This document shows, piece by piece, positions 1-64,000 of a DNA stretch of 64,000 nt. Positions within the stretch are counted from its first letter, which is position 1; each line of letters starts with the position of its first letter. Origin of the DNA: Candidatus Zhuqueibacterota bacterium (GTDB lineage Bacteria > Zhuqueibacterota > Zhuqueibacteria > Oceanimicrobiales > Oceanimicrobiaceae); contig JAJDAD010000092.1 in NCBI GenBank assembly GCA_029262055.1, positions 248,001 through 312,000 of the forward strand. Direction: 5' to 3'. The notes beneath the pieces are model-generated. The model was not told where the DNA came from. It was given only the letters and a program-made list of their open reading frames with translations, and did no database searches. The position numbers were made by a program, and so were the translations under genes.

Positions 1-1398
1 GCCATGAGCCGGGAAGAGCTACGGCGGGGGCCCAATCTCGGGTCCGGTCCTGATTTTTCGCGTGAGGTAACGATTGTGGCCGCCAAGTCCGAGGGTGTGT
101 CGCCAGGCTTCCGAGTGCGCGATGCCATGGGCAACCAATACTTCCTCAAATTCGACATAAAGGGATTTCCTGATCTGAATACTGCGGCGGAGGTCGTGAC
201 CACAAAGTTCGTGTATGCTGCCGGCTACAACACCCCGGAGAACTACATCGCGTTCCTCGACCCAAAGCGTCTCCGCATCGGCGAGGGCGTCACCGTTCGT
301 GACAAGTCGGGAAAGCACGTGCCGATGACACAGAGTTTTGTCAAGCAGATTCTGGACCGAATTCAGCCTAATGCAGACGGAACTTACCGGGCGGTGGCGA
401 GCAAATTTCTTCCCGGCAAGCCTCTAGGCCCATTCCACTTTGCCGGACTCCGAAAGGATGACGATAATGACCGGATCGAACATCAACACCGCCGGGAGCT
501 GCGCGGTTACAAAGTCATCGCCGCCTGGCTGAATAGCTACGATACCAAGGCCAACAATACGCTGGATATGTACGCAACGGAAGACGACCGCAGCTTTGTG
601 CGGCACTATTTCATCGACTTTGCAACTTCTTTGGGCAGCAGTGGTAACGGCGCGGCTTCGGCGGCGAGAGGTAAAATGGGATCCTTCGACCTTTGGCATA
701 GCCTGAAGAAGATCGTCACGCTCGGCCTTTACGTAGAGCCGTGGGAGAAGAAGCCGCGGCTGATCAATCCGTCAGTCGGGTACTTCGATTCCGAGCTGTT
801 CGACCCCGGCAACTATTCGTTTATCATCCCGAACCCCGCGTTCCAGCGCGCCACCGAGCTGGACGGCTTCTGGGGCGCAAAGATTGTCATGGCCTTTTCC
901 GACCAGGATATTCGCGATATTGTGACGACCGGGCAGTACGTTAATCAGGATGATGCCGAGTACATCGCCAAAACCCTGATCGAGCGCCGGGACGAAACCG
1001 GCCGGTACTGGTTTGCCAAAGTCAATCCACTGGCTCGATTTGAAATCTCGGCGGACGCCGGGATGCGGCCAGTGCTCCGGTTTGCGGACCTGGCCGTGGC
1101 CGCCGGATTTGAGCAAGCCGAACAGACCCAGTACCGTTCCAAGTGGCTGTTTCAGGATCGGCCCTTGACTGGTGACCGGATGGTCGCTGCTACACCGGAA
1201 ATCATTCCGGACCGTGAGACGCTGCGTCGATTAGAGCAGGCCTTTACCCCTGAAATGGTTGACGAGCGCCGAATACTGACTGTCGTAATTGAGACCCAGC
1301 ACCGTCGCAATGGTCCCTGGAGTAAGGCAGTACGGGTGCACATCTATGTTCCACCTGCAGGCGTCGGCTCTGCGGAGCTGGTTGCAATAGAGCGCTAG
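1..1398 (+). CDS. Kinase-like envelope protein, 5' end cut by window edge
   Basis: The open frame runs through base 1, and the ATG at 4 is probably internal: it aligns with residue 113 of the paralogue at 2897-4639, so about 110 N-terminal residues, including any signal peptide, lie outside the window. Counting from that ATG, the visible part has a possible ATP-binding Lys in YFLKFD (K49), a Glu in a following helix (E63), D-x-K-x-N-N (D180, K182, N185) and IDF (D205). The spacing resembles the D-L-K-P-E-N and D-F-G motifs of protein kinases, and the overall order resembles HipA, PI3/4-kinase and FAM20 folds. That relation is an inference from motifs, and the family has no function known to me. 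The C-terminal half shares long conserved stretches with the paralogue (GRYWF, FWGAKIVMAFSD). It is followed 64 bases later by the barrel gene. Confidence 0.75.
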   Translation, partial: AMSREELRRGPNLGSGPDFSREVTIVAAKSEGVSPGFRVRDAMGNQYFLKFDIKGFPDLNTAAEVVTTKFVYAAGYNTPENYIAFLDPKRLRIGEGVTVRDKSGKHVPMTQSFVKQILDRIQPNADGTYRAVASKFLPGKPLGPFHFAGLRKDDDNDRIEHQHRRELRGYKVIAAWLNSYDTKANNTLDMYATEDDRSFVRHYFIDFATSLGSSGNGAASAARGKMGSFDLWHSLKKIVTLGLYVEPWEKKPRLINPSVGYFDSELFDPGNYSFIIPNPAFQRATELDGFWGAKIVMAFSDQDIRDIVTTGQYVNQDDAEYIAKTLIERRDETGRYWFAKVNPLARFEISADAGMRPVLRFADLAVAAGFEQAEQTQYRSKWLFQDRPLTGDRMVAATPEIIPDRETLRRLEQAFTPEMVDERRILTVVIETQHRRNGPWSKAVRVHIYVPPAGVGSAELVAIER

Positions 1399-1462
1399 AA
1401 TTGATATGAGTCAACATTGGTCATTTGAAGTTAACCGCCATAACCTTGAGGTTGAATATCTG

Positions 1463-2863
1463 ATGAGATTGTTCGCCGCGGCACTGCTGTTTTGCTTAAT
1501 CGCATCTGTATCTCCGGTTTACGGCCAGGCGGCATCGCCAGGACAAGGCAAAGAAAACGCGCTTACCACACCCACTGCTTCCGAGATGCAATCCGCAGAG
1601 AAGCCAGAGAGCGCTGCCAAAGAAGAGGAAGAAAACGAAGAGATCTATCCTGACCCGAACAAAATCCCGTATCGCTCACGCAAGAGCGCACTCGTGCATT
1701 TTTTTTCCATCCCAGCGTACGTTTGGCGATTGGCCTGGACTCCTTTGGGGGCAACCGTCATTTGGGTCGAGCAAAATCGCGTGCATGAGAAGGTGAGCAA
1801 CTTCTTCTACCTCAACGACGAGCGGACGGCTTCTCTTTTCCCGTTGGTTAGCGTTGGCGGCAACACCGGAGCAGGAGCCGGACTTAGTTTTTCCCATCGG
1901 AATTTATTCGGAAAGCGGAAACGACTTTCTGCCAGCTTTCTCTACAATTCGTCGGAGAATAACTCGGCAAATATTGCTTATCAGGATTCTTCTCTGTTCG
2001 GCAGTTCATTTTTTCTCGACCTTGCCGGCACCTATTTTAATGACTTTGATGAGAATCTGTTCGTCGGCGAAGACGTTGACTTGTTAGATTTCAACGACTC
2101 ATCCATCGGGGCCAATGGTTCCTCCCTGAACGACGAGCGGAGTTATGCAACCGAAGAGGTGGCGGGCCTGGCCAGCCTTGGTTATGCCTTTGGGAAGAAC
2201 GTTGGCGTGGGTCTGCTTGGCGCTTTGCGACGCGTCGACATCGGGCAGGGAGATGAGGAGGACGAGATCCTGCCCGAAGATATTTTGGGCGCCGGTGCCA
2301 CTAGTCTTTTTTCCATTGGCGGAAACTTGACCTTCAACTTCACTCGCGGCGTACCACGGGCGGTCGCGGGTAGTGGAGTACGTCTGGGGTACAGCTATAA
2401 TCGGGAGCTGGATGGCAGCCGGTTCGAGTACAATCGTTTTACGGTTGAAGCGGCGCAATTCATCCCGATACCCTTTCTTGCCAGGAATCGCCGTTTTGCT
2501 GTTCGAGGCCTGTTTGAAAAAATGGACCGAATCGGCGATAAACAAATCCCCTTCTACGAATTAAGCATGTTGGGTGATGCGGCTAATCTCAGGGGTTTTG
2601 ATCAAAACCGATTCCGGGGCCGCGGGCTGCTGTTGTTTAACTTTGAGTATCGCTATCCGGTATGGGACCTGTGGGATGCCGTTGTCTTCGTAGACGAGGG
2701 GCAGGTGTACGACGACTTGAGTGAAGTTGCATTGGATGAGTTTCACACCTCTGTTGGAGGAGGTTTGCGCTTCATGTCGCCGGTTGGTTTTCTGATGCGA
2801 TTCGAAGTCGCGCGCAGCAGCGAGCAGTGGCGGGCGTTGTTTCAGGTGACACCGAATTTTTGA
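1463..2863 (+). CDS. Omp85/BamA-like outer membrane barrel protein
   Basis: I place the start at the ATG at 1463, not at the in-frame ATG at 1406, because it opens directly with a signal peptide (MRLFAAALLFCLIASVSPVYG) and has GAGG upstream. The mature protein has a Glu-rich linker, about 100 residues without a clear POTRA repeat, and then a long series of alternating beta strands. The C-terminal part carries the features of the bacterial surface antigen (D15/Omp85) barrel: LRGF followed by RFRGRG, FNFEYRYPVWD, FVDEGQVYDD, and a last strand ending in Phe (VTPNF), as expected for an outer membrane barrel recognised by BamA. It lies between two paralogous kinase-like genes in one probable operon. 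Substrate unknown; it could serve protein or lipid traffic at the outer membrane. Confidence 0.85.
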   Translation: MRLFAAALLFCLIASVSPVYGQAASPGQGKENALTTPTASEMQSAEKPESAAKEEEENEEIYPDPNKIPYRSRKSALVHFFSIPAYVWRLAWTPLGATVIWVEQNRVHEKVSNFFYLNDERTASLFPLVSVGGNTGAGAGLSFSHRNLFGKRKRLSASFLYNSSENNSANIAYQDSSLFGSSFFLDLAGTYFNDFDENLFVGEDVDLLDFNDSSIGANGSSLNDERSYATEEVAGLASLGYAFGKNVGVGLLGALRRVDIGQGDEEDEILPEDILGAGATSLFSIGGNLTFNFTRGVPRAVAGSGVRLGYSYNRELDGSRFEYNRFTVEAAQFIPIPFLARNRRFAVRGLFEKMDRIGDKQIPFYELSMLGDAANLRGFDQNRFRGRGLLLFNFEYRYPVWDLWDAVVFVDEGQVYDDLSEVALDEFHTSVGGGLRFMSPVGFLMRFEVARSSEQWRALFQVTPNF

Positions 2864-2896
2864 GTGACTATTAACTTGGGAAACCTTGAGGCACTG

Positions 2897-4639
2897 ATGC
2901 ACAAAGTACTGCGGTTTTTCCTTTTTTGCGTGGTGGCAGCAAGTCTGTCCGGCTGTTCCGGCGCCAAGAAGCTCACCTTGGCTCCGATCAAGACGTTTGA
3001 CCCTGACAATGGAAACATCCCGGCTCCCGATGACAAGGAAGAGAATCAGATTTGGGATATCATGGATATGACCTTTTTCTATCAGGTGGAAAAGGTTTTG
3101 GATCTCAACTGGAGTGCGCGCAAAGTTGGAAAGGGACTCGGACTGGCCAGGGGTAAGCCGGCGGACAATGTCAATGCCCTCGACGAAGTGCCAAATTCAA
3201 GCTGGTACACCAATCGTCATTATCACGATAGAATGTCCCGGGCCGAGTTGCGGCGTGGCCCCAACACAAGCCCGGGTCCTGACCAAAGCGGGGCCTGGAC
3301 CATCACAGCCGGAAAGTTTGAAGGAGGAACGACGGGTTTCACCATTAAAGATGGGCGCGGCGACCGCTATCTTCTCAAGTTTGATCCACCTGGATTTCAG
3401 GAAATGGGGTCATCTGCTGAAGTTATTTCAACAAAGATTCTGCACGCCTGCGGTTATTTTGTGCCGCAGAATTCCGTGGTCTATTTTGATCCCGAGCTGC
3501 TGCAAATCGGAGAGACTGCCAAGGTAGCAGAGGGCGGGTTCAAACGCAAGATGACACCTGCGGACCTGGAAGCGTTGTTAGAACCGATTCCCAGGCGGGC
3601 TGATGGCAAGATGCGCACCATGGCAAGCAAGTTTGTAAACGGCAAGCCGGTGGGCGTTTGGAACTACATAGGAATGCGCAGTGACGATCCAAACGACCTG
3701 GTCTATCACCAGCACCGGCGCGAACTCAGGGGGCTGCGCACCATTAGCTCCTGGCTCAGCGATGAGGACAGGCGCGCCGCCAACACGCTCGCGGTTTACA
3801 CAACGGATCCCGAAACCGGCCACAAATACATACAACACTACTTGATCGATATGGGTTCAACTCTGGGTAGCAACAACATCATCCCCCATGCGCCGAAATA
3901 TGGCAACGAGTACCTGATCGATCCCAGAACCGTCGGCCTGCAGTTTTTGACTCTGGGATTTTGGGTGAAACCGTGGGAGTTTGAGACGGGACATTTGAAT
4001 CCGGAGTTCTCGTCAGTTGGCTACTACGAGTCAAGAATATTCGATCCGGACGACTGGTATCCGACTTACCCTAATCCGGCTTTCGAGTACGCCACGCTCC
4101 GGGATGTTTTTTGGGGTGCTAAGATAGTGATGGCATTCTCAGACGAAGATATTAGATCCATAGTGGCTGAGGCGCAACTGACGGACCCGAGGGCAGAGGC
4201 CTATTTGATCAAGACGCTTATAGAACGCCGGGACAAGATCGGCCGCTACTGGTTCAGCAAAATGAATCCGTTGGACAAGTTCGACTTTGCCCGGCAGGGC
4301 ACCATTTTGAAGCTGACCTTTCGCGACCTTGCGGTTGACAGTGATCTCGAGAAAGAAGAGGGCGTGCGATATATTCATACCACCTCATATCGTGCAGGTG
4401 GCGTCCACCGCCAGTCGGTTTCCGGAAAACCGGAAGTGGTGATTTCTGAGAACGGTACAGGATTCCTGGATGATTTGATTGCTGCCCGAGGTTCAAAGAA
4501 AGAAAGGGACAAGATTTTTTCAACGTCCATTCAAGTTGAACGTCCGGGTCGTGCACTAAGCAAGAAAGTAGATGTTTTTTTCTACTATCCCGGTTTTAGC
4601 GGGGAGCCGCGAGTGGTCGGTGTGGTGCGGGAGGAATAA
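2897..4639 (+). CDS. Kinase-like lipoprotein, paralogue of the gene at 1-1398
   Basis: The reading frame is open from a GTG at 2864, but the ATG at 2897 has TTGAGG upstream and begins a lipoprotein signal peptide with lipobox LSGC (Cys20). The product is 580 residues and predicted to be membrane-anchored outside the cytoplasm. After a 110-residue N-terminal part (DEVPNSSWYTNR) comes the shared domain: YLLKFD (K161), AEVISTK (E175), DRRAANT (D291, N296) and LIDMGSTLG (D318), a kinase-like order in which Arg replaces the Lys of the D-x-K motif seen in the paralogue. The C-terminal third repeats conserved motifs (SVGYYESRIFDP, FWGAKIVMAFSDEDIR, RDKIGRYWF). It follows the barrel gene by 33 bases. 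Function not established; the kinase relation is inferred from motif order only. Confidence 0.8.
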   Translation: MHKVLRFFLFCVVAASLSGCSGAKKLTLAPIKTFDPDNGNIPAPDDKEENQIWDIMDMTFFYQVEKVLDLNWSARKVGKGLGLARGKPADNVNALDEVPNSSWYTNRHYHDRMSRAELRRGPNTSPGPDQSGAWTITAGKFEGGTTGFTIKDGRGDRYLLKFDPPGFQEMGSSAEVISTKILHACGYFVPQNSVVYFDPELLQIGETAKVAEGGFKRKMTPADLEALLEPIPRRADGKMRTMASKFVNGKPVGVWNYIGMRSDDPNDLVYHQHRRELRGLRTISSWLSDEDRRAANTLAVYTTDPETGHKYIQHYLIDMGSTLGSNNIIPHAPKYGNEYLIDPRTVGLQFLTLGFWVKPWEFETGHLNPEFSSVGYYESRIFDPDDWYPTYPNPAFEYATLRDVFWGAKIVMAFSDEDIRSIVAEAQLTDPRAEAYLIKTLIERRDKIGRYWFSKMNPLDKFDFARQGTILKLTFRDLAVDSDLEKEEGVRYIHTTSYRAGGVHRQSVSGKPEVVISENGTGFLDDLIAARGSKKERDKIFSTSIQVERPGRALSKKVDVFFYYPGFSGEPRVVGVVREE

Positions 4640-4701
4640 TTCCAGCGTCAGGAGAATCCTAAATATCGTTTTTAAAACCGAACCAGACCGGACCCTGTCT
4701 T

Positions 4702-6039
4702 ATGATTAGTACTGAGAAAAAAAGCCCGTTAGAAAAACTTTTAAGCCTATTCGCAGACGTGCGCGCAGGGGAGGGTTTGACTGTGATGATGCTGACCCTC
4801 AACCTGTTCCTGGTCCTGATGTCGTATTACATTGCCAAGGTTGTGCGGGAAGCGTTGATCCTGTCCGAAGGAGGCGCTGAGCTTAAGAGCTACTTGTCGG
4901 CAGGACAGGTATTTCTCATCATTGCCGCTGTGCGCTTGTATTCGTGGCTGGCCGGCCAGTCCTCACGCCGGCGGCTGATCAACATCGTGAATATCTTCTT
5001 TGCTGCCTGTCTCGGCGTGTTTTACGTCCTGGCGCAATCGGGCGTCCCGGTGGGAGTGGTGTTTTTTCTGTGGATTGGCATGTTTAATGTCATGGTAGTC
5101 GCGCAATTCTGGTCGTTCGCCAATGACGTGTACACACCAGAGGCCGGCAAGCGCCTGTTTGCCATTGTTGCTTTCGGTGCGTCGAGTGGCGCAGTGGCCG
5201 GCAGTTATCTGCCAAGCCAGTTTATCCCGATATTCGGTTTGAACCAATTGCTCATCGTCTCCGGCTTTGTTCTGCTTGCGAGTTTACTCGTCACAAACTA
5301 TGTCGACTCGAGAGACCGTAGCGGAGGTGCAAGAGTCGCTGCAACAGGGATCGGGAAGGATGATGAAGAGACTTTTGGCAAAGAAGGAGCTTTCAAGCTG
5401 GTTTTTGCCAACAAATACCTGCTGATGATCGCCTTTCTGATCCTGCTCTTGAATTGGGTCAATACAACCGGCGAGTATATCCTTGGCAAGACAGTGGAGA
5501 ATGCTGCCAATGAGATGGCGGCGACCCAGGGGGGCGCGTTTTCAGTGCGCGATTTCATCGGTGGATTCTATGCTGATTTCTTTACGGTGGTCAACATCGC
5601 CGGAGTCTTGATTCAACTGTTTGCAGTTTCACGCATATTGAAATATGTCGGCATTAGGTTTGCTATCCTCGTTTTACCGGTCATCGCCATGGGTGGGTAT
5701 TTGATTCTTGCCTTCTTTCCCGTTCTCGCTATCGTTCGGTGGGCCAAGACGGCTGAAAATGCCACCGACTACAGCTTAAACAACACTGTCCGGCACGCGC
5801 TGTTCCTACCTGCTTCCCGGGAAGAAAAATATAAAGCCAAACAAGCCATTGATTCATTCTTCCATCGTTCCGGAGACGTCTTGTCCGCGGCTCTGGTTTT
5901 TGCCGGCGTGACCTGGTTGTCGTTCGAGCCCATGCATTTTGCCATCTTTAATCTGGTCCTGGTTGCGATCTGGCTCGTGCTTGCGATCAAAATAGGCATT
6001 GAGAACAAGCGCCTAGTGGAGGCGCGGGATGCCGCTTGA
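4702..6039 (+). CDS. ATP/ADP-translocase-like (Tlc/MFS) membrane transporter
   Basis: This 445-residue protein has about ten to twelve hydrophobic segments and no signal peptide. The first helix region (LFLVLMSYYIAKVVREALIL, then EGGAELKSYLSAGQ) resembles the nucleotide exchange (Tlc/Npt) branch of the major facilitator superfamily; bacterial homologues outside parasites are usually annotated simply as MFS or NTP/NDP exchange transporter. A conserved loop (FWSFANDVYTPEAGKRLF) and a late motif (NTVRHALFLPASREEKYKAKQAIDSFF, read as two adjoining pieces) also fit that group. The start ATG has no clear Shine-Dalgarno sequence. It sits 62 bases after the kinase-like lipoprotein gene on the same strand and probably closes that operon. 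Substrate is unproven. Confidence 0.75.
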   Translation: MISTEKKSPLEKLLSLFADVRAGEGLTVMMLTLNLFLVLMSYYIAKVVREALILSEGGAELKSYLSAGQVFLIIAAVRLYSWLAGQSSRRRLINIVNIFFAACLGVFYVLAQSGVPVGVVFFLWIGMFNVMVVAQFWSFANDVYTPEAGKRLFAIVAFGASSGAVAGSYLPSQFIPIFGLNQLLIVSGFVLLASLLVTNYVDSRDRSGGARVAATGIGKDDEETFGKEGAFKLVFANKYLLMIAFLILLLNWVNTTGEYILGKTVENAANEMAATQGGAFSVRDFIGGFYADFFTVVNIAGVLIQLFAVSRILKYVGIRFAILVLPVIAMGGYLILAFFPVLAIVRWAKTAENATDYSLNNTVRHALFLPASREEKYKAKQAIDSFFHRSGDVLSAALVFAGVTWLSFEPMHFAIFNLVLVAIWLVLAIKIGIENKRLVEARDAA

Positions 6040-6442
6040 CCCGCTGACTTAGGAGCTTCAGGGTTCATTCATTCATCGCTGTCGCCGACGCTTTCGGGAG
6101 CTGAAATCCTCCGCCGTTGTGCATTAGGACTCCGGCATAGCTGCAATGCCGGAATGGACGCACACATCTCTTTTAGGGTTGGATTGGGACGTGGTTTATT
6201 AGGTGAGATCCCTCGTATAGATTCCCCGATTGCCACAAAAAATCTCAGGACGAAATGAAGACAAATTCATAGCGGTTCAGATTGAAATCCTTCTCGTGGT
6301 TCAATATGAAACATGTTCAAAATAGTTACAGAATGCACATATCGAAGAATCGATGTAAGCTGATGAAAATAATCTACATATAGGTGCTGTTTTGAGAATG
6401 GGCAGATAGTCTCAATCTGGCATGAACTTTGTAATAGCAAGA
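6040..6442. other. Gene-free stretch between convergent operons
   Basis: I see no convincing reading frame, RNA gene or repeat here. The stretch is AT-richer than the flanking genes. A TTGAGA/TCTCAA inverted repeat lies near 6393-6416, and TTCATTCATTCA near 6064 is a short direct repeat. It separates two operons that point towards each other. Confidence 0.5.
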
Positions 6443-6512
6443 TAAAACCGAGCTTATTGTGCTGCGATTGGTAACTCCCCTAATTCCGATACAGGATAAT
6501 AGCTCGGTTTTA
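6443..6512. repeat. Long-armed inverted repeat (12-bp perfect arms)
   Basis: TAAAACCGAGCT (6443-6454) is exactly complementary to AGCTCGGTTTTA (6501-6512), with three more pairs possible after a one-base bulge and a loop of about 40 bases. It lies 20 bases before the terminator at 6532-6564 and outside any gene. It may be part of a structured 3' end of the leftward efflux operon or of a small RNA. Confidence 0.55.
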
Positions 6513-6526
6513 AAATACTCAAGTTG

Positions 6527-6564
6527 CAAAAAGCCGTTCCAGGGATAGGGACGGCTATTTTTTT
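6527..6564. terminator. Bidirectional intrinsic terminator
   Basis: A 9-bp stem (AGCCGTTCC, loop AGGGATA, GGGACGGCT; one G-U pair) is followed on the + strand by A then seven T. On the - strand the same stem is followed by a T-run (from AAAAA at 6527-6531). It can end the leftward efflux operon, whose last gene stops at 6662, and any rightward transcript from the envelope cluster. Confidence 0.8.
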
Positions 6565-6661
6565 GCCCATTTTGCCCACCGCCCGATGACTTCCTGACAC
6601 CATCAGTTGCCTGCAAAACAGCACACCGCCATACGGGGACGGACTGCCGCAAGCAGCACCG

Positions 6662-6931
6662 CTAGTGCCTAATAATCAGGTAGAGTCCAAGTCCAACGAG
6701 AAGTAGAGGAAGGAGGGGTCCCAGAATCAACAAGGGCGCAAAGATGATGCCCAGGAAACCTGCAACTGCGGCAAATGGGGCCAGAGCGACCACTAAAACG
6801 ACACCGATGATTGCCCCGATGATTTGCAGAGGGATCGTCAAGATGAAGAAGGTTGCTTTGAACAAGAGGCCCAGTATTTTGAAGCCCACCAGAAACAGGC
6901 CCAAGAGCAAGAGTATGATTCCTATTTCCAT
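6662..6931 (-). CDS. Small hydrophobic membrane protein
   Basis: An 89-residue protein made almost wholly of hydrophobic and Gly/Pro residues, enough for two to three membrane helices, with few charges (K18, K25 and the C-terminal RH). The start ATG is preceded by a near-ideal ribosome binding site (GGGAGGA, about six bases away), which supports real translation. It lies 114 bases downstream of the RND pump gene on the same strand and is followed by the terminator near 6530, so it may be the last gene of the efflux operon. I do not recognise a named family; it resembles generic small phage-shock or envelope membrane proteins only in composition. Confidence 0.65.
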   Translation of the reverse strand: MEIGIILLLLGLFLVGFKILGLLFKATFFILTIPLQIIGAIIGVVLVVALAPFAAVAGFLGIIFAPLLILGPLLPLLLVGLGLYLIIRH

Positions 6932-7045
6932 GATTCCTCCCGAGTTTTCAGATAGTCATTTCTTTTAAAGTTACGTGTGCCCGGTTGTTTGGTTGCACAA
7001 GCGACCGGTCCTGGTGATCCGTTCCGTCCGAACCCGGGAATATCT

Positions 7046-10000
7046 TTACATCTCTGCTGCTGCCGCAGGCGTTTCGAGGACGTTGGCAGCCTCGCCATTC
7101 GCCATGCCGGCAAACCTATTCTTTGCGTGCTGGCTCCAGTCGTCGAGAAGGTGGTAGACGACAGGCACGATTATCAGGGTGAGGAATGTTGCCACGGCCA
7201 GTCCAAATATGACCGCGACGCCCATCGGTCCCCACCATTGCGAACTTTCGCCGCCAATGTCGACCCGGAAATTCCTGAAATCAAAATTGAAGCCGGTTGT
7301 CAATGGAATAAGTCCGACGATTGTTGTGACTGCCGTTAATAGAACCGGTCTGAGTCGTACTTTGCCCGCCTGGACGATGGCATCGAGCTTACTTAGACCG
7401 CGCTGTCGCAGACGCTGGATGTAATCAACCAGGACGATGGCGTTGTTGACCACAACACCGGCCAGGCTAATGACGCCAATCCCGGTCATCAGGATGCCGA
7501 ACGGCATGCGCAAAAGCATCAGGCCCCAGAAAACACCAATCAGGGAAAGAACAACGGAGACCAGGATGACGACAGGTAGAATTGCCGAATTGAATTGGTA
7601 GACCAGCACCAGGAATATCAGGAAGAGCGCAACCATGAATGCATTTATGAGAAACGCTTCGCTCTCTTCCTGATCTTCGTTTTCGCCGGTATACCTGACC
7701 GAGTAGCCGGCGGGCAGCGTCATTCCCGCAATGATATTTTGAGCGTCTTTGAGGACCTCATTCCCGAGCCGGTTTTCGACGTTGCCGGAAACGGTCACCA
7801 CACGTTTCAGATCGACGCGCCTGATGGACGAGAATCCTCCCTCATACTCAAACGTCGCCAGTGCAACGAGTGGAACTTGTTTGCCCTCTTCAAAAATGGT
7901 GAGGTTTTCCAGAACGTCCAGGCGGTTGCGTTCTTGTTCTTTCAACCTGACGGTTATGTCGTATTCGTCATCCGCGACGCGAAATTCTGAGGCTTCGGTG
8001 CCGTAGATAGCGGTGCGAATAGTCGAGGCAATTATTGAGGTATTCAGGCCATTTATGGCTGCTTTCTCGCGATCAATTCTCACCTTCAGTTCGGGCCGAC
8101 CTTTGTCAAAATCATCCTTCAGGTCAACCAGCCCGGGGACGGTCTTGAGGTTCTGACGGATTTGCGCGGCCAGCTCGCCGAGAACCTTGAAGTCCTCCCC
8201 CGAGATCTCAATGTTGACCGGTGGGCCGGTCGGAGGCCCCATGGGTGGCTTCTGCACTTCGATCCGCGCGCCGGGTGTGTTCGAGATTCTGCCGCGAATG
8301 TCAGCCAGGGTTTTGTCGGACGATTGCAGGCGATCGTTTCTGTCGACAAACTCTACCGTGACCCAGCTTTTGTGCGGTGAGCCGCCGCCGGCGCTAAAAC
8401 CGGGCAGACCGCCTTCGGTTCCAACGTTGGAAACATAGCTGCGGATATCGTGCTCAAACTGCGGTAACTCCCGCTCGATTTCACTTACAATTCTATCGGA
8501 TTCTTCGAGCTTAGTGCCGGTCGGCGCCGTTATTTCCACGAGAATCTGTGGCGGCTCTACCTCTGGGAAAAACTCAATCCCTGAGCCAAGGAAAAAGTAC
8601 AGTACAAGAGTGGCCAGCAGTAGTCCGAAAGAGGCCAAAATGGCCAGTGCGCGGTGCTGCAATGCTGTGCTGAGGATTATCTCGTAGCGCTGCGTCAGCA
8701 CGCGCAGCAGTTTGCTCTGTCCCTTCCGTTTCGTGACTTTCATAAAGACTTCACAGACCACAGGGTTGATGGTGAGAGCTACGAATAGGGAAGAGGAAAG
8801 GGTGATGATTAGCGTGATGGGCAGATATTTCATGAATTCGCCCATGATGCCCGGCCAGAAAATCATGGGGGCGAACGCACAGAGGGTCGTGACCGTTGAC
8901 GCTGTGATCGCCCCGCTCACTTCGGATGCACCGCGCTTGGCCGCCTCGAACGCGCTGAAGCCTTCCTCCCGGTGGCGATAGATATTCTCTACCAGCACAA
9001 TGGCGTTGTCGACCATCATGCCCAGAGCCAAAATCAAACTGAACAACACAATCATGTTTAGGGTGTAACCGAGCATCTGTACCACAATGAATGAAATCAG
9101 CATGCTGAATGGGATCGCAATCGCCACAAAAATCGAGCTGCGGATTCCGAGAAAAGCAAACAAGACGGCGACAACCATGAACAGACCGGAGATGATATTA
9201 TTTTCGAGCTCAGCCACCATCCGCCGGATGTCTGTTGACTGATCAGCCGTAATCGTGATGACTGTTCCGCGCGGGAGCAGTGGTTTTCTTTCTTCGATAA
9301 GCTCTTTTATCCGGTCAGCAATCTCGATCAGATTCGAGCCTGTGCGTTTCTTGATGCTTAAGGAGACGCAATTCAGGCCTCCTTCGCGGGCCAGACTTGT
9401 CCGGTCTTTGAAGCCATATTCAACTTCGGCTACATCGCGGATATAGATTGGCGCAGGATTATCGGCATTGATTACCAGATTGGGGATTGTTCTGACGTGC
9501 TGGAATTCTCCCGGGATCCTCACCGAGTATTTTAGAGAACCTACGTCGATAGACCCGCCGGGAATAGTCTTATTTTCGTCCTGAATGGTCTCAATTACAT
9601 CCTTAAAGGCAACGTTGTAGTATTTGAGTTTCTCCAGGTCGACCTTGACCTTGACCTCCCGTTCCAGTCCACCACTCACGGAAGCTTCCAGCACACCGGA
9701 AATGGTCTCGATATCGTCCTCAAGGTCCTCCGCGATTTCCTTTAGCTTGACCAGGTCGTAGTCACCGGAAATATTTATCAGCATGATGGGGAACTGTGAA
9801 AAGTTGACCTCGTTGATGATGGAGTCTTCCGCGTCATTGGGCAGTTCACTCTGGGCCAGATCCACTTTGTCGCGGACCTTCTGCATGGCAGCATCGATAT
9901 TGAAGTCGGGATTGAACTCCACTTCGATCACAGAGATGCCTTCTCCGGTGGTCGATCTGATCTCCTTAACATCGGCGATCTCTTTCAGTTTCCGCTCAAT

Positions 10001-10198
10001 TGGCTGCGTCACCAACGTTTCCATGTCCGACGGCGCGACGCCAACGTACGGAGTACTGACCAGGATAAGAGGAATCTGGATTGCCGGGGTGGATTCGCGC
10101 GGCAATGATCCATACGAGATCAATCCCATCACCAACATGATGACGACCAGGACGAATACGCTGGGTTTGTGACTTAGTGAGAAATCTATGGGTTTCAT
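7046..10198 (-). CDS. RND efflux pump, inner membrane permease (AcrB-like)
   Basis: A 1050-residue protein with the RND architecture: one N-terminal helix, a large periplasmic porter domain, a block of helices, and the same plan repeated. Hydrophobicity/amphiphile-efflux signatures are clear: SLPRESTPAIQIPLILV, STPYVGVAPSDMETLVTQP near the N-terminus, GMMVDNAIVLVENIYRHREEG-type helix 4 and GVVVNNAIVLVDYIQRLRQ in helix 10. Compared with E. coli AcrB, helix 4 has Asp-Asn in place of Asp-Asp, and helix 10 has Val where AcrB has the proton-relay Lys940; this variant is common in a subgroup of these pumps. It exports substrates across both membranes using the proton gradient, together with the adaptor (next gene upstream, 22-base gap) and the TolC-like channel. 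Confidence 0.95.
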   Translation of the reverse strand: MKPIDFSLSHKPSVFVLVVIMLVMGLISYGSLPRESTPAIQIPLILVSTPYVGVAPSDMETLVTQPIERKLKEIADVKEIRSTTGEGISVIEVEFNPDFNIDAAMQKVRDKVDLAQSELPNDAEDSIINEVNFSQFPIMLINISGDYDLVKLKEIAEDLEDDIETISGVLEASVSGGLEREVKVKVDLEKLKYYNVAFKDVIETIQDENKTIPGGSIDVGSLKYSVRIPGEFQHVRTIPNLVINADNPAPIYIRDVAEVEYGFKDRTSLAREGGLNCVSLSIKKRTGSNLIEIADRIKELIEERKPLLPRGTVITITADQSTDIRRMVAELENNIISGLFMVVAVLFAFLGIRSSIFVAIAIPFSMLISFIVVQMLGYTLNMIVLFSLILALGMMVDNAIVLVENIYRHREEGFSAFEAAKRGASEVSGAITASTVTTLCAFAPMIFWPGIMGEFMKYLPITLIITLSSSLFVALTINPVVCEVFMKVTKRKGQSKLLRVLTQRYEIILSTALQHRALAILASFGLLLATLVLYFFLGSGIEFFPEVEPPQILVEITAPTGTKLEESDRIVSEIERELPQFEHDIRSYVSNVGTEGGLPGFSAGGGSPHKSWVTVEFVDRNDRLQSSDKTLADIRGRISNTPGARIEVQKPPMGPPTGPPVNIEISGEDFKVLGELAAQIRQNLKTVPGLVDLKDDFDKGRPELKVRIDREKAAINGLNTSIIASTIRTAIYGTEASEFRVADDEYDITVRLKEQERNRLDVLENLTIFEEGKQVPLVALATFEYEGGFSSIRRVDLKRVVTVSGNVENRLGNEVLKDAQNIIAGMTLPAGYSVRYTGENEDQEESEAFLINAFMVALFLIFLVLVYQFNSAILPVVILVSVVLSLIGVFWGLMLLRMPFGILMTGIGVISLAGVVVNNAIVLVDYIQRLRQRGLSKLDAIVQAGKVRLRPVLLTAVTTIVGLIPLTTGFNFDFRNFRVDIGGESSQWWGPMGVAVIFGLAVATFLTLIIVPVVYHLLDDWSQHAKNRFAGMANGEAANVLETPAAAAEM

Positions 10199-10220
10199 CT
10201 CTACCCTCTACAGAGTCCGA

Positions 10221-11282
10221 TTAGTCGTGGATCAGTATTGTCTCGCCATCGATCAAATCCCGATGTCCGACCGTGACGATGCTGTCCCCGGCACTGACAC
10301 CTCTTGCGAGCCACACTGAGTTTTGATAAGAACCGCCTATTTGCACTTCCCGTTTGACTGCCGCGCCACCCTCGGCTACGAAGACGAATTTACCGCGTTC
10401 GGTTTCGATAATGGCGTCCCGCGGCACCACGATGGCGTCGCGCATCTCTCGGTTTCGAATACTGATATTCGCAAACATTCCGGGCTTCAAAAGCTGGTTG
10501 CTGTTGGCCAGTTTGATTTCTACCGGAATTGTGCGACTGCTCTTTTGGATGCTCGGACCGACAAAACTGACTTCTCCGGCGAACGTCTGCTCCGGCAATA
10601 CGTCAAAGGTGATGTTGGCCTGTGAGCCAACCCAAACTTCCCGTACGTACCGTTCCGGTAAGCCTGCGGTGACCTTCACAATGTCGGTCTTTACCAATTT
10701 CACCAACGGCGTCCCGGGCTGCACATATTCTCCGAGTTCAACATGTTTGTAGTCAATGACACCGGCAATAGGGCTGGTGATGCTTGTTTTTGCCAGCCGG
10801 GCCTGCAGGTTCTCGAAACGTGCTTTGTCTCTCGCCAGATTATACTTAAAATCGAGGTACTTTTGTTCTGAGATCACACCATCTTTGTGCAAGTTTGCCT
10901 GCCGTTCGAATGTCACCCGGCTTAATTGATAAGCAGCCTCTGCCTCGTCGAAACTCGCTTTCAGAACTTGACTTTTCAGGGTGAAAATAACGTCGCCCTT
11001 TTCGACCTTGTCGCCCTTGTCCCGGACAATTTCCGCTATCACGCCCGGCTCCTCAGCGCTGACCGTGGTGGCGATGTCTGCCTGGACACTGCCCGTGATT
11101 TCGACGTAGTCCACAAAAGTCTGCGGCTCAGCCACCAACACCTTGACATCGATGACCTTTTGATGATTGTCTTTAGCGAGTTCGTCCAGGCCTGCTGCCT
11201 CATCGCTGCACGACAGGCCGGCGACGCCTGATACAAAGAGCATGCCCTGCACGACCGCGCTTATCCTCTTCCAGTTCGACAT
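10221..11282 (-). CDS. RND efflux periplasmic adaptor (HlyD/MFP family)
   Basis: A 353-residue membrane fusion protein that links the RND pump to the outer membrane channel. The N-terminus is a signal peptide ending in GLSC (Cys25), so it is probably a lipoprotein, although the lipobox is not a perfect match. Domains in order: barrel-sandwich half (VEITGSVQADIATTVSAEEPG, with the lipoyl-like motif KGDKVEKGDVIF), a short alpha hairpin (about residues 105-165), the second lipoyl half (TSPIAGVIDYKHVELGEYVQPGTPLVKL), a beta barrel and a C-terminal membrane-proximal domain. It starts three bases after the TolC-like gene, indicating translational coupling inside the tetR-tolC-adaptor-pump operon. 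Confidence 0.93.
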   Translation of the reverse strand: MSNWKRISAVVQGMLFVSGVAGLSCSDEAAGLDELAKDNHQKVIDVKVLVAEPQTFVDYVEITGSVQADIATTVSAEEPGVIAEIVRDKGDKVEKGDVIFTLKSQVLKASFDEAEAAYQLSRVTFERQANLHKDGVISEQKYLDFKYNLARDKARFENLQARLAKTSITSPIAGVIDYKHVELGEYVQPGTPLVKLVKTDIVKVTAGLPERYVREVWVGSQANITFDVLPEQTFAGEVSFVGPSIQKSSRTIPVEIKLANSNQLLKPGMFANISIRNREMRDAIVVPRDAIIETERGKFVFVAEGGAAVKREVQIGGSYQNSVWLARGVSAGDSIVTVGHRDLIDGETILIHD

Positions 11283-11285
11283 TTG

Positions 11286-12614
11286 TTACCTCCCGATAAC
11301 TCTTTCCAGATCGGCGACCGCGATTTTGTGATCGAATACCGCCTGGACATAATTGGACTTCGTGATGTTGAGAGCCAGCAGGGCGTCGGCACTCTCAAGC
11401 TGAGTCCCCACCCCTTCGCTGTACCTTTGCTGTGCCATTTGTAGTGCGCGTTCCGCCTGCTTGATGGCGTTGCCCTGGACCTGTACGCGTTTTTCGGTTT
11501 CTTGGATTTTCAGAAAAATCGTTTTAACCCGGATGCTCAGGTTGTCACGAAACATCTGCAGTTCATAGTTGGCGTTTTCGTGCTCGAGTTTGGCTTGCTG
11601 CACTTTGGCTGAAGTCCTGAATCCCTTGAAGATGGGAATCTCGAGCCGGAATGCGCCATTCATCGAGGACTGCAACCCGGAGCCAAGATCAAAAGCATTT
11701 GACTGGGCGACACTTTGGTAGGTGCCGACAAAGGAAAGCTGCGGGAAGTGCTCGGCTCTGACGATGCCCACGTTTTCCCGTAGCAGCGCAGTCTGCAGTT
11801 CAAGTTGCCTGAGGTCGTTGCTCCGGGTCATCGCCAGCTGCTGTGATTTGGCCAGAGTCGACCTGGCCGATGGCTCGAAGGCAAGCTCGCCGCGTATGAC
11901 AACCTCTGACTCGAGGTGGAGACCGACCAGCACCTTCAACTGGTTTTCGGAAATACGCCGGTTGTTCTCCATCAGGATAAGCCGGGGTTGCAGGTTGGTG
12001 TAGTCTACCCACGCGCGCAGGGTGTCTAGTTCCGCGACCTGGCCCTGCTCGAAAAGTCTGCGCGTATTTACCAGGTTGGCAAGTTGCTGGTCAAGCGATT
12101 GCTGGTTGATGCTGACCAACTGACCGCTCAGCAGCACGGTCGCGAAGGCTCTCTTGACCGCGAAAATAACTTCGCCGGTGGTTTTGCGGTGTCCGGCATC
12201 CGAGTATTGTCTGAAAAGTTTGGCTGCTTTGATTCCGCCAGATATTTTGCCCGCCTGGAACAGAGGCTGGCGTACACTTATGGTGAGATTGTACGCGTTC
12301 TTTGAACTAATCGGTACGGCAACTTGCTGGGTCGGATCGCCGCCAAAAATATCGGGGAAAAAGATGACCTGGTCTTTGAAAGTCCGGGTGTAGGTTCCGT
12401 TCAAATCGACTTCGGGCAGGGCATCTGCCCAGGCTTCGCGCACGCGGGCACCCGCGGATTTCAAGTCGTTGCTTGCGATGAGCAGGCTTTCATTATTCTC
12501 GAGTGCGCTCGCAATCGCGGCCTCAAGGGTCAGTGGAATTGCCTTGCCGTTTTGTCCGCGCGCCGGCGCGACCGCGAACCACAGACACAGGATACAGCAG
12601 ACTAAGAGTTGCAT
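11286..12614 (-). CDS. TolC-family outer membrane efflux channel
   Basis: A 442-residue outer membrane efflux protein with a cleavable signal peptide ending near VAPARG (residue 20). Two internally repeated OEP units, each with long alpha-helical coiled segments (for example around residues 170-215 and 355-430) and beta hairpins, match the TolC/OprM family. Typical elements are LTLEAAIASALENN near the start, LNGTYTRTF in the first strand, and RYSEGVGTQLESADA in the last helical repeat. It provides the outer membrane exit for the RND pump encoded downstream. It begins three bases after the tetR stop and is followed by the adaptor gene after three bases. Confidence 0.93.
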   Translation of the reverse strand: MQLLVCCILCLWFAVAPARGQNGKAIPLTLEAAIASALENNESLLIASNDLKSAGARVREAWADALPEVDLNGTYTRTFKDQVIFFPDIFGGDPTQQVAVPISSKNAYNLTISVRQPLFQAGKISGGIKAAKLFRQYSDAGHRKTTGEVIFAVKRAFATVLLSGQLVSINQQSLDQQLANLVNTRRLFEQGQVAELDTLRAWVDYTNLQPRLILMENNRRISENQLKVLVGLHLESEVVIRGELAFEPSARSTLAKSQQLAMTRSNDLRQLELQTALLRENVGIVRAEHFPQLSFVGTYQSVAQSNAFDLGSGLQSSMNGAFRLEIPIFKGFRTSAKVQQAKLEHENANYELQMFRDNLSIRVKTIFLKIQETEKRVQVQGNAIKQAERALQMAQQRYSEGVGTQLESADALLALNITKSNYVQAVFDHKIAVADLERVIGR

Positions 12615-12617
12615 GGT

Positions 12618-13271
12618 TCAATCCGTTCGGTTCTCATTATTTGTGTTCTTTAGGGTAGCAAGGCCATCGAAAACAAGGCTTTTGATGAACTGCGCTTGCT
12701 CCGTAAGATTGTGGGACTCAGGGTGACGAATCGCCTGAACGGTCCCGACATGAATCATTCCAAAGACCGTTTCAGCCATTCTTTGGGTATCGAGATTCTT
12801 GAAATCACCGCTGCGCACGCCCTCATGGAATAACTGCTCCAGCACCTGCACAATGTCCATTTCATTCTCACAAAAGGCGGCGGTTAAATCCTCTCCCAGG
12901 CTGCGGGCGAGTGCGGATTTTTCAAATTCAAAAATACTGAAGAGTGATCGGTGTTTGCCGAAGAAGGTGAATGATGCGTCGATGTAGGCTTCGATCTTGG
13001 TGCGTGGGTCGCTGGAGTCCTGCACTGCCGCCAACACGTATGCCTGAAATCGCTTTATCCCTCTTACAATAACGCTCGCGAACAACGCTTCTTTGCTGTT
13101 GAAGTAGTTGTAGATTGTGCCTTTGCCGAGCTCGGCGCGTGCCGCAATCTCATCGAGGGTCGCTTTCTCAAAACCACGTTCGGAAAATACGGTACGGGCC
13201 GCATCGAGGATTTCGGTTTTCCGGGCCTGACGCTCCCGTTCTTTCCTGCTTTGTTGACTGGGCGCTTGCAT
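12618..13271 (-). CDS. TetR/AcrR-family regulator of the efflux operon
   Basis: A 217-residue TetR-type repressor. The N-terminal helix-turn-helix is unmistakable ([20 protein letters not shown], roughly residues 38-57). It is preceded by a charged tail and followed by an all-helical ligand domain. As first gene of the operon, immediately before tolC-like, adaptor and pump genes, it most likely represses its own operon and is released by a pump substrate. Two TGAC-N6-GTCA palindromes lie 14-46 bases upstream of its start (13285-13317), and one overlaps a TTGACT element, which supports autoregulation. Ligand unknown. Confidence 0.92.
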
Positions 13272-13284
13272 GAAGCGAGTAAGG

Positions 13285-13317
13285 TGACTGTCCGGTCAGA
13301 TTGTGACTAATAAGTCA
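13285..13317. promoter_or_regulatory. Tandem TetR-type operators TGAC-N6-GTCA
   Basis: TGACTGTCCGGTCA (13285-13298) and TGACTAATAAGTCA (13304-13317) are two 14-bp sites with the same outer half-sites, offset by 19 bp, about two helical turns. They sit just upstream of the leftward tetR gene; the distal site overlaps TTGACT (13318-13313 on the - strand). The arrangement is what two repressor dimers on the same DNA face would need. Confidence 0.6.
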
Positions 13318-13318
13318 A

Positions 13319-13408
13319 TTACCACAGATCTACTGATGCAGAACCCGTTTGTTTCAAGAAATCTGTTCTTTTTGCAATTGCATGAATCTGTTCGAAGCAG
13401 TCATCGGG
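13319..13408 (-). pseudogene. Out-of-frame candidate C-terminal tail of ArgH
   Basis: Shifting the argH frame by one base near GATTCCCGATGAC gives 29 further codons ending in TAA at 13321-13319, reading [16 protein letters not shown] and then a tail ending SASVDLW. Many ArgH proteins end with an acidic/helical stretch and an R-T-x-x-G-S-x-x-x-L-like tail, so this looks like the displaced end of argH. The region would bring the protein to about 420 residues. It ends just before the tetR operators. Confidence 0.45.
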
Positions 13409-14579
13409 AATCCCTGGCGACAGTCTGATATGCATCACGAAACGACACGCCTCTTTTTACCAATTCGTAAGCGCGTTCCGTCGCAAAAATGTCCGGGGTC
13501 AGACCCCTGGCGCAATTCTGTTTGTTTACTACCAGATTGGCAGTCACCAGCGCCATAATCGAAAGCGAAGCGAGGGTGGTGGCAAACCCTTTCAGAGTCG
13601 GTTCCTTGGTCAACTGCAGGTCGCGGTGGTAACCGGAGATTTGGTTTGCGACCGTTGCCCTTATCTGTGCTTCGCAGGCCGACACCAGATGGTAGTTGCC
13701 GCGCACAAGCTCCAGAACGTCCGGGTTCTTCTTTTGCGGCATGATCGAGCTGCCCGTACAAAATTCTGACGGGAGCTCCAAATAACCATTTTCCGGCAAG
13801 CTGAAGAAAATGAGATCAGTTGCCATCCGGTTCAAATCCAGCATGATTTGCGCGAGGGCGTTCAGAATGATGCCCTCAAACTTGCCACGGCTCAATTGCA
13901 CGTACACCGGGTTTTTTTGGACTTTTTTGAATTGCAGCAGCTTTGCCGTGAGTTGGCGGTCGACTTTGATCGGTACTCCGAAGCCGGCGCCACTTCCGAG
14001 TGGCGATTGGTCTGAGATGCGGTCTGTGGTCGCCAGTAGTTTCAGGTCGTCGCCAAGCGCATCGCGGTAAGCACCGGCCCACTGCGGAATGCTCGAGGGC
14101 ATGGCTTTGCGCGTATGCGTATACCCGGGAAACGAGACCCTGGGATATCGGCCGGCAAGCTGCTTCAGTGCTGCTACGAGTTTGTCTGCTGCGGAGCGGC
14201 ATGCTTGCAGTTGGTCGCGGTAAAGCAGGCGCAGGGCCGTCAACACCTGGTCATTGCGGGAGCGACCCGTGTGGATTTTCTTGCCCAGCTCCCCCAATTC
14301 CCTGGTCAAATGTAGTTCAATGGCCGTGTGGCAGTCTTCCTGGTCAGGGAGGATTTTGAATTCACCCGCCTGCTCGAGCGCCTGAATTCTGTTGAGTTCG
14401 GCAACTATGTCTTTCACTTCCTGCTTGCTCAGGACGCCGATCATGCCGAGCATTTTTGCATGCGCAATCGATGCCAGGCAATCATACTTGACCAGCGCTT
14501 GGTCGAGCAGATAGTCATTCCCCACAGTGAAAGACTCGACCTCCTTGTCTAACGAAGCATCTTTCTGCCAGAGTTTCAT
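13401..14579 (-). CDS. argH: Argininosuccinate lyase, 3' end probably frameshifted
   Basis: Catalyses the last step of arginine synthesis, argininosuccinate to arginine and fumarate. The start ATG at 14579 (AGGTG upstream) overlaps the argG stop as ATGA; an in-frame ATG at 14621 inside argG is not used in this call. The 392 residues contain the fumarase/aspartase-superfamily signature [24 protein letters not shown] and a [13 protein letters not shown] motif. The frame stops soon after [12 protein letters not shown], earlier than in most homologues. One base out of frame, 13408-13319 stays open for 29 codons with a plausible ArgH-like tail (IAKRTDF, TGSASVDLW), so either an indel or frameshifting is likely. 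See the finding. Confidence 0.93.
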
Positions 14580-15856
14580 TTTGTCACCTTTGTTCGTTGG
14601 ACGTCGCTTTTCCCGCGCCAATCATACGGTTTGCGTTTTCTCAGCACCAGGTTGTGTGCCTTTAAGCGGATGGCGTTGATGTTGATAAATCCGGTGGAGT
14701 CCGTGGCATCGAATCCCCCTTCGACTTCCATGCTGGAGAGTTCCTGGTCGTACAGCGATGTGGGAGACTCTCTGCCGACAACCCGCGCGTTGCCCTTGTG
14801 CAGCGAGACCAGAACCCGGCCATCGACCGCTTCCTGACTCTTGTTAAACGCACTCATGATAAAGTCCATCTCAGGAGAAAACCAGAAGCCGTTGTAGATC
14901 AGCTCAGCAAACTTGGGAATAAGCGTGTCGCGCAGGTGAATAACTTCTTTGTCCATGGCCAGACCTTCCAAATCACGATGCGCTTCCCACAGAATGGTGG
15001 CTGCCGGGGATTCGTAAACACCGCGCGATTTGATGCCGATATACCGGTTTTCGACCATGTCGACCCGGCCGATGCCGTTCTCGCTACCGATCTGGTTCAA
15101 ATACAAAAACAGATCCAGTGGAGCCGTGCACTCGTCACCGTTGGTCTGATTGAACACTTTGACCGGGTTGCCGTTTTGAAAGAAAATCTCCAGAACGGTC
15201 TCCTTTTCCGGGGCTGCCTGCATTGCAGAGGTCCACGAAAAGACATCTTCCGCCGGGCGACGCAGCGTGTCCTCCAAAATCCCGGCCTCATGGCTGATGT
15301 GCATCAAATTTTCGTCTTCGCTGTACGGCTTGGCCTTCGACGCTTTTACCGGAATATCCCATTCTTCAGCATAATTGATCAGGTCTGTCCGCCCCTTAAA
15401 CTGCTGCATAAAGGCGGGCGTTTTCCACGGTGCAACGATCTTGATTTCAGGGTTGAGGGCGTAGTAGGTTAGCTCAAACCGAACCTGGTCATTACCCTTG
15501 CCGGTGGCCCCGTGCGAAACATACTGCGCGCTTTCCAGCTTCGCGATTTCGATCTGCTTCTTCGCCAGCAGCGGACGTGCGAGGGCAGTGCCGAGAAGAT
15601 ACCGGCCCTCGTACAGAGCATTGCCGCGCAGGGCCGGGAAGATGTAGTCCACCACAAACTCCTGGCGCAAGTCTTCGACATACGTTTTGGATGCGCCGGT
15701 GGCATGCGCTTTTTTCGCGATTTCGTCAAAATCCTCCTGCTGCCCGACATTGCCCACAAAGCAGATTACTTCAAAGCCTTCATTGAGCAGCCATTTGAGT
15801 ATGACCGACGTGTCGAGTCCGCCGCTGTAAGCCAGTACCACTTTCTTGTTAGCCAT
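14576..15856 (-). CDS. argG: Argininosuccinate synthase
   Basis: Joins citrulline and aspartate with ATP to give argininosuccinate, in the cytoplasm. The ATG at 15856 has AAGGA eight bases upstream and gives 426 residues beginning with the family N-terminus; an in-frame upstream ATG at 16018 would add 54 residues read from the leader and is rejected. The PP-loop motif [10 protein letters not shown] is at residues 8-17. Further family motifs: [35 protein letters not shown], and YDQELSSM near the end. argH follows with an ATGA overlap. Expression is probably controlled by the attenuator upstream (leader peptide 16073-15963, terminator 15933-15894). Confidence 0.97.
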
Positions 15857-15893
15857 AGCTGGTTCCTTTTTGAATGGTTTGGTTTCCGTAAAC

Positions 15894-15933
15894 AAAAAAG
15901 GCCCTTCCAAAAACTTGCGCGATTGGAAAGGCC
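15894..15933 (-). terminator. Attenuator terminator in the argG leader
   Basis: On the - strand GGCCTTTCCAA (15933-15923) pairs over 11 bp (one G-U) with TTGGAAGGGCC (15910-15900), followed by six T (15899-15894). It lies 38 bases before the argG start, after the Arg-rich leader ORF, exactly where an attenuator is expected. Its 5' arm (CCTTTCC, 15931-15925) can alternatively pair with GGAGAGG (15982-15976) inside the last Arg codons of the leader. Confidence 0.85.
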
Positions 15934-15962
15934 ACTGTAATTGCAATCTATGGTGAATCACC

Positions 15963-16073
15963 TTAGGGCATTGAACCTCTCCGGAATGGACTACGCCTCC
16001 TGTTAGAGTCGGCGACAACTCGCCTGGAAATGTTCTGCCTGCGGATAACCGCTGTGTTTATTGTGATATTCAT
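15963..16073 (-). CDS. Arginine-rich leader peptide of argGH attenuator
   Basis: A 36-codon ORF from ATG at 16073 to TAA at 15963. Nine residues are Arg (11, 12, 17, 18, 25, 26, 27, 31, 32), in pairs and one triplet, and all six Arg codons occur (CGC, CGA, CGT, CGG, AGA and four AGG). An in-frame TAG lies two codons upstream, so ATG is the only normal start; the Shine-Dalgarno is weak. The ORF sits between a TTGACT-N17-TAGATT promoter and an intrinsic terminator directly ahead of argG. This is the arrangement of ribosome-mediated attenuation (as in trp or his leaders): stalling at Arg codons when Arg-tRNA is scarce would free GGAGAGG to block the terminator. Function is inferred; the sequence pattern is direct. 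Confidence 0.8.
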
Positions 16074-16095
16074 GAGATTCTATATTGAGTGCGAC

Positions 16096-16124
16096 AATCT
16101 AACCAACGCCATTTCTAAAGTCAA
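16096..16124 (-). promoter_or_regulatory. Promoter of the argG leader and argGH
   Basis: TTGACT (16124-16119), 17-base spacer, TAGATT (16101-16096) on the - strand. Transcription would begin near 16089, about 16 bases before the leader peptide ATG. The promoter lies just downstream of the aldo/keto reductase stop. Confidence 0.6.
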
Positions 16125-16137
16125 GTCGGAATTCGAC

Positions 16138-17112
16138 TCATTTTTCTGAACCGGGCCCGTTTTCACTCAGCAAACGGTCGATCTCTGCCAAGTCGGCGCC
16201 GGACAATGTGGACGTGAGCGCCTGCAAGTTGTCTGCAATTTGGGCCGGACGGCGGGCGCCGACAATTGCGGCCGTAACCTCTGGCCGCCGCAGGACCCAA
16301 TTGATCGCCAGGTCTGGGACGCTGAGATTGCGCTCGCCTGCGAACGTGCGTAGGGCGTCGACCAGCTTTAGATTCGCGGAAAGGCCGGGCTCTTTAAAGT
16401 TTGAGTCTGAGATTCGCCGGTGATCCTGCCCCGGCAGCCGATCGACGAAGGCGCGGGAGAATTTGTCGGTGAGCACGCCTTTTTGCAGGGGACTGTAGCA
16501 GATCACGCCGATGTCGTGCTCGCCACAAAAGCCGAGCATCTCTTCTTCGATCTCACGGCGAATCATGCTGTACGGTGGCTGCAGGGCAGCCGGAGAAGCG
16601 ACAGCCCGGATCTGCTTCATCTGTGCGACATCAAAGTTGCAGACGGCGGCATATCTGATTTTGCCCTGATCAATTAGTCTTTGCATGATTTCCCAGGCAA
16701 CGTCGATCTCGGACTCGGGATTGGGCCAGTGGATTTGATAAAGGTCGATGGTTTCGACCTCTAGCCTGCGCAGGCTAGCTTCGACCTCGGTCGCGACACT
16801 TTCGGCTGTGAGACGGGGAATGACCTTGCGTTTGGCGTTCCACGTTAAGCCGCATTTGGTAGCAATAATCGGGCGGTGACCAAACTCCTTGATGGCCTTT
16901 GCCACTACTTCTTCAGCGCGGCCCAGACCGTAGATCGGCGCCGTGTCAATCCAGTTTATGCCGCCCTCAAGGGCAGCGGTGATGGTTTCGAGAGAATCCT
17001 TTTCATCTTGCGGCCCCCAACCGTAGCGCCAGTCGCCACCGCCAATTGCCCACGTGCCGAGGCCGATTCGGGTTAATTCCAAGTCAGTGCTGCCGAGCCT
17101 TTGCGTTTGCAT
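16138..17112 (-). CDS. Aldo/keto reductase
   Basis: A 324-residue NAD(P)H-dependent aldo/keto reductase with a TIM barrel. Clear motifs: RIGLGTWAIGGG at the start, GINWIDTAPIYGLGRAEEVV with the catalytic Asp and Tyr, a catalytic Lys in IIATKCGL, YQIHWPNPE in the middle strand, and the C-terminal cofactor motif AIVGARRPAQIADNL. The start ATG has GGAGG about seven bases upstream. It stands alone between the argG leader and the lytTR gene; the argG promoter lies just after its stop. The physiological substrate cannot be told from sequence; homologues reduce small aldehydes or sugars. Confidence 0.92.
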   Translation of the reverse strand: MQTQRLGSTDLELTRIGLGTWAIGGGDWRYGWGPQDEKDSLETITAALEGGINWIDTAPIYGLGRAEEVVAKAIKEFGHRPIIATKCGLTWNAKRKVIPRLTAESVATEVEASLRRLEVETIDLYQIHWPNPESEIDVAWEIMQRLIDQGKIRYAAVCNFDVAQMKQIRAVASPAALQPPYSMIRREIEEEMLGFCGEHDIGVICYSPLQKGVLTDKFSRAFVDRLPGQDHRRISDSNFKEPGLSANLKLVDALRTFAGERNLSVPDLAINWVLRRPEVTAAIVGARRPAQIADNLQALTSTLSGADLAEIDRLLSENGPGSEK

Positions 17113-17420
17113 TTGCCGCCTCCAAGTCTTAAGGGCTGCCGTCCCTCAGTTAGGTTGCGCTTTTCTCTGCAAGACATCCGCGAAAATCGCAACTGTGCCA
17201 CAAATTTCATTTCTCGTTTCTCTTGAAAGCAACTAAATGCTGTGGTGGTTGGCGCAAGAAACCATTGGTTAAATTTAGTCTTTCGAGTAAAAAAGGCAAT
17301 GGACTTGTCTCAAATCCTGGTCAAAGACAATCCGGATCGAATGCTTATCTCAAATCAATAGAATTCAACTCAATTTGGATTGATGGAAATGAAACATATT
17401 CTGAATTCTCCAGTAGTTAG
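17113..17420. other. Divergent intergenic stretch, no gene seen
   Basis: Together with the hairpins at 17421-17463 this separates the leftward aldo/keto reductase from the rightward lytTR gene. Short frames here lack ribosome binding sites and family features. The sequence is AT-rich and repeats GAATTCAA-like words (near 17361, 17402, 17459), which may or may not be regulatory. Confidence 0.4.
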
Positions 17421-17463
17421 AGGGCATCCTCAGAACAATGCCCTTTCGGTCGATAAACCGAAT
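17421..17463 (+). other. Two tandem hairpins in the lytTR leader
   Basis: AGGGCAT (17421-17427) pairs perfectly with ATGCCCT (17438-17444). Two bases later TTCGGT (17446-17451) pairs with ACCGAA (17458-17463). The pair lies about 25 bases upstream of the lytTR start, without a long T-run, so they are not standard terminators. They could mask the ribosome binding region or be protein sites. Confidence 0.45.
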
Positions 17464-17488
17464 TCAATAGAGATCCAGAGTCGCCACA

Positions 17489-18367
17489 TTGACTGCAATA
17501 AACGGACCCAGTATCATCAAAAGACATTTGTCAAAACAGGGGAGATTAGCCTTAACTGTGGCAGGCATTTACACTCTGATCGTCTTTGTAACGTCAATAC
17601 AGTTATTTTCGTGCCAAGCCAAACATGGGTTCTCCGTGTCTTTCGCGGCTACATTTTTGTGGGAGTCGAAGGTTTGGTATAGCTGGGCTGCCCTAACCCC
17701 GATAATGTTCCGGACAGTGCGCCGACACTCGATTCTTGAACGGGCAGGATTTAGAAGTCTGGCCGTGCATATGCCCGCAAGCGTATTGCTGGGGACAGCC
17801 TATCTATTCTATCTATCGGGCATAAATCTGCTCTACGAAGATAAACTCCATTCGTTTGAGATTCTTTGGGGTAGGTTTGCCAATGTAGCGTTCGAAAGCT
17901 TTCATATTCCGCTCATTCTGTATTGGGCCACGGTAACTGTCTACGATGCCCTGACCAAATACGCTAGCCACCGACCGCGAGAATCCATTGATGTTAACCC
18001 GCTGGATAAACCTGCCCGGCGTGATGCGAGGAAACCAGGTCAGATCGTGGTCAAGGAGTTTGACCGCGTTCATGTCTTGAGAGAAGAAGAAATTGACTGG
18101 ATAGAAGCTGCGGACTACTACGCAAAAATCCATGTTGGCAAGCGTTCATATCTAGTGCGTCAAAGCCTAAATAGCTTGGAGAACAGTCTCCTTTCGGACC
18201 GATTCCTGAGAAGCCATCGCTCTGCGATTGTCAATCTCACGCGCATGGAGACAGTAGGCCGAAAATCCGGGGGTTCACATATCATAGTGTTGCGTGACGG
18301 AACCGAAGTTAAACTAAGTAAAGCCGGACACAGTCGACTTCGAAAAATATTGCGCAAGCCCATTTAG
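17489..18367 (+). CDS. Membrane-anchored LytTR-family transcription regulator
   Basis: A 292-residue protein with an N-terminal membrane part of about four hydrophobic helices (roughly residues 20-155) and a C-terminal LytTR DNA-binding domain (about residues 188-290: IVVKEFDRVHVLREEEIDWIEA in two pieces, YLVRQSLNSLE, FLRSHRSAIVNL, LRDGTEVKLSKA). There is no receiver domain, so it is not a classical two-component regulator; the membrane part may sense a signal directly. The TTG at 17489 is the only start near the beginning of the open frame (stop at 17468) and has only a weak ribosome binding site, so the exact start is uncertain. It is followed 129 bases later by a TlpA-like gene, a possible target. 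Confidence 0.85.
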   Translation: MTAINGPSIIKRHLSKQGRLALTVAGIYTLIVFVTSIQLFSCQAKHGFSVSFAATFLWESKVWYSWAALTPIMFRTVRRHSILERAGFRSLAVHMPASVLLGTAYLFYLSGINLLYEDKLHSFEILWGRFANVAFESFHIPLILYWATVTVYDALTKYASHRPRESIDVNPLDKPARRDARKPGQIVVKEFDRVHVLREEEIDWIEAADYYAKIHVGKRSYLVRQSLNSLENSLLSDRFLRSHRSAIVNLTRMETVGRKSGGSHIIVLRDGTEVKLSKAGHSRLRKILRKPI

Positions 18368-18496
18368 TCACTCTTCCCTCAGTTCACTGCAAGGATAAGT
18401 CTGTTCGCTGCAAAGATCAGCATCTGCTATTTTTTCTTCATAGTTTGTCCAGGCAAACAAATAAGCCAACAACGAATTCTTGCGCGGAGGAAAGTC

Positions 18497-19693
18497 ATGA
18501 CACATTTTGTTCTCATGTCCATGCTGATCTTTTCGTTTCTCGAAAATGAAGCAGTTGGGTTCTCACAGGAGGAGGTCTCATCACGAGAGCCGAAGGCGGT
18601 TGCTATATTGCAAGAGGCGCATCAGGCCCTCAAGGCCGCAAAAAATATAAGCTATTCATTTTCGTATCGAGGAGGTGGGTGGATGGTAGGGGACTTTCGC
18701 GGCTCTGCCAAAGTGAGCCACACCTCCAATCGCTTTAATAGTCGCCTGTCGATTTCCATGGACATGCCAGCCGGGAACGGAGGTCGTGTTGCCTTTTCGG
18801 ATGAGAATGTCATTGAGCGTAAGTCTGTGCAACTTGCGAGCGACGGAGAGAAGATCTGTGTTTTGGACAAGAAAGAGAAAACCTACACTTTTGGAGCAAC
18901 AGACAAAGCCGCCCATCTTTTTTTCTATTCATATTATGTAGTCTGGCCACAGTTGGTCAATGCCGAGCCTTTCGAAAATGAGTTGAAGGCAGACAATATT
19001 AAACGGGTAGGCACTGAAGTGATGAATGGTGTTCTCTGCGACATCGTTTACGTAGTCGACCCTTTCGGCAGCAAAACCTGGTGGTATTTGGGCAGCAAAG
19101 ACCGCCTACCACGCGCGCAAAAGCTCCTGAACGATAGCCCGGGTAGAGAGGCGAACTTCTTCTTTGTAGTCAACGAGCTGAAGACCGAGACGGTTTTTTC
19201 GCCGGAGGATTTTCACTTACAAGCCCCGGATGGTTTTGAAAGCATAAACGAGGACTTGCGTCCCATCGAAGTTGGAGCAGCGGCCCCGGAACTGATCTTG
19301 CACACGCCTGGCGGCGGCCCCGCAGCTTTTTCGACATTTATGGGGAGAGTAACGGTCCTGGATTTCTGGGCGAGTTGGTGCCCCCCTTGTTGGTCCGTTA
19401 TGCCGAAGATCGATCGATTGGCACAGGAATTTTCGGACGCGCGGGTCGACTTTATCGCCGTTAACACCTGGGAAAACCCGCAGATAAATCCTGTGAAATA
19501 TATGACTGAAAAATCACTGAAATACAGACTTCTGTACGACGAAACAGGCAGCGCCGCAATGGCATACAAGTTGACTACTCTACCGGGTATCTTCGTGATT
19601 GGACCGAGTGGTAAAATCGTCTATTCCAATGTTGGTGACAGACCTGAGCTTGAAGATGAGATACGTACAATCATCCAACAGGCCTTGAGGTGA
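18497..19693 (+). CDS. Thioredoxin-fold (TlpA-like) secreted protein with N-terminal lipoprotein-carrier-like domain
   Basis: A 398-residue exported protein. An N-terminal hydrophobic segment (about residues 3-22) is a probable signal peptide. Residues about 30-250 form a beta-rich region similar in pattern to DUF2092/LolA-like domains (SFSYRGGGWMVGDFRGSAKV; DIVYVVDPFGSKTWWYLG). Residues about 262-398 are a thioredoxin fold with the redox motif WASWCPPCW and the cis-Pro loop TLPGIFVIGPSGKIVYSNVG. Such proteins act as thiol-disulfide reductants or oxidoreductases in the periplasm, for example in cytochrome maturation. Its partner is not evident here. It follows a LytTR regulator on the same strand. 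The ribosome binding site GGAGGAAAG precedes the ATG. Confidence 0.85.
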   Translation: MTHFVLMSMLIFSFLENEAVGFSQEEVSSREPKAVAILQEAHQALKAAKNISYSFSYRGGGWMVGDFRGSAKVSHTSNRFNSRLSISMDMPAGNGGRVAFSDENVIERKSVQLASDGEKICVLDKKEKTYTFGATDKAAHLFFYSYYVVWPQLVNAEPFENELKADNIKRVGTEVMNGVLCDIVYVVDPFGSKTWWYLGSKDRLPRAQKLLNDSPGREANFFFVVNELKTETVFSPEDFHLQAPDGFESINEDLRPIEVGAAAPELILHTPGGGPAAFSTFMGRVTVLDFWASWCPPCWSVMPKIDRLAQEFSDARVDFIAVNTWENPQINPVKYMTEKSLKYRLLYDETGSAAMAYKLTTLPGIFVIGPSGKIVYSNVGDRPELEDEIRTIIQQALR

Positions 19694-19870
19694 TTTGGTA
19701 ATTGCTATGTGTGATAGATTGAATCAGAGGTTATTTGGGATACCTCCTGGCAAGGAAGTGGCTAATTCCTGACTCGATGCCTCTATCTGGGAAACCGCTT
19801 GAAATGTCTTCATTCCGCGTATCCAAACTACCTGCGGCCAACCCGACCCCACCTCCTCAAAATAGATAAA

Positions 19871-19893
19871 AAGTTATTGCTCAAAAATAACTT
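19871..19893. promoter_or_regulatory. Inverted repeat overlapping the fad promoter -35
   Basis: AAGTTATT (19871-19878), a seven-base gap, then AATAACTT (19886-19893): perfect 8-bp arms. The right arm overlaps the TTGACT -35 element of the fadR promoter, so it could be a site for a second regulator. The binder is unknown. Confidence 0.35.
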
Positions 19894-19938
19894 GACTCTC
19901 AGGTGTCCTCTTAGTATTATGAATGAGCGCTCATTCAT
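19892..19938 (+). promoter_or_regulatory. fad operon promoter with FadR-type operator
   Basis: TTGACT (19892-19897), 17-base spacer, TATTAT (19915-19920). ATGAATGAGCGCTCATTCAT (19919-19938) is a perfect 20-bp palindrome that overlaps the end of the -10 box and the start site. It matches the B. subtilis FadR (YsiA) box pattern TGAATGA-N4-TCATTCA. A FadR-like gene starts 51 bases downstream, so autorepression lifted by long-chain acyl-CoA is the expected control. Confidence 0.85.
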
Positions 19939-19989
19939 TTTTGTGAAATAATTGTCATTCCACAGCTGTTCTCATTCAAAGAAAACGAC

Positions 19990-20583
19990 GTGCCGGTAAA
20001 AAACGACAAACGAACCCGTATCCTTAAGGCAGCGGTTAAGGTTTTTGCGAAAAGAGGATTCTATCAGGCGAAAGTGACGGAGATCGCGAAAGCAGCGGGT
20101 GTCGCCGACGGCACGATTTACCTTTATTTCAAAAGTAAAGATGAAATTCTGATTTCAATTTTTGATGAAGAGATGGAGAAGTTCATCGGAAAGATCAAAG
20201 CTGAGGTGGCTGGTGATGCCAACGGTCTGGAGAAGGTCAGGACTTTTGTACGCAGTCATCTTTCTTTTGTCAGGCAAAACCCGAGATTGGCGCAGGTTTT
20301 TCAGGTTGAGCTGCGGCAGAGTAACAAGTTTATCAAGGAGTACTCCGGCTCTAAGTTGAAGGAGTACCTCGGTTTGGTTGCCGGCTACATCGAGCAAGGA
20401 CAGCAGGAAGGGATGATCAGGCCGGATGTCCACGCCGGCTTGCTGAAGAGAGTCTTGTTTGGCGCCCTGGATGAGGTCGCGACGCACTGGGTGCTGATGA
20501 AAAACGGAAAATACGATCTGGATGAATCAGCGGAACAGATTGCGGATATATTCTTGCGAGGCGTAGCTGTCGCGCGTAATTGA
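19990..20583 (+). CDS. fadR: TetR-family fatty acid degradation regulator (FadR/YsiA type)
   Basis: A 197-residue repressor resembling B. subtilis FadR (YsiA) along its length: ILKAAVKVFAKRGFYQAKV, AGVADGTIYLYFKSKDEILI in the helix-turn-helix region, QVELRQSN in the ligand domain and FGALDEVATHWVL with KYDL near the end. In the known family, long-chain acyl-CoA releases the repressor from beta-oxidation genes. Here it heads an operon with hydratase/dehydrogenase, acyl-CoA dehydrogenase and electron transfer flavoprotein genes, much as in Bacillus. Start is GTG at 19990; the upstream palindrome at 19919-19938 is its likely operator. The name is used for the Bacillus-type protein, not the unrelated GntR-type FadR of E. 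coli. Confidence 0.88.
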   Translation: MPVKNDKRTRILKAAVKVFAKRGFYQAKVTEIAKAAGVADGTIYLYFKSKDEILISIFDEEMEKFIGKIKAEVAGDANGLEKVRTFVRSHLSFVRQNPRLAQVFQVELRQSNKFIKEYSGSKLKEYLGLVAGYIEQGQQEGMIRPDVHAGLLKRVLFGALDEVATHWVLMKNGKYDLDESAEQIADIFLRGVAVARN

Positions 20584-20613
20584 ATTTGTCAAATACTTAG
20601 GAAGGGGTTAAGA

Positions 20614-22821
20614 ATGGCAGATACCGCAAAATCATCTCAATCGCAAGCGAATGAGGAACCGGCAGAAATTCAGACCTCCGCGTTCGCAGTCGACCTGAAA
20701 AAGAGCGGAGTTGCTTTCCTGACCATCGACGTGCCGGATGCAAAGGTCAACATTCTGACTGCAGCCGTCATGTTGGAGCTGGATGGCATCTTTGCGGAGC
20801 TTGCGAAACGGAGTGACATCAAGGCGCTGGTCATCATCAGCGGAAAGGAAGACAATTTTATCGCCGGCGCCGACGTGAACGAAATCGAGAGTCTAACGGA
20901 TGCGGCGGTTGGCCAGGAAAAAGCCCAAATGGGGCAGGCAGTTTTTCAGAGAATACACGAATTGCCGTTTCCGGTGGTTGCCGCGATTCAGGGGAGCTGC
21001 GCCGGCGGCGGACTGGAGCTTGCCCTCGCTTGTGACTATCGTATCGCCCGCAGCCACGAAAAGACAAAACTCGGACTGCCCGAAGTTAAGCTCGGGATTC
21101 TTCCCGGGTTTGGTGGGACGCAGCGACTGCCCCGGCTTATCGGCATACAAAAGGCTCTGGGCTTGATTCTGACCGGGAAGTTTGTCGATGCCGGTAAGGC
21201 CGGGAAGTTGGGGTTGGTTGACAAAGTCCTTCCCGTCAATCACCACGGTTTCCTGAATGCGGAGGCAGAAGAATTTGCCTTGCGCGTGCTTCCGAACTTC
21301 CGGGCCGGCGAGCGTGGCAAAGTGAAGCGGCCCGGCGGACTGCAGAATCTTTTCCTGGAAGGAACCGCTATTGGCCGAAAAATCCTTTTCGATCAGGCGC
21401 GCAAGAAAGCTCTCAAGAATACCAGGGGACACTATCCGGCCCCGCTCAAGGCGCTGCAGGCCGTGCAACACGGTTTTGCCTTGCCGCTGCGGGAAGGCCT
21501 CGAAACTGAAGCGCGACTTCTGGGTGAGTTGGTGGCTTCGGAAGTCAGCAAGAACCTCATTTCCATCTACCACCTGACTGAGACCCTCAAGAAAGATACC
21601 GGTGCGGAGAAGTCAAAAACTGTACCCACGCAGGTGAACAATGTCGCTCTTTTGGGTGCAGGTGTGATGGGAGGCGGAATTGCACAACTGGTCTCCTTCC
21701 GCGACATTCCCGTGCGCATGAAGGACGTCAACCAGGAGGCCCTCGACCTGGGATTAAACCGGGCGAGGAGCGTTTTTCAGAAAGGAGTGGACAGGCGCAA
21801 GCTCAGCGCCGATGAGATGGCGCGCAAGATGACTCTGATTTCCACCACTCTCGATTACTCCGGCTTCAGCACCGCTGAGCTTGTCATCGAGGCCATCGTT
21901 GAAAATCTCGACGTCAAGAAGACGGTTTTTGCTGAGCTGGAGGGAGCGGTCGGCCAGGGTACGATTCTGGCTTCCAACACCTCGTCGCTGTCCATCACCG
22001 ACATCGCTTCCGCCGTCAAAAAGCCGGAGCGCGTGATCGGCTTTCATTTTTTCAACCCGGTGCACCGCATGCCTTTGGTCGAAATCATCCGGGGAGACAA
22101 AACATCCGATGCCACTACCGTCACCGCCGTGGCTTTTGCGAAGCGGCTTGGTAAAATCCCGGTTGTGGTTAAAAACAGCCCCGGTTTTCTGGTGAACCGG
22201 ATTCTCGGGCCGTACATAAACGAAGGGGCGATGCTGCTGCAGGAAGGCGCCGCCATCGACGCAATCGACCGGGCCATGCTGGATTTCGGCATGCCCATGG
22301 GGCCCTTAAACCTCCTCGATGAAGTCGGAATCGACGTGGGGTTCAAGGTGGCGAAGATTTTACAGGAGGCGTTCGGCGACCGCGTTGTTCCGTCTGCAGT
22401 TATTGAAAAGGTAAGCCAAAGCGGTCGTCTCGGCAAGAAAGGCGGGAAGGGATTTTATATTTATGAAGGAAAAGACAAGCGGGTTGATGAGGACATTTAC
22501 AAGGTCATCGATCACGTCAGTCAGCCCGAGAAGTTCCCGAAGGAGGTTTTGCAAGACCGCCTGCTGTTCATCATGTTAAAGGAAGCGGCGCTCTGCCTGG
22601 AAGAACAAATTGTGCGCCATCCGCGCGATGTGGATGCAGGCATGATCTTCGGCACCGGGTTTCCGCCGTTTCGCGGTGGCGTGCTGCGCTACGCAGACAA
22701 ACTGGGTTCGGAAAAATGTGTCGACAAAATGCAGCAGTTGGCGGAAACGTTTGGCGAGCGCTTTGCGCCACCGAAATCGCTGGTGAGTTCCGCCCAGTCC
22801 GGTGGCGCCTTTTACAGTTAG
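20614..22821 (+). CDS. Bifunctional enoyl-CoA hydratase / 3-hydroxyacyl-CoA dehydrogenase
   Basis: A 735-residue fatty acid oxidation protein of the FadB/FadJ type. Residues about 25-210 are the crotonase-fold hydratase (oxyanion-hole motifs NFIAGADVNEIE and GSCAGGGLELALACDYRIA; PEVKLGILPGFGGTQRLPR). Residues about 345-530 are the NAD-binding dehydrogenase (GAGVMGGGIAQLVSFR; signature GFHFFNPVHRMPLVEII), followed by the C-terminal HAD domains. It converts trans-2-enoyl-CoA to 3-ketoacyl-CoA in beta-oxidation. AGGAAGGGG precedes the ATG. It follows fadR by 30 bases; an acyl-CoA dehydrogenase follows after 96 bases. No thiolase gene is adjacent, so the last step must be encoded elsewhere. Confidence 0.95.
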   Translation: MADTAKSSQSQANEEPAEIQTSAFAVDLKKSGVAFLTIDVPDAKVNILTAAVMLELDGIFAELAKRSDIKALVIISGKEDNFIAGADVNEIESLTDAAVGQEKAQMGQAVFQRIHELPFPVVAAIQGSCAGGGLELALACDYRIARSHEKTKLGLPEVKLGILPGFGGTQRLPRLIGIQKALGLILTGKFVDAGKAGKLGLVDKVLPVNHHGFLNAEAEEFALRVLPNFRAGERGKVKRPGGLQNLFLEGTAIGRKILFDQARKKALKNTRGHYPAPLKALQAVQHGFALPLREGLETEARLLGELVASEVSKNLISIYHLTETLKKDTGAEKSKTVPTQVNNVALLGAGVMGGGIAQLVSFRDIPVRMKDVNQEALDLGLNRARSVFQKGVDRRKLSADEMARKMTLISTTLDYSGFSTAELVIEAIVENLDVKKTVFAELEGAVGQGTILASNTSSLSITDIASAVKKPERVIGFHFFNPVHRMPLVEIIRGDKTSDATTVTAVAFAKRLGKIPVVVKNSPGFLVNRILGPYINEGAMLLQEGAAIDAIDRAMLDFGMPMGPLNLLDEVGIDVGFKVAKILQEAFGDRVVPSAVIEKVSQSGRLGKKGGKGFYIYEGKDKRVDEDIYKVIDHVSQPEKFPKEVLQDRLLFIMLKEAALCLEEQIVRHPRDVDAGMIFGTGFPPFRGGVLRYADKLGSEKCVDKMQQLAETFGERFAPPKSLVSSAQSGGAFYS

Positions 22822-22917
22822 GCAGTCGCGAAAGCACGCGGGCCGGACGCAAGCGGTCCAGGCAGAACTGGTTTTCTAAACTCGTACACATGAGATACCA
22901 AAAAATGGAGTAGTCAC

Positions 22918-24654
22918 ATGGCCAGCAGTGAAGAGCCGATGAAAAGTTTTACCAAAGCGATGTTTGCCGGGGGGCTCGAACAGGACATCGTCTTTCCCTA
23001 TCCGAAAATGGACCCGGATGAAGAAGAAAATCTGAGCATGATTCTGGGCAGCATCCGTGAGTTTTTTAAAGACAAAGTGGATTCAGCGGAAATCGACCGT
23101 ACCGGAGAAATCCCCGCAGAAGTGCTCGACGGGCTGAATGAGTTGGGCGTGATGGGGATGAGCATCCCCGAAGAATTCGGCGGGTACGGATTTTCGTCGA
23201 CCGCTTACAATAGGGTTTTTGAAGAGGTGGCCGCCCGTGACGCGTCTCTGGGCGTGACAGTTGGCGGACATCAGTCCATCGGCCTGAAAGCCCTGCTACT
23301 ACACGGTACCGAGGAACAGAAGAAGCGTTTCTTACCAAAACTTGCCTCCGGGGAATGGCTGGCCGGCTTTGCTCTGACGGAACCGGGCGCCGGGTCGGAT
23401 GCTGCCGGTATTCAGACCAAAGCGATTCAGGACGGGCCCGATGGTCAGTACACGCTGAACGGCAGCAAGATCTGGATCACAAACGGTGGCCTGGCGAACT
23501 TCTTTACTGTCTTTGCCAAGACTCCGGTCGGGGAAGACGGAAAAGAGAACATCACGGCATTCATCGTTACCCGGGACATGCCGGGTTTTGCATCGGGACG
23601 CGAGGAGGAAAAGCTCGGCATCCACGGTTCCTCGACCACTGAATTGACTTTTGACAATGTGAAAGTTCCGCAGGACTATGTCATCGGGCCGTTGGGAAAG
23701 GGTTTCAAGGTGGCGATGGAAGTCCTGAATTCGGGCAGGCTGGGACTGGCCGCCGGGTGCGCCGGTGGAGTGAAGCGGCTGGCCGCCATGAGTGCCGAGT
23801 ATGCGCAGAACCGCAAGCAATTCAATACGGCCATCGCAGACTTTGAAATGATCCAGCACAAGATCAGCGACATGGTCGTAGATGCCTTTGTGGCCGAGAG
23901 TATGGTGTATCTCACCACAGGCCTGATTGACCGCGGGGACGTAGACTACTCAATCGAGTCGGCAATGTGCAAGGTTTTTGCTTCGGAAGCGGTGTGGCGC
24001 GCTGCAAATGAAGGCATGCAGATCGCGGGCGGCCTGGGCTACAGCAAGGAGTATCCGTATGAACAAACTTTGCGCGATGCGCGCATCAATCTCATCTTCG
24101 AAGGCACCAACGAGGTCTTGCGTGCCTTCATTGCGCTGGCGGGCATGCAAGAGCATGGAGAATATCTCAAGAAAGTGGGCAAGGCGCTGCAAAGCCCGCT
24201 CAGTGCCATGGGCCTATTGACGGACTTTGCGATTCACCGTATCAAAGGACGGGTGGCGACGCAACGCCTGGAGGGCATCTCAGAGGTGCTGCGCGCTGAG
24301 TTGGGCAAGTTCGAGGAGTATGCCAAGGACCTGCATTTGGTGACGGAACGTGTGCTCGGGAAATACCGTAAAGACATCATCAATCAGGAATTCCTGTTAC
24401 ACAGGATTGCCGACATGGCCATCGACTTATTTGGCATGGTTTCCGTGATTTCCCGCGTGGATTCTTTGATCAAGGAAAAAGGCCAGGAGAAAGTGCAGAG
24501 GGAAATCGCTATCACAAAGATTTTCTGCGAAGAAGCCTGGCGCCGGGTTCGTCGCAATAGCCGGCAGATCGACAACAATATTGATGATCTGCGCAAGGAG
24601 GTTGCGCTAGGCACGTACGAAGCAAAAGGGTTTGCGGTGGATTTTGTAGCTTGA
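22918..24654 (+). CDS. Acyl-CoA dehydrogenase, long (VLCAD-like) form
   Basis: FAD-dependent first enzyme of beta-oxidation. At 578 residues it is longer than the usual 380-390-residue enzymes, with a C-terminal extension of about 180 residues like very-long-chain acyl-CoA dehydrogenases and the Bacillus FadE group. Motifs: FALTEPGAGSDAAG (substrate/FAD signature), GGLGYSKEYPYEQTLRDARI, and FEGTNEVLRAFIALAGM, which carries the catalytic Glu in the VLCAD arrangement. A GGAG site lies eight bases before the ATG. It is placed between the hydratase/dehydrogenase gene and the electron transfer flavoprotein genes that accept its electrons. Confidence 0.95.
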   Translation: MASSEEPMKSFTKAMFAGGLEQDIVFPYPKMDPDEEENLSMILGSIREFFKDKVDSAEIDRTGEIPAEVLDGLNELGVMGMSIPEEFGGYGFSSTAYNRVFEEVAARDASLGVTVGGHQSIGLKALLLHGTEEQKKRFLPKLASGEWLAGFALTEPGAGSDAAGIQTKAIQDGPDGQYTLNGSKIWITNGGLANFFTVFAKTPVGEDGKENITAFIVTRDMPGFASGREEEKLGIHGSSTTELTFDNVKVPQDYVIGPLGKGFKVAMEVLNSGRLGLAAGCAGGVKRLAAMSAEYAQNRKQFNTAIADFEMIQHKISDMVVDAFVAESMVYLTTGLIDRGDVDYSIESAMCKVFASEAVWRAANEGMQIAGGLGYSKEYPYEQTLRDARINLIFEGTNEVLRAFIALAGMQEHGEYLKKVGKALQSPLSAMGLLTDFAIHRIKGRVATQRLEGISEVLRAELGKFEEYAKDLHLVTERVLGKYRKDIINQEFLLHRIADMAIDLFGMVSVISRVDSLIKEKGQEKVQREIAITKIFCEEAWRRVRRNSRQIDNNIDDLRKEVALGTYEAKGFAVDFVA

Positions 24655-24664
24655 AAGGACTGAA

Positions 24665-24693
24665 TTGAGTTGATTTGGCCCGCGACATATGAT
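24665..24693 (+). promoter_or_regulatory. Possible internal promoter for etfBA
   Basis: TTGAGT (24665-24670), 17-base spacer, TATGAT (24688-24693), in the 93-base gap between the acyl-CoA dehydrogenase gene and etfB. This would let the electron transfer flavoprotein be made apart from the fad genes. No FadR-type palindrome is seen here. Confidence 0.45.
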
Positions 24694-24747
24694 AGATTCT
24701 AAAGGAACGTGAAGCCCTCTCACCCAAAACACGAATAAGGAGGAAAG

Positions 24748-25536
24748 GTGAAGATAATCGTTTGCATGAAGCAGGTTCCGGTAAAGGACTCTTTGCTGAA
24801 AATAAAAGACGACAATAGTTGGGTTCATGAAGATGAACTGAACTACGAAATCAACGAAAGCGACCATTACGCGCTTGAAACCGCACTGAGGCTAAAGGAA
24901 GCGCATGGCGGCGAAGTGGTGATCCTGACCATGGGGCCTGAGCGCGTAAAAGAGGCGATCAAGCAAGGTCTGGCCAAGGGTGCGGACCGTGCCTTGTACA
25001 TCAACAACGCGGATTTTACCTCCATTGACCCGATGACCAATGCTAAGGTGCTGGCCGCTGCCATCAGTCCCGAGACACCGGACCTGGTCCTGGCAGGCCT
25101 GCAAACCGATGATAACGGCTCCGGCCAAACCGGTGTCATCCTGGCAGAAAACCTGGGGCTGCCGCACACCTCCATCGTCATGGAAATCGAGAAACTGGAC
25201 AATGGAATCAAAGTGAAGCGGGAGCTGGAAAGCGGGTGGTTCCAATGGATCGAGCTTCCGCTTCCGGCGTTGCTGACGATTCAATCAGGCATTAATCAAA
25301 TTCGGTACGCCACCATAAAAGGCATCATGATGGCCAAAAAGAAAGAGGTCAAAGAACTCGCACTATCCGACCTCGGATTGTCGGGTGCTGATGTTGCAGC
25401 CGGTTCGACCGGGCTCGATTTTCAGAAAGTCTATGTACCGGAGAAAACCAAGCAAGCGCTGATTCTGGAAGGCGATCCCAAAGATGTCGCCGAACAGCTG
25501 GCGGACAAATTGAAGAACGAAGCGAAGGTTTTTTGA
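24748..25536 (+). CDS. etfB: Electron transfer flavoprotein beta subunit
   Basis: A 262-residue AMP/FAD-binding partner of EtfA, which passes electrons from acyl-CoA dehydrogenase to the quinone pool. Typical beta-subunit motifs: MKIIVCMKQVPVKDS at the start, NESDHYALETALRLKEAHGG, VILTMGPERVKEAIKQGLAKGADRALYI (two adjoining pieces) and the recognition region ELPLPALLTIQSGINQIRYA with KAKK-like KGIMMAKKK. GTG start at 24748 after an excellent AAGGAGG site. etfA follows after 60 bases. Confidence 0.96.
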   Translation: MKIIVCMKQVPVKDSLLKIKDDNSWVHEDELNYEINESDHYALETALRLKEAHGGEVVILTMGPERVKEAIKQGLAKGADRALYINNADFTSIDPMTNAKVLAAAISPETPDLVLAGLQTDDNGSGQTGVILAENLGLPHTSIVMEIEKLDNGIKVKRELESGWFQWIELPLPALLTIQSGINQIRYATIKGIMMAKKKEVKELALSDLGLSGADVAAGSTGLDFQKVYVPEKTKQALILEGDPKDVAEQLADKLKNEAKVF

Positions 25537-25596
25537 GCACGGTTTGTAAAAATCAAGATTTTGCCAGTGATAAAAAATTCTGATAGGAGCTTATAG

Positions 25597-26580
25597 ATGA
25601 GTGTTGACATTTTGGTAGTTGCAGAACAGCGTGACGGCGCTTTGAGTCGTTCGACGGTCGAAGCAATCGTGGCGGGTCAGAATCTCGGTAGCGACCTGGG
25701 TAAGAGCGTTGGTTTGCTGCTGTTGGGGCAGAACCTTTCCGATCTCGCAGATGAGGCCGCCGCAAAAGGTGTACAGGAGGTTTTGCTGGCCGATCATGAG
25801 AAGCTCGCTGATTATACGCCGGACGGCTACTCCGGAGCTTTGCAGCAAGTAATCGAGGCCGAAAATCCCGACTATGTTTTATTTAGCCACACTTACATGG
25901 TACGGGACTATGCGCCCAAACTGGCGGCTGCGCTCGGCAAACCGCTGGTCAGTGACTGTATTCACTACAGAATGGAAGGCCGTGCGCCGATTTTTGTCAG
26001 GCAGGTCTTCCAGGGAAAAATCGATGCGGATTTCGCGCTTCAGGGGGACGCGCCATATTTGGTGAGTTTCCAGACTGGCGCTTTTAACGCTGACAACCTG
26101 AAAGCCGAAGGCACCGGGGCCATCAGGGCAACGAACATCGACATGGACCGGGTCGAAGTGCGCACGAAGGTCCTGGAGATTTTTGAAGGCGTGAAGCAGG
26201 AAGTGGATCTGAGCAAGGCAGAGCGTATTGTTTCGGTTGGACGCGGCATTAAAAAGCCCGAAAACATGGAATTGGTCAAGGAGCTGGCAGAGGCGCTCGA
26301 AGCTGATATCGCTGCGTCGCGGCCGGTTTGCGATGATGGCTGGCTACCGCTGGATCGGCAGATCGGCAGCTCCGGCCAGACGGTTGCGCCCAAGCTGTAT
26401 TTTGCAGTGGGAATTTCCGGGGCAATTCAGCATATTGTCGGTATGAAAAACTCGGGCACCATTGTCGCGGTCAACAAGGATCCACATGCCCCAATTTTTG
26501 ATATTGCCGATTACGGCATCGTCGGCGACTTGTTTGAAGTGATTCCCGCCGTCGTTACAGCAGTCAAAGCGAGGAAGTAA
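25597..26580 (+). CDS. etfA: Electron transfer flavoprotein alpha subunit
   Basis: A 327-residue alpha subunit of the EtfAB heterodimer, which holds the redox FAD. The N-terminal nucleotide-like domain (DILVVAEQRDGALSRSTVEA) is followed by the C-terminal FAD domain, with conserved VGRGIKKPENMELVKELAE, SRPVCDDGWLPLDRQIGSSG, YFAVGISGAIQHIVGM and VAVNKDPHAPIFDIADYG. A TAGGAG site precedes the ATG. The stop codon abuts the start of the following SPOR lipoprotein gene (TAAATG), so that gene is probably co-translated. Confidence 0.96.
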   Translation: MSVDILVVAEQRDGALSRSTVEAIVAGQNLGSDLGKSVGLLLLGQNLSDLADEAAAKGVQEVLLADHEKLADYTPDGYSGALQQVIEAENPDYVLFSHTYMVRDYAPKLAAALGKPLVSDCIHYRMEGRAPIFVRQVFQGKIDADFALQGDAPYLVSFQTGAFNADNLKAEGTGAIRATNIDMDRVEVRTKVLEIFEGVKQEVDLSKAERIVSVGRGIKKPENMELVKELAEALEADIAASRPVCDDGWLPLDRQIGSSGQTVAPKLYFAVGISGAIQHIVGMKNSGTIVAVNKDPHAPIFDIADYGIVGDLFEVIPAVVTAVKARK

Positions 26581-27096
26581 ATGGCAAACCGAAATACGGA
26601 GCAATTTTTTCAAGTTCTGCTGATATGTTTTTTCTTTGTGGCGTGTGCCGGGTCCCGCAAGCCAGACAGCCGGCCCGCGACGTCGGACCGGGTACAGGGC
26701 TTTGAGAACATGCGCGAGGATTTCAACCCTGCGGACCTGGATGATGATGACATTGAAATCGAAAGCAGTGCTCCCAACAAGGCTGCTGGGCAGGACGCCG
26801 GCGATGCCCCTATGACCACGCTACAGGACAGTATCGGAAACGGGTACCGCGTACAAATCATCCAGACTACGGATCCAGAAGAAGCGAAGAATGTACAGAG
26901 GGACGCTTTGCTCAGGTTTAATTACGACGTTTACCGCGTTTTTAATCCTCCGTTTTATAAGATAAGAGTCGGTGACTTTATCAACTGGCGTGACGCCGAG
27001 AAAGTCCAGGTGCTCGCGATCCAGAGAGGATTTCGCGATGCCTGGGTCATCAGAACCAAAATAAATCTGAATAAACTCTATGATGAAGTCAACTAG
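26581..27096 (+). CDS. SPOR-domain lipoprotein
   Basis: A 171-residue protein with a lipoprotein-type signal (hydrophobic residues 9-20, then VACAG with Cys22), an acidic low-complexity linker (NPADLDDDDIEIE, residues about 49-61) and a C-terminal SPOR domain from about residue 88 (GYRVQIIQTTDPEEAKNVQ, then VYRVFNPPFYKIRVGDF and AEKVQVLAIQRGFRDAWVI). SPOR domains bind denuded glycan strands of peptidoglycan, often at the division site. The ATG directly follows the etfA stop, suggesting shared transcription but no evident functional link. Confidence 0.82.
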   Translation: MANRNTEQFFQVLLICFFFVACAGSRKPDSRPATSDRVQGFENMREDFNPADLDDDDIEIESSAPNKAAGQDAGDAPMTTLQDSIGNGYRVQIIQTTDPEEAKNVQRDALLRFNYDVYRVFNPPFYKIRVGDFINWRDAEKVQVLAIQRGFRDAWVIRTKINLNKLYDEVN

Positions 27097-27187
27097 ACCC
27101 GGTTGATTTCGTCTGTCATAATTCCCCCAAAACGGCGCCAGGAATGGCGCCTTGCTGCTCATCTCCCGTTTCACCCAATCTTTTGAT

Positions 27188-27216
27188 TTGGAAAATGACA
27201 AGAAATTTATTATATT
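27188..27216 (+). promoter_or_regulatory. Promoter upstream of yebC
   Basis: TTGGAA (27188-27193), 17-base spacer, TATATT (27211-27216), 26 bases before the yebC ATG. It would start the yebC-ruvCAB-queA-ispDF-cysS series. Confidence 0.5.
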
Positions 27217-27241
27217 TAAGGCTGATATTTGGAGACGTTGC

Positions 27242-27991
27242 ATGTCCGGACATTCAAAGTGGAGCACGATAAAGCGTAAAAAAGCCAAGGTTGATGCTGA
27301 ACGTGGGAAAGCTTTTACGCGCCTCATTAAGGAAATCACAATCGCCGCACGTGAAGGCGGTGGCGATGAAACGTCTAATCCCAGATTGCGCACAGCGGTT
27401 ATCGCGGCCAAAGCGGGCAATATGCCTTCCGCCAACGTTGAACGTGCCATCAAGAAGGGTACCGGTGAGTTGCCGGGCGTTGTGTATGAGCAGGGGATTC
27501 TGGAAGGATACGGTCCGGGCGGAGTTGCCCTGTATGTCGATATTTTGACGGACAATCGAAATCGCACAGTCGCCGATGTTCGGCATTCCCTGACCAAGCA
27601 TGGCGGCAACCTGGCCGAGTCCGGGGCTGTGGCCTGGATGTTTGAAAAAAGAGGACAGGTTACCGTCCCTGCCGAAGGGCTTGACGAAGAGGAGCTTCTC
27701 CTGATCGTCATGGAGGCAGGAGCCGACGACCTGAAAGATGAGGACGGTGTCTTCGTCGTCACCGCGGGCACCAGCGATCTGGAGGCCGTGCGCCTGGCCC
27801 TGGAGGGCAATGGTGTCACGGTTGAATCGTACGGCCTGACCATGATTCCGAAAAATACCGTCAAAGTTGAGGGCAAAGAGGCTGAACAACTGCTGAAGGT
27901 CTTGGACCTGCTGGAGGAGCACGATGATGTGCAACAGGTCTATGCTAATTTTGATATGGATGACTCGATCTTAGAGCAAATACAATCTTAG
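27242..27991 (+). CDS. yebC: YebC/PmpR-family translation factor
   Basis: A 249-residue protein of the YebC/TACO1 family. The start at 27242 gives the invariant MSGHSKWSTIKRKKAKVD and has TTGGAG upstream; the longer frame from 27152 is rejected. Other signatures: RLIKEITIAAREGGGD, NMPSANVERAIKKGTGE, YEGYGPGG-like LEGYGPGGVALYVD. Family members were described as transcription regulators and more recently as ribosome-associated factors that ease translation of proline stretches. It stands upstream of ruvC, as in many bacteria. Confidence 0.95.
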   Translation: MSGHSKWSTIKRKKAKVDAERGKAFTRLIKEITIAAREGGGDETSNPRLRTAVIAAKAGNMPSANVERAIKKGTGELPGVVYEQGILEGYGPGGVALYVDILTDNRNRTVADVRHSLTKHGGNLAESGAVAWMFEKRGQVTVPAEGLDEEELLLIVMEAGADDLKDEDGVFVVTAGTSDLEAVRLALEGNGVTVESYGLTMIPKNTVKVEGKEAEQLLKVLDLLEEHDDVQQVYANFDMDDSILEQIQS

Positions 27992-28004
27992 CCGGCAGTT
28001 ACCC

Positions 28005-28484
28005 ATGCGTGTTCTAGGAATCGACCCCGGCACTTTGGCATTGGGGTTCGGTGTTATAGAAAATGACTCCGGTGAGCCTAGGGCAGTCGAGTTCGGTTGT
28101 TTGAAGCTGCGTGCTCAGGAGCCCTTCGCAATCAGGTTGAAGAAGATTTACCATGAAATAAGCGCAATTATTGAACGGTGCCAGCCCGATGAATTTGCGA
28201 TTGAAAGTCTATTTTATGCAAGGAATGCTCAGGTCGCAATTAAAATGGGGCACGCACGCGGGGTGGTGATTGTTGCCGCCGCCAACCACGATCTTTCTGC
28301 CTCTGAGTACGCGCCTCGAGAAATCAAGCTGTCCGTGGCAGGCACCGGCTCAGCCTCCAAGGAACAGGTTCAGCGAATGATTCAACATCTTCTGCACTTG
28401 CCAAAGCCACCCGAGCCGTTAGATGCTTCGGATGCGCTAGCGGTCGCGCTCTGCCATTCTTTCAGAGCCGGGAAAAATTTATGA
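28005..28484 (+). CDS. ruvC: Holliday junction resolvase RuvC
   Basis: A 159-residue RNase H-fold endonuclease that cuts Holliday junctions symmetrically, as a dimer. The four catalytic acids are visible: D7 in GIDPG, E67 in AIESLFYARN, and D140 and D143 in DASDALAVALCH. It is 14 bases downstream of yebC, and its TGA overlaps the ruvA ATG (ATGA), so the whole RuvABC resolvasome is encoded in one run here. Confidence 0.96.
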   Translation: MRVLGIDPGTLALGFGVIENDSGEPRAVEFGCLKLRAQEPFAIRLKKIYHEISAIIERCQPDEFAIESLFYARNAQVAIKMGHARGVVIVAAANHDLSASEYAPREIKLSVAGTGSASKEQVQRMIQHLLHLPKPPEPLDASDALAVALCHSFRAGKNL

Positions 28485-29080
28485 TCGCTCAGCTAGAAGG
28501 AGAGGTAGTCGACGTCGCACAAGGCAGTGTGGTCCTGGGGGTTCAGGGCGTGGGCTATGAGGTGTCCATCCCGCTGTCGACCTATGAGGCTCTACCCGAG
28601 GTAGGCCAGACCGTGCGCTTGCTGACACATCTGCATGTGCGCGAAGATGCCTTGTTGTTATTCGGGTTTCTTACTAAGGAAGAAAGATCCATGTTTCGGC
28701 ATTTGGTCTCAGTTTCCGGGATCGGGCCAAAACTGGCCTTAGGGGTTTTGTCAGGTTCTTCGATTGGAAACCTGAGCAGATACATTGCCAGTGGTGACAT
28801 TGTTCAGCTTAGCAAGTTGCCCGGCATCGGTAAAAAAACCGCACAGCGCCTGACCCTGGAGTTGAAGGAGAAGTTGCAGAGCGCTGGCTTGCCACAAGGT
28901 ATTGCAGTTGGGACGGCCGTTGCCGGAGAGGGTTCAATCCTCGCGGAGGGAACCATGGCGCTGGTTTCGTTAGGCTATAACCGGAGCGATGCTGAAAGAA
29001 CCCTGGCGAAAATCCTTTCGACAGAGCCGGATCTGTCGCTGGATGAGTTGATAAAACGTTCTTTACAGAAAACTGCTTGA
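28481..29080 (+). CDS. ruvA: Holliday junction DNA-binding subunit RuvA
   Basis: A 199-residue tetrameric junction-binding protein that loads the RuvB motor. N-terminal OB-fold ([21 protein letters not shown] region), two helix-hairpin-helix motifs ([14 protein letters not shown] and [18 protein letters not shown]), a flexible linker and the C-terminal RuvB-interacting domain ([20 protein letters not shown]). Its start overlaps the ruvC stop; ruvB follows after four bases. Confidence 0.96.
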
Positions 29081-29084
29081 GAAA

Positions 29085-30113
29085 GTGACCGAAGAAAGCA
29101 TTAGAACGACGATCCCTGAACAGATAGAGGGTGAGAGCGAGTTCGATAAGACGCTCCGCCCAGGCAGCTTTGAGGATTTCGTTGGTCAGCCTAAGATAAA
29201 GGAAAATCTAAAAGTCTTCATCGGAGCCGCACGGGCCAGGGACGAGGCACTGGACCACGTTCTTTTTCACGGACCGCCGGGGCTGGGTAAGACGACCCTG
29301 GCACACATAATTGCCCGGGAGATGAACGCAAGTGTCAAGGTAACGTCCGGGCCTGCCCTGGATAAGCCCGCTGATCTCGCGGGTCTCCTGACCAATCTCG
29401 GAGAGGGAGATGTCCTTTTTATCGATGAGATCCACCGGCTCAATCGTGTCATCGAAGAGTACCTGTATCCGGCGATGGAGGACTACAAGCTCGACATAAT
29501 CATTGACCGCGGCGCCAACGCTCGTACAATACAAATCCAATTGCCGAAGTTCACCCTTGTCGGTGCGACCACCAGAGCAGGACTCCTGACCGCACCGTTG
29601 CGGTCGAGGTTTGGCGTGGTCAATCGTCTTGATTTTTATAAGCCGGAAGAGTTGCTGAAGATCATTCAGCGGTCGGCACGGATTTTTGCCATAGAACTAG
29701 CGGAAGATGCGGGCCTCGAAATAGCTGGCCGGTCGCGCGGCACTGCCCGGGTCGCAAATCGCCTTCTACGCAGGATTCGTGACTTCGCACAAGTGGAAGG
29801 CGATGGCAAAATCACACCGGAGATTGCGGAACTCGCGCTGACTCGACTGGACGTCGACCAGCTGGGACTCGACGAAATGGACAAGCGGATTCTGACAGTC
29901 ATGATGGAAAAGTTCAATGGAGGGCCGGTCGGCATCAATACCCTGGCGGTGGCGATCGGTGAGCAAGGGGAGACACTGGAGGAGATTTATGAGCCCTACT
30001 TAATACAGGAAGGCCTGTTGCAAAGAACGCCGCGGGGCAGGATTGCGACTGAAATTGCATACCGGCATTTTGGCAAGATCAAACAGAAGTTCAACCAACA
30101 GAAACTATTTTAG
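29085..30113 (+). CDS. ruvB: Holliday junction branch migration ATPase RuvB
   Basis: A 342-residue AAA+ hexameric motor that drives branch migration. Walker [12 protein letters not shown], Walker B FIDEIHR, sensor/arginine-finger region [18 protein letters not shown], and the C-terminal winged helix ([39 protein letters not shown] read as separate pieces). GTG start at 29085, four bases after ruvA, with only a weak ribosome binding site, consistent with translational coupling. Confidence 0.97.
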
Positions 30114-30146
30114 GTTACTGTATTCACGTACAGAGGGAGTCAATAT

Positions 30147-31175
30147 ATGAAACTTTCGGATTTTAAATACAAGTTGCCTGAAAAACTTATAGCCCAGTAT
30201 CCGGCAGAAAAACGCGACAAGTCCAAGCTTATGGTCCTGAATCGGGACAAGCAAAGCATTGAGCAGGGTATCTTCTCCGACATAACCGACCATTTGGTGG
30301 AAGGCGATTGCCTGGTCATAAATGAGACTAAAGTTTTCCCGGCCCGCCTGATGGGGACAAAGGATAAGACCGAGGCTCAGGTCGAGATCTTCTTGCTGCG
30401 CGAGCTTGAGAATGGCATGTGGGAAGTGCTGGTAAAACCTGCCCGCAAGGTCAGAGTGGGTAACCGGCTGTCCGTCAACAACAAGCTGCACTGCGATGTC
30501 ATCGATAACACTGTCAGTGGCGGTCGCGTCGTGCGGTTCAATCACGAGGGAGATTTTTTCGAAATCGTCGATAAAATTGGCCAGTCGCCGCTACCGCCTT
30601 ACATTGGCCGGGAGCCCGAGCCTTTGGACAAAAAACGTTACCAGACGGTTTATTCCAGGGTTCGCGGCGCGGTTGCAGCCCCAACAGCAGGGCTGCATTT
30701 TACTAATGAATTGTTGCGTAAGCTTGAGCAGCGTGGGGTCAAGATTGTGCCGGTAGTGCTGCACCTGGGCCTGGGTAGTTTCCGGCCTGTCGTAGTCGAA
30801 GATTTGGCCCGGCACAAAATGGATTCCGAGTACTACGAAATCTATCCCGAATCCGCGGAAATCGTCAACCAGACTCGCGCTGCCGGTGGCCGGGTCGTTG
30901 CGGTTGGCACCAGCGCCGCCCGCGCACTTGAGACGGCCATTACCTCCGAGGGCCGTTCCAAGCCGGCCAGCGGCTGGACCGACAAGTTTATCTATCCGCC
31001 ATACGAATTCAAAATAGTCGATAGCCTGGTTACGAACTTTCATTTGCCTAGCTCTACTTTGCTCATGTTGACCTGCGCCATGGGAGGCAAGGATCTGGTC
31101 TTCAAGGCGTACAGAAAGGCCACTCGTGAAAAGTATCGCTTTTACAGCTATGGCGACGCCATGTTAATTGTCTAA
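30147..31175 (+). CDS. queA: S-adenosylmethionine:tRNA ribosyltransferase-isomerase
   Basis: A 342-residue enzyme that transfers the ribosyl part of SAM to 7-aminomethyl-7-deazaguanine in tRNA, the penultimate step of queuosine synthesis. Signatures: FKYKLPEKLIAQYPAEKRDKS at the N-terminus (in two pieces), GDCLVINETKVFPARL, GAVAAPTAGLHFT, and LVTNFHLPSSTLLMLTCAMGG near the C-terminus. An AGGGAG site precedes the ATG. It is commonly found beside ruvB, as here. Its substrate tRNAs, for example tRNA-Tyr(GTA), include one encoded further downstream at 34041. Confidence 0.97.
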   Translation: MKLSDFKYKLPEKLIAQYPAEKRDKSKLMVLNRDKQSIEQGIFSDITDHLVEGDCLVINETKVFPARLMGTKDKTEAQVEIFLLRELENGMWEVLVKPARKVRVGNRLSVNNKLHCDVIDNTVSGGRVVRFNHEGDFFEIVDKIGQSPLPPYIGREPEPLDKKRYQTVYSRVRGAVAAPTAGLHFTNELLRKLEQRGVKIVPVVLHLGLGSFRPVVVEDLARHKMDSEYYEIYPESAEIVNQTRAAGGRVVAVGTSAARALETAITSEGRSKPASGWTDKFIYPPYEFKIVDSLVTNFHLPSSTLLMLTCAMGGKDLVFKAYRKATREKYRFYSYGDAMLIV

Positions 31176-31194
31176 CCCGGGCTCTTTACGGGCT

Positions 31195-31878
31195 GTGAGT
31201 ACTTCTGCAATCATTGTGGCCGCCGGACAAGGACAGCGCTTTGGCGGTGAGACTCCAAAGCAGTTTGCGTTGCTGGGCGGCAAGCCTGTTTTAGTGTGGA
31301 CCTTGCGACAGTTCGAGACCTGTCCCGAAATCGATGAGGTCGTCATCGTTGTGCATCAGGATTGGCTGCAGCAGGTCAAGGCGGACATTCTCGCGCACGA
31401 GCAGTTTCAAAAAGTATCACGGGTCGTGCCCGGCGGCGTTGAGCGACAGGATTCTGTTTCTGCAGGGCTGAGCAGCCTTTCTGCGAGCGTGGAGTATGTG
31501 GCGGTTCATGATGCCGCGCGCCCGTGTGTCCGGGCCGAAGCCATCAGCAGGGTAGTGCTTGCCGGTCGTGCGTATGGGGCAGCGACCCTTGCGGTGGCAA
31601 TTAACGACACAGTGAAGCGGGTTCGGGAGCAAGTCGTTTGTGAAACTCTTGACAGAAGTTCACTTTGGGCGGTGCAGACGCCACAAGTGTTCAAATATGA
31701 CCTCCTGATTCAGGCCTATCGAGCAGCCTCAAAAGACCATGTTTATCTCACCGACGACTCTGCCCTGGTAGAACGGTTGGATTATCCGGTTAGAATTGTG
31801 GAAGGTGACTCCGACAACTTCAAACTCACGGTTCCGGGCGACATCAAACGAGCCGAATCCATTTTAATTCCGGGTTAG
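31195..31878 (+). CDS. ispD: 2-C-methyl-D-erythritol 4-phosphate cytidylyltransferase
   Basis: Third step of the MEP isoprenoid pathway: CTP and MEP to CDP-methylerythritol. The CTP-binding motif AAGQGQRFGGETPKQF, RQDSVSAGL, VHDAARPCV and TDDSALVE identify it. I prefer the GTG at 31195 (227 residues, opening MSTSAIIVAAG); a TTG at 31168 in frame would overlap queA by eight bases and add nine residues. Neither has a strong ribosome binding site, so the start is uncertain. ispF follows directly. Confidence 0.94.
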   Translation: MSTSAIIVAAGQGQRFGGETPKQFALLGGKPVLVWTLRQFETCPEIDEVVIVVHQDWLQQVKADILAHEQFQKVSRVVPGGVERQDSVSAGLSSLSASVEYVAVHDAARPCVRAEAISRVVLAGRAYGAATLAVAINDTVKRVREQVVCETLDRSSLWAVQTPQVFKYDLLIQAYRAASKDHVYLTDDSALVERLDYPVRIVEGDSDNFKLTVPGDIKRAESILIPG

Positions 31879-31881
31879 CTA

Positions 31882-32355
31882 ATGCGTATAGGGTTCGGCT
31901 ATGACGTACATCGCCTCGTCGAAAAGAGGAAACTCATTCTTGGGGGTGTGCTGGTTCCGCACGACAAGGGCCTGCTGGGTCATTCCGATGCGGACGTTCT
32001 CTCGCATGCTATCGGAGACGCGCTGTTGGGCAGTGCGGCCCTGCGCGATATCGGCACCCATTTCCCTGATTCCGATGAGCGCTTCGCCGGTATTTCCAGC
32101 ATATTGTTGCTGAAGAACATAACGGAGCTGTTGCAGCGCGCAGGTTTCGCGATCGGGAACATTGACTCAACCGTCGTGGCGGAGGCTCCAAAGCTGCAAC
32201 CCTACATTGTCGAAATGCAAACAAACATCGCCGAGGCTCTTTCAATTGATGTTTCCAGGGTATCCGTGAAAGCCACGACCTCGGAAGGCATGGGTTTTGT
32301 GGGCCAGAAAGAGGGGGTAGCAGCTTACGCCTGCGCATTAGTCAATGAGATGTGA
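31882..32355 (+). CDS. ispF: 2-C-methyl-D-erythritol 2,4-cyclodiphosphate synthase
   Basis: A 157-residue trimeric enzyme of the MEP pathway. Metal ligands D8 and H10 in GYDVHRL and His in GHSDADVLSHAI are present, with IGTHFPD, NIDSTVVAEAPKL and the C-terminal KATTSEGMGFVG. It begins three bases after ispD; the ispDF pair is a common arrangement. Sixty bases separate it from cysS. Confidence 0.97.
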   Translation: MRIGFGYDVHRLVEKRKLILGGVLVPHDKGLLGHSDADVLSHAIGDALLGSAALRDIGTHFPDSDERFAGISSILLLKNITELLQRAGFAIGNIDSTVVAEAPKLQPYIVEMQTNIAEALSIDVSRVSVKATTSEGMGFVGQKEGVAAYACALVNEM

Positions 32356-32415
32356 TACGGATAGCCCAAGCAAACCTGCAGGGAAACCTGCCCGCACTTA
32401 GGTTAAACTTGCCAA

Positions 32416-33843
32416 ATGACCATTAAACTCCACAACACGTTAACCAGCCGTCTCGAAGAGTTCATACCCAACCAGCCGGGCAAGGTAGATTTCTACGTAT
32501 GCGGACCGACGGTGTACGACTATATTCATCTGGGCAACGCGCGTGCCTTTATTGTCTTTGATGTCTTGCGTCGTTTTTTTACCTACTCCGGTTATGAAGT
32601 CAAGTACGTCATGAACCTGACAGATGTGGATGATAAAATCATTCAGCGCGCACAAAAAGACGGGACTCCGGCATCGGTGGTCGGAGAGAAATTCTCAAAA
32701 GCGCTCTTCGAGGATTTCGCCGGCTTAGGTGTGCAGCGCGCGGATGTGCATCCGACCGCAACGGAGAGTATGGACCAGATCATTGTCCTGATTCAAGACC
32801 TTATCGCGAAGGGCTTTGCCTACGTAGTTGATAGCGACGTCTTCTTTGAGGTGGACAAATTTCCGGAGTACGGGAAATTGTCAGGTAAGAAGCTTGATCA
32901 ACTTCAGGTCGGTGCCAGAATTGAGGTAGATTCACGGAAGAAGAATCCACTGGACTTTTCGTTGTGGAAGAGCCAGAAGCCGGGCGAGCCCGCCTGGGAC
33001 AGTCCTTGGGGGCCCGGGCGGCCGGGATGGCACATTGAGTGCTCAGCCATGTCCATGCAGCACCTCGGACAGAGCTTTGATATCCACGCCGGCGGTGTTG
33101 ATTTGGTTTTTCCGCACCATGAGAATGAAATCGCCCAGAGTGAATGCGTCACGGGCAAGCCTTTTGCAAAATATTGGCTGCACAACGGGTTTCTGAATAT
33201 TGACGGGGATAAGATGTCGAAATCCCTCGGCAATTTTAGAACGGTACGGGAGGTCCTGACCAAATATCCGGGGGTTGTTTTGCGGATGTTCTTTTTACAA
33301 AAACACTACCGCAGCCCCATCGATCTCACCGAGGCAGGACTGCATGCGGCGGTCAGTGCCTCAGAGCGATTGCGTACTTTCTACGCTAAATTGAGTGAAA
33401 GGCTGGAAGGGTCAGCAGCGTCTGGCGAATCTGTTTCTGACTTGGAAGCATACAAAGTGTTTGCCTCCGCCAAGCAGGAACTCGTCTCCGCCATGTCGGA
33501 TGACATGAATACGCCCGCTGCCACGGCTCGTCTTTTCGACATTGTCCGGGAAGCCAACAAGTTTTTGGCCGAGGAGGAACTTTCCGAAACTGATTTGCAG
33601 GTCCTGCATGCAGTTAAGGCGGATGTGGAGGGCTTCGATTCTTTTTTCGGAGTCATCGGCGAGGCTATCCCCGACGATAATTCCGCCCTGGTCGGTGCCT
33701 TGGTTGAGACCTTGATCGATGTTCGTGAAGCATTGCGGAATAAGAAAGAGTGGGCGCTTGCCGACCAAATCCGGGACCGGCTGCAGGAGAGTGGAATTGT
33801 CCTGGAGGACGCTGCATCAGGCACCGGATGGCGGAAAAAATGA
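32416..33843 (+). CDS. cysS: Cysteinyl-tRNA synthetase
   Basis: A 475-residue class I synthetase that charges tRNA-Cys. HIGH-type motif HLGN at residues 38-41 inside CGPTVYDYIHLGNARAF, zinc ligands including C29, the Cys of WHIECSAMSMQHLG and the HHENEIAQSEC segment, and KMSKSLGN as the second signature. The C-terminal DALR-type helical domain follows. No clear Shine-Dalgarno sequence precedes the ATG. It is the last gene before a strong promoter that starts the tRNA and translation cluster. Confidence 0.97.
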   Translation: MTIKLHNTLTSRLEEFIPNQPGKVDFYVCGPTVYDYIHLGNARAFIVFDVLRRFFTYSGYEVKYVMNLTDVDDKIIQRAQKDGTPASVVGEKFSKALFEDFAGLGVQRADVHPTATESMDQIIVLIQDLIAKGFAYVVDSDVFFEVDKFPEYGKLSGKKLDQLQVGARIEVDSRKKNPLDFSLWKSQKPGEPAWDSPWGPGRPGWHIECSAMSMQHLGQSFDIHAGGVDLVFPHHENEIAQSECVTGKPFAKYWLHNGFLNIDGDKMSKSLGNFRTVREVLTKYPGVVLRMFFLQKHYRSPIDLTEAGLHAAVSASERLRTFYAKLSERLEGSAASGESVSDLEAYKVFASAKQELVSAMSDDMNTPAATARLFDIVREANKFLAEEELSETDLQVLHAVKADVEGFDSFFGVIGEAIPDDNSALVGALVETLIDVREALRNKKEWALADQIRDRLQESGIVLEDAASGTGWRKK

Positions 33844-33858
33844 TTTATTAAAAAGTTC

Positions 33859-33886
33859 TTGACAATTGATCTTCCATTTCTATATT
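33859..33886 (+). promoter_or_regulatory. Strong promoter of the tRNA-secE-nusG-rpl cluster
   Basis: TTGACA (33859-33864), 16-base spacer, TATATT (33881-33886); the overlapping TATTAT (33883-33888) gives an 18-base spacer. It lies 70 bases before the first tRNA. The 14-base word TTTCTATATTATAA (33877-33890) recurs at the rpsL promoter (45922-45935). Confidence 0.75.
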
Positions 33887-33955
33887 ATAAGGCTGTATCT
33901 TATCCGGACAGTCAGGTTGAGCAGGTAAGTAATATATTGATTTTTAGTGAGTTAT

Positions 33956-34028
33956 GCCACCATAGCTCAGTTGGTAGAGCACCTCACTTGTAATGAGGCT
34001 GTCGCGGGTTCGACTCCTGCTGGTGGCT
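33956..34028 (+). tRNA. tRNA-Thr (anticodon TGT)
   Basis: A full cloverleaf: acceptor GCCACCA/TGGTGGC, D-arm GCTC/GAGC, anticodon stem CCTCA/TGAGG with loop CTTGTAA, T-arm with TTCGACT loop. The discriminator is T and CCA is not encoded. It is the first tRNA of a Thr-Tyr-Gly-Thr series in the order known from E. coli thrU-tyrU-glyT-thrT. Confidence 0.97.
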
Positions 34029-34040
34029 CTTTTTGTTTAT

Positions 34041-34125
34041 GGAGAGGTACCCGAGTGGTCAAAGGGAACAGACTGTAAATCTGTCGGCTCAGCCTTCGGA
34101 GGTTCGAATCCTCCCCTCTCCACCA
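34041..34125 (+). tRNA. tRNA-Tyr (anticodon GTA)
   Basis: Acceptor GGAGAGG/CCTCTCC, anticodon stem ACAGA/TCTGT with loop CTGTAAA, a long variable arm (class II) and T-arm GGAGG/CCTCC. Discriminator A is followed by CCA, which the four other tRNAs here lack; it may be coincidental. The GTA anticodon makes it a queuosine substrate, and queA lies upstream. Confidence 0.97.
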
Positions 34126-34194
34126 GAATTTGTCTTTTTTTGAGTCGGGTATATTGGGATCTTCGGCTGTTTGGGCACATATGTTTAACTGCAA

Positions 34195-34270
34195 CTGTAC
34201 GGAGGTAGGCGATATGGCCTGGCTTGAGCAGTCGCCGCTGGCTAAGGTGGTTTGAGTGCAAATCGTACAG
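34195..34270 (+). other. Structured spacer with 7-bp closing stem next to tRNA-Gly
   Basis: CTGTACG (34195-34201) is perfectly complementary to CGTACAG (34264-34270), which directly abuts the first base of tRNA-Gly. Inside, GGCGA/TCGCC and GGTTTG/CAAATC can also pair. The element is 76 bases, tRNA-sized, but I cannot fold a normal T-arm or anticodon arm. It also holds ATG at 34214 after CGGAGGT, opening a 13-codon frame to TGA at 34255. It may be a processing element, a decayed tRNA or a regulatory small ORF. Confidence 0.4.
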
Positions 34271-34343
34271 GCGGGAGTAACTCAATTGGTAGAGTCACAG
34301 CCTTCCAAGCTGTTGGTCGCGGGTTCGAGTCCCGTCTCCCGCT
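34271..34343 (+). tRNA. tRNA-Gly (anticodon TCC)
   Basis: Acceptor GCGGGAG/CTCCCGC, anticodon stem ACAGC/GCTGT with loop CTTCCAA, T-arm GCGGG/CCCGT with TTCGAGT loop; CCA not encoded. It begins immediately after the 76-base structured spacer. Confidence 0.97.
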
Positions 34344-34355
34344 CACTAGGTTGTG

Positions 34356-34428
<73 letters not shown>

Positions 34429-34476
34429 CTGGCTGTATAATGGTAATTGGCGGAACACAATTAGGATGGAGCGGTT

Positions 34477-34626
34477 ATGCGCGTTTTAGTTGTTCTGGAA
34501 TGCACAGAGTGTAAGAACAGGAACTACACGACGACAAAGAACAAGTCTTTACATTCTGGTCGGGTGGAGTATAAAAAGTATTGCAGGACATGCAATAGTC
34601 ATACTGCCCACAAAGAGACCAGGTGA
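34477..34626 (+). CDS. rpmG: 50S ribosomal protein L33
   Basis: A 49-residue zinc-binding form of L33, with CTEC near the start and CRTC later as the four zinc ligands, and the family pattern [16 protein letters not shown] precedes the ATG. It lies between tRNA-Thr(GGT) and tRNA-Trp, in the usual rpmG-tRNA-Trp-secE-nusG neighbourhood. Confidence 0.95.
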
Positions 34627-34639
34627 ATAGGATTTATTT

Positions 34640-34712
34640 AGGTGAGTAGCTCAACTGGCAGAGCACTGGTCTCCAAAACCAGGGGTTGCGGGTTCGATTC
34701 CTGCCTCACCTG
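34640..34712 (+). tRNA. tRNA-Trp (anticodon CCA)
   Basis: Acceptor AGGTGAG/CTCACCT, D-arm GCTC/GAGC, anticodon stem CTGGT/ACCAG with loop CTCCAAA, T-arm GCGGG/CCTGC, discriminator G. It sits 13 bases after rpmG and 41 before secE, the classical position. Confidence 0.97.
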
Positions 34713-34753
34713 CAATTAACCAGAGGCCTTTGTAATAAGGTAAGCGCGGACCA

Positions 34754-34942
34754 ATGAAAGTTTTCGAGAAGATCTCAAAGTTTTTTTCTGATGTGAGTCA
34801 GGAGATGTCTAAAGTCAGTTGGCCTACTTACGACGAGTTGAAAAGCTCTACGATTATTGTGATCGTTCTGAGCCTTTTGTTTGTGGTTTTTGTGTTTTCG
34901 TCAGACTGGATTCTGGCGAGTATTCTAAAATTGATTTTTTAA
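34754..34942 (+). CDS. secE: Preprotein translocase subunit SecE
   Basis: A 62-residue single-helix SecE. An amphipathic N-terminal part (FFSDVSQEMSKVSWPTYDEL, the conserved V-x-W-P region) precedes one membrane helix (about residues 34-60). It forms the SecYEG channel with SecY, encoded at 59544. nusG follows after ten bases. Confidence 0.95.
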   Translation: MKVFEKISKFFSDVSQEMSKVSWPTYDELKSSTIIVIVLSLLFVVFVFSSDWILASILKLIF

Positions 34943-34952
34943 AAGGTCTGCT

Positions 34953-35495
34953 GTGGGTGAAATAGAGCATAAGTGGTACGCGATTCACGTTCTTTCGGGC
35001 CACGAGAAAAAGGTACAGGCTTATCTGGAAAACGAGGTAGGTCATAGCGGGGCCGAAGAGAAGGTTAAGCAGGTGTTGATTCCCTCGGAAGAGGTTACGG
35101 AGATGCGGGAAGGTAAGCGCCGCACGAAGAATAAAGTATTCTTCCCCGGGTATATGCTGGTTGAAATGGTGCTGGACAAACAGACCCAGCATTTGGTGCT
35201 AAATACGCCCGGAGTGACCAACTTCGTAGGACCGAGAAATCAACCTCAGTCACTGCGCCAGGGTGAAATCGACAGGATTCTGGGCCGGGTTGAAGAGAGT
35301 GTGGGTAAGGAGGTTGTCGATGTTCCCTTTCGTTTGGGGGATCCGATTAAAGTCACGGACGGACCCTTTACCGATTTCTCCGGATTTGTTGAGGATATCA
35401 ACAAAGAGAAGAAGAAGGTGAAGGTGATGGTTAGTATTTTTGGCAGGTCGACTCCCGTGGAGTTGGATTTCCTGCAAGTGGAATTAGAAAAGTAG
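34953..35495 (+). CDS. nusG: Transcription termination/antitermination protein NusG
   Basis: A 180-residue NusG. N-terminal NGN domain (KWYAIHVLSGHEKKVQAYL; FFPGYMLVEM) binds the RNA polymerase clamp, and the C-terminal KOW domain (GDPIKVTDGPFTDFSGFVEDI; FGRSTPVELDFLQVE) contacts Rho or S10. GTG start at 34953. It leads the rplKAJL-rpoBC genes as in most bacteria. Confidence 0.97.
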   Translation: MGEIEHKWYAIHVLSGHEKKVQAYLENEVGHSGAEEKVKQVLIPSEEVTEMREGKRRTKNKVFFPGYMLVEMVLDKQTQHLVLNTPGVTNFVGPRNQPQSLRQGEIDRILGRVEESVGKEVVDVPFRLGDPIKVTDGPFTDFSGFVEDINKEKKKVKVMVSIFGRSTPVELDFLQVELEK

Positions 35496-35520
35496 GGAAA
35501 TTAAGGAGAGTTTTTGTTAG

Positions 35521-35943
35521 ATGGCCAAGAAGATAACTTCCACGATTAAGTTGCAGATCCCCGCTGGCGCTGCGAACCCATCTCCACCAGTCGGCCCTGC
35601 GTTGGGACAGGCCGGTGTGAATATTATGGAGTTCTGTAAAGCGTTTAACGCGAAAACGCAGGATAAAGGCGGGCTGATTATTCCGGTCGTCATCAGTGTT
35701 TATGCCGACCGCTCGTTTAGTTTTGAAACAAAGTCGCCACCGGCCGCTGTGCTCCTGAAAAAAGCAATTGGTTTGGATAAGGGCTCTGGGGAGCCGAACC
35801 GGAATAAGGTTGGTGAGGTTACCCGGGATCAGCTTAAGGATATCGCTGAGGCCAAAAAGGAAGACCTTAATGCCAATGATGTCGAAGCGGCCATGCGAAT
35901 GATCGAAGGTACGGCCCGTAGTATGGGTTTGGTCGTTAAGTAA
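35521..35943 (+). CDS. rplK: 50S ribosomal protein L11
   Basis: A 140-residue L11 of the GTPase-associated centre. Conserved [21 protein letters not shown] (two pieces) and [15 protein letters not shown] in the N-terminal domain; C-terminal rRNA-binding domain ends [15 protein letters not shown]. An AGGAG site precedes the ATG by about 12 bases. Followed by rplA after 25 bases. Confidence 0.98.
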
Positions 35944-35968
35944 TGAATTTCGGAGAGACGGAGATACA

Positions 35969-36661
35969 ATGAAAAAGGGAAAGCGGTACAAGCAAAGCGC
36001 TTCTGAAGTAGACTTCGGTAAGGACTATACTGTGGAAGAGGCTGTTCAGTTAATAAAGAAGACTGCCAAGGCCAAGTTTGATGAGTCCGTGGAGGTCTCG
36101 GTTAACCTGGGCGTTGATCCGCGTCACGCTGACCAGGTTGTACGAGGAACCGTTTCGCTGCCGCATGGCACGGGTAAGCAGGTTCGGGTGTTGGTGATCG
36201 CTAAGGGGGAGAAGGAGGCCGAAGCAAAGGGAAAGGGCGCTGACTTTGTAGGATTTGATGACTACATAAAGAAAATAGAGGGTGGTTGGCTGGACTTTGA
36301 TGTGATGGTGGCAACCCCGGATGCTATGGGATCTATCGGAAAGTTAGGGCGAGTTTTGGGGCCGCGCGGTTTGATGCCAAATCCCAAAAGCGGAACCGTA
36401 ACTATGGACGTGGGCAAGGCAGTCGAAGAGCTGAAGGCCGGGAAGATAGAGTTTCGGGTTGACAAGTATGGCATTCTGCATGTGGCTGTCGGCAAGGTTT
36501 CTTTCGGTGAGAAGGAGCTCGTAGAAAATATCAAAGCCTTTCTGGAAACAGTCTTGCGCCTAAGGCCTGCTTCAGGTAAAGGGCAATATGTGAAAGGGCT
36601 TGTCCTGTCCAGTACCATGGGGCCCGGCGTGAGGGTCGACCGGACAGCTTTGGCCAATTAG
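35969..36661 (+). CDS. rplA: 50S ribosomal protein L1
   Basis: A 230-residue protein of the mobile L1 stalk. Characteristic segments: [34 protein letters not shown], and [19 protein letters not shown]. In many bacteria L1 also represses its own rplKA mRNA; no matching leader hairpin was identified here. CGGAGA precedes the ATG. Confidence 0.98.
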
Positions 36662-36690
36662 TTAGATCTTCCACTGAACAAGGAATAGCG

Positions 36691-37215
36691 ATGCCAACCG
36701 AACAAAAAAAAGCTGTTGTCGCCGAAGTGACCGAGCATCTGAAAGAGGCCAACAGTGTTTTTCTGACCGACTTCACGGGTCTTAATGTTGAAGACATAAG
36801 CGAATTGCGACGCGCTTTTGCCGGCGTAGATGTGCGGTATCGGGTTGTTAAGAACACCTTGGCGCGCCTGTCTGTAAAGGAGTCGGGTTGCGACGAATTG
36901 CTGGAGTATCTGGAGGGGCCAACCGGAATTGCTTTTGGATATGATGATCCGACGGCACCCGCGAAAGTGATTAAGGAATTCTCCAAAAAGAATGAAAACC
37001 TGAAGGTTCGCGCCTGTCTTTTTGAGGGCGTTTTGTTTGGCGAGGAGAGAGTGGGCCAGCTCGCCAACTTGCCTTCGCGCAATGAGATGCTCGCAAAGTT
37101 GAGCGGCGTCCTGCAGGCGCCTGTCTCCAATCTGGCTTATGCTCTCAACGGTGTTTTGAGCAAGCTGGTTTATGCTCTGGATGCGGTCAAAGAGCAGAAA
37201 GAAAAGGAAAGTTAG
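36691..37215 (+). CDS. rplJ: 50S ribosomal protein L10
   Basis: A 174-residue base of the L7/L12 stalk. N-terminal rRNA-binding part (VFLTDFTGLNVEDISELRRAF in two pieces, VRYRVVKNTLARL) and C-terminal helix that holds L7/L12 dimers. Only 29 bases separate it from rplA, too short for the large L10 leader of E. coli. Confidence 0.97.
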   Translation: MPTEQKKAVVAEVTEHLKEANSVFLTDFTGLNVEDISELRRAFAGVDVRYRVVKNTLARLSVKESGCDELLEYLEGPTGIAFGYDDPTAPAKVIKEFSKKNENLKVRACLFEGVLFGEERVGQLANLPSRNEMLAKLSGVLQAPVSNLAYALNGVLSKLVYALDAVKEQKEKES

Positions 37216-37258
37216 ACAAGTTTTGTAATTATTAACATTCTCTTATCGGGAGGTAATA

Positions 37259-37711
37259 ATGGCAGAAGAAGCCACTACAGTAGAGGAAAAGCCAGCAAAG
37301 AAGAAGGCAACCAAGGCTGCCAAGAATGGGTCAGTTGACTCATTGTTGGAGTCCATCGAAAATATGACTGTTCTTGAACTTTCGGAATTAGTCAAAGCCA
37401 TCGAAGATCGGTTTGGTGTTACCGCGCAGGCGCCCGTTGCTGTAGCAGCGGCAGGTCCCGCGGCAGGCGGCGCAGCCCCTGAGGGCGAAGCTGAGGAGAA
37501 GACTGAGTTCGATGTTGTTCTTCAAGGTGTCGGCGACAAAAAGATTCAGGTAATCAAGGTTGTCAGGGCTATCACCAGCCTGGGATTGAAAGAGGCCAAG
37601 GATCTTGTTGATGGCGCTCCAAACAACGTCAAAGAAGGCGTTAGCAAGGACGAAGCAGAGGATATCAAGAAACAGTTGGAAGAAGTTGGCGCAACTGTTG
37701 CGGTTAAGTAG
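37259..37711 (+). CDS. rplL: 50S ribosomal protein L7/L12, N-terminally extended
   Basis: A 150-residue stalk protein; the family is usually 120-130. The extra part is a Lys/Ala/Glu-rich N-terminal tail (residues 1-26, including [15 protein letters not shown]) before the normal dimerisation domain ([20 protein letters not shown]). An Ala/Pro hinge (residues about 59-79) and the canonical factor-binding domain ([20 protein letters not shown]) follow. The ATG has a strong GGGAGGT site six bases upstream and no later in-frame start fits, so the tail is probably real. Confidence 0.96.
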
Positions 37712-37754
37712 TTCGTCCTTTTGCACACAATAACCAGTTGAGGTGATACCCTAT

Positions 37755-40700
37755 ATGCAAAGCAACAGCAGGGTTTCTTTTTCCAGGTTGTCTCAGGTAA
37801 TTGACTTGCCTGATTTGCTTGACATTCAGTTAAAATCGTTTCAGGATTTTCTGCAGGATAATGTCGGAGCGGGAAACCGTGAAGACAGTGGGTTGGAGGC
37901 AGTTTTCCGCAATGTGTTTCCGATAATCGATAGTCGCGAAAATTTCTGCCTCGAGTTTGTCGAGTACTACACGGAAAAGCCAAAATACGATACGGTTGAA
38001 TGTCAGGAGCGCGGGGTTACTTACAGTGTCCCCCTGAAGGCAAAGCTGAAGTTGTCTGTAAAAGACGAGTATGGCGAGAGTAAGGATTTCGTCGACACCA
38101 TCGAGCAGATTGTCTACCTCGGTAACGTCCCATACATGACCAACCGTGGTACCTTTATTATCAATGGTGCCGAGCGGATCGTTGTAAGTCAGTTGCACCG
38201 TTCGCCCGGCGTCTTTTTTGATGAGCTTTTGCATCCGAACGGGACCAAGCTCTTTTCTGCCCGGATTATTCCGCTACGTGGTTCCTGGGTAGAGTTTACC
38301 ACGGACATCAACGATGTTCTTTATGTCTATATCGATCGTAGGAAGAAATTCCCCGTTACCACGCTGTTGCGCGCCCTGGGTTATTCCACCGACCATGATC
38401 TTTTGACCCTGTTTGATCTGGTTGATGAGGTTTCTGTTTCTGGCGCTGGTGCGAAGAAGGCCATTGGCCGCGTGCCCATCGAGGACATGATCAACACCGA
38501 CACGGGCGAACTGCTTGTGGAGAAGGGCGTTGAGCTTACTGAAGAGTCGCTCGCGGCTTTGAAGGATTCGGGTGTCAAGAAGGTCAGAGTGCTGCGTACC
38601 GACGGTTCACTCGGCCCCGAAGTGCTCAGCAACACTTTGCGCAAGGATGCCGCAAGGTCTGAGGCCGACGCACTGGAGGCAATCTATCGCCACCTGCGTT
38701 CAGGTGATGCGCCGGACCTTGATACTGCGCGCAGTCTTATCGAGCGCATGTTTTTCAATCCCAAGCGTTATGATCTCGGACAGGTCGGCAGGTATCGCGT
38801 CAACAAGAAGTTAGAGCTTGATGTGCCGATCGAGACAACCGTTCTTACCAGGGATGATATAATAGCGATCATAAAGTACCTTTTGGAGCTGCGGGCAGGT
38901 AATCGTAACTCTGACGACATTGATCATCTTGGCAATCGCAGAATCAAGACAGTAGGGGAACAACTGTCGGCGCAAATGACTCTCGGCCTTTCGCGTATGG
39001 CCCGCACCATAAAAGAGCGGATGAATTTGCGTGACAGTGAGAATCTGGCGCCACAGGATCTGGTTAATGCGCGGACGATTTTCTCGGTGATCAATACTTT
39101 CTTTGGTACGAGTCAGCTTTCACAATTTATGGATCAAACGAACCCGCTTGCGGAGATGACTCACAAGCGCCGGCTTTCGGCTTTGGGACCTGGTGGATTG
39201 ACGCGAGAGCGCGCCGGCTTTGAAGTGCGGGATGTACACTACACACACTACGGCCGCCTGTGCCCAATTGAAACGCCGGAAGGTCCTAATATTGGATTGA
39301 TTTCCTCGTTAACTACATTTGCCCGTATCAACGCTTTCGGGTTTATCGAGACACCTTATCGCCGGGTGAAAAAGGGAAAAGTCGAATCAAACATCGACTA
39401 TCTGTCGGCTGACGATGAGGATAAGTTCGTTATTGCACAGGCCAATGCACCAATTGACGAAAAAGGAAGATTCCTCCGGGATGAAGTCAAAGCAAGGTTT
39501 CGCGGTGACTTTCCGGTAGTTTCCCCGTCGGAGTTGCATTACATGGATGTCTCTCCGAATCAGATAGTCTCCGCTGCCGCGGCTCTTATCCCGTTCCTTG
39601 AGCACGACGATGCAAACCGGGCATTGATGGGTTCCAATATGCAACGCCAGGCTGTGCCACTGTTGCGTACGGACTCCCCTTTTGTCGGAACCGGTATGGA
39701 GGGTAAGGTGGCCCGCGATTCGCGCGCCATGATAGTTTCAGATGTAGACGGAACCGTGGATAACGTCACGGCCACACGAATAGTCGTCAAGAAGAGCCCC
39801 ACCAAGCAACGTGGTAAACCCAACGCCGAAAGCTTGCAGGATTTTGATGATCTGGATGGCGTGTCCTATCGGTTGACCAAGTTTCAACGGACCAACCAGG
39901 ATACGTGTATTAATCAGCGTCCAATCGTAGAAGCCGGGCAAAAGGTAAAGAAAGGCGACGTCCTTGCAGACGGTTGTGCTACTCAGGGTGGCGAACTGGC
40001 TCTGGGTCGCAATGTTCTGGTGGCGTACATGCCGTGGCGTGGCTATAACTTTGAAGATGCCATTGCGATTTCCGAGCGCTGCGTACAGGACGATGTCTAC
40101 ACCTCTATCCATGTCGAAGAGTTTGAGCTGCAAGTCAGGGACACCAAGCGTGGAGAGGAGGAGCTGACCCGGGAAATTCCGAACGTCAGTGAAGAAACCA
40201 CCAAAGATTTGGATGAAAACGGCATTATCAGGATCGGCGCCGAGGTCAATCCCGGAGACATTTTGGTCGGCAAGGTGACGCCGAAAGGCGAAACGGATCC
40301 GACCCCGGAAGAGAAGCTCCTGAAGGCGATCTTCGGAGAAAAAGCAGGTGATGTTAAAGATGCTTCACTGAAGGCCCCTCCAGGCATGAAAGGCGTTGTG
40401 CTTGACAGCAAGCTTTTCACCCGGAAGAAAAAGGATCCGAAGACCAAGAAGCAGGACAAGAAGCGCCTGGAACAGATAGAAGAATGGTATCAGTCAGAGT
40501 TGCTGCGGGTTGAGCGTTTGCGAAACGAGAAGTTAGTCAACCTGCTCGCAGGTAAGACGTGCAATTCGGTTAGGGACAAGAACACCGCCAAGATTCTGGT
40601 GCGCGCCAACACGGTTCTGACCGAAGAGAAGCTTGCCGAACTTGACTTTGAAAGTATCGACTACGGCGAGGGCGTGAGCACGGATACCGGCGTCAATGAG

Positions 40701-41561
40701 TTGGTGGCTATGGTTTGGTCAAGTTACCAGCTGAAGTTGAGCGAGTTGGAAGAGGAGTTGGAAAACCGCAAGTTCAAAGTCGATGTCGGTGATGAATTAC
40801 CCCCCGGTATCGTTCAGCTTGCGAAAGTATATGTAGCTAAAAAGCGTAAGCTTTCGGTAGGAGATAAGATGGCCGGACGCCATGGTAACAAAGGCGTTGT
40901 GGCTAAGATAGTTCCTGTCGAGGATATGCCTTACATGCCTGACGGTACTCCGGTTGACATTGTTTTGAATCCACTAGGTGTGCCTTCACGGATGAACCTT
41001 GGGCAGATTTTTGAAGCCAATCTCGGGTGGGCGGCAAGCGAGCTCGGCCTCAAGTACGCAACCGCTGTATTCGATGGCGCGAAGTACGATGAGGTTCTGG
41101 CCGAGATGGAAAAGGCTGGCGTCCCCGCTTCCGGGAAAAGCGTCTTGTATGATGGGCGCACCGGTGAAAAGGTTCACAATCCGGTTACGGTTGGATATAT
41201 TTATATTCTCAAATTGTCCCATCTGGTCGAGGATAAGATTCACGCCCGTTCAATCGGACCATACTCTTTGATCACGCAACAGCCACTAGGTGGTAAAGCA
41301 CAATTCGGCGGCCAGCGTTTTGGGGAAATGGAGGTCTGGGCACTTGAGGCATACGGAGCGGCTCACACACTTCAGGAAATCCTTACCGTGAAGTCCGATG
41401 ATGTCAGAGGGCGTTCTAAAGTTTACGAGGCAATAGTAAAGGGTGATGCTTTGCCTGAGCCCGGACTGCCTGAGTCCTTCAATGTTCTAATTCGAGAATT
41501 GCAAGGGTTGGGCTTAGATGTTGAGCTGCTCGATGAGAAGAATAACGGCAGCCGCAGTTAG
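37755..41561 (+). CDS. rpoB: DNA-directed RNA polymerase subunit beta
   Basis: Catalytic-core subunit, 1268 residues from the ATG at 37755 (GAGGTG nine bases upstream); an in-frame GTG at 37743 lies inside that ribosome binding site and is less likely. The rifampicin-binding region ([20 protein letters not shown], then [10 protein letters not shown]) shows the wild-type Asp, His and Ser. Also present: [28 protein letters not shown], and [10 protein letters not shown] near the C-terminus. rpoC follows after 52 bases. Confidence 0.98.
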
Positions 41562-41613
41562 GGAATCATGTTAGATTTTGTAACGGACACCAATGTAGCC
41601 AGGAGGTGGCGCT

Positions 41614-44600
41614 TTGGCATACTTTAGTAGACAGGAAGCTCCGCAAAAAAAGTCGTTTAATGCGATCTCGATCAGCCTTGCTTCTTCAGATAAAATACTC
41701 GAGAGGTCGTATGGTGAAGTGACCAAGCCCGAGACCATAAATTACCGTTCCTTCAAGCCTGAGAAAGATGGTTTGTTTTGTGAAAAGATCTTTGGCCCCG
41801 TGCGGGACTGGGAGTGTCATTGCGGCAAGTACAAACGCATACGGTATAAGGGCATCATCTGCGATCGCTGCGGTGTAGAGGTGACAACCAAGAGTGTTCG
41901 CCGGGAACGGATGGGCCATATTTCCCTGGCCGTGCCGGTCATACATATCTGGTTTTGGAAGTCCTTGCCATCCAAGATAGGATACATTCTTGGTATGAGT
42001 GGCAAGGAACTCGAGCGGGTTATTTACTATGAATCGTATGTTGTAATCGATCCCGGCCCGACTGACCTCAATAAGACTGACCTGATATCTGAGGAAGATT
42101 ACTTCCAGATAATGAGCGATTTGGAGGAGTCCTCCAACGGTGAAAATGTTGAAGGCGAGGGAAGCCAGTTTGTCGCCAAGATCGGTGGTGAAGCGGTTTT
42201 GGAATTGCTCAAGCGCACAGACATTCAAGCGGTTTCTGTCGACCTGCGGCGTAGAGTCAAAGAAGAGAAGAGCTTTCAGCGACGCAACGATGCTCTGAAA
42301 CGTCTGCGGGTTGTTGAATCGTTCAAGAAGAGTGCCAATCGACCCGAATGGATGGTTCTTTCCGTCGTGCCGGTCATCCCGCCTGAGTTGCGTCCGCTGG
42401 TTCCGCTGGAGGGCGGCCGTTTCGCGACCAGCGACCTGAATGATTTGTATCGGAGAGTCATCATTCGCAATAATCGACTTAAGAAGTTGATGGAGATTAA
42501 GGCTCCGGAAGTCATTCTTCGCAACGAAAAACGTATGCTGCAAGAGGCGGTCGATGCCCTGTTTGACAATGGACGTAAATCCGCCGCAGTCCGGGGCGAT
42601 GGCAACCGGCCGCTGAAGTCATTGAGTGACATGCTGCGCGGGAAGCAAGGGCGTTTTCGTCAGAATCTGCTCGGTAAGCGTATCGACTATTCCGGCCGCT
42701 CTGTGATCGTTGTCGGACCGGAGTTGAAGCTGCACGAATGTGGCCTGCCCAAGGAAATGGCGCTGGAGCTTTTTAAGCCTTTTGTGATCCGCAAGCTGGT
42801 AGAACGCGGTCTGGTCAAGACGGTAAAAAGCGCCAAGAAACTGGTTGACCGCCGCGGTTCAGAGGTCTGGGACATTCTGGAAGAAATTATTGATGAGCAT
42901 CCGGTCCTCCTCAATCGGGCTCCCACGCTGCACCGGCTTGGGATTCAAGCATTCCAGCCCATCCTAATTGAAGGAAAAGCGATTCAGGTTCATCCACTGG
43001 TGTGCGCCGCCTTTAATGCTGATTTTGACGGTGACCAGATGGCGGTGCACGTGCCGCTGTCCTACTACTCTCAGATAGAAACGCGGTTGCTCATGCTTTC
43101 AAGCCACAATATTCTGTCTCCTGCCAGTGGCCGGCCGCTGGCAATTCCCAGTCAAGACATCGTATTGGGTATTTACTACCTGACCAAAGCCAGGTCGGGC
43201 GAAAAAGGGGAGGGGCTGCGTTTCGCCTCGATAACCGAATCTCTCGTTGCGCACCATGATGACAAAGTTTCTCTGCACGCGAAGGTTGGGGTTCGGGTCG
43301 ACGGTGAGGTGATTCCTACTACTGTTGGGCGCGTCATTTTCAACGAGGTCATACCCGAGGGCTTGCCCTTTTATAACGAATTGCTGACCAAGAAGCGCCT
43401 CGAGGACATCATTGCCAGTGTGTACAAATTGCTGGGAAACAAGAGCACTGCTCATTTCCTGGACGATCTGAAGGAACTGGGATTCACGGTTGCTATGATA
43501 TCCGGAGCGACCGTTGGTATTGAAGATGTCAGAATCCCGGAAGAAAAGGAACGTCTGCTGACTGCCGCCTTCAATGAAGTAGGTAAAGTCAAGAATCAGT
43601 ACGAAAAAGGCGTTATCACCGACGGTGAGCGTTACAACAAGATTATCGATATCTGGACACATACCACCAGTGACGTGGCCGAACGGCTCTTCTCGCACCT
43701 TGAGAGAGAAGATGAAGGCTTCAACCCGATCTATATGATGGCCGACTCCGGTGCGCGTGGTTCAAAAGAGCAGATTCGACAATTGGCCGGTATGCGTGGT
43801 CTGATGGCTAAGCCACAGAAGAAAATGACCGGTCAGATGGGAGAGATTATCGAGAATCCCATCACAGCCAATTTCAGGGAAGGCTTGTCGGTGCTCGAGT
43901 ATTTTATCTCCACGCACGGTGCCCGTAAGGGATTGGCAGATACTGCTCTGAAAACTGCCGATGCCGGCTACCTGACCCGCCGGCTGGTAGATGTGGCCCA
44001 GGATATTATTATTTCAGAGCTTGATTGTGAGACGATTCTTGGTTTACGGATTGGTGACCTGAAAGAAGGGGAAGAGATCATCGAGCCACTCAAGGATCGC
44101 ATTCTCGGCCGTGTTGCCGCGGAAGATGTTTTTGATATTGATAGCGGAGATGTGATCGTAGAAGCCAGTACCCTCATCGATGAGGATATGGCCGATAAGA
44201 TTTCCGACAGTGGCATCGAGAATGTGAGAATTCGTTCTGTGTTGACTTGCGAGTCGAAGCGGGGTGTATGTTCCCTTTGCTACGGGCGCAATCTGGCCAC
44301 CGGCAATCTGGTCACGGACGGAGAGGCCGTCGGGGTTATGGCAGCTCAGTCCATTGGCGAACCCGGCACCCAGTTAACCTTGCGGACTTTTCACATCGGC
44401 GGGACCGCATCGCGCATCGCCGCCCAGTCGCAGGTTGAGGCCAAGCATTCCGGCACGACTCAACTCACCAATGTCAAGTCCGTTACGCAGGCCGACGGCA
44501 GTGTTGTGGTTGTAGGCCGTAATGGTCGTCTTGAAATTGTGGATGACAACAACCGGATTGTCGCGCAGTACATCGTGCCGTACGGGGCCCAAATGACGGT

Positions 44601-45858
44601 GTCGGATGGCGAGAAAGCCGAAAAAGGCGATATAGTCTTTCAGTGGGATCCGTACACCGCAAGCATTATTTCCACGCATAGCGGTGTTGTTAGCTACGTG
44701 GATCTAATCGAAGCCGAGACTTTTCGCGAAGCCCTGGACGAAACCACCGGCCTTAAGCAGCGCGTGATTATTGAGACCAGAAACCGTAATCTGAGTCCGC
44801 AGCTGTCAATCGTTGACGACAATGGCGACAAACTCGGCAACTATATCGTCCCAACCCGGGCTCACTTGCTCGTGAATGACGGACAAAAAGTTGTCCCCGG
44901 CGATGTTCTGGTTAAGATGCCAAGAGAAATCGCTAAGACACGCGATATTACCGGTGGCTTGCCCAGAGTGGCTGAACTGTTCGAGGCGCGCAAGCCGAAA
45001 GAACCTGCGGTCGTGACCGAGATTGATGGCACCGTTCAGTTTGGAGAAATACGGCGTGGAACGCGTAAGCTGATCGTTACCTCGCAGGATGGACAGGAAG
45101 AGAAGACCTACTTAATACCTTACGGAAAGCATGTTTTGGTTCATGAAGGAGATTATGTTCAGGCAGGCGACAAGCTCTGTGAAGGTAGCATAACGCCTGA
45201 GGACATTCTGAACATCATGGGACCGAACAAGGTACAGGAATATCTGGTAAACGAAATCCAGGAGGTTTATCGTTTGCAGGGTGTGCGCATAAACGACAAG
45301 CATATCGAGGTGATTGTTCGCCAGATGCTGCAAAAGGTTCGCGTCGAAGATCCGGGTGACACCACTTACCTTGAGGGTGACAAGGTGGACAAGACCGCTT
45401 TCCTCGACGAAAATGAGAAGATCCGCGATATGGTCGTAATCACCGAGGCTGGTGATTCGAAGTACCTGGTCGGCGAAGTCGTCGATGAGGACGAAGTCAA
45501 GCGTGCAAATCATAAGCTCGTCGAAGCCGAAAAGGTGCCCGCTGAAACTCGGGCCTCACAGCCGGCGACTTTTCAGCCCTTGCTGTTGGGTATTACTAAG
45601 GCCTCCTTGACTACTGAGAGCTTCATATCTGCCGCTTCTTTTCAGGAGACAACGCGCGTTCTGGCGGACGCTTCGATTGAAGGCAAGATGGACAGATTGC
45701 TGGGCCTGAAGGAAAATGTCATCATGGGACATCTCATTCCCGCTGGTACCGGGCTTACCCAGTACCGGTCTGTTCAGGTGAGTTCGGTGGGCGATGAGAT
45801 TGAGGAAGAACCCATTTCCCCGAAGGAAGTTGAGGACGAATATCAGGCCGTAGGATAG
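41614..45858 (+). CDS. rpoC: DNA-directed RNA polymerase subunit beta'
   Basis: A 1414-residue subunit with the catalytic [12 protein letters not shown] loop (three Mg-binding Asp), the N-terminal zinc finger (CHCGKY and CDRCGVEV), the clamp region [18 protein letters not shown], and trigger/bridge helix segments ([19 protein letters not shown]). The second zinc site is also present ([14 protein letters not shown]). Start is TTG at 41614, seven bases after a perfect AGGAGG. Ends 100 bases before rpsL; a new promoter lies in that gap. Confidence 0.98.
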
Positions 45859-45902
45859 CGACTTTTTGTGCTGTTAAAGTTGTTCAAATCCTAAAAAAGA
45901 TA

Positions 45903-45931
45903 TTGATTTTCTGTTAATCTGTTTCTATATT
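45903..45931 (+). promoter_or_regulatory. Promoter of rpsL-rpsG
   Basis: TTGATT (45903-45908), 17-base spacer, TATATT (45926-45931), followed by ATAATTCTG. Shares TTTCTATATTATAA (45922-45935) with the tRNA-cluster promoter at 33877-33890. It lies 28 bases before the rpsL start. Confidence 0.65.
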
Positions 45932-45958
45932 ATAATTCTGTAAATTTGAGGAATTCTT

Positions 45959-46333
45959 TTGCCAACGATTAATCAACTTGTTAAATCCGGAAGGCGCCGC
46001 ATGATCAAAAAGACGACTGCACCGGCGCTAGTGGGCTCACCGCAGAGACGTGGTGTGTGTACCCGGGTTTACACTACGACCCCCAAGAAACCTAACTCAG
46101 CTCTGAGGAAGGTCGCCCGTGTTCGGCTGACGAACGGGTTTGAGGTGACTGCTTATATTCCGGGAGAGGGACATAATCTGCAAGAGCACTCCATCGTGTT
46201 GATTCGTGGTGGTCGTGTTAAGGATCTGCCCGGCGTTCGTTACCACATTGTTCGTGGTGTCTATGATACGAGTGGGGTTCAGGACCGCAATCAGAGTAGG
46301 TCCAAGTACGGAACTAAGAGAAAGGGGTCGTAG
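45959..46333 (+). CDS. rpsL: 30S ribosomal protein S12
   Basis: A 124-residue decoding-centre protein. TTG start at 45959 with GAGGAAT upstream. Invariant [19 protein letters not shown] carries the Lys at which streptomycin-resistance changes occur in other bacteria, here wild type; [11 protein letters not shown] and [12 protein letters not shown] follow. rpsG begins six bases later. Confidence 0.98.
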
Positions 46334-46339
46334 AGAGTT

Positions 46340-46810
46340 ATGTCGAGGAGAAAAGCGGCTGAGCCACGTGTGGTCCTGCCTGACCCTAAGTTTAAGAGTC
46401 TTTTGGTGGCCAAGTTTATCAATGGTCTGATGGAGCGCGGTAAGAAGAGTATTGCCGAGCAAATATTTTATTCCTCCCTGGATTTGATTGAAGAAAAGAC
46501 CGGCAAGAATGGTCTTGAGGTCTTTGAGAAAGCTATTGAAAACGTTCGTCCCATCCTTGAGGTTCGTTCGCGTCGTGTCGGTGGTGCTACCTATCAAGTT
46601 CCGGTTGAGGTGCGTCCGAATCGTAAGCAGGCATTGGCCTTGCGGTGGATTATTGGTTACGCCAAGGCAAGGGCTGGACGCTCTATGGCAGGTAAGCTTG
46701 CCGATGAACTGATTGCTGCCTCAAGCAAGGAAGGTGGCTCAATAAAGAAAAGGGAAGATACTCACAGGATGGCTGAGGCGAACAAGGCTTTTGCGCACTT
46801 CCGCTGGTAG
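46340..46810 (+). CDS. rpsG: 30S ribosomal protein S7
   Basis: A 156-residue protein that nucleates assembly of the 30S head. Family motifs: [38 protein letters not shown] (20 residues), [13 protein letters not shown], and [20 protein letters not shown]. In E. coli S7 represses str-operon translation; here only six bases separate it from rpsL, so that particular site is absent. A terminator-like hairpin follows. Confidence 0.98.
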
Positions 46811-46864
46811 AGTTCGCTCCTTTCTGATCTGACTATCGTTCAATTTCGCTGTTGAATTAATTGT

Positions 46865-46894
46865 GGGAAGAAGGCTTCGTTGCTTCCCCTTTTT
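46865..46894 (+). terminator. Intrinsic terminator after rpsG
   Basis: GGGAAG (46865-46870) and CTTCCC (46883-46888), with a 12-base loop, followed by C and five T. It would separate rpsL-rpsG from fusA-tuf at least in part. Confidence 0.6.
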
Positions 46895-46926
46895 GGTGTA
46901 TAGTGCTTAGGTTGGGTGTGGTTCTT

Positions 46927-47002
46927 TGAGAGTTTCCGGTTGAAACTTTCTCTCTGCGAGATTGCTTTACTTTGGGGCGTTGGTAGCCCCTGCTTTTTGT
47001 TG
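46927..47002 (+). other. Structured leader ahead of fusA
   Basis: Two hairpins: GAGAGTTTC pairing with GAAAC-TT-TCTC (near 46927-46953), and GGGGC (46974-46978) with GCCCC (46986-46990) followed by TGCTTTTTG. The second ends only a dozen bases before the fusA ribosome binding site and may act as an attenuator. No clear promoter was recognised in this 190-base gap. Confidence 0.35.
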
Positions 47003-47013
47003 TGGAGTTTTTA

Positions 47014-49095
47014 ATGTCAAAGATTATAGCATTACAAAAAATACGAAATATCGGGATCATGGCCCATATTGACGCGGGCAAGACCACGACCACCGAGCGT
47101 ATCCTGTTTTATGCCGGCGTAATCCATCGTATGGGCGAAGTTCACGATGGCGCGGCAACCATGGACTGGATGGAGCAGGAGCGTGAGCGCGGGATCACGA
47201 TTACTTCGGCGGCCATTTCTTGTACCTGGCGTGATTACCGCATCAATATTATTGATACACCCGGGCACGTCGACTTTACGGTTGAGGTAGAGCGGTCTCT
47301 TAGGGTTTTGGATGGTGCTGTTGCTCTCTTTTGTGCTGTTGGCGGCGTCGAGCCGCAGTCGGAGACGGTATGGCGGCAAGCGGATAAATATCAGGTTCCG
47401 AGAATTGCCTTCATAAACAAGATGGATCGTACGGGCGCTGATTTTTATGGCGCATTGGATATGATAAAGAAACGTCTCGGGGCCAATGTGGTTCCCGTTC
47501 AGATTCCGCTTGGTGAGGGTGATATGTTCACCGGCTTGATCGACCTCATCAAGATGAAAGGTGTGGTTTATCACGAAGACAGCCTGGGCTCAACCTGGGA
47601 CGAAATCGATATCCCGCATGACCTGGAAGAGAAGGCGGCGGAGTACCGCACTCACCTGTTGGAATCTATTTCAGAGTTTGATGACTCGTTGCTTGAGAAA
47701 TATCTGGATGGTGTTGAGATAGATGAGCGTGAAATTATGCAGGCCATTCGGGAAGCCACGATCAACGTTAAGATTACGCCGGTCTTCTTGGGTTCTGCCT
47801 TTAAGAACAAAGGTGTGCAGCGCCTGCTTGATGGTGTGATTAACTTTCTGCCTTCGCCGGAAGATGTTCCTGAGGTGATCGGGGCTCACCCGAAGACAGA
47901 GGAACCTGTCAGTCGCAAGGCTTCTCTTGATGATCCGTTTTCAGCGCTCGCCTTTAAGATTATGACTGACCCGTATGTGGGGCGTTTGACTTATTTTCGT
48001 GTCTATTCTGGTTGCGCTGATGCCGGTTCGTATGTTTATAATGCTAGTTCAAGAAAGCGTGAGCGTCTCGGTCGCATTCTTCTGATGAGTGCAGACAAGC
48101 GCGAAGATGTTAAGCAGGTTCGTCCTGGGGACATTGTTGCTGGTGTCGGGTTTAAGAACACGAAAACCGGAGATACGCTCTGCGACGAAAAGAAGCAGGT
48201 GATTCTGGAGTCAATGCATTTTCCTGAGCCGGTGATCGGTGTTTCTATTGAGCCTAAAACGAAGGCGGATCAGGAAAAGCTCGGAGTTTCTCTGGCGAAA
48301 CTGGCCGAAGAAGATCCGACGTTTAAAATCGAATCCGACGAGGAAACCGGCCAGACGCTGATCTATGGCATGGGAGAGCTTCACCTTGAGGTGTTGGTCG
48401 ACCGTTTGTTGCGGGAATTCAAGGTTGGCGCAAATATTGGGCGCCCCCAGGTCGCGTATAAAGAGGCGATTACCCGGAAGGCCGATGGTGAGGGGCGGTT
48501 TGTTCGCCAGAGTGGAGGACGAGGTCAGTATGGTCATGTCGTGATTGAGGTGGAGCCGGGCGAGCCGGGCAAGGGTTACGTTTTTGAAAATAGGATTGTC
48601 GGTGGTGTGATTCCGCGGGAATATGTTCGACCGACCAGCGATGGCATCCGTGAGGCATTGGAGAACGGCATTTTGGCCGGGTATCCGGTGATAGATGTCA
48701 AGGTTGGCTTGGTTGATGGATCGTTTCATGATGTGGATTCATCGGAGATGGCGTTTAAGGTGGCTGGGTCCATGGCTATCAAGGAGGTTGTACGCAGAGC
48801 CGGGTTGGTACTCATGGAGCCGATAATGAACGTTGAGGTGGTTGTCCCGGAGGAGTATTTGGGTGACGTTATGGGGGATTTGAATAGCCGGCGTAGTAAG
48901 ATTGCTGGTGTCTTCCCGCGTAAGGATGCCCAGGTCGTGTCGGCGGCTACACCATTAAGCGAAATGTTTGGATATGCTACGACATTACGTTCGTTGACTC
49001 AGGGACGTGCGATTTTTACTTTGCAATTCTCCAAGTATGAAATTGCCCCCAAGTCGGTGTCCGAGCAAATTCTTGAAAAGCTAAGTGCTGCGTGA
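47014..49095 (+). CDS. fusA: Elongation factor G
   Basis: Translocation GTPase, 693 residues from the ATG at 47014 (GGAG seven bases upstream; an in-frame GTG at 47002 overlaps that site). G1 [15 protein letters not shown], switch [21 protein letters not shown]4 [10 protein letters not shown]; domain IV segment [15 protein letters not shown] and C-terminal [20 protein letters not shown]. Belongs to the str group with tuf 78 bases downstream. Confidence 0.98.
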
Positions 49096-49173
49096 GTATT
49101 TGGCTTTATTTTTTTAGACTAATACTGAACAGTTTTAGAAACAAGGCAATATTTTAACCCTGGAGGCAAGATC

Positions 49174-50364
49174 ATGGCGAAGGAGAAATTTGAGCGAACT
49201 AAGCCACATGTGAACATAGGGACTATCGGTCACGTGGATCATGGTAAGACCACGCTGACTTCAGCGATTACGATGGTTTTGAATAAAGGGGGTTTGGCAG
49301 ATTATATGGAGTTCGACTCTATAGATAATGCGCCCGAGGAAAAGGCGCGTGGGATAACCATCGCGACAGCTCATGTCGAGTACGAGACCGAGGCGCGTCA
49401 CTATGCTCACGTTGATTGTCCTGGCCATGCCGATTATGTCAAGAACATGATCACTGGTGCCGCTCAGATGGACGGTGCTATTCTTGTCGTCAGTGCCGCT
49501 GACGGACCGATGCCGCAGACGCGCGAACATATTCTTTTGGCGAGGCAGGTTGGTGTGCCATTTATTGTTGTCTTCCTGAATAAGGTCGATATGGTCGACG
49601 ATCCCGAGCTGCTCGAGTTGGTTGAGCTGGAGCTGCGCGAGCTGTTGAGCATGTACGAATTTCCTGGTGATGATATTCCCATTGTTAAGGGTAGCGCTCT
49701 AGAGGCTCTGGGCGGTCCTGATGATGCGGCTAAGGCTGCACCGATTCTCGAGCTTATGAAAGCGGTCGATGACTACATTCCGACCCCTGAGCGGGATGTC
49801 GATAAGCCGTTCCTGATGCCTGTTGAGGATGTCTTTAGTATAACTGGTCGTGGTACCGTCGGTACCGGCCGTGTCGAGCGCGGCAAGGTCTCGACCGGTG
49901 AAGAGATAGAGATTATCGGCCTGGGTTCAGATATGAAGAGTGTCGTTACCGGCGTCGAGATGTTCAGGAAATTGCTGGATTATGGCGAAGCCGGGGACAA
50001 TGTCGGCCTGCTGCTTCGCGGTGTTGACAAAGACAAGCTCGAGCGCGGTATGGTGGTCGCCAAGCCTGGCTCTATTACACCACACACCAAATTCAATGCA
50101 GAAGTCTATGTTTTGAAGAAAGAAGAGGGTGGTCGTCACACGCCTTTTTTTAACGGGTACCGTCCGCAGTTCTATTTTCGCACGACCGACGTAACCGGAT
50201 TGTTGAGCCTGGGTGAGGGTGTTGAGATGGTAATGCCTGGTGATAATGTCAATGTGACGGTAGAGTTGATCGCTCCCATTGCGATGGAGGAAGGATTGCG
50301 CTTCGCCATTCGTGAGGGTGGTCGAACTGTTGGCGCCGGTGTTGTAACGAAAATTCTCGCGTAA
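49174..50364 (+). CDS. tuf: Elongation factor Tu
   Basis: A 396-residue GTPase that delivers aminoacyl-tRNA. G1 [43 protein letters not shown], and domain II/III motifs [13 protein letters not shown] and [18 protein letters not shown] precedes the ATG. It is the only tuf copy in the window; the second copy often found between the tRNA cluster and secE is absent. Confidence 0.98.
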
Positions 50365-50415
50365 CGAAGCCGCGTCAAACCAAATTTGTTAAACTCAAAA
50401 CGGAGTAGATGAACG

Positions 50416-50724
50416 TTGGTTGGTCAAAGCATTAGGATAAAACTGAAAGCCTACGATCATAGGCTGATAGACAAATCCACTGATAAGATTATTCGAACCG
50501 CGAAGGCTACCGGGGCTGCAATATCTGGCCCCATTCCGTTGCCGACGAAGCGTTCATTATACACCGTTTTACGTTCACCGCATGTTGATAAGAAGTCTCG
50601 CGAGCAATTCGAAACGCGAATCCACAAAAGACTGATTGATATTCTGAATTCGACGCCGAAGACGGTTGACGCACTTATGAAGTTAGAATTGCCCGCCGGT
50701 GTAGACGTTGAAATTAAGGTGTAA
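50416..50724 (+). CDS. rpsJ: 30S ribosomal protein S10
   Basis: A 102-residue protein, also the NusE partner of NusG in antitermination. [16 protein letters not shown] at the start, [28 protein letters not shown] (two pieces) and a C-terminal [14 protein letters not shown] start at 50416 with CGGAG about ten bases upstream. First gene of the S10-spc-alpha series. Confidence 0.97.
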
Positions 50725-50733
50725 AAGTTAAAC

Positions 50734-51354
50734 ATGTCTGGAATTATAGGTAGAAAAGTTGGTATCACTCGCGTTTTCGGCGACGACGGCAGGTCCACGA
50801 CCGTGACTGTGGTCGAGGCGGGTCCGTGCACAGTGAGTCAAATCAAAACCCGTGAAAAGGATGGCTATTCGGCTATTCAGTTGGGGTTTGAGTCAAAGAG
50901 GGAAAAGAACGCGATCAAGCCAGAGGTTGCACATTTCAAGAAGGCCGGTGTTGGCCCGAAGCGTATCGTGCGCGAGTTCCGGTGTTTTCCGGAGGACGCA
51001 GAGTTGTCCCTTGGCGATGAGATTAAGGTCGATTCGTTTGTCGAAGGCGACCGGATCACCGTTGCGGGTTGGGCCAAGGGCAAAGGTTTTCAGGGTGTGA
51101 TGCGTCGGCATGGATTCGGCGGCGGACCTAAGACTCACGGTCAGAGTGATCGACCCAGGTCTCCGGGTTCCATCGGCCAGGCCTCATATCCGGCCCGCGT
51201 GTTCAAGGGTTTGCGTATGGCGGGTAGAACCGGTGGGCAGAAGGTCACATTGAAGCACCGTAAAATTGTTCAGATTATCCCAGAGAAGAATCTGATTCTG
51301 ATCGAGGGGACCGTTCCTGGTTCGAAATCTGGTTTGCTAATTATTCAGAAATAG
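50734..51354 (+). CDS. rplC: 50S ribosomal protein L3
   Basis: A 206-residue L3 with [38 protein letters not shown] (20 residues), [14 protein letters not shown] and [13 protein letters not shown]. The loop with its conserved Gln-containing GQ region reaches the peptidyl transferase centre. Weak ribosome binding site; nine bases after rpsJ, suggesting coupling. Confidence 0.98.
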
Positions 51355-51367
51355 CTTTTGGTGAAGC

Positions 51368-51997
51368 ATGGAATTGGAAGTCGTCAAGACTGACGGAACT
51401 CCTTCGGGAGCTAAGATAAAACTGCCTAAGCATGTGTTTGGTATTGAGCCAAACGAGCATGCGGTCTATTTGGCAGTGAAAGCACAGAATGCAAACAGCC
51501 GGCAGGGAACCGCCGCCAGCAAAACCAGAAGTATGGTAAGTGGCGGTGGTCGGAAACCCTGGAAGCAAAAAGGCCGGGGTGCAGCCAGGGCAGGAACGAC
51601 ACGTTCGCCTCTGTGGGTTGGCGGCGGTCGCGTGTTTGGACCGCAGACTCGGGACTACTCGCAGCGGCTGTCAAGGAAAGTGAAGGCGCTGGCACGTGCT
51701 TCCGTTTTTTCCGACAAGGCCGCTCAAAAGAAAATCACTATTGTGGAAGATTTTCAGGTTAGCGATGCCCGGACCAGGGAGGTGTTTAAGATTCTCAAGT
51801 CCCTGGGCATGGACAGCGGGAAAACGTTGCTGCTTGTGTCGGAGCACGATGCTGCGTTGGTTCGTGCCGGCAGAAATCTACCTAAACTACAAATCAGAGT
51901 AGCAGTGTCGGAATCTACCTATGATTTGCTCGATTGTGAGAATCTGGTGATTCAAAAGAGCGCTGTGGAGAAAATCGGAGGAGCGTTCAAGAAATGA
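51368..51997 (+). CDS. rplD: 50S ribosomal protein L4
   Basis: A 209-residue L4. The long loop that lines the exit tunnel is recognisable (ARQGTAASKTRSMVSGGGRKPW-like stretch, residues about 43-65: RQGTA, KTRSMVSGGG, KPWKQKGRGAARAGT). L4 is an autogenous regulator of the S10 operon in gammaproteobacteria; no leader site for that was identified. The stop overlaps the rplW ATG (ATGA). Confidence 0.97.
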   Translation: MELEVVKTDGTPSGAKIKLPKHVFGIEPNEHAVYLAVKAQNANSRQGTAASKTRSMVSGGGRKPWKQKGRGAARAGTTRSPLWVGGGRVFGPQTRDYSQRLSRKVKALARASVFSDKAAQKKITIVEDFQVSDARTREVFKILKSLGMDSGKTLLLVSEHDAALVRAGRNLPKLQIRVAVSESTYDLLDCENLVIQKSAVEKIGGAFKK

Positions 51998-52302
51998 AAG
52001 ACACTCATTCGATCCTTGTGAAACCAATCCTCACTGAAAAGATGTTGCTGATGCAGGAAGACAAGAGCAAGTATGCTTTTGAGGTCGCCAGCACGGCCAA
52101 CAAGATTGAAATAAAGAAAGCTGTCGAGGTCAAGTTTGATGTTGTCGTTCAGAATGTGCACACTGCCGTAGTTAAGGGTAAAGCGAAGCGGATGAATACT
52201 AAGAAAGGACTTACCCGCGGCCGCAGGTCGGATTGGAAGAAAGCGATTATCACGCTGGCCGAGGGACACTCAATCGACTTTTTTGGCGAAAATCAGGGCT
52301 AA
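51994..52302 (+). CDS. rplW: 50S ribosomal protein L23
   Basis: A 102-residue exit-tunnel protein that docks trigger factor and SRP. ILVKPILTEKMLLMQE and KYAFEVASTANKIEIKKAVE match the family, followed by GKAKRMNTKKG. Start overlaps the rplD stop; rplB follows after seven bases. Confidence 0.97.
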   Translation: MKDTHSILVKPILTEKMLLMQEDKSKYAFEVASTANKIEIKKAVEVKFDVVVQNVHTAVVKGKAKRMNTKKGLTRGRRSDWKKAIITLAEGHSIDFFGENQG

Positions 52303-52309
52303 GTAAGAA

Positions 52310-53137
52310 ATGGGAATCAAGACTTTTAAACCAAGAACGCCGAGCCTGCGACATACCTCAGTACTGACTTTTGAGGAGATCACTAAGGTCGGACCCGAAA
52401 AGTCCCTTTTGACTCCGTTAAAGAGGTCGGGAGGACGCAACAACCATGGGCACATCACATTGCGATTTCGTGGTGGCGGCCATAAACGTACTTATCGGAT
52501 TGTGGACTTCAGGCGAAACAAGGATGGTATTCCGGCTAAGGTCGCCACAGTTGAATATGATCCCAACCGCTCCTCCAATATCGCGCTGCTGCATTACAAG
52601 GACGGTGAGAAACGCTATATCATTGCTCCGCTGGGCCTGAAAGTGGGGGACGTTCTTTCCTCCGGCCCGGAAGCTGAGATCCGCGTGGGAAATGCGATGC
52701 CTGTTAGCCGTATTCCACTTGGAACGCTGGTGCACAATATCGAATTGGTGCCCAATAAGGGTGGGCAGATAGCGCGTGGCGCCGGTACGTATGCTCAACT
52801 GGTTGCGAAAGAAGGTGGCAATGCACAATTAAAGTTGCCGTCCGGTGAAGTTCGGGTTGTGCGCGCGGAATGCCGCGCCACAATTGGCCAGGTTGGCAAC
52901 GTTGACCATGAGAATGTCGATATCGGCAAGGCTGGTCGCAGCCGCTGGAAGGGTCGCAGGCCGCACGTACGTGGTGTGGTGATGAACCCGGTTGACCACC
53001 CAATGGGTGGCGGCGAAGGCAGAAGTTCCGGAGGAAGGCACCCTTGTTCGCCATGGGGTAAACCTGCGAAGGGTGGGAAGACACGGCGCAAAAAGAAGTC
53101 GGATGATTATATCGTAACCAAGAGAAAGCGAAAGTAA
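52310..53137 (+). CDS. rplB: 50S ribosomal protein L2
   Basis: A 275-residue rRNA-binding protein needed for peptidyl transferase assembly. [53 protein letters not shown], and [20 protein letters not shown] with the essential His. Weak ribosome binding site, seven bases after rplW. Confidence 0.98.
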
Positions 53138-53149
53138 CAGGAACTCATC

Positions 53150-53437
53150 ATGCCACGTTCAGTGAAAAAAGGCCCTTACGTCGATGAGACACTTCTGAAG
53201 CGTATTCAGGGATTAAACGATTCTAATCAGAAGCGCGTGCTGAAGACTTGGGCGCGGCGTTCGACCATTACTCCTGAGTTTGTCGGACACACATTGGCCA
53301 TTCACAATGGCAATAAGTTTATACCGGTATTCATTTCTGAAAACATGGTCGGTCACAAGCTGGGGGAGTTTTCTCCTACGCGAACATTTCGCGGGCATGG
53401 TGGTAAGGCCGCCGAAAAATCTGGCCGGCCAAGGTAG
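53150..53437 (+). CDS. rpsS: 30S ribosomal protein S19
   Basis: A 95-residue head protein with [37 protein letters not shown] and the C-terminal [20 protein letters not shown] precedes the ATG. Followed by rplV after 26 bases. Confidence 0.98.
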
Positions 53438-53463
53438 CAGGCGGAAGGATAAGTTAGAGAATT

Positions 53464-53820
53464 ATGGAAGCTAGAGCTGTTGCTAAATATGTTAGAATGT
53501 CTCCGCGAAAAGCAAGGCAGGTCATTGATCTGGTTCGCGGTGAGTCTGTTGGTCGTGCGTTGAATATTCTTCACTTCACCCGCAAGGCCGCCTGTTTGCC
53601 GATCGAAAAAACCCTGCGGTCTGCCGTTGCCAACATACTTAACAACGAAGAGACCTCTAAGGTGGACCCCGAGGAGTTGTTTGTCAAAGAGGCGTTTGTT
53701 GATATGGGTTTTAGTTTTCGAAGGTTCAGAGCCGCTTCTATGGGACGGTCGATGAGCATGAAGCGACCTACTTGTCATATAACGATAGTTGTTGCCGCCA
53801 AGAAAACGGCGGCCAATTAG
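53464..53820 (+). CDS. rplV: 50S ribosomal protein L22
   Basis: A 118-residue protein of the exit tunnel. AVAKYVRMSPRKARQVIDLV at the start; the C-terminal hairpin region includes FRRFRAASMGRSMSMKRPT and THITIVV-like CHITIVVAAK. A Cys replaces the usual Ser/Thr before HITI. rpsC begins 17 bases later. Confidence 0.97.
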   Translation: MEARAVAKYVRMSPRKARQVIDLVRGESVGRALNILHFTRKAACLPIEKTLRSAVANILNNEETSKVDPEELFVKEAFVDMGFSFRRFRAASMGRSMSMKRPTCHITIVVAAKKTAAN

Positions 53821-53837
53821 TTAAGTCGGAGGTATTC

Positions 53838-54467
53838 TTGGGACAGAAAACACACCCGGTTGGGTTTAGGCTCGGCATAATCAAGGATTGGCAGTCGAAT
53901 TGGTTCGACGAACGCACGTTTTCGTCAAAGCTGAGTGAAGATCTTATGCTGCGACGTTATGTCAGGCGGCGCCTGCAAAACGCTGCTATCTCATTGATTC
54001 AGATCGACAGAACACCGCAACGTATCACATTGACCATTCACACAGCCCGACCCGGAATTGTCATCGGTAGGAAAGGCGCTGAAGTAGATAAGCTCAAGGA
54101 AGAGTTGCAGAGGCTTTCCTCGAAAGATGTTCAACTGAATATCAACGAAGTTAAGAAGCCTGAACTGGATGCTTACCTCGTCGGTGAGAGCATCGCCAAT
54201 CAATTGTCGTCAAAAGTTCCATTTCGCAGAGTGATGAAAAAAGCAGTCATGAACAGTATGCGTATGGGAGCTGAGGGTGTTAAAGTCGCATGCGCCGGCA
54301 GGCTTGGCGGCGCGGAGATGGCCAGGCGAGAGGCGTACAAAGATGGGCGTATACCATTGCATACACTCAGGGCAGACATTGACTATGCCAGCATTACCGC
54401 GAAAACTCCATATGGTTGCATAGGTGTCAAGGTGTGGATTTTCAAAGGCGAAGTCATTGGTAATTAG
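53838..54467 (+). CDS. rpsC: 30S ribosomal protein S3
   Basis: A 209-residue protein at the mRNA entry site. The TTG at 53838, five bases after GGAGG, gives the conserved opening MGQKTHPVGFRLGI; the longer frame from 53772 overlaps rplV and is rejected. KH domain with GIVIGRKGAEVDKLKEEL and the C-terminal GRLGGAEMARRE, PLHTLRADIDYA, TPYGCIGVKVWI. Confidence 0.98.
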   Translation: MGQKTHPVGFRLGIIKDWQSNWFDERTFSSKLSEDLMLRRYVRRRLQNAAISLIQIDRTPQRITLTIHTARPGIVIGRKGAEVDKLKEELQRLSSKDVQLNINEVKKPELDAYLVGESIANQLSSKVPFRRVMKKAVMNSMRMGAEGVKVACAGRLGGAEMARREAYKDGRIPLHTLRADIDYASITAKTPYGCIGVKVWIFKGEVIGN

Positions 54468-54479
54468 GGAGAAGCCATC

Positions 54480-54899
54480 ATGTTAATGCCCAAGAGGGTT
54501 AAGTATCGAAAAGTTCAGCGTGGTCATATGCGGGGGAAGGCCAATAGAGGTTCCAAGGTGTCGTTCGGTCAGTATGGACTGAAAGCCTTGTCCCCGGCGT
54601 GGGTGACATCACGACAAATCGAAGCTGCTCGTATCGCCATAACGCGCTATATCAAAAGGGGTGGTAAGGTCTGGATTCGGATTTTTCCCAGTAAGCCGGT
54701 GACTCAGAAACCTGCTGAGACCAGAATGGGCAAGGGCAAAGGTTCCCCTGAGTTTTGGGTAGCCGTGGTGAAGCCCGGGCGTGTATTATTCGAGCTCAGC
54801 GGTGTTGATGAGGAAATAGCAAAAGAGGCGCTTCGGTTGGGAGCACACAAGCTGCCAGTCAAAACCAAGTTTGTTAGTCAAAGTGACTTTGGTGAGTAA
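54480..54899 (+). CDS. rplP: 50S ribosomal protein L16
   Basis: A 139-residue protein that positions A-site t[60 protein letters not shown], and [17 protein letters not shown] at 54480 with GGGAGAA seven bases upstream; ATG at 54486 is an alternative two codons later. Confidence 0.98.
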
Positions 54900-54902
54900 A
54901 CC

Positions 54903-55133
54903 ATGAGAATGCAAGAATTGAATGACTTGACTCAGGATGAGATTAAGTTGCAGTTAGACGATGCCAAGGAAGAGATGTACAACCTGAGGTTTCAGCACGC
55001 GATGCACCAACTGGACAATCCGCTCCTGGTTCGCGATGCAAGAAGGAAGATTGCGCGCTTGAGAACGATTCTTCATGAGTACGACCTTGGTATACGGTCC
55101 GACAAGAAGGCCACAGTAGAGAACGCCAAATAA
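54903..55133 (+). CDS. rpmC: 50S ribosomal protein L29
   Basis: A 76-residue two-helix protein at the tunnel exit. [34 protein letters not shown] and [12 protein letters not shown] are typical. It starts three bases after rplP, so it is translationally coupled. Confidence 0.96.
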
Positions 55134-55146
55134 TTTGAGATATCTA

Positions 55147-55401
55147 ATGGAAAGAAATACTAGAAAAAGCAAGGTTGGCCTTGTAGTTTCAAACAAGATG
55201 GACAAAAGCATAGTCGTTACCGTAGAACGAATGGTGCGGCACCCTTTATATGGTAAGTTCTTCAAAAAGACTTCTAAGTTCATGGCACATGATGCTGACA
55301 ACCAATGTCAGGTCGGCGACCGAGTGAAGATCATGGAGACCAGGCCCATGAGCCGGCTAAAACGCTGGCGTTTGGTCGAAGTGGTCGAGAAAGCGAAGTA
55401 A
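55147..55401 (+). CDS. rpsQ: 30S ribosomal protein S17
   Basis: An 84-residue OB-fold protein. I choose the ATG at 55147 because it gives the family start [20 protein letters not shown]; a TTG at 55135 in frame would add four residues. [20 protein letters not shown] and [20 protein letters not shown] complete the match. Confidence 0.97.
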
Positions 55402-55429
55402 GCACCCACGGCGAGAAGCGAGGAATAGA

Positions 55430-55798
55430 ATGATTCAGCAGTATAGTAGATTAAATGTGGCCGACAATACAGGCGCAAAAAAAGTAATGTGCATTCTGGT
55501 GCTTGGCGGCACCAAGCGCAAATATGCTCATGTGGGTGACATGATAAAGGTTTCCGTGAAGTCGGCGATTCCCGGTAGCGCTGTGAAGAAAGGTGAAGTC
55601 AGCACTGCGGTGGTCGTTCGTACCAAGAAGGAAATCCGACGCAAAGATGGGTCTTATATTCGTTTCGATGAAAACGCTGCAGTACTGATCAACGAGCAGA
55701 ACGAACCGCGCGGGACCCGTATTTTTGGACCGGTTGCGCGTGAGCTGCGAGAAAAACAATTCATGAAAATCGTGTCCCTGGCCCCGGAAGTACTGTAG
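55430..55798 (+). CDS. rplN: 50S ribosomal protein L14
   Basis: A 122-residue protein at the subunit interface: [20 protein letters not shown] (20 residues), [34 protein letters not shown] and [21 protein letters not shown] precedes the ATG. Confidence 0.98.
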
Positions 55799-55827
55799 GC
55801 GGCTGGCGGCATTATTCGGAGAGTAGG

Positions 55828-56163
55828 ATGCGTGTTAAGAAAAATGACCAGGTGTTGGTCCTGAGCGGTGAGTACAAAGGTAAACAAGGAAAGATCCTGA
55901 AGGTCTTCCCGGAGCGACAACGTGTTATTGTCGAAGGGGTCAATTTTGTCAGCAGGCACATGCGGCCCTCACAAACGATGCCGCAAGGTGGGATCGTTAA
56001 AAAGGAAGCGCCTATCCACGTGTCTAATGTAATGGTCATTGACCCCAAAACCAATGCTCCGACTCGTATCCGTTACGGCTTTTTGGACAACAATGAGAAG
56101 ATGTCGCACCGGAAAGTTCGCTACTCAAAAAAGAGCGGCGAAATAATTCCGGATCAATCGTAA
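55828..56163 (+). CDS. rplX: 50S ribosomal protein L24
   Basis: A 111-residue assembly-initiating protein with the KOW motif ([20 protein letters not shown]), [20 protein letters not shown] and the C-terminal zinc-free [27 protein letters not shown] precedes the ATG. Confidence 0.97.
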
Positions 56164-56188
56164 TAGAAACTGAATCCGCAAGGTAGAG

Positions 56189-56752
56189 ATGGCTGAGTAT
56201 ACACCAAGACTGGTCTCCGAGTATACGGAGAATATCGTACCCGAAATGATGAAGAAATTTGGGTACAAGAGCATCATGCAAGTCCCCAAAGTAGAGAAAA
56301 TAATCTTAAACATGGGGTGCGGTGATGCGATTCAGGATTCCAAAGTGCTGGAGCGTGCCATCGAAGATCTGCAGGCAGTGTGTGGGCAGAAGGTGGTCGT
56401 CACCAAAGCAAAGAAAGCAATTTCAAACTTCAAGCTCAGGGCCGGCTATAAGGTAGGCTGCAAGGTGAGTTTGCGCAGGTGGCGGATGTATGAGTTTCTG
56501 GATCGACTCATCAATATAGACATTCCCAGAATCAGAGATTTTCGTGGTCTTTCCGACCGGTCTTTTGATGGCAGAGGCAACTATTCTCTGGGAATAAAGG
56601 AGCAAATAATTTTTCCTGAAATCGATTATGACAAGATCGACCGTATCCGGGGACTTGATATTAGTATCGTGACGACTTCCAAAACAGATGAAGAGGCAAT
56701 GGCGTTGCTATCCGGGTTCGGGATGCCCTTTAAGAAGAACAACCAGAATTGA
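56189..56752 (+). CDS. rplE: 50S ribosomal protein L5
   Basis: A 187-residue 5S rRNA-binding protein. [38 protein letters not shown] (20 residues), [20 protein letters not shown] (20) and [29 protein letters not shown] precedes the ATG. Confidence 0.98.
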
Positions 56753-56773
56753 TGTAAAAGACGAGGGATCATT

Positions 56774-56959
56774 TTGGCAAAGAAATCACTAATTGCAAAG
56801 CAGAAGCGGACCCCGAAATTTGCGGTACGCAATTACAGTAGATGTTCCAAATGTGGCAGGCCCAGAGCGTACTTGCGCAAGTTTGGACTCTGTAGAATCT
56901 GTTTCAGAGAACTTGCCCTGGCGGGTAAGGTTCCTGGTGTCGTTAAGGCTAGCTGGTAG
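56774..56959 (+). CDS. rpsN: 30S ribosomal protein S14, type Z (zinc-binding)
   Basis: A 61-residue short S14 with four zinc Cys: CSKC (about residues 24-27) and CRIC (about 40-43), with [17 protein letters not shown] start at 56774. The longer zinc-free S14 typical of enterobacteria is not used here. Confidence 0.97.
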
Positions 56960-56975
56960 AAAAGGATTTAAAATT

Positions 56976-57374
56976 ATGTGCATGACAGATCCGATTGCTG
57001 ATTATTTGACAAGAATAAGAAACGCCTGCCAGGCAGGCCACCGCAAGGTGGACATACCTTCGTCTAACTTTAAGCGAAGTATGACCAGAATCTTGCGTGA
57101 ATACGGTTACATCAAAGATTATCTGCTGATCGACAACAAGAGAGATGGGATAATCCGCATATATTTAAAATATGGAACGGATGGGGAAAGCGTCATAGCG
57201 GGCCTGCGGAAAATCAGTACGCCTGGGTTGAGAAAGTATGTCGGGAATAAAGACCTCCCGCGGGTATTTAACAACCTGGGTATGGCGATCCTGTCGACGC
57301 CCAAGGGCGTTATTTCGGACCGGGATGCAAGGAAACTTAACGTCGGTGGCGAAGTTATTTGCCACGTATGGTAA
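56976..57374 (+). CDS. rpsH: 30S ribosomal protein S8
   Basis: A 132-residue 16S-binding protein. The ATG at 56976 has AAGGA nine bases upstream and gives MCMTDPIADYLTRIRNACQA; a longer frame from 56793 runs through rpsN and is rejected. Also GIIRIYLKYG, ISTPGLRKYV and STPKGVISDRDARKLNVGGE. In E. coli S8 represses the spc operon; no leader copy of its site was sought in detail. Confidence 0.97.
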   Translation: MCMTDPIADYLTRIRNACQAGHRKVDIPSSNFKRSMTRILREYGYIKDYLLIDNKRDGIIRIYLKYGTDGESVIAGLRKISTPGLRKYVGNKDLPRVFNNLGMAILSTPKGVISDRDARKLNVGGEVICHVW

Positions 57375-57396
57375 TTCTAACATTTTGAGGTGTTGA

Positions 57397-57933
57397 GTGT
57401 CTCGAGTCGGTAAAAATCCCATTAGCGTTCCATCCGGTGTCGACGTCCAAATCAAGGACTACACCATTACTGTGAAGGGACCGAAAGGCGAGCTTTCGCT
57501 TGAATTTGAGCCTGATATTGATGTCCAGGTGAAGGACGGGAAGATTCAGGTGTCACGTCCTAATGACAGTAAAAGATTTCGTTCTTTACACGGGTTGTAT
57601 CGCTCCCTGGTGGCCAACATGGTCAAGGGGGTGACTGATGCTTTTGAAAAGAAACTTGAGATTATCGGAGTCGGCTATAAAGGTGAGATGAAGAATAACC
57701 GGCTTAATCTGCAGTTGGGTTATTCACATGCAATCGTTTTTGTGCCGCCAGAGGGTATCGAAATCAAGGCGGAGGGGCCGACCAATTTGACGATCTCCGG
57801 TATCAGTAAGGAGTTGGTAGGACAGGTTGCTGCCAAGATTCGGTCCTTTAGGCCGCCCGAGCCATACAAAGGCAAGGGGATCAAGTATTCCGATGAACAA
57901 GTCCGGCGCAAGGCCGGGAAGACGGCAGCTTAA
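57397..57933 (+). CDS. rplF: 50S ribosomal protein L6
   Basis: A 178-residue duplicated-fold protein near the sarcin-ricin loop. MSRVGKNPISVPSGVDVQIK (20 residues), KKLEIIGVGYKGEMKNNRL and RSFRPPEPYKGKGIKYSDEQ. GTG start at 57397 with TTGAGG upstream. Confidence 0.98.
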   Translation: MSRVGKNPISVPSGVDVQIKDYTITVKGPKGELSLEFEPDIDVQVKDGKIQVSRPNDSKRFRSLHGLYRSLVANMVKGVTDAFEKKLEIIGVGYKGEMKNNRLNLQLGYSHAIVFVPPEGIEIKAEGPTNLTISGISKELVGQVAAKIRSFRPPEPYKGKGIKYSDEQVRRKAGKTAA

Positions 57934-57958
57934 TTCAATTAATTAGACGGTTAAGGTA

Positions 57959-58333
57959 ATGGCACAAGCTCAACCGGTTCGTACCAGAAAACGGACCCAG
58001 AAACGAAAGAGAATTCGGAAAAAAATTTTCGGCACCACGGCAAGGCCTCGCCTAGCGGTTTTCCGCAGTGCAAACAACATCTATGCTCAACTAGTTGACG
58101 ATTCCAAGAGTGTATCTCTCGGAGGTGTTTCAACGTTGAGTCCGGGTTTGGCATCAGAAGTCAAGAAAGCAAAAACCAAGACGGATGCCGCCAAAATTGT
58201 GGGCAAGGCGATTGCGTCGAAAGCCAAGGAGCTTAAGATTGAATCTGTTGTATTTGATCGCGGCGGTTACTTGTATCATGGCCGCGTTCAGGCGGTTGCA
58301 GATGCTGCGCGCGAAAATGGTCTTAAGTTCTAA
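57959..58333 (+). CDS. rplR: 50S ribosomal protein L18
   Basis: A 124-residue 5S rRNA partner of L5. RIRKKIFGTTARPRLAVFRS (20 residues), NNIYAQLVDD, and the C-terminal VVFDRGGYLYHGRVQAVADA with RENGLKF. TTAAGG precedes the ATG. Confidence 0.97.
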   Translation: MAQAQPVRTRKRTQKRKRIRKKIFGTTARPRLAVFRSANNIYAQLVDDSKSVSLGGVSTLSPGLASEVKKAKTKTDAAKIVGKAIASKAKELKIESVVFDRGGYLYHGRVQAVADAARENGLKF

Positions 58334-58368
58334 GTCGAACTACACTATAAGCAAAGCGGGAGTCAGAG

Positions 58369-58893
58369 TTGAAGAGAGCCGTTAGAGTCAATATTGGTGA
58401 ATTGGATCTCAAAGAGAGCGTCATCAACATCAATCGTGTTGCCAAGGTTGTAAAGGGTGGTCGCAGATTTAGTTTTAATGCTATCGTTGTTGTCGGTGAC
58501 GGCAATGGCTATGTTGGCACCGGTCTTGGTAAAGCAAACGAGGTCGTCAGTGCCATAGCAAAAGGTTCTGAAAATGCCAAGAAAAACCTGATTCGAGTGC
58601 CCATCGTAAATGGGACAATTCCGCATGCCATCAAGGGTCGGTTTGGCGCGGGAAAAGTTTTTCTGAAGCCTGCCTCCCCCGGTACCGGTGTCATTGCAGG
58701 TGGCGCTGTCCGTGCGATAATCGAAGCCGCCGGCATACAGGATATCTTGACAAAATCACAAGGCTCCGCGAATTTTCATAACGTTGTTAAAGCAACCATG
58801 GCCGGTTTGTCTGAGCTGATGGACGTAGTCAGTGTCGCACAAAAACGCGGCCTTAGTATTTCGGAAGTTTTTGATAAAACAATGACAGTATAG
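58369..58893 (+). CDS. rpsE: 30S ribosomal protein S5
   Basis: A 174-residue fidelity protein. [20 protein letters not shown] (20 residues) and [17 protein letters not shown] in the double-stranded RNA-binding domain; [13 protein letters not shown]-like [19 protein letters not shown] in the C-terminal domain. TTG start at 58369 with GGGAG upstream. Confidence 0.97.
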
Positions 58894-58897
58894 GTCT

Positions 58898-59086
58898 ATG
58901 GCAGCGAAAAAGAAAATCAAGATCACGCAAGTTAGAAGCATTATCGGGCGTCATTTCAAGCAGAAAAGGACCATGGAAGCGCTCGGCTTACGCCGGATCA
59001 ACCAGTCGGTCGTTCGTGCGGACACGCCGCAAATTCGAGGAATGCTCAACAAGATCGGTCATTTGGTAACTGCCGAGCAGGTTTAG
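58898..59086 (+). CDS. rpmD: 50S ribosomal protein L30
   Basis: A 62-residue L30: KIKITQVRSIIGRHFKQKRT (20 residues), LGLRRINQSVVRADTPQIRG (20) and MLNKIGHLVTAEQV. It begins four bases after rpsE. Confidence 0.96.
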   Translation: MAAKKKIKITQVRSIIGRHFKQKRTMEALGLRRINQSVVRADTPQIRGMLNKIGHLVTAEQV

Positions 59087-59106
59087 TTATTTAAGGACGG
59101 TTGATA

Positions 59107-59547
59107 ATGGATTTAGGTAGTCTAAAGTACGCACCCGGTTCTATTAAGAAACGGAAAAGAATTGGCCGCGGTCCGGGGTCAGGCACTGGGAAAACAGCCG
59201 GTCGTGGCCACAAGGGTCAAAGATCGCGTTCCGGTTCCAAAATCAGACCCTGGTTTGAGGGTGGGCAAATGCCCTTACAAAGGCGTGTCCCCAAACGCGG
59301 ATTCACCAATATTTTCAAGAAAGAATTTCAAGTTGTCAACGTGAAAGATCTGCAGAGGCTCGAGGGCGCCAAGGAAGTAACCCCTGAGTCGCTCTTTGCC
59401 GCAGGAATCATTTCAAAGAAGTCGATCCCGGTAAAGGTGCTTGGCGATGGCGAGATCAGTGCAGTCGTTGACATTTCCGCACACGCATTCAGTGCTTCGG
59501 CAAAGGAAAAGATTGAGAAGGCAGGCGGGAAGGTGACAGTATTATGA
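59107..59547 (+). CDS. rplO: 50S ribosomal protein L15
   Basis: A 146-residue late-assembly protein. The ATG at 59107 is nine bases after AAGGA; a TTG at 59101 is an alternative. [46 protein letters not shown]. The TGA overlaps the secY ATG. Confidence 0.97.
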
Positions 59548-60878
59548 TGCAAGGGTTTCAGAGTCTGTTCAAAATCCCTGAGTTGAAGCAGCGGATTGTC
59601 TTTACGCTTCTCATTCTGATAGTCTACCGAATCGGCGGCCATGTACCGATCCCCGGCATTAACAGTGAGGCACTGCTCGCTTTTTTTGAAGAAGCCAGCC
59701 AGGGCCGCGGACTTCTAAGTCTGTATGACCTTTTTGCCGGTGGTGCGTTTCGGAGGGCGACAGTGTTCGCCCTGGGCATTATGCCTTATATTTCAGCCTC
59801 TATTATTATTCAGCTTCTGGGTGCGGTAGTGCCGTATTTCCAGAAACTGCAAAAGGAAGGCGAGGAAGGCCGTAAGAAGATTACGCAGTATACGCGTTAC
59901 GGTACCGTGGCAATATCGAGCATGCAGGCCTTTGGTGTAAGTGTCTTTCTGGAAGGGATTCGGACTAGTGCCGGTATTCCGGTTGTTCCGGATGCAGGTT
60001 TTGGCTTCAGGATTCTGACCATGATAACGCTGTGTGCCGGTACAATCCTGATCATGTGGTTGGGTGAGCAAATCACCGAACGAGGCATAGGCAACGGGAT
60101 TTCGTTGATCATCTTCATCGGCATTATCGCGACCTTTCCAAACGCGATGCTGGATGAGTACCAGCAAATCAGTGGCGGTAACCGTGCAATACTGACTGAG
60201 GTCTTTCTTCTGGCTGTAATGGTTATCACCATTGCCGGAGTTGTGGCTCTGACCCAGGGTACCCGCAAAATTCCGGTGCAATATGCCAAGCGCGTGGTTG
60301 GGCGCAAGATTTATGGTGGTCAGAGCACCCATATTCCATTGAAGGTCAATACGGCAGGCGTCATGCCGATCATTTTTGCACAATCTATCATGTTTGTGCC
60401 GCAAACTGTCCTGGGATTTTGGGACAATGAATTCATGAATTCTCTGGCTCGCTATTTCGATTATCAGTCAGTGGTTTATTGGATTCTCTATGGGACTCTG
60501 ATCGTTTTCTTTACCTACTTCTACACTGCGATCGCTTTTAATCCCGTCGATGTCGCTGACAATATGAAGAAGCACGGCGGGTTTATCCCGGGCGTTCGCC
60601 CCGGAAAGAGGACCGCGGAGTTTATTGATAATATTTTGACAAGGATCACATTGCCGGGTTCATTCTGTTTGGCTTTTGTCGCAGTGTTGCCTTTTATCAT
60701 TACGCGCTTTGTGAATGTCTCGTTTAACTTTGCTTCCTTTTATGGCGGGACGTCCCTGCTGATCATCGTGGGCGTTGCCTTGGACACGTTGCAACAGTTG
60801 GAGTCACACTTGCTCATGCGGCACTACGACGGCTTCATGAAGACTGGTGGCAAAATAAAGGGTCGCCGGAGATTTTAG
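59544..60878 (+). CDS. secY: Preprotein translocase subunit SecY
   Basis: A 444-residue channel subunit with ten membrane helices. Plug region and helix 2 ([20 protein letters not shown]), [17 protein letters not shown], the cytoplasmic loop [20 protein letters not shown] and [20 protein letters not shown] are characteristic. It pairs with SecE (34754). Start overlaps rplO; map follows with no gap. The adk gene normally found after secY is missing. Confidence 0.98.
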
Positions 60879-61625
60879 GTGATTCATCTTCGCAGTCAAC
60901 GAGAAATCGATCTCATTCGCAATAGCTGTAGAATTGTTGTTGAGGCGCTGGAACTGGCCGGGAGTCTGATTCAGCCAGGTATTCGAACCCGGGAGATAGA
61001 CAAGGAAGTTGAGAAGTTCATTCTATCGAAGAAAGGCAAGCCCGCATTTAAGGGCTACAACGGGTTTCCTGCGAGTGCCTGCATTTCAATCGACGAGGAA
61101 GTCGTGCATGGAATCCCTGGACAGCGCAGGCTGCAGGAAGGGGAGATTGTGAGCGTCGATATAGGCGTGGTGCTGGACGGCTTTTATGGTGACAGTGCCA
61201 GAACATTTGCAGTGGGAGAAGTTAGTCTGCAAAAAAAGCAGCTCATGTCCGTGACAAAAGAATCATTGCACTTCGGGCTGGAGCAGGCCAGAGATGGCGG
61301 CCGGCTATCGGACATTTCCAACGCTATTCAACGAAAAGTTGAGAGCGCGAGATTCTCGGTCGTGCGAGATTTGGTCGGACACGGAATCGGACAGGAATTG
61401 CACGAAGAGCCCCAGATTCCCAACTATGGACCACCGAACTCCGGTCCGCGTTTGAAGGAAGGAATGGTGCTTGCGATAGAACCGATGGTGAATGCAGGCG
61501 ATCATGAAGTGAAGACGATTGCAGACAACTGGACCGTAGTAACGCTTGACGGTCGCCCGTCAGCTCATTTTGAACATACGGTTGCGATTACCGGAAACGG
61601 TCCGGAAGTCCTGACTGTGTCCTAG
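60879..61625 (+). CDS. map: Methionine aminopeptidase, type I
   Basis: A 248-residue metalloprotease that removes initiator Met. Metal ligands lie in VSVDIGVVLDGFYGDSARTF (two Asp), GHGIGQELHEEPQIPNYG (His), MVLAIEPMVNAG (Glu) and the C-terminal FEHTVAIT (Glu). GTG start at 60879 directly after the secY stop. Confidence 0.97.
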   Translation: MIHLRSQREIDLIRNSCRIVVEALELAGSLIQPGIRTREIDKEVEKFILSKKGKPAFKGYNGFPASACISIDEEVVHGIPGQRRLQEGEIVSVDIGVVLDGFYGDSARTFAVGEVSLQKKQLMSVTKESLHFGLEQARDGGRLSDISNAIQRKVESARFSVVRDLVGHGIGQELHEEPQIPNYGPPNSGPRLKEGMVLAIEPMVNAGDHEVKTIADNWTVVTLDGRPSAHFEHTVAITGNGPEVLTVS

Positions 61626-61643
61626 TTTGGTAGAGTATTTGTA

Positions 61644-61862
61644 ATGGCAAAAGAAGCCCCAATCAAAATTGACGGAACAATCGTAGAGACTCTACCGAAC
61701 GCTACGTTTCGGGTAGAACTGGAGAATGGTCACAAGGTTTTGGCTCATATTTCCGGCAAAATGAGAATGCATTTTATAAAGATCCTCCCCGGTGATAAGG
61801 TGACGCTTGAACTATCGCCTTATGATCTAAGCAGGGGAAGAATCACCTATCGATATAAGTGA
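61644..61862 (+). CDS. infA: Translation initiation factor IF-1
   Basis: A 72-residue OB-fold factor: [20 protein letters not shown] (20 residues), [20 protein letters not shown] (20), [23 protein letters not shown] in two pieces. Position between map and rpmJ is the usual one. Confidence 0.97.
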
Positions 61863-61872
61863 GGCACCCAGA

Positions 61873-61986
61873 ATGAAGGTACGATCTTCTCTTAAACGTA
61901 TGTGTGACCACTGCAAGATCATTCGCAGAAAAGGTCGAGTCATTGTTATCTGCAAAAATCCCCGGCACAAACAGCGTCAGGGATAG
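61873..61986 (+). CDS. rpmJ: 50S ribosomal protein L36 (zinc-binding)
   Basis: A 37-residue protein, [20 protein letters not shown] (20 residues), then [13 protein letters not shown]: three Cys and one His form the zinc site. It begins ten bases after infA and ends 31 bases before rpsM. Confidence 0.96.
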
Positions 61987-62017
61987 CAGAAGTCAGGTTA
62001 ATGTTCGGAGGTAAGTT

Positions 62018-62386
62018 TTGGCGAGAATAGCGGGAGTTGATCTTCCAAAGGATAAGCGGGTATTGATCGGTTTGACCTACATTTTTGGGATAGGAGTTTC
62101 CCGTTCCAAGAAAATTCTGGAGGACGCATCGGTTGGTGAGAATATCCGGGTCAAGGATTTATCAAATGATGATATCGCAAAAATCAGGGCGGTCATCACC
62201 AAGAACTACCAGGTTGAAGGTACCCTGCGGACTGATGTTACCATGAACATCAAGCGCCTGATGGATATCGGTTGTTACCGTGGGTTGCGGCACCGGCGCG
62301 GCCTGCCGGTTCATGGCCAGCGCACGCATACAAATGCGAGAACACGCCGGGGTCGGCGCTCTGGTGTTGGTGGTAAGAAAAAATAG
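62018..62386 (+). CDS. rpsM: 30S ribosomal protein S13
   Basis: A 122-residue head protein. [20 protein letters not shown] (20 residues), [34 protein letters not shown] (20) and [11 protein letters not shown] start at 62018 with CGGAGGT upstream. Confidence 0.98.
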
Positions 62387-62419
62387 TATCAAAATGAATT
62401 TGCGAGGGTAATGTAGACA

Positions 62420-62809
62420 ATGGCACCATCGAAGAAATCTAGAGGGCGGAAGAAGGAAAAGGTTGAAGCCAATGGCGTCGCTCACATCAAAGCCACATTC
62501 AACAATACGATCGTGACTTTGACGGACCAGTATGGAAATGTGATTTCCTGGGCTTCTGCCGGCAAAATCGGTTTTAAAGGCTCTCGTAAGAGCACTCCCT
62601 TTGCGGCGCAATTATCGGCGGAGTCCGCCGCGAAAGAAGCGAAAGAGTTAGGTTTGCAGCGAGTAGAAGTTTTGATAAAGGGGCCTGGCTCCGGCAGAGA
62701 GTCAGCGGTTAGATCGTTGCAGGCAGCCGGACTGGAAATAACGGCGATCAAGGACGTGACACCGATCCCGCACAACGGGTGTCGCCCGCCAAAAAGAAGA
62801 AGAGTTTAA
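62420..62809 (+). CDS. rpsK: 30S ribosomal protein S11
   Basis: A 129-residue platform protein. [39 protein letters not shown] (20 residues), [19 protein letters not shown] and [18 protein letters not shown]. Confidence 0.98.
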
Positions 62810-62836
62810 CGAGCAAAGCGGAGGTAAGCAGAAAGA

Positions 62837-63466
62837 ATGGCAAGATACACTGACGCCGTATGTAAGCTCTGTCGTCGAGAGGAACAAAAACTGTTTCTAA
62901 AGGGATCAAAGTGCACGTCACCCAAATGCCCGCTTGACAAAAAGAGCTATCCCCCCGGACAACACGGTACCCGTAGAAGATTCAAGCAGTCGGAATACGG
63001 TATCCAGTTGCGGGAAAAACAAAAGGTCCGCCGTACCTACGGTTTACTTGAACGCCAGTTTCGGAATTACTTTAAGAAGGCTGACCGGCAAAAAGGTATA
63101 ACCAGCGAAGTATTGCTGCAGATGCTTGAGCGACGCCTCGACAATGTCGTTTATCGCATGGGTTTTGCGCCTTCGCGCAAGACAGCCAGACAACTCGTAC
63201 GACACAAACACTTCTTGGTTAACGACCGCCTGGTGAACATTCCATCTTTCAGTGTCAAGCCTGGCGATATCGTTAGAGTCAAAGACAAGAGCAAGAGGCT
63301 CGGAGTCATTCATGATTCTATGAAGAAGATTCGCGATGGTGCGCTACTGTCGTGGCTTGAGCTTGACAAAGCCGGAATGAAGGGGACCCTGCTTAGTAAT
63401 CCGACACGAGCAGATATACCTCTTGAAGTGAACGAATCTTTAATTGTAGAACTGTATTCCAAATAA
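62837..63466 (+). CDS. rpsD: 30S ribosomal protein S4 (zinc-binding form)
   Basis: A 209-residue primary 16S-binding protein. N-terminal Cys pairs (CKLC, then CTSPKC) mark the zinc form. SYPPGQHGTRRRFKQSEYGI (20 residues), S4 RNA-binding domain LERRLDNVVYRMGFAPSRKT (20) and RQLVRHKHFLVNDRLVNIPS (20). GCGGAGG precedes the ATG. Confidence 0.98.
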   Translation: MARYTDAVCKLCRREEQKLFLKGSKCTSPKCPLDKKSYPPGQHGTRRRFKQSEYGIQLREKQKVRRTYGLLERQFRNYFKKADRQKGITSEVLLQMLERRLDNVVYRMGFAPSRKTARQLVRHKHFLVNDRLVNIPSFSVKPGDIVRVKDKSKRLGVIHDSMKKIRDGALLSWLELDKAGMKGTLLSNPTRADIPLEVNESLIVELYSK

Positions 63467-63505
63467 CAGGATTGTTATTGAAATTATTTTGGGAGTGCGC
63501 TAGAT

Positions 63506-64000
63506 ATGAATTGGCCTAACCTTCAAATGCCAAGTAGTCTTGACATAGATGACGGCAGTTATTCCAATACCTATGGTAAGTTTGTCCTGCAACCTCTGGA
63601 AAGAGGTTTTGGTGTTACCATCGGAAACTCTCTGCGGAGAATTCTTCTTTCGTCCTTACCGGGCGCTGCGATTACCATGTTGCGCATCGACAATGTACCG
63701 CACGAGTTTTCCACAATTCCAGGCGTCGTTGAAGACGTCTCCGATATGATTTTGAATTTGAAGGAAGTCCGTTTCAAGCTGCTGAGCAAGAGACCGGAAA
63801 AGGTGGTTGTCAGCCTGAATGGCCCGCACAAATTCACTGCCGGTGATATTCAGAACGGCACGACCGAGTTTGAAGTGCTCAATCCTGAGAAGCATATCGC
63901 GACCTTGAACGGGGATGCCAATTTCGATATTGAATTGCGCATCGGCCGGGGCCACGGCTACGTACCAGCCGAAGAAAACAAGATTCCGGAGCAACCGATT
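63506..64000 (+). CDS. rpoA: DNA-directed RNA polymerase subunit alpha, 3' end outside window
   Basis: The first 165 codons of rpoA, running off the right edge. The N-terminal dimerisation domain is clear: YGKFVLQPLERGFGVTIGNS (20 residues), LRRILLSSLPGAAITMLRID (20), EFSTIPGVVEDVSDMILNLK (20), and RGHGYVPAEENK. GGGAG lies about ten bases before the ATG. It closes the alpha operon order S13-S11-S4-alpha. Confidence 0.97.
   Translation, partial: MNWPNLQMPSSLDIDDGSYSNTYGKFVLQPLERGFGVTIGNSLRRILLSSLPGAAITMLRIDNVPHEFSTIPGVVEDVSDMILNLKEVRFKLLSKRPEKVVVSLNGPHKFTAGDIQNGTTEFEVLNPEKHIATLNGDANFDIELRIGRGHGYVPAEENKIPEQPI

Follow-up and report, generated by a model that had tools for sequence, protein, structure and literature searches.

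A putative arginine leader-peptide attenuator upstream of argGH and its recurrence across three bacterial phyla

The argGH operon in the window (the whole 64,000-nt stretch of DNA that was analysed) is preceded by a short region that very probably acts as a ribosome-mediated transcription attenuator sensing arginyl-tRNA. Such attenuation had been proposed in a sequence-only reading of this DNA, and the proposal gains support from the recurrence of the arrangement in a second operon of the same genome (G000, from an uncultured bacterium of candidate phylum KSB1), in family relatives, in Neomarinimicrobiota and in Thermotogota, together with the absence of ArgR and of a T-box.

The argGH leader region and its proposed mode of action

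The features of the region are as follows.

16138-17112, same strand as argG: aldo/keto reductase gene
16119..16124, minus strand: -35 hexamer TTGACT (read from sequence)
16096..16101, minus strand: -10 hexamer TAGATT, N17 spacer to the -35 hexamer (read from sequence)
15963..16073, minus strand: Arg leader peptide ORF, 36 codons, 9 Arg (ORF analysis)
15974..15982, minus strand: antiterminator 5' strand GGAGAGGTT, overlapping the Arg31-Arg32 codons (fold and duplex calculations)
15923..15933, minus strand: terminator 5' arm GGCCTTTCCAA, able to pair instead with the antiterminator strand (sequence and folding)
15900..15910, minus strand: terminator 3' arm TTGGAAGGGCC (sequence and folding)
15894..15899, minus strand: terminator U-run TTTTTT (read from sequence)
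14576..15856, minus strand: argG, argininosuccinate synthase (Pfam PF00764/PF20979)
13401..14579, minus strand: argH, argininosuccinate lyase, its start overlapping the argG stop (Pfam PF00206 Lyase_1)

The promoter (16124-16096), the 36-codon ORF with nine Arg residues (16073-15963) and the 11-bp stem with six T that begins 29 nt past the ORF (15933-15894) are all as the sequence-only reading had described them, with Arg at leader residues 11-12, 17-18, 25-27 and 31-32. The Arg codons, in order CGC AGG AGG CGA AGG AGG CGT CGG AGA, comprise all six types, five of the nine being AGG or AGA. The same reading held that all Arg isoacceptors are monitored, but this trait is not conserved: the Arg codons of the Neomarinimicrobiota leaders are mostly CGN. 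The putative leader start is an ATG with a promoter and, three codons upstream, an in-frame TAG, because of which this ATG is the first start, and no clear Shine-Dalgarno sequence was seen 5' of it. Comparable promoter-like pairs also lie 5' of leaders in relatives, and GGAGG-like sites precede several Thermotogota leaders, those of the L187 type having a good ribosome-binding site.

The GC-rich terminator hairpin (-19.8 kcal/mol) and its six U are separated from the argG ATG by just 37 nt, which include a Shine-Dalgarno sequence for argG. As a result, argG mRNA must read through the terminator: a promoter that serves argG has to be upstream of the hairpin, and expression of argG always entails read-through. 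The genes downstream, argG and argH, make the amino acid that would be sensed; an ASL_C2 match in argH was under its Pfam cut-off. The 216-nt leader folds better than its shuffles (z -3.2), and a leader-plus-terminator detector run on both strands of the whole window returned a single pair, the argGH element. Elsewhere in the window, a cluster of five tRNA genes is located at 33956-34712 (plus strand).

We propose that RNA polymerase would initiate some 20 nt upstream of the leader ATG, with a ribosome following. With enough Arg-tRNA, the ribosome would arrive at the leader stop codon and cover GGAGAGGTT, whereupon the terminator hairpin would form and transcription would end before argG. With Arg-tRNA scarce, the ribosome would stall at Arg11-12, 17-18 or 25-27, leaving GGAGAGGTT free to pair with the terminator 5' arm, and transcription would run on into argGH. 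The antiterminator strand includes the codons of Arg31-32, so that a stall at these two would promote termination, and the sensing codons are most likely those at 11-12, 17-18 and 25-27. Leader translation, ribosome stalling, and the direction and size of the regulation are predictions of this model.

The GGAGAGG/CCTTTCC antiterminator pairing suggested earlier is possible, in that GGAGAGGTT (15982-15974) is able to pair with GGCCTTTCC. We took the 3' part of the leader, which lies past a ribosome sitting on the main Arg cluster, and compared the duplex that it forms with the 5' side of the terminator against duplexes from shuffled leaders. For argGH, p was 0.043 with the 5' arm alone as partner and 0.12 with a longer partner, so that the signal of this element on its own is modest. 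Across groups the signal was strong for nine Thermotogota (Fisher p about 2e-13), followed by eleven Neomarinimicrobiota (5e-7) and four KSB1-family elements (0.004), although these values are optimistic because each group consists of related sequences. When the ribosome was placed with Arg25-27 in the A site, about 80% of the argGH 5' arm was sequestered before the 3' arm was made, while with the ribosome at Arg31-32 or at the stop codon, where it would mask the antiterminator strand, the 5' arm was mostly free (0.11-0.26). A general folding-switch score showed no excess over shuffles among 26 elements (mean 0.38 vs. 0.32), but this score is uninformative because a GC-rich arm finds a pairing partner in nearly any sequence; the argGH element itself scored 0.90, a value reached by 2% of shuffles. 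The covariation analysis that the sequence-only reading had advised bore fruit in Thermotogota, where the antiterminator, and likewise the 1:2 hairpin, has changes on both sides and loses its pairing when slid by one column, but covariation among six Neomarinimicrobiota sequences was too weak to stand alone.

Recurrence in a second operon and in other phyla

ArgJ was absent from G000 and its family in Pfam searches, which turned attention to the LysW route. In G000 the LysW-type arginine operon, lysW-lysX-argC-argX-argB-argD, likewise has a putative attenuator in front of it (G000:C16:120252-120073, within a region at about 120344-120006). It has a promoter (TTGACATT...), a leader with six Arg and four Lys (MNRVSPKSYNVRPSNLVGRKNHLPRPAGKRSLIGKGISTRI) and a terminator (AAGCCTTTCCAAA; AAGCCTTTCCAAATGTACTTTGGAAAGGCTT followed by a U-run). 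G000 has two LysX-type ligases, and a class-II glutamine-amidotransferase-like ORF (L251, G000:C16) sits between argX and argB, inside the LysW-type operon.

Elements before lysW were also found in two family relatives, G002 (L210; leader MSSSKANNHRPFRPETRHGLRPIFAWRGHVDPD, terminator AAAGGCCTTTCCAAG) and G005 (L209; leader MKNIFKQPNPVNPLPLRKTPLRPYGIKFGAWKDNEATL, terminator AAAGCCTTTCCAAG). All four KSB1-family elements (argGH, G000 lysW, G002 and G005) carry GCCTTTCCAA in the terminator 5' arm, matched by a G-rich antiterminator strand inside the leader (GGAGAGG, GGGAAAGG, GCTTGGAGAGG and CTTGGAAAG, respectively), and because these are common to all, the four sequences are probably related by descent. 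The G002 leader is Arg-rich (5 Arg in 33), whereas that of G005 has just 2 Arg vs. 5 Lys; in the G005 operon a homocitrate synthase follows lysW, whereas G002 has a mere fragment resembling the start of homocitrate synthase at the same place. This is suggestive of a leader specificity, Lys or Arg, that follows the product of the lysW operon.

We scanned the sequence upstream of argG in KSB1 relatives, in Neomarinimicrobiota and in Thermotogota, a comparison that the sequence-only reading had called for, and Arg-rich leaders with terminators recurred in other genomes. The detector gave 20 matches in 300 kb of sense sequence upstream of argG, 19 of them adjoining argG, compared with 1 match in 795 kb of antisense sequence. 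In Neomarinimicrobiota, an Arg-rich leader and a strong terminator lie shortly before argG in at least 11 genomes (L154, L159, L160, L162, L164, L165, L167, L170, L176, L177, L083; for example, leaders MLNNRRNNRQNRRRSNHMEGHR and MNMTHVNIALINNRRRHPERQGTGV). In Thermotogota, at least nine genomes have an Arg-rich leader and terminator before argG (L183, L185, L186, L187, L189, L190, L198, L199, L200; for example, ...NIRRRTRCRWVMNGA), of which L185, L189 and L200 came to light outside the automatic detector, through the terminator that they have in common, and were read manually. The leader peptides are unrelated between phyla, and what recurs is Arg codons shortly 5' of the antiterminator strand. 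We regard the Neomarinimicrobiota and Thermotogota leaders as independent cases. The candidates L014 and L072 did not pass the antiterminator test, and neither is included in the counts.

Other designs were also seen before argG. In KSB1 families f2 (L006, L007, L008) and f3 (L028, L035) and in L026 (genome G070), Arg leaders lie 97-130 nt before argG, their ORFs ending in RRRRAGVAPRP-stop, RRRLRRA-stop or RRFRRN-stop; the last Arg codons form a GC-rich hairpin reaching to the stop codon, the typical U-run is absent, and ArgR is absent from these genomes where tested. Such leaders possibly act through Rho-dependent or translational control. At L065, within about 300 nt 5' of argG, a T-box-like GGGTGGTACCGCGGGAGC followed by a hairpin GGCCCTCGTCCC was recognized by eye, suggesting that a candidate T-box before the same type of argG may be a third solution in that lineage.

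Alternative explanations and the distribution of ArgR

It might be argued that the hairpin is merely the 3' terminator of the aldo/keto reductase gene, which has the same orientation and its end some 200 nt upstream, that the Arg-rich ORF arose by chance, and that the argG promoter is elsewhere. Indeed, when the leader region was dinucleotide-shuffled 5000 times, 13 of the shuffles (about 1 in 400) held a complete ORF with at least nine Arg. However, a promoter is present between the reductase gene and the hairpin, the 37 nt before the argG ATG are too short for a promoter plus leader, and the arrangement is repeated before another arginine operon of G000 and across three phyla, where the upstream genes differ, making this explanation very unlikely.

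A different possibility is that nascent-peptide arrest, a mode of action attributed to SpeFL, makes the leader a sensor of a small molecule (arginine, ornithine or an inhibitor) rather than of uncharged tRNA. Stretches of Arg in a nascent chain can hold up the ribosome. A leader containing Arg has a precedent in Salmonella speF (PMC6386406). Against this, the peptides differ wholly between lineages, and what is kept is Arg codons before the antiterminator strand, so we consider this possibility equally improbable. The leader might instead act on translation, Rho-dependent termination or mRNA decay, as the speF and rbfL Arg leaders do through RNase G, Rho or occlusion of the ribosome-binding site, and the Arg leaders of KSB1 families f2 and f3 have no intrinsic terminator. 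Yet a strong hairpin with a U-run is found in the argGH element and in most relatives, with a 5' arm capable of pairing with the 3' part of the leader; this explanation is, if anything, slightly less probable still than the previous two. An attenuator that responds to arginyl-tRNA through its intrinsic terminator is the reading we prefer.

Bacterial arginine genes are known to be controlled by ArgR/AhrC or by T-boxes. ArgR (PF02863) is absent from G000, a genome that is 97% complete, and from its whole family. The whole window was scanned against Rfam, and the leader more permissively, with no T-box match at the gathering cut-off or at E<=5 and no match to any known leader family; an isrD match (E 0.32) was below its cut-off. 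None of the leader-bearing genomes has ArgR (0/11 in Neomarinimicrobiota and 0/9 in Thermotogota), compared with 10 of 20 Neomarinimicrobiota genomes whose argG locus was examined and lacks a leader, and 8 of the 20 Thermotogota examined that lack a leader (G390-G397), but the two distributions follow lineages, so that species are not independent points. In Neomarinimicrobiota genomes with ArgR, argR is usually directly 5' of argG (e.g., G119:C21, G170:C285 and G163:C122), where the leader sits in genomes that lack ArgR. An apparent exception, L014, comes from a genome (G075) with two ArgR copies, one of them just 5' of argG, and is one of the uncounted candidates above. At the level of clades, the pattern is what the substitution of one regulator by the other would give.

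Taken together, we consider it somewhat probable that Arg-tRNA attenuators are a widespread, undescribed alternative to ArgR, with ArgR or an attenuator, almost never both, being used in KSB1, Neomarinimicrobiota and Thermotogota, and with the elements having arisen or been replaced repeatedly around one exchangeable type of argG. If so, leader attenuators would gain a missing member, an Arg-specific stalling type present in three phyla. It would also suggest how arginine is regulated in lineages without ArgR, LysW route included, and would show clearly how an RNA switch and a protein regulator can replace each other.

Comparison with known systems

In the open-access literature that we searched, no arginine biosynthetic operon is described as having an arginine leader attenuator, although an earlier mention is possible. 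A comparative survey of Actinobacteria places arginine under T-boxes, not attenuators (PMC1262725), and a broad survey of premature terminators does not mention arginine (PMC2965389). The mechanism is a known one (trp/his type); its specificity for arginine biosynthesis is undescribed as far as we found in that literature.

Arg codons in leaders are known from other settings. In Salmonella, consecutive Arg codons of the speF leader ORF34 (SpeFL) sense arginine (PMC6386406). The speF leader controls ornithine decarboxylase via RNase G and Rho, whereas the argGH element would control biosynthesis via an intrinsic terminator. In Staphylococcus aureus, Arg codons of the rbfL leader peptide sense arginine restriction (PMC13009471); this leader works by occlusion of the ribosome-binding site of a biofilm regulator, and low arginine lowers expression, unlike what we propose for argGH.

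Arg T-boxes and ArgR/AhrC, like the argGH leader, tie arginine genes to arginine status. However, a T-box makes direct contact with tRNA and is marked by a conserved motif, which is absent from the argGH leader, and ArgR is a DNA-binding repressor that G000 lacks. In fungi, the arginine attenuator peptide (arg-2/CPA1) is encoded by an arginine-responsive upstream ORF on an arginine-pathway gene, but it is a eukaryotic case of nascent-peptide arrest and acts on translation, unlike the argGH element. The classical attenuators (trp, his, leu, ilv, thr and phe) have the same parts, that is, a promoter, a short leader ORF rich in codons for the product, an antiterminator and a terminator as alternatives, and a biosynthetic operon downstream. 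In contrast to these, the argGH-type elements, which match no Rfam family, appear to be specific for Arg and occur in KSB1, Neomarinimicrobiota and Thermotogota.
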